This document shows positions 1 through 44,958 of a DNA stretch of 44,958 nucleotides, piece by piece. The notes under the pieces are model-generated. The model saw nothing but the letters and a program-made list of their open reading frames with translations. It was not told where the DNA came from and ran no database searches. The position numbers and the translations under genes are program-made. Where the stretch lies: NCBI GenBank assembly GCA_013002295.1, contig JABDKI010000064.1, positions 1 through 44,958 on the forward strand, written 5' to 3'. Within the stretch, counting starts at the first letter, position 1. Each line of letters begins with the position of its first letter. The DNA comes from Altererythrobacter sp. GTDB taxonomy: Bacteria; Pseudomonadota; Alphaproteobacteria; Sphingomonadales; Sphingomonadaceae.

Positions 1-1140
1 TTTCTTACCAGCACATCGCGCTATGCGCTGCCGCAATGGATGAATGAGGGCGCTGCAGAATTTGTCGCCGCAGCCAGTTTTGAACGCGATGGTGGAATGT
101 ACATCGGCCGGGCCGCGCAGCACCGCGCAGGAGACTTCGCTTACGCGGAAGATGTGCCAGTTGAGCAGCTCTTTGACTACGAATTATATCTACAGAATCG
201 CAGCAACAGATTTGACACTTTCTACGCGCGTAGCTGGCTGCTGTTTCATTACCTGTTCTTCTCTGAAGAACGCACCGGACAAATGACGAGCTACCAACTG
301 GCAGTGGCCAATGGGGCCGAACCAGTCGCCGCGGCGCGCGAAGCGTTCGGCGATTTTGACCAGCTACAGAGAGAGCTCGATCGCTATTTGAAGAACCGGG
401 TACCCACATTCGTGTTGTCACCTGACATGACTACTGTCGGAGAGATTACCATTCGTGAACTTTCCAATGGCGAAGCTGAAGCAATGCCATTGATCATCCA
501 ATCGAAGCGCGGGGTGAATGAAGAACAAGCCGCCGAGTTGGTGGTCGAAGTTCGCGAAGTTGCTGAAGGATTCCCACAAGATGCAGCGGTTCTGGCTGCA
601 CTTGCAGAAGCTGAATATGATTCAGGCAACCTTGATGCAGCAATTGCCGCGGCGGACCGAGCATTGGCAATCGACCCAACGCAAAAGAACGCCCTAATTC
701 AAAAGGGCTATGCGTTGTTCGCCAAAGCTGATGATGCCGATGATCAGGATGCCGCTTTCGAACTCGCTCTTGAGCCTTTCACCAAGTTGAACGCGCTCGA
801 GAATGACCATCCTTTGCCGCTGATCTACTATTACCGCAGCTTCATCAATCGGGGAGAGGCGCCGCCAGAAAACGCGCGGTTAGCAATGGAACACGCGTCG
901 GCGCTCGCACCGTTCGATCACTCGCTAGCGATGAATGTTGCCATCATGCAAGCCAATGAGGGCAAGATTGCAATCGCTTCCCGGACACTCGCACCGGTCG
1001 CCTCTGCCCCGCATGGTGGCAGGAGGGCCGACTTCGCCAAGCAGTTCAGGGCTGCTCTAGCCAATGCGGAAGAAGGCAAGCCATTCCGATTCTCGTCGAT
1101 CCGCACAGAGACGGTCGAGGTCGAGGACGCAAGCGAATAG
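1..1140 (+). CDS. Peptidase-like protein with TPR C-terminus, 5' end cut off by the window
   Basis: The reading frame is open from base 1, so the gene starts outside the window and at least 379 residues are visible. Near the visible start is LPQWMNEGAAEF, the pattern of the third zinc ligand region in gluzincin-type peptidases (P-x-W-x-x-E-G-x-A-E). The HExxH part would lie upstream and cannot be seen. The middle and C-terminal parts are rich in Ala and Leu and contain helical repeats of TPR type, for example around LDAAIAAADRALAIDP. A role as a secreted or membrane-bound peptidase-like scaffold is inference. It could also be an inactive relative, since the zinc-binding helix is missing from view. 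It ends two bases before the convergent DUF937 gene. Confidence 0.7.
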   Translation, partial: FLTSTSRYALPQWMNEGAAEFVAAASFERDGGMYIGRAAQHRAGDFAYAEDVPVEQLFDYELYLQNRSNRFDTFYARSWLLFHYLFFSEERTGQMTSYQLAVANGAEPVAAAREAFGDFDQLQRELDRYLKNRVPTFVLSPDMTTVGEITIRELSNGEAEAMPLIIQSKRGVNEEQAAELVVEVREVAEGFPQDAAVLAALAEAEYDSGNLDAAIAAADRALAIDPTQKNALIQKGYALFAKADDADDQDAAFELALEPFTKLNALENDHPLPLIYYYRSFINRGEAPPENARLAMEHASALAPFDHSLAMNVAIMQANEGKIAIASRTLAPVASAPHGGRRADFAKQFRAALANAEEGKPFRFSSIRTETVEVEDASE

Positions 1141-1142
1141 AG

Positions 1143-1640
1143 CTAGCGGCTCGCCAATCCGCCGATAATCGAACCCAGAATGCCGCCAAGCGGGCTACCG
1201 CCAGATTGGCCGCCGCTTTGACCTCCGCCTTTTGCAAGGTACCCTGCAGCTGCCATCGCCAACAGCGGCAACATCTGTTTGAGCAGCCCTTCGTCAAGGC
1301 CGGTGATCCCGGCGACCTCGCCGGCTACCGAGCGGCTCACGTCCTTGCTACCGAAAATTGTGCCGAGAATATCGTTGCCTTGCTGGGTTGGGGTTGGTTT
1401 CGGCGCGAGCACGGATTCAAGCAATCCGCCGCCTCCGCCACCCAGAATCGCGCCAGCCAGTCCGCCCAGCCCGCCAAGCGGGTCATTGCCGCTGCCAGAG
1501 GTAGCGCTGCGGCCCATGCCAGCAACAATCGCGGGGAGCAGGGCCCCGGCCGCTGTGCGAGCGGTGCCTTCATCGATGCCCAGTTCTTGTGCAATGCTGC
1601 CAATCGCACCGGTGTCGTTCAACATCTGTCCGAGATTCAT
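1143..1640 (-). CDS. DUF937 domain protein
   Basis: A 165-residue protein of low complexity, very rich in Gly, Ala and Leu, with a glycine tract in the middle and another near the C-terminus. Two Ala/Leu helical segments (around GTARTAAGALLPAIVAGM and LLKQMLPLLAMAAAGYLA) match the repeat style of DUF937 proteins, whose function is not established. I chose the ATG at 1640 because GGGAG lies six bases upstream. A TTG two codons earlier would sit directly on that ribosome site. It has no signal peptide. The neighbourhood holds two other small proteins of related type (1777-2139 and 2220-2582), which suggests a shared but unknown role. Confidence 0.75.
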   Translation of the reverse strand: MNLGQMLNDTGAIGSIAQELGIDEGTARTAAGALLPAIVAGMGRSATSGSGNDPLGGLGGLAGAILGGGGGGLLESVLAPKPTPTQQGNDILGTIFGSKDVSRSVAGEVAGITGLDEGLLKQMLPLLAMAAAGYLAKGGGQSGGQSGGSPLGGILGSIIGGLASR

Positions 1641-1776
1641 CTGCAACTCCCTCCCTGAAGGCCATTTTCGGCCGACAATTCAGCGATCTTCATGCCATTT
1701 TACAACGGCAATGTCCAAGCTGTGGTATGTAAACAGTCGTAGCCGATTCCGGCCTCAATCCTCAGGAGGAACTTTC

Positions 1777-2139
1777 ATGGGTATTTTCTCGACCATCAAG
1801 AACGCAATCTTCGGTAGCGACGATGACGATAAAGCAGCAGAAGTAGCAGCAGCAAAAGAAGCCGCACCAACTGCACCTGCCCCGATTTCAGAAGTCGATG
1901 TAGAAGCGCGTCTGGGCGCCATGGCTGGCGCGGCTGATCTGAACTGGCGCACATCGATTGTTGATCTGTTCAAGCTGCTGGGTCTCGACCCGAGCTATGG
2001 CAATCGCAAGGAACTGGCACAAGAACTGGGCCGGACCGACTACTCAGGTACGGCCGAGGACAACATATGGCTGCACAAAGCCACGATGCAGGAAGTCGCC
2101 AAGAATGGCGGCAAGGTACCGTCAGACATGCTCGGCTGA
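1777..2139 (+). CDS. DUF3597 domain protein
   Basis: A 120-residue protein that begins MGIFSTIKNAIFG, followed by an acidic and then Ala/Pro-rich linker (residues 15-40). It then has a conserved C-terminal block with NWRTSIVDLFKLLGLDPSY, NRKELAQELG and GGKVPSDML. This arrangement is that of DUF3597 proteins, small cytosolic proteins of unknown function that are often near stress or biofilm genes. The ATG at 1777 has an excellent ribosome site, AGGAGGA, six bases upstream. The frame is open further upstream but that part overlaps the DUF937 gene and reads as antisense. A terminator follows at 2168-2204. Confidence 0.85.
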   Translation: MGIFSTIKNAIFGSDDDDKAAEVAAAKEAAPTAPAPISEVDVEARLGAMAGAADLNWRTSIVDLFKLLGLDPSYGNRKELAQELGRTDYSGTAEDNIWLHKATMQEVAKNGGKVPSDMLG

Positions 2140-2167
2140 TCCAGTCGACTACATGCACAAAGAAGAA

Positions 2168-2204
2168 GGGAGAGCAGCGGTGGCCGCCCTCCCCTTTCTC
2201 TTTT
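2168..2204 (+). terminator. Intrinsic terminator after the DUF3597 gene
   Basis: GGGAG (2168-2172) pairs with CTCCC (2089+100, that is 2189-2193), and inside it GCGG (2177-2180) pairs with CCGC (2184-2187). The hairpin is followed by a T-rich tract, CTTTCTCTTTT. It lies between the plus-strand DUF3597 gene and the convergent minus-strand gene that ends at 2220. Confidence 0.7.
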
Positions 2205-2219
2205 ATGGGTCACGGCCCC

Positions 2220-2582
2220 CTACTTCTTGCCGAACAGCCCTTTGGCCATGCCCATCACATCGTTGAGCGGATTGCCATCGCCATCACGATCTAGAAGCTT
2301 GGCGACATCTGCCATCTCGAAATTGCCGTCCATCAGGCCCGAAAGTTCCCCAAGCGCATTCTCGCCACCGAGCTGGCTAACGATCCCACCCAGCGCGCCG
2401 GCATCGATGCCAGTCTTTTGTGCGGCGAGTTCGACCGTGTCACCCGATTCTGGGTGCGACTGACCAAGGGCGGCAACGGCCTTCTCAACCATTGAGGAAT
2501 CCAGGCCAACCTGTTCAGCCAGACTGGCGACGGTGTCAGGTGAACCGGAAACCTGCTTCAAAACGCTATCGAGCATGCTCAT
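2220..2582 (-). CDS. Small DUF937-like protein with an EF-hand-like loop
   Basis: A 120-residue acidic protein without signal peptide. It consists of short helices with Ala/Leu/Gly spacing like DUF937 proteins (VASLAEQVGLDSSMVEKAV, IDAGALGGIVSQLGGENAL). Near the C-terminus, LLDRDGDGNPLNDV has the D-x-D-x-D-G spacing of an EF-hand calcium loop, though no flanking second loop is seen. The ATG at 2582 follows GGAGAAAAATC. A second ATG two codons later is possible. Its function is not known. It may work with the DUF937 and DUF3597 neighbours, which is inferred only from proximity. Confidence 0.75.
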   Translation of the reverse strand: MSMLDSVLKQVSGSPDTVASLAEQVGLDSSMVEKAVAALGQSHPESGDTVELAAQKTGIDAGALGGIVSQLGGENALGELSGLMDGNFEMADVAKLLDRDGDGNPLNDVMGMAKGLFGKK

Positions 2583-2649
2583 GATTTTTCTCCGCATTGG
2601 GGTGAAGTGTGAGTGATGACCTACGGTCTGTGGCGCCCCCCGCCAAGTA

Positions 2650-2692
2650 AACAAATGAAAAGGCCCCGCTCCCGCATGGGGAACGAGGCCTT
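2650..2692 (-). terminator. Strong intrinsic terminator after pckA
   Basis: On the minus strand a 14-base-pair stem, counting three G-T pairs as paired, is formed by 2679-2692 and 2660-2673 with the five-base loop 2674-2678. It is followed by TTCATTTG. It lies 23 bases after the pckA stop codon, where a transcript end is expected. Confidence 0.85.
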
Positions 2693-2714
2693 CCTCTCCT
2701 CTACGCTAATCTTG

Positions 2715-4319
2715 TCAGGCGGCGACAATGCTGCGCGGGGCAGCCTCGCGAACACCTTGATCAACGTGATCTGCAAACTGAGCAAAATTCTCAACGAACA
2801 GCTTCACCAACTTCTCAGCCGTGCGGTCATACTCTTCCTTGTCCGCCCATGTTCCGCGCGGATTGAGGATCGCGGTGTCAACACCAGGAACAGCAACTGG
2901 CACATCGAAGCCGAAATTGACGTCCTTGCGGAATTCGACATCATTCAGGCTTCCATCGAGCGCTGCATTCAACAGCGCGCGCGTGGCTTTGATTGGCATA
3001 CGATTGCCCACGCCATATTTGCCGCCAGTCCAGCCAGTGTTGACCAGCCAGCACGCAACGCCGCCTTTAGCGATGCGTTCTTTCAGAAGGTTGCCGTAAA
3101 CGCTCGGGTGGCGCGGCATGAACGGTGCTCCGAAACAGGTGCTGAATGTCGCTTCAGGCTCGGTTACGCCGATCTCTGTACCCGCAACCTTTGCCGTATA
3201 GCCGGACAGGAAGTGGTACATGGCCTGATCAGGCGTGAGCCGCGCAATCGGAGGCAAAACGCCAAACGCATCAGCGGTCAGCATGATAACATTGCTCGGC
3301 ACCGGTCCGAGATTATGCTCCGAAGTGTTCGGAATAAAGTCGATCGGGTAGGCACCTCGTGTATTCTCGGCGAGCGTGTTGTCATCGAAGTCTAGCTCGC
3401 GGGTCTGCGGATCCATCACGACGTTTTCGAGCACGGTGCCAAACCGGCGAGTTGTTGCGTAAATTTCCGGCTCAGCCTCTTCAGACAAGCGGATCATCTT
3501 GGCATAGCAGCCCCCTTCAAAATTGAAGACCGCTGTGTCTGACCAACCATGCTCGTCATCACCGATCAGTGTGCGGCTTGCGTCAGCAGAAAGCGTTGTT
3601 TTGCCTGTTCCAGACAACCCGAAGAAGACCGCAGTTTTGCCGTCTGCACCGACATTGGCCGAACAGTGCATTGGCATCACGCCCTTGGCCGGAAGCAGAT
3701 AGTTGAGAATGCCGAAGACACTCTTCTTCATCTCTCCGGCATAGCGAGTGCCGCCGATCAGGATCAATTTTTCGCTAAGGTTCACAGCAATCACAGTTTC
3801 GCTGCGAGTGCCGTGGCGTTCTGGACTGGCGCGGAAGCTTGGCAGATCAATGATCGTGTATTCAGGTGCAAAATCAGTCAGTTGATCCGCAGTCGGGCGA
3901 ACCAACATCGTGCGGATGAACAGATTGTGCCAAGCAAGCTCGTTGATCACACGCACATTTACCCGGTGTTCCGGCTGTGAGCCGCCGTACAGGTCCGCGA
4001 CGAAAAGCTCGTCCTTTTCCTTGAGCGCGGACAAGAAGTCTTCCTTGAGCGCGGCAAAGTGCTCAGGCGTCATGCTGACATTGACCTTGCCCCACCAAAC
4101 GCTGTCTTCTGTCTCTGCATCGCGGACGATGAACTTGTCATTCGCACTACGGCCGGTGTGTGCGCCTGTTTTCACGACAAGCGAGCCATGACGTGACAGC
4201 TCGCCTTCGCCATTAGTTAAAGATTGCTCGACGAGTTGGGGTGTGCCGAGGTTTGAGTGGATGCGAGCGGCGGTTTCAATGCCCTGATCGGACAAGGGAA
4301 CGGCAAGCGAAATGGACAC
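2715..4319 (-). CDS. pckA: Phosphoenolpyruvate carboxykinase (ATP)
   Basis: Converts oxaloacetate and ATP to phosphoenolpyruvate, CO2 and ADP, the first committed step of gluconeogenesis in the cytosol. The 534-residue length is normal for the ATP-dependent family. Visible signatures are the nucleotide-binding loop [13 protein letters not shown], the preceding MHCSANVG block, the substrate region with GRSANDKF, and the [15 protein letters not shown] segment (here [14 protein letters not shown]). I chose the GTG at 4319 because AGGAGA lies five bases upstream. An ATG 21 codons earlier would add a tail not expected in the family. It is transcribed divergently from chvI-chvG, an arrangement also known from rhizobia, where ChvI influences pckA. 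Confidence 0.97.
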
Positions 4320-4582
4320 GCGATTCTCCTGGATGCTTCCGGAACTGACCTGAGCTGCGATCAGGCCTGTGTTTTTCTTCATTGCGCCCTTGCATACACG
4401 GGCCCACAGCCGGGCTATGCATACGAATGCGCGGAATCGGTTTGTCCTCTAGTCTGGCGCTCAAGTGAGGTCAAACCACGAGCGGCATATAGCCACAATC
4501 TGTCCGATTCTTGCGACCATTCGTTGTTTCATTTCGCGGGACACGCTAATTGCATATGGATAGCGCGACGAAAGGGCCAGAA
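4320..4582. promoter_or_regulatory. Divergent pckA / chvI control region
   Basis: This 263-base non-coding stretch separates the start codons of pckA (minus) and chvI (plus) and must hold the promoters of both. I could not pick out convincing -35/-10 boxes or a ChvI site by eye. TTG at 4550 and ATG at 4556 are in frame with chvI but lack a well-spaced ribosome site. Confidence 0.5.
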
Positions 4583-5326
4583 ATGGACAATTCTGCGGCC
4601 GAATCTGGCCATACAAGCGACGAATCTGTGATCGCGCTGGTCGATGATGACCGTAACATCCTGACATCGGTTTCGATTGCGCTACAGGCTGAAGGTTTCA
4701 CCACTCGTGTCTATTCAGATGGCGAAACTGCCCTGAAGGCCTTGCTGGAGAACCCGCCAGATCTGGCAGTGTTCGATATCAAAATGCCCAAGATGGACGG
4801 GTTGGAGTTACTGCGCCGCGTTCGGCGCGAGTCGGTCCTGCCAGTCATATTCCTGACCAGTAAAGATGATGAGCGCGACGAGGAGATCGGGCTCGAGTTG
4901 GGCGCCGATGACTACATCGCCAAACCATTCAGTCTGCGTCTTCTTCTGGCCCGCATTCGCGCAATACTGCGGCGCGCCGACCACATCAATTCGGGCGAAC
5001 AAGGCGATCCCGATCAGTCGCAGACAATCATCGCGCGCGGCCGCCTTTATATGGACCCGTCACGGCATCATGTAACATGGAACGAGCAGCCTGTTTCGCT
5101 GACTGTCACGGAGTTTCTGATCCTCGAAGCGCTTGCGGGCCGTCCCGGGGTCATCAAGAGCCGAAACCAGCTCATGGATGCGGCGTACCCGGACGATGTC
5201 TTTGTCGATGACCGAACAGTCGACAGCCATATCAAACGCATGCGACGCAAGTTCCGCCAGGTCGACGGTGAATTTGACGCAATCGATACGCTTTATGGTG
5301 CGGGGTATAGCTTCACCGATGGCTGA
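4583..5326 (+). CDS. chvI: Two-component response regulator, ChvI type
   Basis: A 247-residue OmpR/PhoB-type regulator. The receiver domain (about residues 15-130) shows the acidic pair DDD, the phospho-acceptor Asp in [13 protein letters not shown], the switch Thr in IFLTSK, and the Lys of DDYIAKPFS. The C-terminal winged helix (about 155-245) contains [13 protein letters not shown] and the recognition segment [13 protein letters not shown]. In alphaproteobacteria ChvI, phosphorylated by ChvG, controls envelope stress and acid response genes. The ATG at 4583 follows AAAGGG with good spacing. In-frame starts at 4550 and 4556 are weaker. The chvG start overlaps its stop by eight bases, so the pair is translationally coupled. 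Confidence 0.93.
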
Positions 5327-6887
5327 CCAAGAGCGCCCATCAGCCTCAGCCCCGGCAATTGACCGGCTGGGTTGGAGTGCTCGCCTATCGCTGACTTCAC
5401 GAATTTTGGCAGTGAACATTCTTCCTCTGCTCTTTTTGGGCGGCGGAATTTTTTACCTCGACACCTACCGCACCCAGCTCCTTAACGAGCGCTACAAGCT
5501 GGCGCGGATCGAAGCGCAGATCACCGCTGAAGCACTTGCCGGAGCATCGCGAACCCGTCAGGAAGCTTTGCTTGTACAGATCGGCAAGGAGCAGCGCATG
5601 CGGCTTCGCATGTTCGACGCAGAAGGCATGCTGTGGGCGGACAGTTTCGCGCTCGATGAACCCTCTTTCGAACTCGATCAGCCTGGCGATGAACCGGCCG
5701 GTGAGCGTTTCGCCCGAACTCTTGATCGTGCGGTAGACACGATCGTGGGCGCAGACCCGATCCCTGACTACTTTGAGCCGGAGGATACATCTGCCGATGC
5801 ATGGCCAGAGCTCCGGCAGGCGCGCGAAGAAGGCTTCTCGCAGATCAAGCTGCGCGACGCGCCCGATGGTACTCCGGTGATCAACGCCGCAGCGCCGGTG
5901 GGCTTGAATGGCGCCACGCTGTTGACCACACGCAATGCGGTAGACATCACCGATTCTGTACGCGCGGCCCGTTCAACGCTTGGCCTGGCTGTGCTGCTCG
6001 TACTGACAGCTTCGATTCTGCTTTCGCTGTTTCTTGCGCGGACCATTGTCGCACCGATCAGATTACTGTCATCGGCCGCTGCGAAGGTGCGGCAAGGCCG
6101 CGACCGTGATGTAGAGGTTCCACGCCTGCCCAATCGCCGCGATGAGATCGGCACACTCGCACGCTCGGTCTCTGATATGACCAGCGCATTGAGGCACCGC
6201 ATCGATGCCGTCGACAGTTTTGCCGCTGACGTGGCGCACGAGATCAAGAACCCCCTGGCAAGCCTGCGCAGCGCAATGGAATCTCTTCCCCGCGTGGAAG
6301 ACCCTGAACTGAGCAAACAATTGCTCGCTGTCGCGACCCATGACGTGCGGCGGATTGATCGCCTGGTGACTGAGATTTCAGATGCCAGCCGGATCGATGC
6401 AGAGATGTCGCGGGCGAAGCGTGAACGCATCGATATGACGCGGTTGATCAAAGCGATCGTCGGCTCACGCGAAACCCGCGCGGAGAACGCGGACCACCAG
6501 ATTGAGATCACTAGTCGCGGTCATGCAGCAATCGTCACTGGAGTTGCGCCGCGCCTGGAACGCGTGATCGAAAACCTGCTCGACAATGCAGTATCATTCT
6601 CGCCAGTCGAAGCGCCTATCCTAGTCGACATCAGCAATGATGGAGAGTGTGTAGCGATCACGGTTTGCGATGCCGGGCCAGGCATTCCAGAAGATGCACG
6701 AGAGAAAGTGTTCGAAAGATTTCACTCAGTTCGGCCCGACGCGGAAAGCTTCGGCAATCACTCTGGCCTTGGCCTCGCGATAGCACGCGCCATTGCTGAG
6801 GCCCATGATGGGAGGCTGATCGCAGAAAGCAGGCCTGACGGCGCGGACGGCACATGCATGCGCTTCGAAATGCCAGCAGCGCGATGA
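5319..6887 (+). CDS. chvG: Sensor histidine kinase, ChvG type
   Basis: A 522-residue inner-membrane kinase and partner of ChvI. TM1 is about residues 30-50 ([15 protein letters not shown]), followed by a periplasmic sensor domain of about 190 residues and TM2 near residue 225 ([18 protein letters not shown]). Then come a HAMP linker, the H-box [17 protein letters not shown] with the phosphorylated His, and the ATPase domain with N-box [13 protein letters not shown]1 DAGPGIP and a further [11 protein letters not shown] motif. The ATG at 5319 overlaps the chvI stop in ATGGCTGA. It ends in an ATGA overlap with hprK, so transcription continues into the phosphotransferase genes. Confidence 0.93.
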
Positions 6888-7312
6888 CCGATGCATCGAC
6901 AGTTATAGGCGTTAGCGCAGTCGCTATCGACGGTCGCGCTGTCCTGATCGAAGGCCCTCCGGGAATTGGCAAGAGCAGTTTGGCGCTAGCATTGATTGAT
7001 CGCGGTGCGGTTTTGATCGGGGATGACGGTGTAATCCTGACAAGCGGCGCCGACCGAGTGCGCGCGAGCCCTCCGCCGAACATCGGTGGGAAATTGGAGA
7101 TACGCGGCGTCGGCATTGTGGAGATAGAAACCGCAACCGCGCCTCTGGCTTTGATCTTTGTGCTTGAGCCCGACGCTCCAAGACTTCCCGAAGCGCTTGA
7201 GCAACGCGGAATTTTCGGTTGCTCCATCCCGGTTCTGCCGTTCCGTGTGGGCGATGCAATTCCGGCGATCCGCGCCGAATGGGCATTGCGCACACATGGG
7301 CTTAGCTTCTAG
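6884..7312 (+). CDS. hprK: HPr kinase/phosphorylase, short alphaproteobacterial form
   Basis: Phosphorylates HPr on its regulatory serine with ATP and can reverse the reaction. The 142-residue protein has only the catalytic C-terminal domain, without the N-terminal domain of Firmicutes HprK, as is usual in alphaproteobacteria. The Walker A loop is GPPGIGKSSLA, the acidic residues follow in LIGDDGVIL, and the family signature appears as GGKLEIRGVGIVEI. The start ATG overlaps the chvG stop (ATGA). HPr and an EIIA are encoded three genes downstream, so kinase and substrate are in the same operon. Confidence 0.92.
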   Translation: MTDASTVIGVSAVAIDGRAVLIEGPPGIGKSSLALALIDRGAVLIGDDGVILTSGADRVRASPPPNIGGKLEIRGVGIVEIETATAPLALIFVLEPDAPRLPEALEQRGIFGCSIPVLPFRVGDAIPAIRAEWALRTHGLSF

Positions 7313-7323
7313 CGTCGGTCGAC

Positions 7324-8235
7324 ATGAATTCTATTGATCATCTCGGCTCGACGCATCAGCGCATCCTGTTGGTCACAGGTTTGTTGGGTGCGGGCAAGTC
7401 CACTGCACTCGATGCGCTCGAGGATTTGGGTTGGGAAACGATCGACAATCTCCCACTACGCTTTCTCGAAACGATGGCAGTTCCCCCAGGCTTGTCAGGT
7501 GCGCCCATTGCCATCGGGTTTGATTCACGCACGCGCGGGTTCGTACCGGACGATGTGATCAAACTGGTCGAGAGACTGCAGGAGAAGAGCGTTTCTATCT
7601 CGACAATGTTTATCGACTGTTCGACTGAAGAATTGGAACGGCGCTACAATGAAACGCGCCGCCGCCATGCTCTCGCAAGCGGACGCCCACTAACAGAGGG
7701 AATACGCGCAGAACGCGATCTGCTGGCACCGCTCAGGAATTGGGCCGAAGTCGTTATCGACACCACCTGCTTTAATCCGAACGAGTTGCAGCAGAAACTG
7801 CGCGAACTCTATTCACAATCGCCCAGCACTCCGATGACAGTAACCGTCTCTAGCTTTGGGTTTGCCAAAGGCTCTCCTCCGCTTGCCGATCTCGTGTTTG
7901 ATATGCGATTCCTTGATAACCCGCATTGGGTTGACGGATTGCGCGAACTGACCGGGCTCGACAAAGCAGTGGGTGATCACATCAAGAATGATCCAGGCTT
8001 CACATCCGCCATTACTCAGATTCTCCCGCTGATCACGGATCTTCTGCCAAGATATCAGGCGCAGGGCAAATCGTATGTTCACATTGCCTTTGGTTGCACC
8101 GGCGGACGCCATCGCTCGGTCTTCACCGCCGAACACATTGCAGAAGGCTTGCGCGAGGCAGGATTTTCGCCCACTGTCCGCCACCGTAATCTGGGTTCAC
8201 GCACCAGCGACGAGATCGAAGGGGCAAGGCGTTGA
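7324..8235 (+). CDS. rapZ: RNase adapter protein / nucleotide-binding protein RapZ
   Basis: A 303-residue protein of the RapZ/YvcJ family. The N-terminal P-loop is TGLLGAGKSTALDALEDLG. The middle contains IAIGFDSRTRGF and a helical arginine-rich segment (RRYNETRRRHAL). The C-terminal domain carries HIAFGCTGGRHRSVF, the hallmark of the family. In enterobacteria RapZ presents the small RNA GlmZ to RNase E to balance glucosamine-6-phosphate synthase. In alphaproteobacteria the target is less clear, and co-transcription with HprK and HPr suggests a role in nitrogen- or cell-wall-linked carbon signalling. The ATG lies 11 bases after the hprK stop. Confidence 0.95.
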   Translation: MNSIDHLGSTHQRILLVTGLLGAGKSTALDALEDLGWETIDNLPLRFLETMAVPPGLSGAPIAIGFDSRTRGFVPDDVIKLVERLQEKSVSISTMFIDCSTEELERRYNETRRRHALASGRPLTEGIRAERDLLAPLRNWAEVVIDTTCFNPNELQQKLRELYSQSPSTPMTVTVSSFGFAKGSPPLADLVFDMRFLDNPHWVDGLRELTGLDKAVGDHIKNDPGFTSAITQILPLITDLLPRYQAQGKSYVHIAFGCTGGRHRSVFTAEHIAEGLREAGFSPTVRHRNLGSRTSDEIEGARR

Positions 8236-8296
8236 GCACCAATAGAAACACCATACGGCGCTGCGCCGCAGGAATGAACGGACTTCGCACACTCTC

Positions 8297-8722
8297 ATGA
8301 TCGGATTGATCCTCGTCACGCATGGCGATCTGGCCGACCACTTTGTGGACGCGATGGAGCATGTTGTCGGCCCGCAGCAAGACGTGGCTACGGTGTGCAT
8401 TGGCCCCAATGACGATATGGAAAACCGGCGTCAGGAAATTTCGGATGCGATTGGCTCTGTCCAGCATGGCGACGGTGTAATCGTGCTGACAGATCTTTTC
8501 GGCGGCACGCCATCCAATCTGGCGATTTCGCTGCTTGATCGCGGCCATGTCGAAGTGATCGCAGGGATCAATCTGCCGATGTTGATCCGTTTGGCTGGCG
8601 CGCGCAAGAAGATGAACGTGATCGATGCCGTTGCAGCCGCAAAGAAGGCTGGCCGTAACTACATCACCGTTGCAAGCGAGTTTCTCGGCGACGAGGCGAC
8701 GCCAGAAGAGGCCCGTGCGTGA
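8297..8722 (+). CDS. PTS EIIA component, mannose family
   Basis: A 141-residue cytosolic phosphocarrier. The phosphorylated His is residue 9 in ILVTHGDLAD. DLFGGTPSNLA around residue 75 is the conserved loop of mannose-type EIIA domains. No EIIB, EIIC or EIID transporter gene lies nearby. With HPr, HprK and RapZ in one operon this is a regulatory rather than a transport system, as known in many alphaproteobacteria, and a PTSNtr-type EI would be needed to phosphorylate HPr. The last four bases overlap the HPr start (GTGA). Confidence 0.93.
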   Translation: MIGLILVTHGDLADHFVDAMEHVVGPQQDVATVCIGPNDDMENRRQEISDAIGSVQHGDGVIVLTDLFGGTPSNLAISLLDRGHVEVIAGINLPMLIRLAGARKKMNVIDAVAAAKKAGRNYITVASEFLGDEATPEEARA

Positions 8723-8997
8723 GCGAGTTTCGCAAGACAATTACTATCGTCAACAAGCGCGGGCTGCATGCACGCGCCAGCGCAAAATTCGTGGGTGCAG
8801 TTTCTGCCCTGCCCGAAGGCACGCATGTACGCGTTGCGAAGGATGGCAACGAAGCAGCTGGCGGTTCTATCCTCGGCCTGATGATGCTTGGCGCCGCCAA
8901 GGGCGATGATGTAGAGCTGATCGTTGGCGGAGATAATGCCGACAGTGTGGGCGGTAATCTGGCTGCTCTGATCGAAGATGGCTTCGGCGAAGAGTAA
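8719..8997 (+). CDS. ptsH: Phosphocarrier protein HPr
   Basis: A 92-residue HPr. The EI-dependent phosphorylation site is His17 in NKRGLHARASAKFV. Ser50 in AAGGSILGLMMLGAAKG corresponds to the regulatory serine phosphorylated by HprK, whose gene lies just upstream. It starts with GTG inside the stop of the EIIA gene, a GTGA overlap that implies coupled translation. It passes phosphate to the EIIA encoded by the preceding gene, and the relay probably signals nutrient state. Confidence 0.95.
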   Translation: MSEFRKTITIVNKRGLHARASAKFVGAVSALPEGTHVRVAKDGNEAAGGSILGLMMLGAAKGDDVELIVGGDNADSVGGNLAALIEDGFGEE

Positions 8998-9002
8998 CAT
9001 TT

Positions 9003-9809
9003 GTGACTGAGCGCCGCCTGATAACGGGCTTTTCCAACCCGACGGTCAAACATCTGCGCAGTCTGCGGGGAAAGAAGCACCGGAAGGCATCTGGCCAATT
9101 TTTGGCCGAAGGATTGCGCCTGCTGACCGATGCGCGCGAATGCGGGCATATGCCGGAAACACTTGTAATGGCCAGCGGGCGCGATCCGCACCCGTTGCTG
9201 GATGCTTTGGAAGCTGACGTCATGGCTGCAGGCGGCGATGTAATTGAAACCTCGCCCGATATTCTCAGCAAGATTACCGGCAAATCAAACCCGCAAGCGG
9301 TGGCAGGCATATTCGCCGAATTTGATGCTTCACTGGACATTATCGAGCGCGAGGAGGCGGACATCTGGCTGGTCGCGCAGGCGCTGCGCGATCCCGGAAA
9401 TCTGGGCACTATGCTGCGCACTGGAGACGCCGTGGGTGCAGGTGGGCTGATCCTGATTGACGATTGCGCTGACCCATTCAGTGTGGAAGCCGTGCGCGCC
9501 AGCATGGGCGCTGTCTTCACGCAACGGATCGCGCGTGCAAGCTGGGATGAGTTTCTGCCATGGCTGCGAAGCGGGCCAGGCCAGTTGGTAGCCGCGAGCC
9601 TGCGCGATGCAGTGCCGTATCGCTGCGCGCCCTACCAAGCGCCTTGCTTCATCCTTGTGGGAAATGAATCGCAGGGATTGCCGGAGGACTACGAGGCGGC
9701 CTGTGACTTGCGGGTCACCATGCCGATGAAGGGCCGCGCGGACAGCCTCAATGCAGCGGTCGCGGGCGCTGTGCTGGCTTACGAAGTGCAAGCGAATCTT
9801 GACGGCTAA
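9003..9809 (+). CDS. RNA 2'-O-methyltransferase, TrmH/SpoU family
   Basis: A 268-residue SPOUT methyltransferase. An N-terminal substrate-binding domain (about residues 1-110, opening with TGFSNPTVKHLRSL) precedes the knotted catalytic domain. The three SpoU motifs are visible: NLGTMLRTGDAVGAGG, FILVGNESQGLPED, and MKGRADSLNAAVAGAVLAYE. It uses S-adenosylmethionine to methylate a ribose in rRNA or tRNA. The exact target cannot be read from sequence, and RlmB-like and TrmH-like relatives look alike here. The GTG start at 9003 lies five bases after the HPr stop, so it is probably the last gene of the operon. It ends three bases before the convergent rmuC. Confidence 0.9.
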   Translation: MTERRLITGFSNPTVKHLRSLRGKKHRKASGQFLAEGLRLLTDARECGHMPETLVMASGRDPHPLLDALEADVMAAGGDVIETSPDILSKITGKSNPQAVAGIFAEFDASLDIIEREEADIWLVAQALRDPGNLGTMLRTGDAVGAGGLILIDDCADPFSVEAVRASMGAVFTQRIARASWDEFLPWLRSGPGQLVAASLRDAVPYRCAPYQAPCFILVGNESQGLPEDYEAACDLRVTMPMKGRADSLNAAVAGAVLAYEVQANLDG

Positions 9810-9812
9810 GCC

Positions 9813-11153
9813 TTACTCAGCCGGATACTTACCGCCATCGGTGAGCAGGTCACCCGCCGTATAACGCGGCGCGCCTTCGACCAAAGGCACTTCCTCAATC
9901 TCTTTCGAGATCTCCAGCCCTTTTTCCGCCATGCGCCGTCCGCTGGTGAGTACATTGCGTTCAAAACTGCCAACAAACTTGTTGTAGTTGGCAACAGCAG
10001 TCTCAAGGCCACCGCCCACACGCTTCATATGCTCGGCCGCGACGCGCAGGCGATCATATAGCTCCGCGCCCATCCTACCGATTTCCTTAGCTTCAGAAGC
10101 CATCTGATCCTGCCGCCAAACCTGCGCGACTGTGCGAGCAATCGCGACCAGATTTGTCGGCGTCGCCAGCAGCACCTTGTTGCGAAAGGCAAAGTCCCAC
10201 AATTCGGGATCGTGTTCGAGTGCCGCGGCGACAAAATGCTCTCCCGGCACGAACATCACCACGTAGTCTGGCGCATCGTCAAACTGGCTTTGATAGCTTT
10301 TGGACCCGAGCGTCTGAACGTGGTTGCGCATCGATTTGGCATGCAAATCCATGTGCTGGACACGGTCATTATCGTCATCGGCTTCGAATGCCGCCTGATA
10401 GGCATTGAGCGAGACCTTGGCGTCGATCACGAGCTGCTTCTGGCCAGGAACATTAACGATCGCATCAGGGCGCAGGCGTCCGCCATCGCTATCAACCGAT
10501 TGCTCCAAATTGAAGTCGGTGTGCTGCGACAGCCCGCACTGTTCGAGTACATTCTGCAACGCCCGTTCGCCCCAGCGGCCGCGGGCCTTGGGTGCATTCG
10601 TCAGCGAATTGCCCAGCCGCTGCGCTTCGCGGCGGACCTCCTCCTGTCCTTCACGCATCGATTGGATCAGACCGGTCAACTGGCCAAAGGCGTCGACCCG
10701 CTGTTTCTCCAGCGTTTCGACTTGTTGCTCGTACTTCGCCAGCCGTTCACCCACGGGCTGCAACAATGTCTTGATCTTGGCTTCGCCTGCCTCTTCGGAC
10801 TGTTTGAAACGTTCGTCCGCACGCTTGAGGAATTCTTCCTGGCTGCGCGAAAGCACCTCTGCGCCGGTTGCCTTGAACTGCGCCAGAAGGTCGTCCTTGG
10901 CCTCTTTCATCCCGGCAAGCTGCTTGTCGAAATTCGCTGCATTGGCCTTGAGCGTGGCCACTTCAATCCGTGCTTCGCCCAGTTCTGTGATCGCGGTCTT
11001 GAATTCGTCTTCGCGGGCGGCGGCAGCGGTTTCGGCCTCGGCAAGTTTTGCCTTCGCATCCGCCGCCGGGCGAGAGCCGATAAGCCACCCGACCCCGCCT
11101 CCTATTGCGAGACCAAGAATGAGCGCGATTATGGTTAGAAGTGTCGGATCCAT
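9813..11153 (-). CDS. rmuC: RmuC family protein (DNA recombination protein)
   Basis: A 446-residue protein with an N-terminal membrane anchor (LLTIIALILGLAIGGGVGWL), then about 130 residues of Ala/Glu/Lys-rich coiled coil. The RmuC domain follows, with RGRWGERALQNVLEQCGL, RLRPDAIVNVPGQKQLVIDAKVS and FVPGEHFVAAALEHDP. The DAKVS segment belongs to a nuclease-like fold. In E. coli RmuC limits inversion at short inverted repeats. Its biochemical activity is not settled. It is convergent with the TrmH-family gene and is followed, within 60 bases in the upstream direction, by def on the same strand. Confidence 0.93.
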   Translation of the reverse strand: MDPTLLTIIALILGLAIGGGVGWLIGSRPAADAKAKLAEAETAAAAREDEFKTAITELGEARIEVATLKANAANFDKQLAGMKEAKDDLLAQFKATGAEVLSRSQEEFLKRADERFKQSEEAGEAKIKTLLQPVGERLAKYEQQVETLEKQRVDAFGQLTGLIQSMREGQEEVRREAQRLGNSLTNAPKARGRWGERALQNVLEQCGLSQHTDFNLEQSVDSDGGRLRPDAIVNVPGQKQLVIDAKVSLNAYQAAFEADDDNDRVQHMDLHAKSMRNHVQTLGSKSYQSQFDDAPDYVVMFVPGEHFVAAALEHDPELWDFAFRNKVLLATPTNLVAIARTVAQVWRQDQMASEAKEIGRMGAELYDRLRVAAEHMKRVGGGLETAVANYNKFVGSFERNVLTSGRRMAEKGLEISKEIEEVPLVEGAPRYTAGDLLTDGGKYPAE

Positions 11154-11213
11154 CGCTCCAACCTAAACGGAACGGAGCAAGAACGCTAGCACTGAGTGAG
11201 GTTTACCCGCAGC

Positions 11214-11786
11214 TTACGCCGCTTGCCTTAGCTTCTTCAGCTTCTTCAGCGCCATATTGCGTTTCAGGCGAGATAGATGATCGATGAAGAGAATGCCCTC
11301 CAGATGATCCATCTCGTGCTGCAAGCATGTCGCGAGCAGACCCTCAAGGTTTTCCTCGTGGCTCTTGCCGTCCAAATCCTGATAACGCACCGTACAGGTC
11401 GCTGGGCGATCCACATCGGCGTAAATCTCCGGCACGGACAGGCAGCCTTCCTGATAGGTCGACAGTTCGTCTGCCGGATCGACGATCACCGGATTGATAA
11501 AAGTGCGCGGCTCTTTCTTCGTCGCGGGGTGCGTGTGCTTGTGGCCGTCATGCTCGCATTCGATCGGGTCCGCATCGGGATCTTCCGGCTGCAGATCAAT
11601 GACCAGCACACGCTTTGGCACGCCCACCTGAATGGCGGCGAGACCAATTCCGGGCGCGTCGTACATCGTTTCGAACATGTCCTCGACCAGCTGTTTCAGC
11701 TCGTCATTGAACTCGCTGTCAGCGACAGGTTCAGACACGATCTTGAGCCGGGGGTCCGGCACTTCCAGAATTTCACGTATAGCCAT
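11214..11786 (-). CDS. def: Peptide deformylase
   Basis: Removes the formyl group from the N-terminal methionine of new proteins and needs Fe2+ in the cytosol. All three motifs are present: GIGLAAIQ (residues 46-53), EGCLS (113-117) with the metal-binding Cys, and HEMDH (157-161) with the two metal-binding His. The protein is 190 residues. Between motifs 1 and 2 it carries an acidic and His-rich insert, CEHDGHKHTH at 77-86, which I do not recall from standard deformylases and which could bind metal. It lies 32 bases from recR and is divergent from fmt, the enzyme that adds the formyl group. Confidence 0.96.
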   Translation of the reverse strand: MAIREILEVPDPRLKIVSEPVADSEFNDELKQLVEDMFETMYDAPGIGLAAIQVGVPKRVLVIDLQPEDPDADPIECEHDGHKHTHPATKKEPRTFINPVIVDPADELSTYQEGCLSVPEIYADVDRPATCTVRYQDLDGKSHEENLEGLLATCLQHEMDHLEGILFIDHLSRLKRNMALKKLKKLRQAA

Positions 11787-11818
11787 GAGAGGTCAGATAG
11801 TGGACCTTGCGGACAGTT

Positions 11819-12415
11819 TCAATCCACTGGTCGCCTTGCCCGCAAAGCCTGCGCCAGCGTGCCTTCGTCCAGATAATCGAGCTCGCCACCTACGGGCAGG
11901 CCATGCGCCAACTGCGTGATCCGCAGCGGGAACGCTTCCAGCCGTTCGGCAAGATAATGCGCGGTCGTCTGACCCTCCAGCGTGGCGTTCATTGCCAGCA
12001 CTACCTCGTCGATGCCGCCCTGTTCGACCCGCGCCAATAGCGACGCCACATTCAGGTCTTCCGGACCTATGCCGTCGAGTGCGGACAGCTTCCCGCCCAG
12101 CACGTGATACCTGCCGGTGAACAACCGCGCGCGGTCAAGCGCCCAAAGGTCTGCCACATCTTCTACCACGCAAAGTGATTTCAGATCGCGGCGATGGTCA
12201 GCACAAATCCCGCAAGGGTTTTTCGTATCGACATTGCCGCAAGTGTCACATTCGACCAGCGTATCGCGAACCGCGCCCAGAGCTTCAAGCAGCGTCGGCA
12301 GCGCCTGCTCGCGGTTCTTGACCAGCCACAGCACCGCACGCCGCGCGCTGCGCGGCCCCAGACCAGGAAGGCGCGACAATGCGCCTGCTAAGCTTTCAAT
12401 CTCTTGCGATGCCAT
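11819..12415 (-). CDS. recR: Recombination mediator protein RecR
   Basis: A 198-residue protein of the RecFOR pathway that helps load RecA at gaps. It shows the helix-hairpin-helix ([19 protein letters not shown], residues 13-31), the four-cysteine zinc finger (Cys56, Cys59, Cys68, Cys71), the Toprim domain ([14 protein letters not shown]) and a C-terminal Walker-like segment. In most bacteria recR sits beside dnaX and a YbaB gene, but here it sits with def, which fits sphingomonad order. It is divergent from fmt with a 53-base gap. Confidence 0.96.
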
Positions 12416-12468
12416 GGAGTGACAGATAGGGGCTTGAGCGAATTCGAGAAAGGCCCGCCTGCACTGTT

Positions 12469-13386
12469 ATGCGCCCCAAAATGAAAATAGCTTTCATGGG
12501 AACCCCTGACTTCGCCGTTCCGGCGCTGGTTGCACTGCATGAAGCGGGTCATGATGTGGTGTGCGTTTACACTCAGCCGCCGCGCCCGGCGGGCCGGGGC
12601 AAAAAACTGCAACCCTCCCCAGTTCATCGCAAGGCGGACGAGCTTGGGATCGAGGTTAGGCATCCGACCTCGCTTAAGAAAGAGGACGCGCAGGCAGAGT
12701 TTGCGGCATTGCAGGCAGATGTGGCGGTGGTTGCCGCATATGGCCTGATTCTGCCGCAAGCGATCCTTGATGCGCCAAAGCACGGCTGCCTCAACATTCA
12801 TGCCTCGATCCTGCCGCGCTGGAGGGGAGCCGCGCCGATCCATCGCGCCATTCTGGCCGGTGATCAGGAAACCGGCGTTACAATCATGCAGATGGAGGCC
12901 GGGCTTGATACCGGACCGATGCTGGCCAAAGTGATGACGCCGATAAATGCCAAAACCACCGGCGAACTGACCGAGGAATTGGCCGAACTGGGCGCGAATG
13001 CCATGGTGGGCGTGCTCAATGATCTGGAGCATCTGACCGCTATCTCTCAGGATGACGACGCCGCAACCTATGCGCCCAAGATCGATAAAGCCGAAGCGCG
13101 GATCGACTGGAGCAAGCCTGCCGAAGAGTTAGAGCGGTTGGCGCGTGGCCTCGCACCTTTTCCCGGTGCGTGGTTTGAGCTGGATGGCGCACGCGTGAAA
13201 TTGCTGCGGGCAGAATTGGCCGAGGGTTCAGGCAAGCCCGGTGAGGTTCTTGACGATGCGTTCACCATCGCTTGCGGGTCTGGCGCAATACGCCCTTTGC
13301 GACTGCAACGCGCTGGCAAACCGACAATGGATCGCGATGACTTTCTGCGCGGCAACCCCGTGGCGACGGGGACCATTCTGTCGTGA
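12469..13386 (+). CDS. fmt: Methionyl-tRNA formyltransferase
   Basis: Formylates initiator Met-tRNA with 10-formyl-tetrahydrofolate. The 305-residue length and motifs are standard: [14 protein letters not shown] at the start, and [20 protein letters not shown] with the catalytic Asn-His-Asp surroundings. The C-terminal OB-fold contains [20 protein letters not shown]. The start could be the ATG at 12469 or the ATG four codons later at 12481. Neither has a clear ribosome site. It overlaps truA by four bases (GTGA) and is divergent from recR-def, so deformylase and formylase are controlled from one intergenic region. Confidence 0.96.
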
Positions 13387-14132
13387 CTCGTTTCGCGCTC
13401 ACTCTGGAATTTGACGGCACGCCGTTTCAGGGCCTGCAGCGCCAGAAGCATGGCCCAACCGTGCAGCAGGCTGTCGAGGAAGCGGCCAATGCCGTGACTG
13501 GTGAAGACGTTCGCCTGTTCAGTGCCGGCCGGACTGATACCGGCGTGCATGCGCTGGCCATGCGCAGTCACATCGATATTGAGAAGGAACTGGCACCGTT
13601 CCGCCTGATGGAAGCGTTGAACGCGCATCTGCGCCCCAACCCCATCGCGGTCACACATTGCGAGATTGTGGCGGACGATTGGCACGCGCGTTTTTCCTGC
13701 ATCGGTCGCAGCTATGTCTATCGTATCATCAGCCGCCGTGCACCCCTGACGATCGATCACAAGCGCGCCTGGCAAGTCCCGCAGGAGCTTGATGAAAAGG
13801 CGATGCACCGCGCTGCACAGGCGTTGGTCGGCAAGCATGACTTTACCACCTTCCGATCTGCGCATTGCCAGTCAGAGAGTCCGGTCAAATCGCTTGATCG
13901 CTTCGACGTTGAGCAAGACGGAGACGAAATCCGAATTCACGCCGCTGCGCGCAGCTTCCTGCACCACCAAGTGCGCAGCATGGTCGGTTGTTTGAAGCTT
14001 GTCGGGCAAGGTGTCTGGCACGAAGATCAAGTCGCTGAAGCACTTGCGGCGCGAGATCGGCAGGCATTAGGGCTTAACGCCCCGCCCCATGGCCTCTACT
14101 TCGTTGAGGCAACTTACCCGGACGATGCTTGA
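13383..14132 (+). CDS. truA: tRNA pseudouridine(38-40) synthase
   Basis: Converts uridines 38, 39 and 40 in the tRNA anticodon arm to pseudouridine. The 249-residue protein shows the catalytic Asp in [14 protein letters not shown], an [16 protein letters not shown] strand, and the C-terminal [15 protein letters not shown] segment. The GTG start lies within the stop of fmt (GTGA overlap). A 75-base gap follows before the next gene. No terminator was obvious. Confidence 0.96.
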
Positions 14133-14207
14133 CCTAACGTCACTCTAGCCAAGCCGGGATCGCATCCCTAACGTTGCGAACTGAAACTGAATTTGGGAGA
14201 ATCCAAC

Positions 14208-15320
14208 GTGACCACCACTGGCAAACAGCTTTTCACCACTCTTACCGCAGACGGCAAGTTAACGCTGGAAGTGAGCGAAGAGAGCTTTCCTGAACCGACA
14301 GGGAACCAAGTGTTGGTCAAAATGGAGGCTGCGCCGATCAATCCATCCGATTTGGCGATTCTGACCAGCGCGGCAGACTTCGACAATGCCGAATATTCGA
14401 CCGGCAAGGTTGTCGCCGACATGCCTGAGCCATTTCTGACGGGCCAAAAGAACCGCCACGGTCAACGTCTGCCCGCGGGCAATGAAGGCGCAGGCACAGT
14501 TGTAGCGACGGGCGATGGTGACATGGCAAAGGCGCTGATGGGCCAGCGCGTTGCCTGCGTTCCCGGCAATGCTTTCAGCCAATATGCAATCGCGGATGCA
14601 ATGATGTGTCTGCCGTTGGGTGAGCATTCCAGCGAAGTCGGCGCATCTTCATTCGTCAACCCGATGACCGCGCTCGGCTTTATCGAGACCGCACGGATGG
14701 AAGGCCACGATGCAATCGTGCATTTAGCGGCGGCATCAAACCTGGGCCAGATGCTCAACAAAATCTGTCAGGAAGACGGGATGAAGCTCGTCAACATCGT
14801 GCGCAAGCAAGAGCATGTCGATATGCTCAAATCGGCCGGCGCAACATACGTCGTGAACTCGTCTGATGATGACTACATGGCGCAGCTGCGCGCCGCGATT
14901 GCCGAAACCGGTGCGTTCCTGGGCTACGATCCGATTGGCGGTGGTCAAAACACAGACCATGTTCTCAAAGCCATGGAGCAGGTCGCGGCCAGCCAAATGG
15001 ATGAGTATTCGCGCTATGGCTCGAACCAGGACAAGAAAATGTACATGTACGGACGGCTCGACCTTGGGCCGACGATCCTGACGCCGAGCTATGGCTTGCA
15101 ATGGTGTGTACAGGGTTGGCTGCTGACTCCATTCCTGGCCAAAGCCGGCATGGAAACCGTGGTCAAGATGCGCACCCGTGTGCAACAAAACCTGACGACG
15201 ACTTTTGCCTCGCATTACAAGGCGAAGGTCAATCTGGAAGAGATGCTGACCAAAGAAGCGATCAGCGACTATCGCCAGATGAAAACCGGCGAGAAATATC
15301 TCGTAACGCCCTGGAGCTAG
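14208..15320 (+). CDS. Zinc-type alcohol dehydrogenase-like / quinone oxidoreductase family protein
   Basis: A 370-residue medium-chain dehydrogenase/reductase. The N-terminal GroES-like domain has AAPINPSDLAIL and GNEGAGTVVATG. The Rossmann domain shows HLAAASNLGQMLNKIC in place of the common AGxGGVG loop and then ATYVVNSSDDDY. I see no Cys/His catalytic zinc ligands, so it resembles quinone oxidoreductases rather than zinc alcohol dehydrogenases. NAD(P)H-dependent reduction of a carbonyl or quinone is likely, but the substrate is unknown. The GTG at 14208 is preferred because GGGAGA lies seven bases upstream. It stands alone between truA and the convergent asparaginase. Confidence 0.85.
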   Translation: MTTTGKQLFTTLTADGKLTLEVSEESFPEPTGNQVLVKMEAAPINPSDLAILTSAADFDNAEYSTGKVVADMPEPFLTGQKNRHGQRLPAGNEGAGTVVATGDGDMAKALMGQRVACVPGNAFSQYAIADAMMCLPLGEHSSEVGASSFVNPMTALGFIETARMEGHDAIVHLAAASNLGQMLNKICQEDGMKLVNIVRKQEHVDMLKSAGATYVVNSSDDDYMAQLRAAIAETGAFLGYDPIGGGQNTDHVLKAMEQVAASQMDEYSRYGSNQDKKMYMYGRLDLGPTILTPSYGLQWCVQGWLLTPFLAKAGMETVVKMRTRVQQNLTTTFASHYKAKVNLEEMLTKEAISDYRQMKTGEKYLVTPWS

Positions 15321-15333
15321 TTTGTTGAGTTCC

Positions 15334-15381
15334 GCAGGCCATCCGGCCTGCGATCTCCTCGCTTACGCGATCAATGATCGC
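15334..15381. repeat. Paired palindromes between convergent genes (terminator- or REP-like)
   Basis: GCAGGCC (15334-15340) pairs with GGCCTGC (15345-15351) around a four-base loop. GCGATCA (15367-15373) pairs with TGATCGC (15375-15381) around one base. No T-run follows. They sit between the convergent dehydrogenase and asparaginase genes, where a bidirectional terminator or a dispersed intergenic palindrome would be expected. Confidence 0.5.
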
Positions 15382-15457
15382 ATCGCTGCGGCCGGGCGAT
15401 CGCTCTTGCCGCTCGCTGGTCGCTCGAGGTTTGTTCCCAGCTTTCGCGCGTGGTACG

Positions 15458-16432
15458 CTACCTTTCGTCAAAAGCTGTCTGGATCGTGGCGGGGTCAGTC
15501 ACCCCGTTCGCGATCAGCAGCTGAAGCAATATGCGCGCCTTTTGCGGATTAAGTGCGCGCGTAGCCACGAAACAGTTCTCAGCGTCTTCGGGTTCACGAT
15601 CCACCAAGCCTTCATCCGCGCGACTTGCGCGCACGACCGGATGGCCGCTCGCCGCAAACCGACCCAGTTCTCGCCGGACAACTTCGGGCATATTGCCCTC
15701 GCCCACTCCAGCAATCACAACGCCCTTCGCATCTGCCAAAGAGCAAGTCAGAGCTTCAGGTTCCATACCCGCGTAGATGTAGGCGATGGGCACGGCGGGT
15801 AGCTGCCCTGGAAAAGCGAACTGAGACGAATCATTCTCGCGCCAGGCCGCACCAAACCATTCGACACATGACGGCGTCACCAGCCCGATCGATTCGCGCG
15901 GGAAGCCTTTGAAGGCATCGGTCCCGCGCGTGCGTACTTTGCGAACGTCGCGCGCAGCGAACACCCGATCACCCATCACGACCAGCACGCCGCGTCCCGC
16001 TGCATCGCGATCACTCGCAACTCCCACCGCATTGGCGAAGTTGCGCAATCCATCATAGCCAACCGCATCGGCGGGACGCATCGCCCCCACCACGACGACA
16101 GGTTTGTTCGCTGAAAGCGTGAGATCGAGCAGGAACGCCGTTTCCTCGAGCGTGTCCGTGCCGTGTGTAACAATCACTCCATCGCATTCATCATCAGCCA
16201 GCGCACCGGAGATGGCAGCGTGCAACTCGCTCCACACTTGCGGCCCTATATCCGCCGAATCGATATTGGCGATCTGCCGTCCAGACAGCTCTGCTTCGAG
16301 CCCTAAACCGCCGACTCGCTCTAGATATTCATCAATCTCGATCTGGCCGGACTTGTAGTCTGCCGCGATCGCAGAGCCAGCAATCCCCGCAATTGTGCCG
16401 CCTGTGGCGAAAACTGATACGTGCTTGGTCAT
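15458..16432 (-). CDS. L-asparaginase / glutaminase-asparaginase family protein
   Basis: Hydrolyses asparagine to aspartate and ammonia. The 324-residue protein has the two family signatures: FATGGTIAGIAG with nucleophile Thr10, and VIVTHGTDTLEETAFLL with the second Thr-Asp pair. There is no signal peptide, so it should be cytosolic. Specificity for asparagine over glutamine or another amide cannot be read off. It is convergent with the dehydrogenase gene, and its own start lies 89 bases from tRNA-Val on the other strand. Confidence 0.92.
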   Translation of the reverse strand: MTKHVSVFATGGTIAGIAGSAIAADYKSGQIEIDEYLERVGGLGLEAELSGRQIANIDSADIGPQVWSELHAAISGALADDECDGVIVTHGTDTLEETAFLLDLTLSANKPVVVVGAMRPADAVGYDGLRNFANAVGVASDRDAAGRGVLVVMGDRVFAARDVRKVRTRGTDAFKGFPRESIGLVTPSCVEWFGAAWRENDSSQFAFPGQLPAVPIAYIYAGMEPEALTCSLADAKGVVIAGVGEGNMPEVVRRELGRFAASGHPVVRASRADEGLVDREPEDAENCFVATRALNPQKARILLQLLIANGVTDPATIQTAFDER

Positions 16433-16521
16433 AATTTTGCCCGCTTAGGCGCGCGAATATGCAATCGGCAATTGATTTTGCGAAAATGCACGCTAGATAG
16501 CGCCTCTCCGACGAACGGAAT

Positions 16522-16597
16522 GGGCGATTAGCTCAGTTGGTAGAGCATCTCGTTTACACCGAGAGGGTCGGCAGTTCGAGCCTGTCATCGCCCACCA
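16522..16597 (+). tRNA. tRNA-Val (anticodon TAC)
   Basis: A complete 76-base cloverleaf including an encoded CCA. The acceptor stem GGGCGAT pairs with ATCGCCC, and the D-arm contains AGCTCAGTTGGTAGAGC. The anticodon stem TCTCG/CGAGA encloses the loop TTTACAC with anticodon TAC, and the T-loop is TTCGAGC. It reads GTA, and through wobble other valine codons. Confidence 0.97.
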
Positions 16598-16615
16598 TTC
16601 CCTAACATTCTGGAT

Positions 16616-17191
16616 TTAGTCCGCGCTGGCGAGCGCATCGTCAATCGCGGCGATAGCCTCTTCCGAATTCCAGTGATACCCGCCAGCCACGCGGAACAGC
16701 TCCTGCCCTTCGGCACTGTACAACACGGTCAGCGGCATCGCCCCACTCCCGCCAAAGCTGACGCCCAGATCATTCGCGGGATCGAGCCACGGCTCCAGAT
16801 GTGTGAAATCGCGATCTTCGAAAAACGGCACTACCGCCTCAGCCCCACGCATATCCTGACTGACGGTCAGCACGCGCAATTCGCCCGCTTTCAGCTCCGC
16901 GAGTTCATCCAACATCGGCATTTCAATCACGCAAGGTGCGCACCACGTCGCCCATAAATTCATCAGGACGGGTTGCCCCTGCAATGCGCCCAGATTGAGC
17001 TCTGCACCATCGGGATCGGTTACATTCACCGTCGGCATCAGTTCACCGGCAAAGCTGCAATCGATCTCTCCGGTCAACTCCTGCTTGTCGCCCGCCAACT
17101 CCTCCTGCTGTTGCGCCATGTCGCCTGCGCCACTATCGCAGGCAGCAAGTGACACAGTCAGGGCGACGATGAGCGATAAGCGGAAAGACAC
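16616..17191 (-). CDS. TlpA/ResA-like thioredoxin-fold lipoprotein
   Basis: A 191-residue exported protein. The signal sequence [17 protein letters not shown] ends in a lipobox (LAAC), so it is probably anchored to a membrane. The thioredoxin fold contains [19 protein letters not shown] with a CxxC active site, and the cis-Pro region is [12 protein letters not shown]. Such proteins reduce disulfides in the periplasm, for example in cytochrome c maturation, although no ccm genes are close. I chose GTG at 17191 because GGAG lies nine bases upstream. A TTG at 17206 would lie in that ribosome site. Its 5' end overlaps the 5' end of argH on the other strand if argH begins at 17169. Confidence 0.88.
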
Positions 17192-18587
17192 AGGGACAAG
17201 CTCCAATCAGATGTGGGGCGGAAGGTTCGCGGAAGGGCCTAGCGCCATAATGCGCGAAATCAATGCTTCGATCCCTTTCGACAAGGCCCTGTGGCGACAA
17301 GATATCGCTGCGTCCAAGGCGCACGCGCAAATGCTGGGGACGCAAGGCATCATCAGCGAAGCAGATTGCGAAGCGATTATTGGCGGCCTTGGCCAGATTG
17401 CGGACGAATACACGCGCGATGGCGTGCCCGAAGACTGGGATCTCGAAGACATCCACATGACAGTTGAAGCGCGGCTGACCGAGCTGATCGGGCCGGCTGC
17501 TGGGCGTTTGCACACTGCGCGCAGCCGCAATGATCAGGTCGCAACCGATTTCCGCCTGTGGGTGCGCGATACGATCGACCAAACTGAAGCTTTGTTGGCA
17601 CAATTGCAGCTCGCGCTGCTTTCGCAGGCAGAGGCCCACGCGGACAGCATCATGCCCGGCTTCACCCATCTGCAAACCGCGCAACCGGTTACTTTGGGTC
17701 ATCACCTGATGGCCTACTTCGAGATGATCGAGCGCGATCGGAACCGCTTCAATGACGCCCGCACGCGGTTGAGCATGTCTCCGTTGGGTAGCGCAGCGCT
17801 TGCGGGCACAGGCTTCCCGATTGATCGCGACATGACCGCTAAGGCTCTGGGATTTGCTGCACCGACCCGCAATAGCCTGGACGCGGTCTCTGACCGCGAT
17901 TTCGCGCTCGATATTCTGATGGCGGCGAGCCAATGCGCTTTGCACCTTTCGCGTCTGGCGGAAGAGTTCATCATATGGGCCAGCCAGCCCTTTGGCTTTG
18001 TGCGGATGGCAGACAGCCTGTCGACCGGCAGTTCTATTATGCCGCAAAAGAAGAACCCGGATGCGGCAGAGCTCGTGCGCGGGCACACAGGACGGATCAT
18101 CGGCTGCGCAACATCGCTGATGATCACGATGAAGGGCCTGCCGCTCGCCTATTCCAAGGATATGCAAGACGACAAGCCGCCGGTTTTCGAAGCCGCTGGC
18201 CTGCTGGAGCTATGCATCGCAGCCATGACCGGGATGGTGGCGGACAGCTCATTCAACACCGCCCGCATGCGGCAAGCGGCGGAGCTCGGTTATGCCACGG
18301 CGACCGATCTGGCGGATTGGCTGGTGCGTGAGGCGGACGTCCCCTTCCGCGAAGCACACCACATTACCGGCGCCGCAGTGAAGCGCGCCGAAGCCGATGG
18401 CGTTGCGCTCGATCAACTGCCGCTCAGCGTGCTTCAGGAAATCGACAGCCGGATTGATGATAGAGTGTTTGGTGCGCTCTCGGTCGACGCCTCGGTCGCG
18501 TCACGCAACTCGTATGGCGGTACCGCGCCCGACCAGGTGAAAGCGCAAATAGCCGCTGCGAAAGAGCGAATGGGAATGAAGCAATGA
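17169..18587 (+). CDS. argH: Argininosuccinate lyase
   Basis: Splits argininosuccinate into arginine and fumarate, the last step of arginine synthesis. The 472-residue protein has [14 protein letters not shown] near the start, [34 protein letters not shown] and the fumarase/lyase signature [19 protein letters not shown]. The ATG at 17169 gives a 14-residue leader before the conserved core. The ATG at 17211-region, MWGGRF itself, is an alternative that would remove the overlap with the divergent lipoprotein gene. Its partner argG lies at 34061, far away in the same window. It overlaps the next gene by four bases. Confidence 0.95.
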
Positions 18588-18829
18588 CAAAACGGTCAAT
18601 CATCACACTTTCGCTTGCCATGCTCGCACTTGGCGCTTGCGGTCAACGTGCGGACATCGAGCCGCTTGCCAATGCGAGCCTGCCAACGGCGCCCTTTGGC
18701 AGCGAAGTCAAACCCGAAGCGGAACAGCTTTTGGAGCTTGAAACTTTGGCAGCTCCGGAGCGTAGTGTTGAGCTGAGGCGTCGTTCGGAAGAACGCGAAG
18801 ACGATCCCTTCGATCTGCCGCCAGAATAG
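18584..18829 (+). CDS. Small lipoprotein, LptM (YifL)-like candidate
   Basis: An 81-residue lipoprotein. A short signal sequence with a lipobox ([14 protein letters not shown]) places the lipidated Cys near residue 19, followed by an acidic, disordered and Pro-ending tail. It overlaps the argH stop in ATGA and is followed after 18 bases by lysA. In enterobacteria the tiny lipoprotein LptM sits beside dapF/lysA-type genes and helps assembly of the LPS translocon. The position and lipobox are consistent with that group, but the tail is too variable for a firm assignment. Confidence 0.8.
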
Positions 18830-18847
18830 GGCAATTGCAGCAAGTCT

Positions 18848-20107
18848 ATGGACCATTTCGCACTCAAAGATGGCGCGTTGCACGCCGAAGATGTGGCATT
18901 GTCACGTATCGCCGAGGAAGTCGGCACACCTGTCTATGTCTATTCGCGGGCGACGCTGGAACGCCACGCACGCGTCTTCCGCGAAGGCTTGGCCGATGTA
19001 CCCAACAAACTGATCGCTTTTGCGGTGAAGTCCAACCCCAACCTGGCCGTGCTCAAGGTCTTGCAGAGTCAGGGTTTCGGTGCAGATGTCGTATCGGGTG
19101 GAGAGCTGAACCGCGCGCTGGCCGCCGGCATGACCCCGGATATGATCGTATTCTCAGGCGTGGGCAAGACCCGCGCGGAGCTTGAGCTGGGCCTCGGCAA
19201 GGGCATCGGCCAATTCAATATTGAATCGCGCGAAGAGGGACGTGAACTGGCGGAATTGGCCGCCGCACGCGGCAAACAAGCCCAAGCGTGCCTGCGCATC
19301 AATCCGGATGTCGATGCCAAGACGCATGAGAAGATCTCGACCGGAAAGGCTGAAAACAAGTTCGGTATTCCGCTGGTCCATACCCGCGAAGTGTTCGATG
19401 AGTTGAGCCAACTCGACGGGCTGAACCTGCGCGGAGTAGCCGTGCACATCGGCAGTCAGCTGCTCGATCTGGAACCGCTGGAAACGGCATTTGCAAAAGT
19501 CGGACAATTGGTCGCGGACTTGCGCGCCGCCGGTCACACGATCACCCATGTCGATCTCGGCGGCGGTCTGGGTGTGCCTTACAAGGATGGCGAAGTGCCC
19601 CCCTCCCCAGCGGAATATGGCGCAATGGTCGCCCACATCACGAAGGATTGGGGCGTGCACCTGACGTTCGAGCCAGGTCGCGTGATTGCTGGCAATGCGG
19701 GCATTTTGTTGACCAAAGTTGTGCGGGTGAAACGCGGCGGCAATGGCCCGCCTTTCGTGATCGTGGATGCTGCCATGAACGATCTCGCCCGCCCGGCGCT
19801 CTACGGCGCATGGCATGATTTTGATGCCGTTCAGCCGACCGGCGAGCGTATGACCGCCAATATCGTTGGCCCGATTTGCGAGACCGGCGACACCTTCGCG
19901 CGGGACCGCGAATGCGATGCATTGGCTGCCGGTGACCTGGCCGTTTTCCGCACTGCGGGGGCTTATGGAGCGACCATGGCCAGCTCTTACAATTCGCGCG
20001 GTTTCGTGGCTGAAACGCTGGTTGATGGCAACCGCTATGCGGTGGTGGCGGACCGCATTGCTGCGGCAGCGATCATGGATGCCGAGCGCGTTCCGGACTG
20101 GCTCTAA
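18848..20107 (+). CDS. lysA: Diaminopimelate decarboxylase
   Basis: Makes lysine from meso-diaminopimelate with pyridoxal phosphate. The 419-residue fold-III enzyme shows the PLP lysine in FAVKSNPNLAVLK, HIGSQL, the glycine loop DLGGGLGVPY, and GPICETGDTFARDRE with the active-site Cys. The C-terminal dimer residues lie in GAYGATMASSYN. It forms one transcription unit with argH and the lipoprotein, and its stop TAA directly abuts the ATG of the following siroheme gene (TAAATG). Confidence 0.97.
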   Translation: MDHFALKDGALHAEDVALSRIAEEVGTPVYVYSRATLERHARVFREGLADVPNKLIAFAVKSNPNLAVLKVLQSQGFGADVVSGGELNRALAAGMTPDMIVFSGVGKTRAELELGLGKGIGQFNIESREEGRELAELAAARGKQAQACLRINPDVDAKTHEKISTGKAENKFGIPLVHTREVFDELSQLDGLNLRGVAVHIGSQLLDLEPLETAFAKVGQLVADLRAAGHTITHVDLGGGLGVPYKDGEVPPSPAEYGAMVAHITKDWGVHLTFEPGRVIAGNAGILLTKVVRVKRGGNGPPFVIVDAAMNDLARPALYGAWHDFDAVQPTGERMTANIVGPICETGDTFARDRECDALAAGDLAVFRTAGAYGATMASSYNSRGFVAETLVDGNRYAVVADRIAAAAIMDAERVPDWL

Positions 20108-20905
20108 ATGATAAACTCGCTGCCGCTATTCCACTGCATCAAGGGCCAGAAAGTTCTGGTGCTGGGTGGCGGGGACGCGGCCGAACCCAAGATCCGGCTG
20201 ATCGAACGGGCCGGCGGAATTATCGAAGACGATATGCAGCGCGCCAAAGATGAAGGTGTGCGGCTCGCCTTCGTCGCCTACGAAGACGCCGAAGCATGCA
20301 AAGCGGCCGCGATCAATCTGCGCTGCGCCGGGATGCTGGTGAACGTGGTCGACATGCCGAAATTGTGTGATTTCACTACGCCGAGCATTCTGGACCGGGA
20401 CCCGGTGCTAATCGCAATTGGTACGGGCGGTGCATCTGCAGGCCTCGCCAAGCATGTCCGCTTGCGATTGGATCAGTTGCTGCCACAAACATTGGGAGCA
20501 CTCGCGAACGCTTTGTTCGGTGCCCGCGGCAGGCTACGCTCAAAGTTCCCCGACGGGACGGACAGGCGGCGCGCAATCGATACGGCTCTGCGCGAAGGGG
20601 GCGAACTGGATCCGTTTGACGCTGCTAGCGCTGAGAATGTGGACGACTGGTTGGAAAGCAGGTCAGTGGCTCCTGATGGAAGCACTTACACCATACAGCT
20701 GACAAGCAATGACCCGGAAGACCTGACGCTCAAACAAGCACGCCTGCTGGGCGTGGCGGACATCATTGTGCTGGACGGCGAGATATCTGACAGTGTCCTG
20801 GCGCGCGCACGTGCGGACGCCCAGCGCATTCTGTCAGATCAGGCCAGTGACTATTATCCCGGCCAAGCCGTTGTTCGTCTTATCAGCTGGGCTCACGCCG
20901 CATAG
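20108..20905 (+). CDS. Siroheme-synthase-type protein (precorrin-2 dehydrogenase) with a truncated SUMT tail
   Basis: A 265-residue protein. The N-terminal NAD-binding domain has VLVLGGGDAAEPKIRLIERAG as in CysG/Met8 dehydrogenase-ferrochelatases, followed by the dimerisation and ferrochelatase part to about residue 200. The last 60 residues read TSNDPEDLTLKQARLLGVAD and VLARARADAQRI. These match the first part of a uroporphyrinogen-III methyltransferase domain, which then ends. A full CysG would continue for about 200 residues. It may still oxidise precorrin-2 and insert iron for siroheme, used by sulfite or nitrite reductase, with a separate methyltransferase elsewhere. It follows lysA without a gap, and its end overlaps a minus-strand remnant by 13 bases. 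Confidence 0.85.
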   Translation: MINSLPLFHCIKGQKVLVLGGGDAAEPKIRLIERAGGIIEDDMQRAKDEGVRLAFVAYEDAEACKAAAINLRCAGMLVNVVDMPKLCDFTTPSILDRDPVLIAIGTGGASAGLAKHVRLRLDQLLPQTLGALANALFGARGRLRSKFPDGTDRRRAIDTALREGGELDPFDAASAENVDDWLESRSVAPDGSTYTIQLTSNDPEDLTLKQARLLGVADIIVLDGEISDSVLARARADAQRILSDQASDYYPGQAVVRLISWAHAA

Positions 20906-21081
20906 GCGAGCGCAGAATCTTCAATAGCCGCGAAGTAGCCGGCCATCGCCTCGCGAGACTTATCACTCAAAGAAATGAAGACCAGGCGTTTGTCAGACGT
21001 GTCGCGCACCCTTTCGAATACTCGGCCGATCCACATAGATTGATAAACTGGCTTGAAGTCCTTCTGAATCACTGGCTCCAT
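20893..21081 (-). pseudogene. Remnant of a MarR-type winged-helix regulator (C-terminal part)
   Basis: The 62-codon frame ends in a segment (FERVRDTSDKRLVFISLSDK, then SREAMAGYFAAIED) that reads like the wing and last helix of MarR-family regulators, where R-x-x-D-x-x-D-R-R and LTxxG are usual. The DNA-binding helix and the N-terminal half are absent. Bases further upstream on this strand do not supply them in any frame. It is either a decayed gene or a small protein derived from one. It overlaps the end of the siroheme gene by 13 bases. Confidence 0.5.
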
Positions 21082-21236
21082 ACCCAAAATCAATGGGTTT
21101 GCTCATGCCGATTCTTCTAGGTAATTGGAGAACTAACTAAGATCAAATACAGATCAAATCACGAATATGTATCGAATCGGACAAATATTGCTGCTGGAAT
21201 TGAACCCTTTGCTGTCTTGAGAAGACTAACACTGTG

Positions 21237-21815
21237 ATGACCGAGAAAACGCCTTTGCGGACGAAAGCCACTGCGCAATTCTATGACGAGTTGTTGGTGA
21301 CTTTGATTCAAAGCGGAGATCGCAAAGCAGCTGACCAACTTGCCAAGCGATGGCATCCACGCCTGCTCAGAACAGCGCGGCGCTATGCCAATGACGCAGG
21401 CCTGGCCGAGCAACTGACGCAAGACTGCTGGCTGGGCATTTGGCGGGGCATAGGCGGCTTGCGCGATCCATCAAGGTTCGCGCCATGGGCCTTTACCATC
21501 CTGCGCAACAAGGGCGCAAAGGTCATCAAATTTCAGATCGCCGATCGCAATCGGTTTGAAGATGCGGACGAAAAATCCGTTCCAGCTCGGCAGGAGGACA
21601 GCGTTGCGTTAGCTCAAGCATTCGCGACATTGTCTCCCGATCAAAGGCTGGTTGCGCATTTGCACTTTGTCGAAGGACTGACCATTCAAGAAATCGCCAA
21701 GGTCCAAGACATCCCGATCGGAACAGCCAAGTCCCGCCTGTTTCATGCTCGACAGAAGTTGAAAACCGCTCTTACCTCGGAAGCAGACACAGAACTCAAA
21801 GGAGAAACCGCATGA
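21237..21815 (+). CDS. ECF-type RNA polymerase sigma factor
   Basis: A 192-residue sigma-70-family protein with region 2 (ARRYANDAGLAEQLTQDCWLGIWRG region, about 60-110) and region 4 (LSPDQRLVAHLHFVEGLTIQEI, then a helix-turn-helix IPIGTAKSRLFHARQKL). No region 1 or 3 is present, as in extracytoplasmic-function sigma factors. The following small membrane gene overlaps by four bases and is a likely membrane-bound regulator. The ATG at 21237 is adjacent to a GTG at 21234, and either may be used. No clear -35/-10 autoregulatory promoter could be identified. Confidence 0.9.
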   Translation: MTEKTPLRTKATAQFYDELLVTLIQSGDRKAADQLAKRWHPRLLRTARRYANDAGLAEQLTQDCWLGIWRGIGGLRDPSRFAPWAFTILRNKGAKVIKFQIADRNRFEDADEKSVPARQEDSVALAQAFATLSPDQRLVAHLHFVEGLTIQEIAKVQDIPIGTAKSRLFHARQKLKTALTSEADTELKGETA

Positions 21816-22192
21816 CCAATATCGACGAACGCATACGCGGCGCACTGAGCGAAGATGATCGCGAATTCCTGGCCTCTATCGATGAAGATCGCGGCATGTT
21901 TCAGCAGATCGGTGACAGCTGGCACGGACCGCTGGGCAATTGGGCTCGGTTCAGCTTTGCGCTCGCGATTGTTATCGGACTCAGCCTAGCTTACGTTGTC
22001 TATCGCGCATTCGCCGCGGACACGACCGACGCTCTTCTCGGATGGGGACTCACCTGCCTGGCGCTACTCATCATGCAGGGTTTTCTGAAAGAGTGGATGT
22101 TTGCGCGCATGAACATGATCAGCATTTTGAAAGAGGTCAAACGGCTACAGCTACAGATCGCTATGCTGAACGAGAGCGACGGTAAAGGCTGA
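21812..22192 (+). CDS. Small membrane protein, probable partner or anti-sigma of the ECF factor (DUF6768-like)
   Basis: A 126-residue protein with an acidic N-terminus (ERIRGALSEDDREFLASIDE), then two membrane segments at about residues 45-68 (ARFSFALAIVIGLSLAYVVY) and 75-95 (LLGWGLTCLALLIMQGF). A basic, coiled C-terminal tail follows. It is coupled to the sigma factor by an ATGA overlap. Sphingomonad ECF genes often have such a downstream two-span protein. A role in holding or tuning the sigma factor is inferred from position, and it lacks a recognisable zinc-binding anti-sigma motif. Confidence 0.7.
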   Translation: MTNIDERIRGALSEDDREFLASIDEDRGMFQQIGDSWHGPLGNWARFSFALAIVIGLSLAYVVYRAFAADTTDALLGWGLTCLALLIMQGFLKEWMFARMNMISILKEVKRLQLQIAMLNESDGKG

Positions 22193-22228
22193 CAGTGTTC
22201 GCGTCACAGCGACAACAGCATCATCACC

Positions 22229-22280
22229 AAAAAAGCCCCTGCCCCGTCGCATAGCGTTGATGCCATGCTACAGCGCAGGG
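22229..22280 (-). terminator. Strong intrinsic terminator 180 bases after purA
   Basis: Read on the minus strand, GCATGGC (22262-22268) pairs with GCTATGC (22249-22255). An outer helix CCCTGC/GCAGGG (22275-22280 with 22237-22242) is joined by short partly paired flanks. A run of six T's (22229-22234 on the plus strand as A's) follows two bases later. This ends minus-strand transcripts coming from purA or from an RNA gene in between. Confidence 0.75.
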
Positions 22281-22460
22281 ATTTATGCCAAAGAGTGGGT
22301 CAGGAAACAGAACCGCGAGTTTGGCCCGCGCGGTCTGCCTTACTTGGGGGGTGCTCTGCCCAAGAGACTCTCGTCACTGAATGTGTGCTACGCCGAGACC
22401 TCCCCCGCCGCAATCCGATGCAATACGTAGCTAGGCCGGTTTCGCCGCCGGGCGACCTCA
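22281..22460 (-). other. Structured 3' region of purA or small RNA candidate
   Basis: About 180 bases between the purA stop and the terminator. On the minus strand it can form CAGACCGCG with CGCGGTTCTG (one bulged base) and CTTGGG with CCCAAG, both tight hairpins. A 3' untranslated region of this length and structure may release a small RNA, or the segment may be independently transcribed. I do not recognise a family. On the plus strand a 56-codon frame crosses it (22260 to about 22430) but has no ribosome site. Confidence 0.4.
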
Positions 22461-23750
22461 TCAATCCAGGAACGGATCGCGCACCAGGATTGTATCGTCG
22501 CGTTCAGGGCTGGTCGAGACCAGCGCGACCGGCGTTTCAATTAGCTCCTGAATGCGCTGGATGTACTTGATCGCGTTGGCAGGCAGATCGGCCCAACTGC
22601 GCGCACCGGCGGTGCTTTCGTTCCAGCCTTCCAGCTCTTCATAAATCGGCTCAACCTCTGCCTGGTCGCCGGCGTGGCTGGGCAGATAGTCCATAACATT
22701 GTTACGCAAGCGATAGCCGGTGCAGATCTTCACCGTTTCCAGCCCGTCCAGCACGTCAATCTTAGTCAGAGCAATCCCGGTCACGCCGCTGATCGCGCAG
22801 CTTTGGCGCACAATCACCGCATCGAACCAGCCCACGCGACGCTGCCGCCCGGTGACGGTGCCAAACTCATGGCCACGCTCACCCAGCCGTTGGCCGACAT
22901 CATCGTCGAGCTCGGTCGGGAACGGGCCGCTACCCACACGCGTGGTGTAGGCCTTCACGATACCGAGAACGAAGCCCGCGCTGCCCGGCCCCAGCCCTGA
23001 GCCTGATGCTGCCGTGCCGCTTACCGTGTTGGAGCTGGTCACGAACGGATAGGTACCGTGATCGACATCGAGCAACACGCCTTGCGCGCCCTCGAAAAGT
23101 ATCTTCGCGCCCGCCTTGCGTACTTTCTTCAAACGCTTCCAAACCGGTTGCGCGAACTGCTGCACAAACGGAGCAATCTCTTTCAGATCGTCCAGCAGGC
23201 GCTGACGATCCACCGGCGGTTGATCGAAACCAGCACGCAGCGCGTCATGATGCGCGCAAAGCCGATCAAGTTGGGTGTCCAGACTGTCGAGATGCGCCAA
23301 GTCACACACGCGGATTGCGCGGCGACCCACCTTATCCTCATAGGCCGGGCCAATGCCGCGCCCGGTCGTGCCAATCTTGCCTGATCCCGCGGCGGTTTCG
23401 CGCAGGCCATCCAGATCGCGGTGGATCGGCAGGATCAGCGGGCAATTGTCCGCAACCGCCAGATTGTCATCGCTGATCGCAACGCCCTGCCCCTCCAGCT
23501 TCTGCACTTCATCGCGCAGCGCCCACGGGTCCAGCACCACACCATTGCCGATCATGCTCAGCGTGCCCGATACGATACCCGATGGCAGCAGGCTCAGCTT
23601 ATAGGTTGTGCCATCCACCACCAGCGTGTGTCCGGCATTGTGTCCGCCCTGGAAGCGCACAACCGCGTCCGCGCGGCTCGCGAGCCAATCGACGATCTTG
23701 CCTTTGCCTTCATCGCCCCATTGAGCGCCAATAACAGTGACGTTAGCCAT
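22461..23750 (-). CDS. purA: Adenylosuccinate synthase
   Basis: Joins IMP and aspartate using GTP, the first committed step to AMP. The 429-residue protein begins with [19 protein letters not shown], the GTP-binding GDEGKGK loop, and contains [44 protein letters not shown] and the C-terminal TKIDVLDGL. It is the last gene of the minus-strand block serC-serA-hisZ-purA, separated from hisZ by 385 bases. The region in front of its start has a GGGGCG/CGCCCC hairpin (23824-23840). Confidence 0.97.
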
Positions 23751-24012
23751 GCTTACACCTTACCCCCTGCCCGGGGGATCCTCGCAGTCCTTCGACAGGA
23801 CTCGACTACGGGATGTGGATAGAGGGGCGAGATGCGCCCCGAATGCGGTGCGGTCGTTAGTGCGGTGCGTAGGGACGAGTCAAGCACGGCCTCCGCATCA
23901 TCCCAAATCCTACAGCATGAACACCTTGGAACACTGTCCATGGGCGAAAAAGCTTCCACGCCTAATTCTACTCTTTTTGCTAACAAACAGCAACTTGAGA
24001 GGTGGAATCGCA
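23751..24012. other. Non-coding leader of purA with GC-rich hairpins
   Basis: Between purA and the DUF1501 remnant. Seen here are CCCC/GGGG around 23764-23778, AGTCC/GGACT around 23787-23806 (of the CTTCGACAGG type common in intergenic DNA), and GGGGCG (23824-23829) with CGCCCC (23835-23840). No protein gene is evident and no promoter was assigned. Confidence 0.4.
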
Positions 24013-24135
24013 CATTCAGTTGACGAGTATTCGGCAACCCTGGCGCAGTGGTTTGGCGTCTCCGCATCCGAACTTCCTAGGGTGTCCCCCAACATCGGGA
24101 ACTTCGGAACCAGCAATCTCGGGATTATGGGATAG
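24013..24135 (+). pseudogene. C-terminal remnant of a DUF1501 protein
   Basis: A 40-codon tail on the plus strand reads DEYSATLAQWFGVSASELP and then PNIGNFGTSNLGIMG before a TAG stop. This is the characteristic end of DUF1501 proteins (twin-arginine-exported, often paired with DUF1800), where EYGATLAxWFGV and NFxxxxLGFM occur. The several hundred residues expected before it are absent, and the frame upstream is unrelated. The stop codon directly abuts the hisZ stop on the other strand. Confidence 0.7.
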
Positions 24136-25242
24136 TTAGAGCACGGTTAGCACGCCACCAATCAGCTGGTGCGTACAACCTAGAGCCGCTGGATCTTCGC
24201 CATCGGAAATCTGTGCAAGCGTACGATAACCTTCTGTGCGGAGCTCCGCTGCTTTGGTCGCATCATGGCCTTTGGCAAGGTATACGAAAGCACTTGTATC
24301 GCTCTGGCGGCGAGCTTTGATCATCTGATCAACATAGAGCGTAAAACCTGTTGCAGGCTCTTCACTTCCGCCAACCTTGTAAGTGCCGCCACGGCCCAAC
24401 GCGCCGCGAATTCCATCGGCATATAGCGTAAAGCCGAACCAGCTTTGGTACTCAAAGCCGTGGCGTTCGGTCGGATCAAGCGTAGCGCGAGCCACGCTGC
24501 CGACACCCTCTGCAATTGCTTCCAAAGCCTTGATACGGCTCGACAATGCACCACCAGCGTCAATGGCACACAGTTTCTCGAGAGCGTCAGACAATGGCCC
24601 CGTAGCATAAAGCAATGGTAGATAGGCATCGCCGCCGGCCGCTTTCAGTCCGCCAGCATCCTTCATATCCAACTCGCGGCGCACGGCATCAACTTGGTCC
24701 GGTGCGAGCGGCAAGGCTTTCTCCGCGAGTGTATCGACCAGATCAGGCAGCGTGAAATCGACTGAGATGCCCGTTAGGCCAGCCGCAGACAGAGTTTCAA
24801 TCGCCAGAGACACGACCTCGCTGGCGGCGGCCACTGTGTCCGCGCCAATCAATTCAGCGCCAAGCTGAATACGTTCACGAGCTGGTGCGAGCTGATCCGC
24901 CTTGATCTGCGCCGTTTCACCACAATAGGCCAGCCGCAGTGGACGCGGCGTACCAGCCATGCTGGTCGCTGCGATCCGGCCGATTTGCGGTGTGATGTCA
25001 CTGCGCAAAGCAAGTGTACGCAGACTGACCGGATCGACGAATCGGAACATTCGGCGCGGCTGAACACCGTCCATGCGGCCCGCAAGCGACTTCTCGAATT
25101 CGATCAGCGGCGGCCGCACGCGATCATAGCCATGGCTCCACAGCACATCGAGCGAAGTTCGCATCGCACGTGTGATCGCCTCCGCTTCACGCGGCAGTTT
25201 GTCTTCGAGCCCTTCAGGCAGCAAGTCATCTGGTTTAGTCAT
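24136..25242 (-). CDS. hisZ: ATP phosphoribosyltransferase regulatory subunit
   Basis: A catalytically inactive paralogue of histidyl-tRNA synthetase that, with short-form HisG, starts histidine synthesis. The 368-residue protein shows class-II motif 2-like RSDITPQIGRIAAT, the LRLAYCGETAQI region, an altered motif 3 (GRGGTYKVGG), and no anticodon-binding domain. Its presence implies that this organism uses the short HisG, encoded elsewhere. It lies 28 bases after serA on the same strand, so it is probably co-transcribed. Confidence 0.93.
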   Translation of the reverse strand: MTKPDDLLPEGLEDKLPREAEAITRAMRTSLDVLWSHGYDRVRPPLIEFEKSLAGRMDGVQPRRMFRFVDPVSLRTLALRSDITPQIGRIAATSMAGTPRPLRLAYCGETAQIKADQLAPARERIQLGAELIGADTVAAASEVVSLAIETLSAAGLTGISVDFTLPDLVDTLAEKALPLAPDQVDAVRRELDMKDAGGLKAAGGDAYLPLLYATGPLSDALEKLCAIDAGGALSSRIKALEAIAEGVGSVARATLDPTERHGFEYQSWFGFTLYADGIRGALGRGGTYKVGGSEEPATGFTLYVDQMIKARRQSDTSAFVYLAKGHDATKAAELRTEGYRTLAQISDGEDPAALGCTHQLIGGVLTVL

Positions 25243-25270
25243 TGCACGCCGGCGCTTGCCCTATCCCCGA

Positions 25271-26854
25271 TTAGAATTCCAGCGCTTTGACCAATTTCAC
25301 ACCCTCGATTTCAGTTGCCTGAGCGATCACATCGTTAGGGATTTTCTGATCGAGACTGAGCAGAAGCACGGCTTCGCCACCTGCAGCTCGGCGGCCCAGG
25401 TTGAACGTTCCGATATTGATATCATGCGACCCAAGCAGTGTGCCGATCCGTCCGATGAAGCCCGGCTTATCGTCATTGACAACATAAAGCATGTGACCGC
25501 TCAGCTCGGCCTCGATACCGATCCCAAAGATTTCCACTAGCCGCGGGGCTTCGTTTCCGAACAGCGTTCCGGCCACTGAACGCGGTCCGTCGGCGGTCTG
25601 TACCGTTACGCGGATCAGAGTGTTGAACGCCCCTTCGCGCGACTGGCGCACTTCGCTAACTTCCAGCCCGCGTTCCTTCGCGAGATATGGCGCGTTGACC
25701 ATATTCACCGTGTCTGAATAGCGGCGCATAAAGCCCGCCAGGACCGCGCCCGTGATGGGCTTTCCGTTGAGCTCGGCAGCGGCACCTTCGCGCTCAATGC
25801 TGATTTTTTCAAGATTGCCGTGCGCGAGTTGCCCAACAAGCGATCCGAGCGCCTCTGCAAGGCCCATATACGGCTTCAGTTTCGGCGCTTCTTCCGCGCT
25901 GAGCGAAGGCATGTTGAGAGCATTGGTTACGCCGCCATTGACCAGATAATCGCTGATCTGTTCGGCAACCTGCAGCGCCACATTCACCTGAGCCTCTGTG
26001 GTCGAAGCGCCAAGGTGCGGCGTACAGATGAAGTTGGGCGCGCCGAAAAGCGGATTGTCCTTGGCCGGCTCGGTTTCGAACACGTCGAGCGCAGCTGCGG
26101 CAACTTGGCCGCTTTCCAAGCAATCCTTCAGCGCTGCCTCGTCGATCAATCCGCCACGTGCGCAATTGACGATACGGATACCGGGCTTGGCATTTTCGAG
26201 CCGTTCGCGGCTCAGGATATTTCGAGTTTGATCGGTGAGCGGCGTGTGTAGTGAGACGAAATCGGCCCTGCTAAGTAACGTATCCAAATCGACCTTCTCA
26301 ATACCAAGCTCGACCGCGCGTTCCTCAGTAAGAAAGGGATCGTAGGCGATGACCTTCATCTTCAAGCCTTGTGCGCGGCTCGCAACGATTGAACCGATGT
26401 TACCGGCCCCGATCAGGCCCAGGGTCTTGCCCGTCACTTCAACGCCCATGAAGTCTTTCTTGGGCCATTCGCCAGCTTGCGTGCGCGTATTCGCCGCGGG
26501 GATTTGGCGCGCCAGAGCCATGACCATCGCAATGGCATGCTCCGCCGTTGTGATCGAGTTGCCGAACGGCGTGTTCATGACAACTACACCTTTGCTTGAG
26601 GCGTAAGGGATATCGACATTGTCGACACCGATACCTGCACGGCCAATCACCTTCAGGTTGGTCGCCGCATCCAGGATTTCTTTTGTCACAGTGGTCGACG
26701 AACGGATCGCGAGTCCATCATACTGGCCAATGATCTCGGCCAATTGCTCAGGCGTGTGATCAGTGATCACATCCACATTGCAGCCGCGTTCTTCGAAGAT
26801 ACGCGTGGCATTCGGGTCCATCTTATCAGAGATGAGTACTTTAGGTTTGGTCAT
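25271..26854 (-). CDS. serA: D-3-phosphoglycerate dehydrogenase
   Basis: Oxidises 3-phosphoglycerate with NAD+, the first step of serine synthesis. The 527-residue long form has the NAD loop GLIGAGNIGSIVASRAQG, the catalytic region VNCARGGLIDEAAL, the His of CTPHLGASTTEAQ, an intervening domain, and a C-terminal ACT domain (DKPGFIGRIGTLLGSHDINI) for serine feedback. The ATG at 26854 follows AGGATC. An in-frame ATG 14 codons upstream lacks support. serC lies 96 bases upstream on the same strand. Confidence 0.97.
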   Translation of the reverse strand: MTKPKVLISDKMDPNATRIFEERGCNVDVITDHTPEQLAEIIGQYDGLAIRSSTTVTKEILDAATNLKVIGRAGIGVDNVDIPYASSKGVVVMNTPFGNSITTAEHAIAMVMALARQIPAANTRTQAGEWPKKDFMGVEVTGKTLGLIGAGNIGSIVASRAQGLKMKVIAYDPFLTEERAVELGIEKVDLDTLLSRADFVSLHTPLTDQTRNILSRERLENAKPGIRIVNCARGGLIDEAALKDCLESGQVAAAALDVFETEPAKDNPLFGAPNFICTPHLGASTTEAQVNVALQVAEQISDYLVNGGVTNALNMPSLSAEEAPKLKPYMGLAEALGSLVGQLAHGNLEKISIEREGAAAELNGKPITGAVLAGFMRRYSDTVNMVNAPYLAKERGLEVSEVRQSREGAFNTLIRVTVQTADGPRSVAGTLFGNEAPRLVEIFGIGIEAELSGHMLYVVNDDKPGFIGRIGTLLGSHDINIGTFNLGRRAAGGEAVLLLSLDQKIPNDVIAQATEIEGVKLVKALEF

Positions 26855-26950
26855 GCTAATGATCCTTTGCGTGCTCTTGCGGAAGCAAGGGCCCAAAATT
26901 TCGGATAATCTCGAACTGGCACTGGGTTTCTGCTTCTGCAGAAATTCACA

Positions 26951-28117
26951 TCAGCCGTCAGCTTTAACGGTCTCGTAGGCCCATTCGATCCAGGGGAGGA
27001 GACGCTTCAGGTCTTCCTGCTCAACCGTGCCGCCGCACCAGATGCGCAACGAAGGTGGTGCATCACGATAGCCATTGAAATCATAGCCCACGTGTCGCTC
27101 TTCGAGCATCTTGGTGATTTTCTTTGGTACCGCAGCCTGATCTTCCGGCGAAAGGCTGTCATACCATTCGCCCTGGAAGACAAAGCACACACCGGTATTG
27201 GTGCGCTGGGCGGGAGCGCTGACCATGTTGCGGAGCCAAGGCGTCGCCTCGATCCAATCGGTGACGATCTTGGCATTCGCATCAGCGCGTTCGAACATCG
27301 CCTTGCGACCACCGATCGACTGGGCCCATTCCAGCGCAGCGATATAGTCTTCGGTTGCCAGCAAAGACGGCGTGTTGATCGTTGCACCTTCAAAGATGCC
27401 GCGATTGATCTTGTCGCCCTTTTTCAGGCGGAACAGCTTGGGCAGCGGCCATTCGGGATCGTAGCTTTCGATCCGTTCCACCGCCTTGGGTGACAGGATC
27501 AGCATGCCGTGCTGCGCCTCTGAGCCCATCACTTTCTGCCAGCTGTAAGTCGTGGCATCGAGCTTCGCCCAATCCATTTCCTGAGCAAACACCGCACTGG
27601 TCGCGTCATTGATCGTTACGCCCGTGCGGCCCGGAGCAAGCCAGTCCGTGTTGGGGATCTTCGCACCCGAGGTTGTGCCGTTCCAAGTGAAGACGACGTC
27701 ATTTTCTTGCGGGACCTGCGACAAATCAGGAATGTCGCCGTAGTCGGCATCCAGTACCTGCAAATCTTTCAGCTTAAGCTGCTTGACCGCATCCTGTATC
27801 CAGACATTGCCAAAGCTTTCCCAAGCAGCAACCGTGGCAGGACTCTGTCCCAACATCGTCCACATCGCACATTCGAGCGCGCCGGTGTCAGAAGCTGGCA
27901 TGATCCCGACGAGGTAGTCCTCTGGCACGCCCAGCATCTCTTTCGACAGGTCGATAGCGTATTTCAATCGCGTCTTTCCCGTCGCCGAGCGGTGCGAACG
28001 ACCGAGCGAATCTGTCTTTAATTTGTCGAGGGACCAGCCCGGGAATTTAACCGTAGGACCGGATGAAAATTGTGGGCGCTCCGGCTTCAATGCCGGTTCG
28101 CTGGGTATGCTAGTCAT
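26951..28117 (-). CDS. serC: Phosphoserine aminotransferase
   Basis: Transfers an amino group from glutamate to 3-phosphohydroxypyruvate with pyridoxal phosphate. The 388-residue enzyme begins FSSGPTVKFPGWSLDKL, and the PLP lysine lies in SWQKVMGSEAQHGMLIL. The length and the LxxRxHRS-type substrate segment (GRSHRSATGKTRL) fit the alphaproteobacterial form. The ATG at 28117 has the strong ribosome site AAGGAGAG, which is itself part of a hairpin in the leader. It heads the block serC-serA-hisZ. Confidence 0.96.
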   Translation of the reverse strand: MTSIPSEPALKPERPQFSSGPTVKFPGWSLDKLKTDSLGRSHRSATGKTRLKYAIDLSKEMLGVPEDYLVGIMPASDTGALECAMWTMLGQSPATVAAWESFGNVWIQDAVKQLKLKDLQVLDADYGDIPDLSQVPQENDVVFTWNGTTSGAKIPNTDWLAPGRTGVTINDATSAVFAQEMDWAKLDATTYSWQKVMGSEAQHGMLILSPKAVERIESYDPEWPLPKLFRLKKGDKINRGIFEGATINTPSLLATEDYIAALEWAQSIGGRKAMFERADANAKIVTDWIEATPWLRNMVSAPAQRTNTGVCFVFQGEWYDSLSPEDQAAVPKKITKMLEERHVGYDFNGYRDAPPSLRIWCGGTVEQEDLKRLLPWIEWAYETVKADG

Positions 28118-28175
28118 GTATTCTCTCCTTACAGAGAGCACGCGCGGCGTTGGGACCGCGTGGCCCACGGGCCGC
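28118..28175 (-). promoter_or_regulatory. Folded serC leader, candidate serC RNA motif
   Basis: Directly upstream of the serC ATG three helices follow one another on the minus strand. They are GGCCC/GGGCC (28162-28173), CACGCG (28157-28162) with CGCGTG (28139-28144), and CTCTC (28134-28138) with GAGAG (28123-28127). The last one buries the Shine-Dalgarno sequence. A serC RNA motif at this position is known in alphaproteobacteria. I match it by location and shape, not by alignment. Confidence 0.55.
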
Positions 28176-28423
28176 ATTAGTTTTGCACCGCAACAAGTCA
28201 AGCGACGCTGGCTGGTTGTGCAAAGCTATTCATGTCACGACTCGTCGCTGGAAAAGCGCCGCTTGCCGCAGCATTGAGCCTTGTCACCTGTTCAAGAATT
28301 CGTGGAAATCTTCTTTTTTATTATTTTTATCAATATTTTACCGCGCAGCATGAAAGTTTCACTGGAAACGAAACTTCAGCTATCCTCTCTGTTCTCCATG
28401 GGGGAGAGATTGGGAGAGAATAA
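28176..28423. other. Intergenic region between serC and the 28424 gene
   Basis: Divergent promoter space. It contains a strongly AT-rich tract at about 28311-28343 within otherwise GC-rich DNA, a likely place for a promoter or nucleoid-protein binding. A partial inverted repeat GAAAGTTTC/AACTTC lies at about 28350-28376. No gene was found. Confidence 0.4.
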
Positions 28424-28774
28424 ATGGAAAAAGTTGGGGGACTGGCAGCTGCTTTGGCAGTTGTGCTCGCAATAATTGGTGGGTTTGTATCAATTCCAGG
28501 TCTGGAAGTCGGATTGATCATTCTTATTCTGGGAATCATAGGCGGCATTTCCGCTGATCAAGACGGCGCCGTTCGCATGTATCTGGCAGTTCTTGTCCTG
28601 CCTGCTGTTGGCGCAGCGCTTGGCGCAATTCCGGCAGTCGGAGAATATTTGACCACAATCTTTGGCAATCTGGCGGTTGCGGCCGCTGGTATGTCCGCTT
28701 CGCTGATCACACGTCGCTTGTACGAAATGGTTATGGGCGCGCTAAAAGGTCTTTCGTCAGGTTCTGACGGCTAA
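28424..28774 (+). CDS. Small hydrophobic membrane protein, unknown function
   Basis: A 116-residue protein with about three to four membrane segments: LAAALAVVLAIIGGFVSI, VGLIILILGIIGGI, MYLAVLVLPAVGAALGAI and a weaker one around LAVAAAGMSASLI. Its C-terminus is polar (LKGLSSGSDG). The ATG follows GGGAGAGAATAA. I do not recognise the family. It is followed by a strong terminator, so it is transcribed alone. Confidence 0.75.
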   Translation: MEKVGGLAAALAVVLAIIGGFVSIPGLEVGLIILILGIIGGISADQDGAVRMYLAVLVLPAVGAALGAIPAVGEYLTTIFGNLAVAAAGMSASLITRRLYEMVMGALKGLSSGSDG

Positions 28775-28810
28775 CACAAAACCTTGCTTCCGATCATCAG
28801 ATCGGGTCGG

Positions 28811-28841
28811 GCGGCGCGCAAGTTGATTGCGCGCCGCTTTT
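28811..28841 (+). terminator. Intrinsic terminator
   Basis: A perfect 11-base-pair stem, GCGGCGCGCAA (28811-28821) with TTGCGCGCCGC (28827-28837), five-base loop, then TTTT. It ends the 28424 transcript, 36 bases before the glycosyltransferase start. Confidence 0.92.
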
Positions 28842-28876
28842 CATTCGCAATGCTGTGCTATATGCCGCCTTAGAAT

Positions 28877-30079
28877 ATGCAGACAAGCGATCTTCGCATT
28901 GCCCTTTTCAGTGGCAATTATAACTATACGCGCGATGGCGCGAACCAGGCTTTGAACCGATTGGTGGAGTATCTACTCCGACAAGGCGCTGCTGTGCGCG
29001 TTTACGCGCCAAAGGTGGCCGAGCCGGATTTTGAGCCCACAGGTGATCTGGTCGGCGTACCCAATGTGCGTATGCCAGTGAAGGGTCGTGGTGAATACCG
29101 TTTGCCCACTGGTCTCAGTCGCAAGGTTAAGCAAGATCTTGTTAAGTTCGAGCCCAGTATCGTTCATATCGCATCACCGGACCCGTCCGGTCATGCTGCG
29201 CTGCGTTGGGCGCAGGAATACGATCTACCGGTGCTGTCATCTGTACACACGCGCTTTGAGACATACCCACGTTATTACAACGCCGCATTCCTCGAACCAG
29301 TAATAGAGTGGATGTTGCGGCGGTTTTATAATCGTTGCGATGCGCTGGTGGCGCCGTCTCAAAGCATGGTCGATACGTTGATCGAACAAGACATGCATGA
29401 TGACATTACGATCTGGTCGCGCGGGGTAGATCGAACGATCTTTGATCCAAGTAAACGCGACCTGGAGTGGCGCCGTTCACTTGGACTGGAGGATGATGAT
29501 GTTGCGATCGTCTTCCTGGGTCGCCTAGTCATGGAAAAAGGGCTCGATGTGTTCGCAGACACGATTATCGAGCTCCGCAAACGGCAAGTCCCGCACAAGG
29601 TTCTGGTGATTGGCGACGGTCCGGCAAAGGACTGGTTCAAACAGGCTTTGCCAGGCGGCATTTTCGCCGGATTCCAAACGGGTGCCGATTTGGGCCGCGC
29701 GCTGGCCAGCGGAGATATCTTCCTAAACCCGTCCATCACAGAGACATTCGGCAATGTGACGCTGGAAGCCATGGCGAGCGGCCTACCGGTGGTTGCGGCC
29801 GGCGCAACCGGCGCGTCATCACTGGTCACGCCAGACGAGACTGGGCAGTTGGTGCCTCCCGGGGACGCAGCCGCTTTTGCCGAGGCAATTGCACCCTATT
29901 GCACCGACGATGCGCATCGTCGCGCACATGGCGAGGCTGGCGAGCGCAAAGCGCGCGAATATAGCTGGGACGCGATCAATCAGGTTGTCGCAGACACCTA
30001 CATCCGCTTGGTCGAACAGCGCGAAGAAGATCGCGCTGCCGACGAAGCGAAGGTCAAAGCGGCATTGGAAACCGCTTAG
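28877..30079 (+). CDS. Glycosyltransferase, GT4 family (GT-B fold)
   Basis: A 400-residue retaining-type glycosyltransferase. The N-terminal Rossmann half starts IALFSGNYNYTRDGANQAL and contains HIASPDPSGHAALRWA and SSVHTRFETYPRYY. The C-terminal half has VIFLGRLVMEKGLDVF-like IVFLGRLVMEKGLDVF and NPSITETFGNVTLEAMASG, the EX7E motif of GT4 enzymes. The pattern resembles GDP-mannose- or UDP-sugar-dependent transferases acting on lipids, but donor and acceptor are unknown. It is preceded by a terminator and has no other sugar genes next to it. It ends six bases before the convergent membrane gene. Confidence 0.88.
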   Translation: MQTSDLRIALFSGNYNYTRDGANQALNRLVEYLLRQGAAVRVYAPKVAEPDFEPTGDLVGVPNVRMPVKGRGEYRLPTGLSRKVKQDLVKFEPSIVHIASPDPSGHAALRWAQEYDLPVLSSVHTRFETYPRYYNAAFLEPVIEWMLRRFYNRCDALVAPSQSMVDTLIEQDMHDDITIWSRGVDRTIFDPSKRDLEWRRSLGLEDDDVAIVFLGRLVMEKGLDVFADTIIELRKRQVPHKVLVIGDGPAKDWFKQALPGGIFAGFQTGADLGRALASGDIFLNPSITETFGNVTLEAMASGLPVVAAGATGASSLVTPDETGQLVPPGDAAAFAEAIAPYCTDDAHRRAHGEAGERKAREYSWDAINQVVADTYIRLVEQREEDRAADEAKVKAALETA

Positions 30080-30085
30080 TCCGGA

Positions 30086-30508
30086 TCAGCGCAGCACGCC
30101 TTCGGAGTGCATTTTGCGCGCATACCAAAGCATGAACAGCGTTGTGGCCCAGATTGTCAGGTTGAGCGGCAAGCTTTGCAGTTCCGCCGGTACCTCGATC
30201 ATGAAGTTCTGATAAATTGTTGTCCCAATCAGGCCGACGACAGAAATGGCGATTGACGTCACCGCCCAACGCGAGCGGAACAGCAAAAGTACAGACCCGA
30301 AAAACGCGCCCCAAACACCCATCGCCCAAAGCGCATTGGACCAAGCCGGGAATGAATCAAAGAAAGCAATCTGATCCGGCGTCATGCCAAGGTCTTCCAA
30401 CTTCCCCAGATGCGTCATCATATAGCTGAAAATGCCGACAGCATTCCAAAGCAGAGTGACTATGCCAACCACCCAAAGGTGCCACGGCGCTTTCGTTGCT
30501 TCATTCAT
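30086..30508 (-). CDS. Four-span membrane protein, unknown function
   Basis: A 140-residue protein with four hydrophobic segments: HLWVVGIVTLLWNAVGIFSYMM, ALWAMGVWGAFFGSVLLLF, AVTSIAISVVGLIGTTIY and LTIWATTLFMLWYA. The loop after the first contains MTPDQIAFFDSFPAW. The ATG at 30508 follows GGAGGGGGA, which lies in a long hairpin. It is downstream of the PadR regulator on the same strand, so it is a candidate target or operon partner of PadR. I do not recognise a named family. Confidence 0.8.
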   Translation of the reverse strand: MNEATKAPWHLWVVGIVTLLWNAVGIFSYMMTHLGKLEDLGMTPDQIAFFDSFPAWSNALWAMGVWGAFFGSVLLLFRSRWAVTSIAISVVGLIGTTIYQNFMIEVPAELQSLPLNLTIWATTLFMLWYARKMHSEGVLR

Positions 30509-30516
30509 ACAAAATC

Positions 30517-30554
30517 CCCCTCCAGTCCGGTCTGATGCCGGATCAATGGAGGGG
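30517..30554 (-). promoter_or_regulatory. Hairpin that masks the ribosome site of the 30508 gene
   Basis: On the minus strand CCCCTCCA (30547-30554) pairs with TGGAGGGG (30517-30524), and inside it TCCGG (30538-30542) pairs with CCGGA (30526-30530) around a seven-base loop. The 3' arm is the Shine-Dalgarno sequence of the membrane gene. It may control translation, or act as a terminator or attenuator after padR, since GATTTTG follows. Confidence 0.7.
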
Positions 30555-30613
30555 AGATTATTGTGCGTTTTGACGCGTGGCAAATGCGTTAAGCTATTGC
30601 CAATGCAGGTCGA

Positions 30614-31273
30614 TCACATCCGTTCGATGCGTTTGGCAACTTCATCAATAATATCAACGATCTGGTCGACGGTATCCTTGTCGAGCTTGCCGGCCCTTGC
30701 GCGATTTTTCAGTACAGAGGCAAGGTTACCCATCGCGCGAAATAGGTCAGGTGATTTTTCCTTCACCTTCTCCGCGCGATCACCATGCTCGTTGATACGG
30801 CCCATCAACTCGTCGACTTCATCTGAACGATCTTCGAGTTCAGCCGCACCCGATGTTGTGACTTCGAAAGGCTTCTTGCCGCTGGTTTCCTCATCGGCAG
30901 CCTTGCCCTTTTTCTTGGGCTTGGACTGTTTGATCTGGCCTTCTTCCTCCAGCATTTGCAACGTCGGATAGACAGCACCCGGGCTCGGTGCATAGGCACC
31001 GCCGGTCATCTCTTCGATCGCTTTGATCAGCTCATAACCGTGGCGCGGCTCTTCGTTGATGAGCGCCAGCAAGGCCAAGCGAAGCTCGCCGGTGCCGAAC
31101 ATTCGGCCGCGGCGTTTGGTGCGGCGCGCGCCTTCATGCCAATCGCGCGATTTGCGGCGACGGCGCGAACTGCCGATCTCATCTTCCCATTCATTTGCAG
31201 CCGAAGCGACCGCCATGGCGATCATTGGGCCCAGATTGTTCCAACCGCCGCGTCCTGACCTATTCCAACTCAT
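30614..31273 (-). CDS. PadR family transcriptional regulator
   Basis: A 219-residue regulator. A basic N-terminal extension of about 60 residues (SSRRRRKSRDWHEGARRTKR region) precedes the PadR winged helix (GELRLALLALINEEPRHGYE, then SPGAVYPTLQMLEEEGQI). A charged linker, KPKKKGKA, and a long helical C-terminal domain typical of dimerisation in this family follow. The ATG at 31273 has AGGAG eight bases upstream. A perfect 18-base palindrome 30 bases upstream is a likely autoregulatory operator. Ligand and targets are unknown. Confidence 0.9.
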   Translation of the reverse strand: MSWNRSGRGGWNNLGPMIAMAVASAANEWEDEIGSSRRRRKSRDWHEGARRTKRRGRMFGTGELRLALLALINEEPRHGYELIKAIEEMTGGAYAPSPGAVYPTLQMLEEEGQIKQSKPKKKGKAADEETSGKKPFEVTTSGAAELEDRSDEVDELMGRINEHGDRAEKVKEKSPDLFRAMGNLASVLKNRARAGKLDKDTVDQIVDIIDEVAKRIERM

Positions 31274-31302
31274 CTCATCAACTCCTGAGTATCTTTGATA
31301 GG

Positions 31303-31320
31303 TCTAAGATATATCTTAGA
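31303..31320. promoter_or_regulatory. Palindromic operator between padR and rarA
   Basis: TCTAAGATATATCTTAGA is a perfect 18-base inverted repeat. It sits 30 bases upstream of padR and 59 bases upstream of rarA, in the divergent promoter region. PadR proteins commonly bind such AT-centred palindromes in front of their own gene, so this is the likely PadR site. Confidence 0.75.
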
Positions 31321-31378
31321 AGGCACTTTACAAGTGATCTTTGGAATTGGGCGACGAACGGCTTATGGCACTCGACCA

Positions 31379-32704
31379 ATGGCAAATTTATTTGGCAATG
31401 ATCCTTCACAGCAGGCAAACACCAGCGGCGCTCCGCGAGAGGACGCGCCGCTGGCCGACCGCTTGCGTCCACGCACATTGGACGAAGTCATTGGGCAGGA
31501 ACACCTGACCGGACCTGAAGGCGCAATCGGCCGCATGGTCGCGGCAGGCAAGCTGTCGAGCATGGTGTTGTGGGGGCCGCCTGGCACGGGCAAGACCAGC
31601 ATTGCGCGTCTGCTGGCCGATGCAGTGAGCATGCGGTTTATCTCTGTGAGCGCGGTATTTTCAGGGGTAGCGGACCTAAAGAAAGCCTTTGCCGAAGCGG
31701 ACAAGATGGCGGGCGCTGGCCAAAAGACACTGCTGTTCGTGGACGAGATCCATCGCTTCAACCGCGCGCAGCAGGATGGATTCCTTCCCTTCGTCGAGCG
31801 CGGAACGGTGACCCTGGTCGGTGCAACAACCGAAAATCCGAGCTTTGAACTGAACGCAGCTCTGCTCAGTCGTGCGCAGGTGCTGATCCTCAATCGATTG
31901 GACGCGTCTGCTCTGGAAAAGCTGCTTGCGCGCGCGGAAGAGTTGGCAGGCACCCTTCCCCTTGATGACGCGGCACACGACACGCTGATCGCCAGCGCGG
32001 ATGGCGACGGGCGCTTTCTGCTCAATCAGGCCGAAACGCTCTACAACGCGCAAATCGATACTCCGCTTGATCCCGCCGGGCTTGGCGCCTTCCTGCAGCG
32101 GCGAGTGGCGGTCTATGACAAGGATCGCGACGGGCACTACAATCTGATAAGCGCATTGCACAAAAGCCTGCGCGGTTCGGACCCGCAGGCCGCGCTCTAT
32201 TATTTGGCGCGCATGCTGGTTGCCGGTGAGGAGCCCCTATATGTGCTGCGCCGGCTTGTGCGTTTCGCGAGCGAAGATATCGGCCTGGCCGACCCGCAAG
32301 CTCTAACCCAATGTCTCGCCGCGAAAGACGCGTATCAATTTCTTGGCAGCCCCGAGGGGGAGCTCGCGATTGTGCAGGCCTGCCTCTATTTGGCGACCGC
32401 CCCCAAATCGAATGCCGCCTACGCCGCGCAAAAGGCAGCGTGGAAAGCCGCGAAGGAAACGGGCAGTCTGATGCCGCCGACGAACATCCTCAACGCGCCG
32501 ACCCAGCTGATGAAGAATGTCGGTTATGGCAAGGGCTATGCCTATGACCATGACGCAGATGAAGGCTTTTCTGGTGCGAACTACTGGCCAGAAGATATGG
32601 AGCCGCTGGAGCTCTACTCGCCGGTCGAACGCGGTTTTGAGCGCAAGGTGAAAGAGCGGATCTCCTATTGGGAAAAGTTGCGAGCTGAACGCAGAGATGC
32701 GTGA
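31379..32704 (+). CDS. rarA: Replication-associated recombination protein A (MgsA/RarA AAA+ ATPase)
   Basis: A 441-residue AAA+ ATPase that acts at stalled replication forks. The Walker A is GPPGTGKTSIARLLA, Walker B is LLFVDEIHRFNRAQQDGFLP, and the sensor-1 region is GATTENPSFELNAALLSRAQ. The C-terminal tetramerisation domain contains GSDPQAALYYLARMLVAGE and EDIGLADPQAL. The ATG at 31379 gives MANLFGNDPS. The frame is open upstream but that part has no conserved content. It overlaps the next gene by eight bases. Confidence 0.95.
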   Translation: MANLFGNDPSQQANTSGAPREDAPLADRLRPRTLDEVIGQEHLTGPEGAIGRMVAAGKLSSMVLWGPPGTGKTSIARLLADAVSMRFISVSAVFSGVADLKKAFAEADKMAGAGQKTLLFVDEIHRFNRAQQDGFLPFVERGTVTLVGATTENPSFELNAALLSRAQVLILNRLDASALEKLLARAEELAGTLPLDDAAHDTLIASADGDGRFLLNQAETLYNAQIDTPLDPAGLGAFLQRRVAVYDKDRDGHYNLISALHKSLRGSDPQAALYYLARMLVAGEEPLYVLRRLVRFASEDIGLADPQALTQCLAAKDAYQFLGSPEGELAIVQACLYLATAPKSNAAYAAQKAAWKAAKETGSLMPPTNILNAPTQLMKNVGYGKGYAYDHDADEGFSGANYWPEDMEPLELYSPVERGFERKVKERISYWEKLRAERRDA

Positions 32705-33581
32705 CTTCACACATTATCTCGCGATCGACTGGTCCGGCGCGAAAGGCGCGCGACAGCGGGGTATTGCCCTATCGCTGGCGGAAAGCACGGGCGGTGCGCC
32801 GGTGCTGGTTAAGCCACCAAGAGGAGGTTGGGCTCGCGAGGAAGTGCTCGCCATCCTGCGCGATGATATTCCGCGAGAAACACTGGTAGGGATGGATTTG
32901 GGTATCTCGCTTCCGTTTCAGGACGCAGGCGCATTCTTTCCGCATTGGGACGACAGCCCCAAGGATGCAAAATCGCTCTGGGCGCTGATCGAGCAGATAT
33001 GCGCCGACGACCCGAATTTGGAGTGCGGCAGCTTTGTTTCGCACCCTCAGCTAAGCCAATATTTTCGACACTCCAAAGATCATATTGGACGGCATTTTCA
33101 CTTGGATGCTGCCCCCACTAAGCAAGGTCGCTTTCGCTGCGCGGAACTGGCTCAACGGAGACAAGGTGTGCGCCCGGTCAGCAATTTCAACCTTGTTGGT
33201 GCAGCGCAGGTTGGCAAATCTTCCCTGACCGGCATGCGGATGCTGCACCAATTGCGCGAAATCGTCTCAGTCTGGCCGATCGATCCTTTACCCGATAGCG
33301 GCCCAGTCGTTGTCGAGATGTACACCTCCATTGCTGCGAGGGGCGGTGGAGTGGGCGGTGCCAGGACCAAATTGCGCACTTTCAAAGAATTGAACGCCGC
33401 ACTCGCGCGATTGGGCTCACCTCCTGTGGCCGGAACTGGTCCGATCGACGACCATTCTTCGGACGCCCTGGTGACCGCGGCATGGCTCCGCAAGATCGGT
33501 CGGGATCCAGACTATTGGTCCCCAAAAGGCCTGACACCGGAGATCGCGCGCACGGAAGGGTGGACCTTCGGCGCTCTATAG
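32697..33581 (+). CDS. RNase-H-fold protein, DUF429-like, unknown function
   Basis: A 294-residue cytosolic protein. Three acidic positions fit a nuclease of RNase H fold as in DUF429 proteins: Asp in LAIDWSGAKGARQRG, Asp in LVGMDLGISLPF, and Asp in DDHSSDALVTAAWL near the C-terminus. Conserved-looking NFNLVGAAQVGKSSLTGM and VVVEMYTSIAARGG lie in between. It overlaps rarA by eight bases, so the two are coupled, which suggests a role linked to DNA or RNA processing. That is inference. It ends before the tRNA-Thr gene. Confidence 0.75.
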   Translation: MRDFTHYLAIDWSGAKGARQRGIALSLAESTGGAPVLVKPPRGGWAREEVLAILRDDIPRETLVGMDLGISLPFQDAGAFFPHWDDSPKDAKSLWALIEQICADDPNLECGSFVSHPQLSQYFRHSKDHIGRHFHLDAAPTKQGRFRCAELAQRRQGVRPVSNFNLVGAAQVGKSSLTGMRMLHQLREIVSVWPIDPLPDSGPVVVEMYTSIAARGGGVGGARTKLRTFKELNAALARLGSPPVAGTGPIDDHSSDALVTAAWLRKIGRDPDYWSPKGLTPEIARTEGWTFGAL

Positions 33582-33694
33582 AAATTTGCAATGCCATGTC
33601 AGTTCGCACTTGAGGCCCGATTAACTTTCGCCTAGGGGACCGCTTCCGTGTCGGAGTGCCCGGTGTTGGCAGCCGAAACGGCGTACAGAAGAGT

Positions 33695-33770
33695 GCCGGC
33701 TTAGCTCAGTTGGTAGAGCAGTTGATTTGTAATCATCAGGCCGCGAGTTCGAATCTTGCAGCCGGCACCA
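33695..33770 (+). tRNA. tRNA-Thr (anticodon TGT)
   Basis: A 76-base cloverleaf with encoded CCA. The acceptor stem GCCGGCT pairs with AGCCGGC, the D-arm has AGCTCAGTTGGTAGAGC, the anticodon loop is TTTGTAA with TGT, and the T-arm is GCGAG TTCGAAT CTTGC. The anticodon stem GTTGA/TCATC has one T-T mismatch at its second pair. It reads ACA and related threonine codons. Confidence 0.95.
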
Positions 33771-33802
33771 TTCTCTCCCAAATCCGCGAATGCGCCAAAC
33801 TG

Positions 33803-33895
33803 CTAAGCAGGCGCGCGCAGGAAATCGACCCAGCGGTTGCGTTCTGGCGGCGCCATTTGCGCCATTTCGCGCGCCTTAGCCCACATGTTAGCCAT
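33803..33895 (-). CDS. 30-codon ORF, possibly an acyltransferase N-terminal remnant
   Basis: A short frame with ATG at 33895 and a TAG stop encodes 30 residues, including MANMWAKAREMAQM and ERNRWVDFLRA. It has a good ribosome site, GGGAGAAG, seven bases upstream. RNRxVDxLRAxSI is how membrane acyltransferase-3 family proteins begin, and here the frame ends right after that point. It may be a decayed N-terminus beside tRNA-Thr or a true small protein. Confidence 0.45.
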   Translation of the reverse strand: MANMWAKAREMAQMAPPERNRWVDFLRAPA

Positions 33896-34060
33896 CAATG
33901 CTTCTCCCGCCTCTGAAGGCGATAGATAGTAACTTCGGGCTCATTTCCTATAATTTTTCGCGACTCACAAAGCTCCACTACACCCTCGCCACACGCTTCT
34001 TCATTGCCCCTTCCCCTTGCTCCTGCTAGCCGCGCGGCGATTGAAAAGAGGTTTCCAAGA

Positions 34061-35278
34061 ATGCCAGATATCAAACGTGTTGTTCTCGCCTATTCCGGAG
34101 GTCTCGATACCTCGGTCATCGCGAAATGGCTCGAGGTAGAGCGCGGCTGCGAAGTGGTGACATTCACTGCCGATCTCGGCCAAGGTGAAGAGATCGAGCC
34201 GGCCCGCACCAAAGCGCGCGCGATGGGCATCCCGGACAAGCACATTTATATCGAAGATCTTCGCGAAGAATTTGTGCGTGACTTCGTCTTCCCAATGATG
34301 CGCGCCAATGCCCGCTATGAAGGCGACTATCTCCTCGGCACCTCTATTGCGCGACCTCTAATTTCCAAACGATTGGTCGAAATCGCGCATGAGACAGGCG
34401 CCGATGCGATCGCTCATGGTGCGACCGGCAAAGGCAATGATCAGGTTCGTTTCGAGCTGAGCGCCTATGCGCTTGATCCGGATATCAAAGTGATCGCGCC
34501 ATGGCGCGAGTGGGATTTGGCCAGCCGGACCGCTCTGATTGCATGGGCGGAGAAGCATCAGATCGCGGTGCCTAAGGACAAGCGCGGTGAGAGCCCGTTC
34601 TCGACCGACGCAAACCTGCTCCACACTTCGTCTGAGGGCAAAGTATTGGAAGATCCTTGGGAAGAGACCCCCGACTACGTCTATTCGCGCACCGACAATC
34701 CTGAAGATGCGCCGGAAACACCCGAATACATCACTATCGACTTTGAACGCGGCGATGGCGTGGCGCTGAATGGTGAGGCGATGTCGCCTGCCAGTTTGCT
34801 GACCGCGCTTAATGATCTTGGCCGCAAGCACGGCATTGGCCGGCTCGATCTGGTCGAGAACCGCTTTGTCGGGATGAAAAGCCGCGGCATGTATGAAACG
34901 CCAGGCGGCGAGATTTATGCCCGCGCGCATCGGGGGATCGAGCAGATTACGCTGGATCGCGGCGCAGCGCATCTGAAGGATGAGCTGATGCCCAAATATG
35001 CCGAACTGATCTACAACGGGTTCTGGTTCGCGCCAGAGCGAGAGATGCTGCAAGCGGCGATAGACCACAGTCAGGAAAAGGTCAGCGGAACGGTTCGCCT
35101 GAAGCTCTACAAGGGTGTTGCAGGCGTCGTTGGGCGCAAGAGCCCAAATTCGCTCTACTCCGAATCGCATGTGACCTTCGAAGATGATGCCGGCGCCTAT
35201 GATCAAAAGGACGCTGAAGGCTTCATCAAACTGAACGCTTTACGGCTCAAATTGCTTGCAAAACGCGATCACGCCTGA
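34061..35278 (+). CDS. argG: Argininosuccinate synthase
   Basis: Joins citrulline and aspartate with ATP, the step before ArgH. The 405-residue enzyme begins with the N-type PP-loop [18 protein letters not shown] and contains [43 protein letters not shown] and the C-terminal [11 protein letters not shown]. The ATG at 34061 is preceded by GAGG with nine bases spacing. In-frame upstream residues are not family-like. The 3' side is followed by about 770 bases without a protein gene. Confidence 0.97.
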
Positions 35279-35310
35279 AGTCGGTACGCATTTTGCGATG
35301 AATGGTTGAG

Positions 35311-35353
35311 TTATCCACGCGCATCCACAGATGATCTGAGGAAAAGTGGATAA
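35311..35353. promoter_or_regulatory. Inverted TTATCCAC pair (DnaA-box-like) after argG
   Basis: TTATCCACG (35311-35319) and its inverse GTGGATAA (35346-35353) each match eight of nine DnaA-box positions (TTATNCACA). Between them lie ATCCACAG and a short palindrome CAGAT-G-ATCTG. In RNA the two arms would form an eight-pair stem. Whether DnaA binds here is open, and no replication genes are nearby. Confidence 0.4.
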
Positions 35354-35399
35354 GTCGGGGTTGCAAAGCTTGCGCGACTCACTTTGAGGGCGCAGTCTT

Positions 35400-35904
35400 A
35401 AGACATCGGAAGGGAGAGAAACTCAACCGGAAATCTGGCTCCAACGAGTTGATTTCACGAGAGTTTCTCAGAACAACCGACGCAGTGGATATTGTCCACG
35501 CGGTCTTTGAGACTGGACATGCGGAAGGTGCAAACTGGAAGCAAGTGCAGTTGCCTGAGGGGAACGCGAAGCACATTCACTGGATAGGCCAGGAACCTGG
35601 TTGTGAAACGAGGAAGGTGGAAGCTGAGGCAGAAACCAGCCGTTTGAGGGAAGCAATCGCGAAGGGAGAATGGTCTCGGTAGCGTTGAAAAAAAGGGCAC
35701 CGCTAGGAAGGGCTTCGGCACGGAATAGTAGGACCGATTGGAAGGCGAGACCGGATGCCGACGCGAGCGTCGGTGAAAAGAGCCTCCAACCCGTTGGAGG
35801 GGATAGAAACCGAGTGCCAAGCGCTTCTTGAAAGGTTCGCCGGAAAAGAAGACCACGCGACGGTAAGAGTGGGGTCGGCAGCAATGTCGGCCCCATTTGC
35901 TTTT
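35400..35904 (+). ncRNA. Large structured non-coding RNA candidate
   Basis: About 500 purine-rich bases with many separate helices on the plus strand. They include GAGAAACTC (35416-35424) with GAGTTTCTC (35461-35469), and GTGGA (35485-35489) with TCCAC (35495-35499). Next are GCAA-CTG (35530-35537) with CAGTTGC (35548-35554), CCAG (35589-35592) with CTGG (35597-35600), and CAATCGC with GCGTTG (35654-35687). Further on are CCGACG (35758-35763) with CGTCGG (35768-35773), CCTCCAA (35783-35789) with TTGGAGG (35794-35800), and CTTCTT (35824-35829) with AAGAAG (35846-35851). GGCACCG (35696-35702) can join CGAGTGCC (35811-35818) over a distance. The 5' boundary is approximate and no promoter was clear. 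I find no RNase P, tmRNA, SRP or intron hallmarks. Confidence 0.6.
35871..35904 (+). terminator. GNRA-capped intrinsic terminator of the RNA candidate
   Basis: GGGGTCGGCA (35871-35880) pairs over ten positions with TGTCGGCCCC (35885-35894), two pairs being G-T, around the tetraloop GCAA. It is followed by ATTTGCTTTT. It gives a defined 3' end for transcription through 35400-35870. Confidence 0.8.
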
Positions 35905-36049
35905 GGTTCTCCGGTTGAAGACTTCTTCCCGTACCGGGCGCGCAGCTGGCCGCAAATTCCGCACATCTTTCGCCCGATGCGGGCGCCCCAGCGGCGGTTT
36001 GCGCGGCAAAAATTTGCATCTTTCTACCGTGCGCGACTATTCTCTACCG

Positions 36050-36601
36050 ATGGAGAGGGATTTCCATATTCATACGCGGATCTGCTGCGTCCTCATAGCG
36101 AGTCTGCTCGCTATAGCTTCTCCGCCGGTTGTAGGACAGGATGCCGACGAGGACGGTCATTCTGAAGCAATGCAACAAGATCAAAGCTTCGAAGATGGCT
36201 TTTCAGTGTTCGACATTCCTCTCCCTCCGCACGACCATCCTGACGACGCTGTCGACATTACTGAGATCGAACCGCCAGAAGAGCCGGCCGTCGGCAATGT
36301 TGTGCGCGATCTCGGTACCGGTCACGCCTCCTACTATGGGCGACGCTTCCACGGCCGCTTGACCGCCAATGGAGAGCGGTTCGACATGCGCGCGATGACC
36401 GCCGCGCACAAAACGCTTCCCTTTGGCAGTGTGGTGCGCGTTACCAACCGCCGAAATGGCCGCTCGGTTGTCGTGCGGATCAATGATCGCGGTCCCTTTG
36501 TCAGGGGGCGAACAATCGATCTAAGCCGGGCCGCAGCAGAAGAGATCGGCTTGGTAAAAACCGGTGTTGGCGAAGTACGGATCGAACTGCTCGCTTCATA
36601 A
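36050..36601 (+). CDS. rlpA: Septal-ring lytic transglycosylase RlpA-type protein
   Basis: A 183-residue exported protein with a signal segment ICCVLIASLLAIASPP in its first 30 residues and an acidic linker (DEDGHSEAMQQD and DDAVDITEIEPPEEP). The RlpA double-psi beta-barrel domain shows GHASYYGRRFHGRLTANG, AAHKTLPFGSVVRVTN, VVVRINDRGPFVRGRTIDLS and RAAAEEIGL. RlpA cuts naked glycan strands of peptidoglycan at the septum. It lacks a SPOR domain, so it is a short form. The ATG at 36050 has no clear ribosome site. Confidence 0.88.
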   Translation: MERDFHIHTRICCVLIASLLAIASPPVVGQDADEDGHSEAMQQDQSFEDGFSVFDIPLPPHDHPDDAVDITEIEPPEEPAVGNVVRDLGTGHASYYGRRFHGRLTANGERFDMRAMTAAHKTLPFGSVVRVTNRRNGRSVVVRINDRGPFVRGRTIDLSRAAAEEIGLVKTGVGEVRIELLAS

Positions 36602-36684
36602 CCCACCTTCGCGTCGCCAATTCGCATTTGACAGCACGCACATTGCACAGCACTCATGTGTCAACACAAAGCCGGGGACCATTC

Positions 36685-37293
36685 ATGACACGCACAATCG
36701 CCAACATCGCATTTGCATCCACCGCTATGCTCGCTCTTGCCGCCTGCGCCGAACCAGCTGAGCAAGCCGTCGATGCGCTCGATCTCGCCAGTGACAACAT
36801 TACAGAAGCATCGTTCGGTTGTATCCGCGACCTTACCCAAGTCGACCGCTTCTTTGTCGGCAATCTGGACGGCGATCTTGAAGCGACCGTTGCGGTTGCG
36901 TCTTCGGAAGACGGCGGCATCTTCCCGGTCGGCTCGGTGGTTCAGCTCGTTCCCGGCGAGGCGATGGTCAAACGCGCCAATGGCTTCAACGCCGATACCA
37001 AGGACTGGGAATTCTTCGAGTTTGATGTCTCCCCCGAGGGTACCTCCTTCCGTGCGCGCGGTCACATTGACGTGGTCAACCGCTTCGATGGCAACTGCCT
37101 GGAATGCCACGAAAAGGCCGAAGAGCGCTTCGACATGATCTGCAGCACAGACAATGGCTGCGACCCGATCCCGATCAACGACGCGATGATCCGCGCATTG
37201 CAGAAGACTGACCCGCGCTGCGGCGCCCCGCTAGACCTCACTACCGAGGAAAGCGAGAATCTCGCCGCTTTGCTCGCCGCGACCGGCCGCTAA
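36685..37293 (+). CDS. Lipoprotein with a CxxCH heme motif, cytochrome P460-like
   Basis: A 202-residue protein with a lipoprotein signal (IANIAFASTAMLALAAC). The central part (FNADTKDWEFFEFDVSPEGT) and the single heme motif CLECH in GNCLECHEKAEERFDMIC resemble cytochrome P460-type proteins. Four further Cys (MICSTDNGCD, RCGAP, FGCIRD) could form disulfides. The assignment rests on the CxxCH and the surrounding pattern. A redox role in the periplasm is likely, but the partner is unknown. It is separated by 83 bases from rlpA. Confidence 0.75.
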   Translation: MTRTIANIAFASTAMLALAACAEPAEQAVDALDLASDNITEASFGCIRDLTQVDRFFVGNLDGDLEATVAVASSEDGGIFPVGSVVQLVPGEAMVKRANGFNADTKDWEFFEFDVSPEGTSFRARGHIDVVNRFDGNCLECHEKAEERFDMICSTDNGCDPIPINDAMIRALQKTDPRCGAPLDLTTEESENLAALLAATGR

Positions 37294-37329
37294 CCCGGCG
37301 CATACAGAGCAAACCACCGCACTGGCGCG

Positions 37330-38049
37330 CTATCCGCTGGCGCTTACCTTTTGGTAGGTGAAGCTCACGTGCTCGCGGCTGCATTCGGTCACGGTAACGC
37401 GTTCCAGCGTCACTTCTGCGCCTGCAACGCCATCATCACCCACCAGCACATGCGGGTATGTCGCCCCCATGGTGCAGCCTTCCATCGGCTGCTTGAGCGT
37501 GAGCGTTCCCGGTCCATCATCGACCGGCACCCTTAGCGGCGAGGCCTTGTCGATCGGCTTCGTGACCGTCACCGGTTTATGCTGGCGCTTCCCGGTTGCA
37601 CGACCTGACGCCGCATCGCGCAAGGCTGCACGCGCCGGACGAGCCGCGCTTCCCCAGCTCAGCACATCGATCCAGGCATCGTGATCCTTGTCTGCAGTCG
37701 TCGGGCCAGTTCCCGCCCGCTGTTGCACCAGATGCGCCGCTTCGTGCGAGCCTTGCGAATGCAGCGCGCCAGCGGCGATATCATACTCGATCTCGTGCTC
37801 GTCACCCGCAGCATGATCATCATCCTCAGCCGCAACCCCGATATCCTCGGTCTCGAACGGCGTCGTCCGGTTTTCCTGCGCATTGCTCATGGTGATTACG
37901 AGGTAGTCGAGATGCGCATCACCGGAATCACCGCGCGTCTCACTCTCCCCGTCGATGTCCGGAATCTTGACGTATATCGCCGCGCTCAGCGGCCCACTCG
38001 CCACCAGTGCCAGCGCCAAAGCGCCGCTCGCCATCATTGCCTGTTTCAT
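37330..38049 (-). CDS. Exported Hcp-like protein with a long insert
   Basis: A 239-residue protein with a Sec signal peptide (ALALALVASGPLSA). The mature part starts AIYVKIPDIDGES and later has HDAWIDVLSWG, VTVTKPIDKASPL and VTLERVTVTECSREHVSFTY, the layout of Hcp family (type VI secretion tube) proteins. An acidic insert of about 85 residues separates GES from the second block. No other type VI gene is in view. The ATG at 38049 follows GGAGGAG. It may be a surface or periplasmic relative rather than a secretion tube. Confidence 0.75.
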   Translation of the reverse strand: MKQAMMASGALALALVASGPLSAAIYVKIPDIDGESETRGDSGDAHLDYLVITMSNAQENRTTPFETEDIGVAAEDDDHAAGDEHEIEYDIAAGALHSQGSHEAAHLVQQRAGTGPTTADKDHDAWIDVLSWGSAARPARAALRDAASGRATGKRQHKPVTVTKPIDKASPLRVPVDDGPGTLTLKQPMEGCTMGATYPHVLVGDDGVAGAEVTLERVTVTECSREHVSFTYQKVSASG

Positions 38050-38224
38050 CACAACTCTCCTCCTGTGAAGCGCAGGATACATCCTCGCCCTCCATTGCAG
38101 CAAGCCCCGCATGCAGCGCCCGGTCCAGCGCCCGATCCAGCGCATCCTCATCGATGAGTAGAGCCACAATAATCGAGGTTTGAGCACCCACCGCTCAATC
38201 CCCTCCCTCAATGGAGGGGAGGCG

Positions 38225-38341
38225 TTATTCGGCAGCTTCGCTTTGCTTCCCTAACATGCTCGCAAGATCCTGCCCGGTAAAGTTGCGCGGCTCGTGCGCC
38301 ACCTCCTCCGACGCCTCCTGCGCCACCACCTCACCCCTGCG
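38225..38341 (-). pseudogene. Duplicated and diverged uvrA 3' end
   Basis: The frame reads RRGEVVAQEASEEVAHEPRN, then FTGQDLASMLGKQSEAAE and a stop. The true UvrA at 38944 ends [20 protein letters not shown], then [18 protein letters not shown]. The two are clearly related but diverged, so the copy is old or came from another uvrA. It begins a few bases after the end of the membrane-protein gene 38350-38859, which therefore lies between two uvrA ends. Confidence 0.85.
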
Positions 38342-38349
38342 CAAGCCCA

Positions 38350-38859
38350 CTAAGGATTGTTCCAGTCGAATAGCTTCATCTGCTGCGCGGCAAAGCTGAA
38401 CAGCGCGGTGCCCGTCATCAGGAACGCGAGGATCACCGCCGTCACGGCATTGCCTGCAGGTGCGTAGCCCAGCGCGCCAGCCAAAAAGAAACCCCCTGCA
38501 CTCCATCCAGTGGCGGCGGAAACCACATTGTGGACCATGCCCACTTCCTTGATCTCTGCCCAAGTCATGCGGAGGAAAAACCAATTGATTACAATTCCTA
38601 TCGCGCCGGTGGCAATCGCGCCGCTGAGATGGAAGGCAAACAGTGCCGTTTCCTCGCTGGCACCATAGGAGATGGCCGCCACGGGAACGAAGGGTATCAC
38701 CATCAACGGGAAAGCGGTGCTGAGCAAGGCGCGGCTGTGCATCCGGTCAGCCTTGCTGGTTTCCTTCCCGCTCATCACGAATGTCAGGAAGATTGTGACA
38801 AAGCCGATCAGCACAACGGAAATCTCCGCCGTGGTCAGAAAGAACGCTTCCAATTCCAT
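38350..38859 (-). CDS. Membrane protein bracketed by uvrA ends, unknown function
   Basis: A 169-residue protein with four to five hydrophobic segments, among them ISVVLIGFVTIFLTFVM, FPLMVIPFVPVAAISY, GAIATGAIGIVINWFF, SAGGFFLAGALGYA and AVTAVILAFLMTGTALFSF. The ATG at 38859 is preceded by AGGAG. A TTG six codons earlier is less likely. I do not recognise a family. Its position between uvrA and the uvrA-tail copy suggests it arrived with that rearrangement. Confidence 0.78.
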   Translation of the reverse strand: MELEAFFLTTAEISVVLIGFVTIFLTFVMSGKETSKADRMHSRALLSTAFPLMVIPFVPVAAISYGASEETALFAFHLSGAIATGAIGIVINWFFLRMTWAEIKEVGMVHNVVSAATGWSAGGFFLAGALGYAPAGNAVTAVILAFLMTGTALFSFAAQQMKLFDWNNP

Positions 38860-38884
38860 GCCTGTTTGCTCCTGCAAAGGAGCG

Positions 38885-38912
38885 ACCCCGCGCTGACATT
38901 ATCGCGCGGGGT
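38885..38912. terminator. Hairpin after uvrA (terminator-like)
   Basis: ACCCCGCGC (38885-38893) pairs perfectly with GCGCGGGGT (38904-38912) around a ten-base loop. It lies between the uvrA stop and the start of the 38859 gene. No T-run follows, so it may weaken rather than end transcription. Confidence 0.45.
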
Positions 38913-38943
38913 GGCAAGGTCAATCACGGGCGGTGGAAAAGCT

Positions 38944-41862
38944 TTACTCTGCGGCCTGTTTCGCGGCCTTGTCGAGCATGTTCGCGAGATACTGTCCGGT
39001 AAACGACCGTGGCTCTTGCGCCACGTCCTCCGGCGTACCCTGCGCGACCACTTCGCCGCCGCGCACACCGCCTTCGGGGCCAAGGTCGAGGATATGGTCC
39101 GCGGTCTTGATCACGTCCAGATTGTGCTCGATCACCACCACCGAATTGCCCTGCTCAACCAGCCGGTGCAGCACTTCCAGCAGCTTGCGCACATCTTCGA
39201 AGTGCAAGCCCGTGGTTGGCTCGTCCAGGATATAGAGCGTCTGCCCGGTGCTGCGCTTGCTGAGTTCCTTCGCGAGCTTCACCCGCTGCGCCTCGCCGCC
39301 CGATAGCGTGGTCGCCTGTTGGCCGACCTTGACGTAGCCCAACCCGACTTCATTGAGCATGTGCATCTTGTCACGGATGGGGGGCACGGCTTTGAAGAAC
39401 GCCTCCGCATCCTCGATCGTCATGTCGAGCACGTCGGCAATGCTTAACCCCTTGAACTTCACCTCCAGCGTTTCGCGGTTGTAGCGTTTGCCGCCGCACT
39501 CCTCGCACGTCACATAGACATCGGGCAAGAAGTGCATTTCGATCTTGATCAGGCCGTCGCCGGTGCAGGCCTCGCAGCGGCCGCCTTTGACGTTGAACGA
39601 GAAGCGCCCCGGTTTGTATCCGCGCGCCTGCGCCTCTGGCAGGCCGGCGAACCAGTCCCGAATATTGGTGAAGGCACCGGTATAGGTAGCGGGGTTGGAT
39701 CGCGGGGTGCGGCCAATGGGCGATTGGTCAATCTCGATCACCTTGTCACAAAATTCGAGGCCGGTGACCTTGTCATGCGCGCCCGCGACCACCCGCGCCC
39801 CGTTGAGCGTGCGCGCGGCGGCGGCATAGAGCGTGTCGATGGTTAAGCTGGACTTGCCGCTGCCGGACACGCCGGTGATGCAGGTGAAGGTGCCCAAGGG
39901 AATCGAGGCGGTGACATCCTGAAGATTGTTCGCTTTCGCGCCGTGCACCGTCAGTTGGTGCCCGTTGCCCTTGCGTCGCGTAGCCGGGACCGCGATCTCG
40001 CGCCGCCCGGTCAGATAATCGGCCGTCATCGAATTCTTCGCGCGCATGATCTGCTTAAGCGTACCCTGCGCCACAACTTCGCCGCCGCGCACACCAGCCC
40101 CAGGACCGAGATCGACGATATGGTCCGCCTGACGGATCGCATCCTCGTCATGCTCGACCACGATCACCGTGTTGCCCAAATCGCGCAGCCGCTTGAGTGT
40201 TTCGAGCAGGCGATCATTGTCTTTCTGGTGCAAGCCGATGCTGGGCTCGTCGAGCACGTAGAGCACGCCGCTGAGGCCGCTGCCGATTTGGCTGGCAAGC
40301 CGGATGCGCTGGCTCTCCCCGCCCGACAGCGTGCCGCTGGTACGGTCGAGATTGAGGTAATCGAGGCCGACATTGTCGAGGAAGCCTAGCCGCTCGTTGA
40401 TCTCTTTCAGGATCGCTCGGGCGATTTGCTGCTGCGTGTCATTGAGCTTGGCGTCCAGAGCGAGGAACCATGCCTTCGCGTCCGCAACGCTCATCTTGGT
40501 GGGTTCGGCAATGTCGGTGCCTGCAACGCGCACCGCCAGCGCTTTTTCGTTCAAGCGCTTGCCATGGCAGCTCTCGCACGGCTGAGCGGTCTGAAACTTC
40601 GACAGCTCCTCGCGCATCCACGCGCTTTCGGTTTGCAGCAAGCGGCGGTTCAAGTTTCCGATGACGCCTTCGAACGGCTTGCGCACGGTGTATTCCTTGC
40701 GCCCATCTTTGAAGGTCAGCTCGACCGGCATGCCGCCCGTGCCGTGCAGGATGATCATCCGCTGATCCGGCTCCAGCTCGTTCCACGGCGTGGTGATGTT
40801 AAAGTCGTACGCCTTGGCGAGGCTGGTCAGCACTTGCATGTAATAGGGCGACGGCGGGTTGGACTTCGCCCAGGGAACCACCGCGCCTTGCTTTAGAGTC
40901 AGGCTTTCGTTCGGCACGACCAACTGCGGATCGAACAACAGTTTTTCGCCAATCCCGTCACACGTCGCACAGGCCCCTTGCGGCGCGTTGAAGCTGAATA
41001 AGCGCGGCTCGATTTCCTCGATCGTAAAACCCGAAACGGGGCATGCAAATTTTTCGGAGAACACGATGCGATTGGCGGGGATGCCCGCACCCTTCATCGC
41101 CCCACCACCCTCGCCTTCATCCTCGCGGCCCGGCACAACGCCCTCCGCCAGATCGACATAGGCCAGCCCTTCGGCCAGCTTCAGCGCGGTTTCGAAACTG
41201 TCGGCAAGGCGCGTTTCCAACCCCTGTTTCACGGCTAGGCGGTCCACCACCACTTCGATGTCATGCTTATATTTCTTGTCGAGAGCTGGCGCGTCTTCGA
41301 TCGCGTACGTCTCGCCATCGATCCGGACTCGGGTAAAGCCCGCCTTCTGCCACTCGGCCAGCTCCTTGCGGTATTCGCCCTTCCGCCCGCGCACGACTGG
41401 CGCAAGTAGGTAGAGCCGCGTGCCCTCGGGCAATTCCATCACCCGGTCGACCATTTGACTGACGGTCTGCGCGCTGATCGGCTTTCCCGTGGCGGGTGAA
41501 TACGGCACGCCCACCCGCGCCCACAGCAAGCGCATGTAGTCGTAGATCTCGGTCACCGTCGCGACGGTCGAGCGCGGGTTGCGACTGGTGGTCTTTTGCT
41601 CGATCGAGATCGCGGGGCTGAGCCCATCAATATGCTCGACATCGGGCTTCTGCATCATCTCAAGGAATTGCCGCGCATAGGCGCTAAGGCTCTCGACATA
41701 GCGCCGCTGCCCTTCGGCATAGATCGTATCGAAGGCGAGCGAGCTCTTCCCGCTGCCCGAAAGGCCGGTTACCACGATCAAACTATCGCGCGGCAGATCG
41801 ATATTTACGCCTTTGAGATTGTGCTCTCGCGCACCGCGAACTGAAATCTTGGTAAGAGACAT
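38944..41862 (-). CDS. uvrA: Excinuclease ABC subunit A
   Basis: The damage-recognition ATPase of nucleotide excision repair, which works with UvrB and UvrC. The 972-residue protein has two Walker A loops ([17 protein letters not shown], and [16 protein letters not shown]), two ABC signatures ([13 protein letters not shown] and [13 protein letters not shown]), and zinc-finger cysteines (ACPVSG to GACATC, and CEACTGDG to CEECGGKRY). The C-terminal tail is short and ends AAKQAAE. A LexA box 13 bases upstream of the ATG indicates SOS control. Confidence 0.98.
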
Positions 41863-41874
41863 GCTGGCTTCTAT

Positions 41875-41889
41875 GTTCTGGTAATGTTC
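41875..41889. promoter_or_regulatory. LexA (SOS) box of uvrA
   Basis: GTTCTGGTAATGTTC is an exact GTTC-N7-GTTC, the alphaproteobacterial LexA site. It lies 13-27 bases upstream of the uvrA start codon, where a bound repressor would block the promoter or initial elongation. Confidence 0.92.
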
Positions 41890-42255
41890 ACGCTGTCAAG
41901 CCGCAGCTTAAACAGGCGGGAATATGGCTGTGTATGTTCAGAGCGTGCGGAGCGAATGAAGGTTCCGCTCGTGCCGAAAATCTGAGGTAAATCGAAGGAA
42001 TAACTTAGGGCCGGTTTTATCGTTTACAATTGGTGAATTCAGGCGCACATTCCTCGTGTTCCCACCGGGAGGGTCACGCATAAGTTTCCGGCAGGGGTTT
42101 TGGTCACTTCTCGGGTGGCTTCGCGCATCGGGCGCGCAGCGTGGCATTGCACTCACATCCCGAAAGACCACCAGGTCGCACGAACTTGCGCACGGCGCTT
42201 CCGCCTATCCCTGCGGTCACCGCGCGTGTTGAGGAAAACGGGATGGAGAAATGAC
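41890..42255. other. Intergenic region between uvrA and the 42256 gene
   Basis: About 365 bases with no convincing gene. The frame of the 42256 gene stays open back to 42100, but that part is Arg-rich, has no ribosome site and looks non-coding. An AT-richer stretch lies at about 42000-42040. A promoter for the 42256 gene is expected here but was not located. Confidence 0.4.
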
Positions 42256-42882
42256 ATGACGACTGAAACCAAACAGGCTCAAACACAGGAAACGCTGCCT
42301 GATCGCACGCTGACAATCAAATGCACTCCTACGTTAATCTGGCATGGCACTAATCCGAACAATATCGGTGCAACAATTGCTTTTGACGAGACTGATTCAG
42401 TACCCAACATGCCCAATGCGGTGGACAGCAAGGGCAATATCGACCTGTCCAGATTGCCGCAGAAAAATCGCTATTCTGACAATATTGACATCACGTTCGT
42501 GCTGGATCCTAGCGAGCTTAAGGACGCCAATGGCAACCCGATTACGGGAAGCAATGTCCTGCGTTGGGCGACGGCAAACGAAGGGCCGACCTATGTCGAA
42601 AACGGCATCACCAAACATCTGGGCTATGGTTGGTTCTGCCATATCAATTCGCTGGACCCATTCAGCTACAACACCACGCCGCCGATCACGATTCCGAACA
42701 TGACGTGGCTTCGTGAGAATGACACAACATTGGTGCTAGATGATGATACACCTCTGAACTCGCCAGTGTACGCATTCATGCTGGCATTTGTGCTGCCGGA
42801 GTATGGCAATTACTACATCAGTGTAGATCCGCGGATTGGCACCAAGGGAGCTGGGATCAATAGCTTCATGCTCAAGAACTGA
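42256..42882 (+). CDS. Hypothetical beta-rich protein
   Basis: A 208-residue acidic soluble protein without a signal peptide. A polar N-terminus (TTETKQAQTQETLPDRTL) is followed by many short strands rich in Asn, Thr, Pro and Asp, for example DNIDITFVLDPSELKDANGN and FMLAFVLPEYGNYYISVDP. The ATG follows GGAG with seven bases spacing. I do not recognise a family. Its last 11 bases overlap the end of the convergent TIR gene, and the two being functionally linked is only a possibility. Confidence 0.7.
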   Translation: MTTETKQAQTQETLPDRTLTIKCTPTLIWHGTNPNNIGATIAFDETDSVPNMPNAVDSKGNIDLSRLPQKNRYSDNIDITFVLDPSELKDANGNPITGSNVLRWATANEGPTYVENGITKHLGYGWFCHINSLDPFSYNTTPPITIPNMTWLRENDTTLVLDDDTPLNSPVYAFMLAFVLPEYGNYYISVDPRIGTKGAGINSFMLKN

Positions 42883-44941
42883 CCAAGAGCGCAGCTTGAT
42901 AGGCGGGGTGCTTTATACCTCGCCTATCAAGTGATCGAGCCAATTCAGCTGCTTCCTCCTTGCGCCCAAGGCGAGCGAGGAGCCGATACCTATAAATCTC
43001 TGTAGATGCTGTCTCGGGAACAAGCTTTATTGCCTCCTCCCAATGCTGCCGCGCAACGCGCAGATTGCCTCGTGTGCTTTCGGCTTCTCCAGCTAACAAC
43101 ATCAATCCAGCAATCCTGATAGCGTTTGCCTCTGCCTTGCTGCCAGCCAGGTCACGAAGCGCACCTCCCGTCAAAGATATGACTTCTTCCGCGTCGTCTC
43201 GAGCCAGCGCCAACTCGGCACCAACCTCCATTAGTGTTAGGCGTAGAGCTTCACTCCAAATCTCCTGTTGAGAATCGGCTATGGTTAGTTGAGTCAAGAG
43301 CTTTTTTGCCTGCAAAACATGGGCTTCTGCAGCATCATATTTTTTGGCGAACGTCAGATTCAGCCCTTGAATTGTGCGCGCTCGAACCTCCGTTTCGTGC
43401 CATTCCAAGTTGGTCGGATCGAGCAATCTCAATTCGCGATTCAGCCTCAACGAATATTCGATGGAGCCAATCGCTCCATTCAGATCTCCCAAGGATAACA
43501 TAGCGTTGCCCAAAAACTGGTGTGAAATTGCCAGTTTGTTCTTGGCCGTCGCGTTTGCTGGGTTTTTAGCCAAAACTGTGGCGTAAACTGCGGCCTCTCG
43601 TTCATGCAGGCTAAGCGCTTCGCGGTTCCTTCCCAACGCTGATTTGGTCAAGGCCAGCCAGTTGATCGCTGTTCCAATTTCGATCTGCTGACTCGGATCA
43701 TAATCAGTAAGACCCGCGATTCTCTCAACTCGTTCGAGTGCCAAAGCGAATGCCGGTTCTGCTTCTGCATACCGCCGTTGAGCATGGAACATCGTGCCCA
43801 GATTGCCCTCGGCATAGCTGCTTTCCATCTGCCATTCGGGCTTGTCAGGATTGAGTTCGATCAACCGGTCCGCAAGCCGCTTGTATTCGCGGAATTGTGC
43901 TTCGGCATTTTCCAGTTCGCCACGATTATAAGCGATGTAGCCCACCCAGAACACGCTTTGCGCGTGGTCGAAGATGCGCTGCTCATTGTCGGGATCGCGC
44001 GCGAGCTGTTCCTGCGTTGTCCCAGCTGCCTCGGTGAAGGCTTGCAGCGCTTCCTCGCTGTCGCCGCGAATATTGGTGATCTCCCCCACCAGCAGCAGCG
44101 CCCTTGCCCGCCGGCCGAGCGAGTCCGCATCCAGGCTGCCCGGGTTCTGCCCCGCATAATAGGTCAGCGCGCGCTGCCCGACCACGTCGAGCGCGTCGAG
44201 CCGCCCGACCGGCTCCAGCTTTTCGCGTAAATCGGTGAGCATGAATTCGATCAGCCCGTCGGCCTCTGCCCGCTGGCGATCAGCTTCGTTGCGCTGTTCG
44301 ACCGCGAACCAGGTCAGCCCGCTCATCACCAGTGCCAGTGCGAGCGAGGCTCCGGCAATCACCCGCGCCCGCAGAACCCGGCGGCGATCATCGCGGCGCA
44401 GCAACTGATCCAGCCCCACGCCAAGCATCGCGGCAACCAGCTTCATCTTCGCCAGCCGCTTGCCATCACCGCCTTCACGGGCATCCGCCGCCAGCGGTGC
44501 GTCGTCTGGCGCGTCGGTGATGGTAAGATCAGGCGCGACCTTGTGCGTCAGCGCTTTGGGAAAGCACTCACGCTCTGCATCGCCCGGCTCTCCATCGACA
44601 ATCAGCGCCAGGATCTTGTCCGGATTGCGATTGGTCTTGAACCACGCAATCTCGTGATTGACCCATTGCGATTGCGCCGATTGGGGCGAACAGATGACGA
44701 TCAGATATTCGCTATCGGCCAGCGCGGCATCTATCGACGCACCGATGCTCGCGCCCGCCGCTTGCTCCTCGCGGTCCTTGAACAACGGGGTCAGGCTCGC
44801 GGGGATTTCGCGCATTCCCGCATGCTTTTCGATCAGTGCCTTGGGCGTGCGATAGGTCTCAACCGCTTGCTGAAGCCATTTGCCCCATTTGGCATCGGCC
44901 CAGCTGTAGCTGATGAAAGCCTTGTAAGTGTATTCCGCCAT
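42872..44941 (-). CDS. TIR domain - transmembrane - TPR protein
   Basis: A 689-residue protein. A TIR-2-type domain (residues 1-150) begins YKAFISYSWADAKWGKWLQQ, and the SQWVNHEIAWF segment supplies a Glu at about residue 97, the position of the catalytic Glu in TIR NADases. A single membrane helix lies at about 195-217 (VIAGASLALALVMSGLTWF). A long C-terminal region of helical repeats of TPR type follows (ALQAFTEAAG, ALALERVERIAG, YAEGNLGTMF). The topology would keep TIR and TPR on opposite sides of the inner membrane. It may sense or cleave NAD, but a function in defence or signalling is not shown. GTG at 44947 is an alternative start near the window edge. Confidence 0.88.
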   Translation of the reverse strand: MAEYTYKAFISYSWADAKWGKWLQQAVETYRTPKALIEKHAGMREIPASLTPLFKDREEQAAGASIGASIDAALADSEYLIVICSPQSAQSQWVNHEIAWFKTNRNPDKILALIVDGEPGDAERECFPKALTHKVAPDLTITDAPDDAPLAADAREGGDGKRLAKMKLVAAMLGVGLDQLLRRDDRRRVLRARVIAGASLALALVMSGLTWFAVEQRNEADRQRAEADGLIEFMLTDLREKLEPVGRLDALDVVGQRALTYYAGQNPGSLDADSLGRRARALLLVGEITNIRGDSEEALQAFTEAAGTTQEQLARDPDNEQRIFDHAQSVFWVGYIAYNRGELENAEAQFREYKRLADRLIELNPDKPEWQMESSYAEGNLGTMFHAQRRYAEAEPAFALALERVERIAGLTDYDPSQQIEIGTAINWLALTKSALGRNREALSLHEREAAVYATVLAKNPANATAKNKLAISHQFLGNAMLSLGDLNGAIGSIEYSLRLNRELRLLDPTNLEWHETEVRARTIQGLNLTFAKKYDAAEAHVLQAKKLLTQLTIADSQQEIWSEALRLTLMEVGAELALARDDAEEVISLTGGALRDLAGSKAEANAIRIAGLMLLAGEAESTRGNLRVARQHWEEAIKLVPETASTEIYRYRLLARLGRKEEAAELARSLDRRGIKHPAYQAALLVSS

Positions 44942-44958
44942 GGCCACCCCGCAGGCAT

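Follow-up and report, generated by a model that had tools for sequence, protein, structure and literature searches.

A predicted large structured non-coding RNA gene between argG and rlpA in Altererythrobacter and its relatives

The argG–rlpA gap and its upstream sites

The window, i.e. the whole 44,958-nt stretch of DNA analysed here, is contig JABDKI010000064.1 of Altererythrobacter sp. (GCA_013002295.1), read on its forward strand. On the plus strand argG (34061-35278) and rlpA, whose conserved part starts at 36053, are separated by 774 nt, and a sequence-only reading was right to see no plausible protein gene in this gap, since no reading frame is kept there. We predict in it a structured non-coding RNA of about 500 nt (35405-35904, plus strand), on the grounds of homologue lengths, covariation and the absence of a frame; that it is transcribed, and where it starts and ends, we infer from the sequence. 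The predicted length ranges from 445 to 607 nt among 129 homologues, with a median of 528. On comparative grounds, a free-standing non-coding RNA gene at this place is highly probable. The sequence-only reading had inferred such a gene, and of the checks it named, the Rfam comparison, the homologues after argG, the covariation and the search for a kept frame all favour it.

Upstream of the RNA lies a putative operator (35311-35353) made of three sites: TTATCCAC (35311-35318), TCCACA (35324-35329) and GTGGATAA (35346-35353). The outer two resemble DnaA boxes, are inverted, and start 35 bp apart. Among 135 homologues the first box reads TTATCCAC in 105, TTGTCCAC in 19 and TTTTCCAC in 6, and the middle TCCAC is found in 134; these counts are favoured by the way the homologues were excised, through a loose match to these two sites. 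The third site, unused for excision, reads GTGGATAA in 78 homologues or GTGGAAAA in 53, and the spacing of the outer boxes is 35 bp in 131 of 134. The change from GTGGATAA to GTGGAAAA abolishes a pairing with TTATCCAC and so points to a site at the DNA level. The eight loci devoid of a loose operator match all have less than 480 nt ahead of the 3' hairpin. A pattern joining the exact box pair to a TTG was found in 45 of 286 genomes of the order, by position always at the RNA, while its reversed control gave 0; this exact pattern misses other RNA-bearing genomes.

Between the operator and the RNA we predict a sigma-70-like promoter on the plus strand (35370-35398), with a -35 element TTGCGC (35370-35375), a 17-bp spacer and a -10 element CAGTCT (35393-35398). 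The arrangement TTG-17-CAnnnT occurs in 129 of the 134 sequences having the third box, at the identical offset in 119 of them, and its rate in mononucleotide shuffles is 0.13% (over a 12-nt offset range); the likeness of CAnnnT to TATAAT is weak. The centres of the box-like sites would stand about 55 to 90 bp before the predicted start, a position that fits an activator or a repressor site, as does their helical phasing.

Fold, covariation and strand

Segments were aligned from 135 unique sequences, and 117 diverse ones were folded. The helices of the RNA form six consecutive domains joined by short linkers, all given here on the plus strand, and the window copy forms 97 of the 106 consensus pairs. 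Domain 1 (35406-35480) is a long irregular hairpin closed by 35406-09/35477-80. It is among the weakest parts: its sequence turns over, yet its ends still pair, at least three terminal pairs closing it in the minimum free energy (MFE) fold of 124 of the 135 sequences. Domain 2 (35483-35582) comprises P2 (35483-90/35575-82), P3 (35499-508/35559-68) and, in the consensus fold, P4 (35511-13/35550-52, 35520-22/35541-43 and 35527-29/35534-36). Domain 3 (35587-35675) contains P5 (35587-93/35669-75), P6 (35599-604/35653-58), P7 (35609-11/35644-46) and a weak P8 (35621-24/35629-32). Taken over all 135 sequences, changes on both sides affect 8 of the 8 pairs of P2, 10 of the 10 of P3 and 6 of the 7 of P5. 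P5 is paired at 84.3%, and the window copy forms five of its seven pairs but two of the four of P8. Domain 4 (35677-35753) includes P9 (35677-80/35750-53) and the hairpin P11 (35710-13/35718-21).

Domain 5 (35756-35865) is built of P12 (35756-65/35856-65), P13 (35767-75/35808-17) and P15 (35821-28/35847-54, six of seven pairs changed on both sides), with a variable hairpin, P14, which the window fold places at 35783-89/35794-800. Its first part, 35756-35775, is a conserved quasi-palindrome able to pair either locally or with the two distant strands 35808-35817 and 35856-35865. Covariation favours the long-range pairing, through pairs 35762/35859, 35756/35865 and 35774/35809, and the local hairpin is nearly possible throughout, so that the RNA may be a two-state switch. 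Last comes the 3' hairpin P16 (35867-35898), made of 14 pairs with a GCAA loop and followed by a U-rich stretch, a probable terminator. The GNRA-capped hairpin with its T-rich tract had been correctly noticed from the sequence: it is paired at 100% and 12 of its 14 pairs never change in 62 sequences. Such a sequence is far more invariant than a terminator requires, suggesting a signal for protein binding or for processing.

The covariation was measured on two alignments, A1 for the central part (65 sequences) and A2 for the 3' part (62 sequences), both subsets of 81 sequences. For A1, 16 sequences were removed manually on no stated criterion, five being short in this segment; for A2, 19 with long insertions (190-248 nt) were set aside, a choice which favours a clean alignment. 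In A1, 75.8% of the cells pair and 44 of the 47 pairs are changed on both sides, the weakest helices being P8 (35.0% paired) and P6 (61.7%); the covariation is 0.392, against 0.206 (sd 0.007) after shuffling and at most 0.156 after sliding. In A2, 95.0% of the cells pair and the covariation is 0.265; shuffling gives 0.153 (sd 0.005) and sliding at most 0.078.

A further comparison is that with a tree null, i.e. sequences re-evolved by our own script after the idea of R-scape (60 nulls for each of A1 and A2), under which 19,701 pairs were tested in A1 and 11,628 in A2. At E<1 five of the five pairs detected in A1 and five of the six in A2 fall in the structure, that is 10 of 11 together; at E<0.05 these figures are 2 of 2 and 4 of 5. 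The pairs of the structure reaching E<1 are 35483/35582, 35489/35576, 35503/35564, 35506/35561 and 35528/35535 in domain 2, and 35774/35809, 35823/35852, 35825/35850, 35826/35849 and 35827/35848 in domain 5; pairs 35711/35720 and 35712/35719 of P11 also covary beyond the tree null. A first whole-length alignment gave a weaker signal, with 4 pairs over the null; in a segment-wise one 18 pairs reached E<1, and for 4 of these fewer than half of the sequences can pair (20 nulls in each case).

The strand is indicated by the number of G-U cells compared with that of A-C cells: 431 against 48 in A2 and 348 against 139 in A1, which designates the plus strand as the RNA. This strand has an MFE of about -184 (z -3.14), and none of 100 dinucleotide shuffles is as good; for the minus strand z is -1.63 and 9 of 100 shuffles are as good. 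The free MFE fold of the window copy contains, however, 35 of the 106 consensus pairs, P2, P3, P5, P9, P12 and P15 being paired otherwise, and enforcing the consensus pairs gives -166.4 against -183.9 kcal/mol. As the free fold is better by 17.5 kcal/mol, the z-score gives no support to the consensus fold, and the case for the latter rests on covariation.

Three perfect local helices had been proposed from the window alone. Two of them, 35416-24/35461-69 and 35783-89/35794-800, are present in the MFE fold, while 35758-63/35768-73, though complementary, is unused there. The long-range helix proposed as possible at 35696/35811 is not conserved in the one register tried, and the window offers at most five pairs there (35696/35818). 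As for coding capacity, the indels of nine pairwise comparisons with the window leave a remainder of 1, 2 or 0 modulo 3 in 46, 12 and 5 cases respectively; they are not multiples of three, as expected if no frame is kept.

Relatives and distribution

A DNA search of 61 genomes, the window's own included, found the RNA in 32. All of these belong to the window's genus, of which 37 genomes were searched, and none of the 24 genomes from other families gave a match; in the 30 loci fetched from this search, argG precedes and rlpA follows in every case. The placing after argG made from the sequence alone extends to the homologues, which are present at this place across the family, nearly all of the 135 unique sequences aligned lying between argG and rlpA. 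Searched with a strict 3' hairpin pattern, 50 of 298 genomes of the family, from 19 of its 96 genera, give one match each, and the named genome collection has at least 118 matching stretches. Among the matches listed, the carriers are mostly Erythrobacter, Qipengyuania, Altererythrobacter, Porphyrobacter, Croceibacterium, Pelagerythrobacter, Aurantiacibacter, Allopontixanthobacter and similar genera, a few being named to order or class level.

R1, a covariance model of the 3' domain, scores at least 67.9 bits in 78 of 296 genomes of the order, belonging to 20 genera, all of the window's own family; the next best score is 49.1. At E<=0.001 it detects 163 of the 296 genomes, but most of those beyond the 78 are background: in genomes with a true copy second matches reach 41.9 bits, so that matches below about 50 bits are mostly background. 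As with the hairpin pattern, there is one strong R1 match per genome. In the candidates of genus g98 (L217-L220 and L229) no operator is seen. Within the window's genus one single-contig genome of 99% completeness (G003) gave no convincing match by DNA search or by R1, the other four congeners devoid of a match being fragmentary genomes. The RNA is therefore not detected everywhere even in its genus, and some members may do without it.

Six more genera of the family (g117, g90, g108, g23, g45 and g65) have diverged relatives of the RNA. A pattern joining the box pair to TCGRRAGG was found in 27 of 396 genomes of the order and 10 of 84 genera (reversed control 0) and in one of 289 genomes of the class, namely the window's own; the operator pattern revealed no relative in about 285 genomes of other orders. 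Examined by eye, the distant loci show the operator, have TCGGAAGG or a similar sequence as their 5' end, and carry a long, mostly GNRA-looped hairpin followed by U-rich DNA; the most distant of these members are assigned by operator, 5' end and 3' hairpin. The promoter motif is present in the g117, g108, g45 and g65 loci tested (with a spacer of 18 in g65) and absent from all three g23 loci tested. R1, built without the distant genera, gives 60.1 bits at the G128 locus, weak scores at those of G103, G167 and G061, and no match at that of G146; for G061 the score is 29.4 bits at the RNA locus against 30.5 at a place elsewhere. In the other genera of the family tested, argG is followed by apparent protein genes, as judged by eye.

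Nature of the RNA and rival readings

Operator, promoter, folded RNA and terminator, kept together at a nearly fixed place with one strong match per genome, indicate a dedicated gene. Our reading of the whole, to which we give a probability of about 0.6, is that of an RNA gene running from promoter to hairpin, whose six-domain product would be a structural RNA acting in trans under the control of DnaA. The sigma-70-like promoter would start the transcript near 35405, and this transcript would end at the hairpin 35867-35898, fold into its six domains and probably constitute the core of an RNA–protein particle. The high degree of structure and the invariant 3' hairpin point to such a scaffold or ribonucleoprotein core rather than to an antisense regulator. 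Transcription would most likely be controlled by DnaA bound at the upstream inverted boxes, in which case, we propose, the amount of RNA would follow the replication cycle. A further step, the action in trans of the RNA on replication or on cell-cycle control, we put forward only tentatively.

For the part of DnaA itself, as the protein bound at the upstream boxes and controlling the RNA, we see the chances as even; another protein could bind them. A real RNA in which DnaA takes no part, the boxes binding another regulator and the product being a general structural or stress RNA, is possible, if the less probable view. It is consistent with the boxes of the window, which match only 8 of the 9 letters of the DnaA box consensus, TTATCCACA. 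It fits less well with g23 and g65, where both outer boxes match 9 of 9 letters (TTATCCACA / TGTGGATAA), and with the spacing of these boxes, fixed within groups: 35 bp in that of the window, 25-26 bp in g117, g23, g45 and g65, and 37 in g108, the difference between 25-26 and 35 bp being about one helical turn.

The RNA might instead be the very long 5' leader of rlpA, a riboswitch or attenuator in which a ligand or a protein would open the terminator hairpin. Such a leader would explain that, in a survey of 148 loci (some being the same place fetched twice), rlpA was located in 142 and is in each of them downstream and codirectional, and that the terminator-like hairpin closes the RNA 122-1015 nt ahead of the rlpA match. 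Among the six loci where rlpA was not located, L067 alone has a flank long enough to be meaningful. Yet the RNA is kept at L225, where rlpA is on the opposite strand, and at L223, L233 and L241, where rlpA was not found within a flank of about 0.6-1.3 kb; moreover the near invariance of the 3' hairpin is unlike what we would expect of an attenuator. We consider this reading unlikely.

A little less probable still is a conserved DNA element, for DnaA titration or replication control, with folding as a side effect. The DnaA-like boxes do rank among the best-conserved bases (the first boxes having been used for excision), but they lie outside the folded part, the pairs are kept through G-U on one strand, and in five single-contig genomes, taken as circular, the locus is about 1.08-1.28 Mb from hemE, hence not at an origin of the hemE type; that the origin lies beside hemE is inferred from Caulobacter.

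The view that the RNA is a structured 3' untranslated tail cut from the argG message, which we rank just below, has in its favour that argG almost always precedes the RNA on the same strand: it is upstream in 136 of the 137 surveyed loci with sufficient flank, and of the 12 loci without it 11 have less than 820 nt ahead of the 3' hairpin. At the remaining one, L177 (Pelagerythrobacter rhizovicinus), the 4.2 kb preceding this hairpin contain no argG; its upstream ORFs resemble, by eye, a response regulator and a histidine kinase, i.e. a two-component pair. A tail of argG is also at odds with the conserved promoter-like and operator-like sites proper to the RNA, and with the stretch that separates argG from the operator, often at least 100 nt of unaligned sequence and about 670 nt in G061, while in G103 argG is about 436 kb away. 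From the arrangements at L177, L225, L223, L233 and L241 it follows that the RNA is tied to neither neighbour.

Lastly, an Arg/Ser/Pro-rich protein encoded on the minus strand has a next to negligible chance: the window does hold two open frames of 183-184 aa there, stretches of them align in relatives (as conserved DNA alone would do), and the longest frame has a median of 157 aa in 135 homologues against 130 in dinucleotide shuffles, but the best frame is already split in L002, the closest relative at 93% identity, the indels are mostly of single bases, and 129 of 500 dinucleotide shuffles hold a frame at least as long as that of the window. Mononucleotide shuffles had made these frames seem long, an effect lessened with dinucleotide shuffles; the sequence-only reading had rightly ascribed them to composition.

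The dedicated RNA gene being our preferred reading, its kinship with known RNAs has to be considered. No Rfam family reaches its gathering score at the window locus, where two unrelated families alone, both on the minus strand, appear at E<=10; nor is there a match over threshold at the eight loci tested besides, and a known Rfam family was rejected. So was a phage or plasmid element, the RNA having no match in phage or plasmid collections and a place between argG and rlpA. To our knowledge few bacterial RNAs of such size and complexity are known, several of them lacking a function. OLE, GOLLD and ROOL, to which the RNA had been likened in size without a match, have Rfam models, none of which hits here. 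These three RNAs share with ours the size class, the many domains, the absence of a frame and a function mostly unknown, and GOLLD still lacks an assigned function (PMC12286853). They differ in that ours matches no Rfam family and sits at one nearly fixed chromosomal place; of the prophage, phage or tRNA-island setting of GOLLD and ROOL, its place between argG and rlpA and the phage and plasmid collections gave no sign. Their own traits include assembly as homo-oligomer or nanocage and, for OLE, partner proteins. The RNA thus stands apart from all families tested, size and complexity alone being shared with OLE, GOLLD and ROOL.

CcnA of Caulobacter crescentus offers another comparison, as an alphaproteobacterial non-coding RNA connected with replication and with control of the cell cycle, a connection which for our RNA is only proposed; its gene lies within the replication origin and is presumably activated by CtrA (PMC8959179). 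An RNA of the CcnA type would be under CtrA control and act on the ctrA and gcrA messages; ours, more than 1 Mb from hemE and with DnaA-box-like sites, is set apart by these features.

A literature search, with subscription journals mostly outside its reach, found neither an earlier description of the argG–rlpA RNA nor expression data for it. PMC11109978, PMC8632094 and PMC2864571, whose main texts were searched by word, gave no sign of it, PMC8632094 naming, in that text, one Sphingomonas for a different motif; and the five genomes analysed in PMC6429828 include no sphingomonad. It may have escaped earlier surveys of RNAs. That the Sphingomonadaceae possess a novel class of large RNA with many domains, switched by DnaA, feeding back on replication or the cell cycle as a machine of RNA or of RNA and protein, and maybe acting as a two-state switch, is a speculative and rather doubtful extension of our reading. 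If the control by DnaA is true, a large structural RNA would be tied to the initiation of replication. The presence of the RNA in named strains (Erythrobacter longus DSM 6997, Qipengyuania citrea, Porphyrobacter) makes it amenable to deletion and to the search of partners.

The RNA was also compared with house-keeping structured RNAs, RNase P RNA, 6S RNA and alpha-tmRNA, of which RNase P RNA and tmRNA are of similar size. One of these in disguise was rejected: no Rfam match for them occurs here, and such genes are located elsewhere in the genomes, RNase P in 8 of 8, 6S in 8 of 8 (all reaching E<=0.001, and 5 scoring over the cut-off) and alpha-tmRNA in 5 of 6, the latter not being found in the window's own incomplete genome. 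A partial likeness concerns BjrC68 (RF02353, an 82-nt model), which has no match in the window. Among the eight other loci tested L261, a distant member, alone resembles it, by a GC-rich GCAA-loop hairpin with a U-rich tail at the 3' end, scoring 28.8 bits where the gathering score is 39; at L261:2069-2140 (plus strand) a UACCCG stretch and a GCAA terminator-like hairpin are shared with this family. Elsewhere in the window, a serC leader (RF00517) is found at 28118-28170 on the minus strand, with 43.4 bits against a gathering score of 35, and one tRNA-Thr lies about 1.6 kb from the argG–rlpA RNA.
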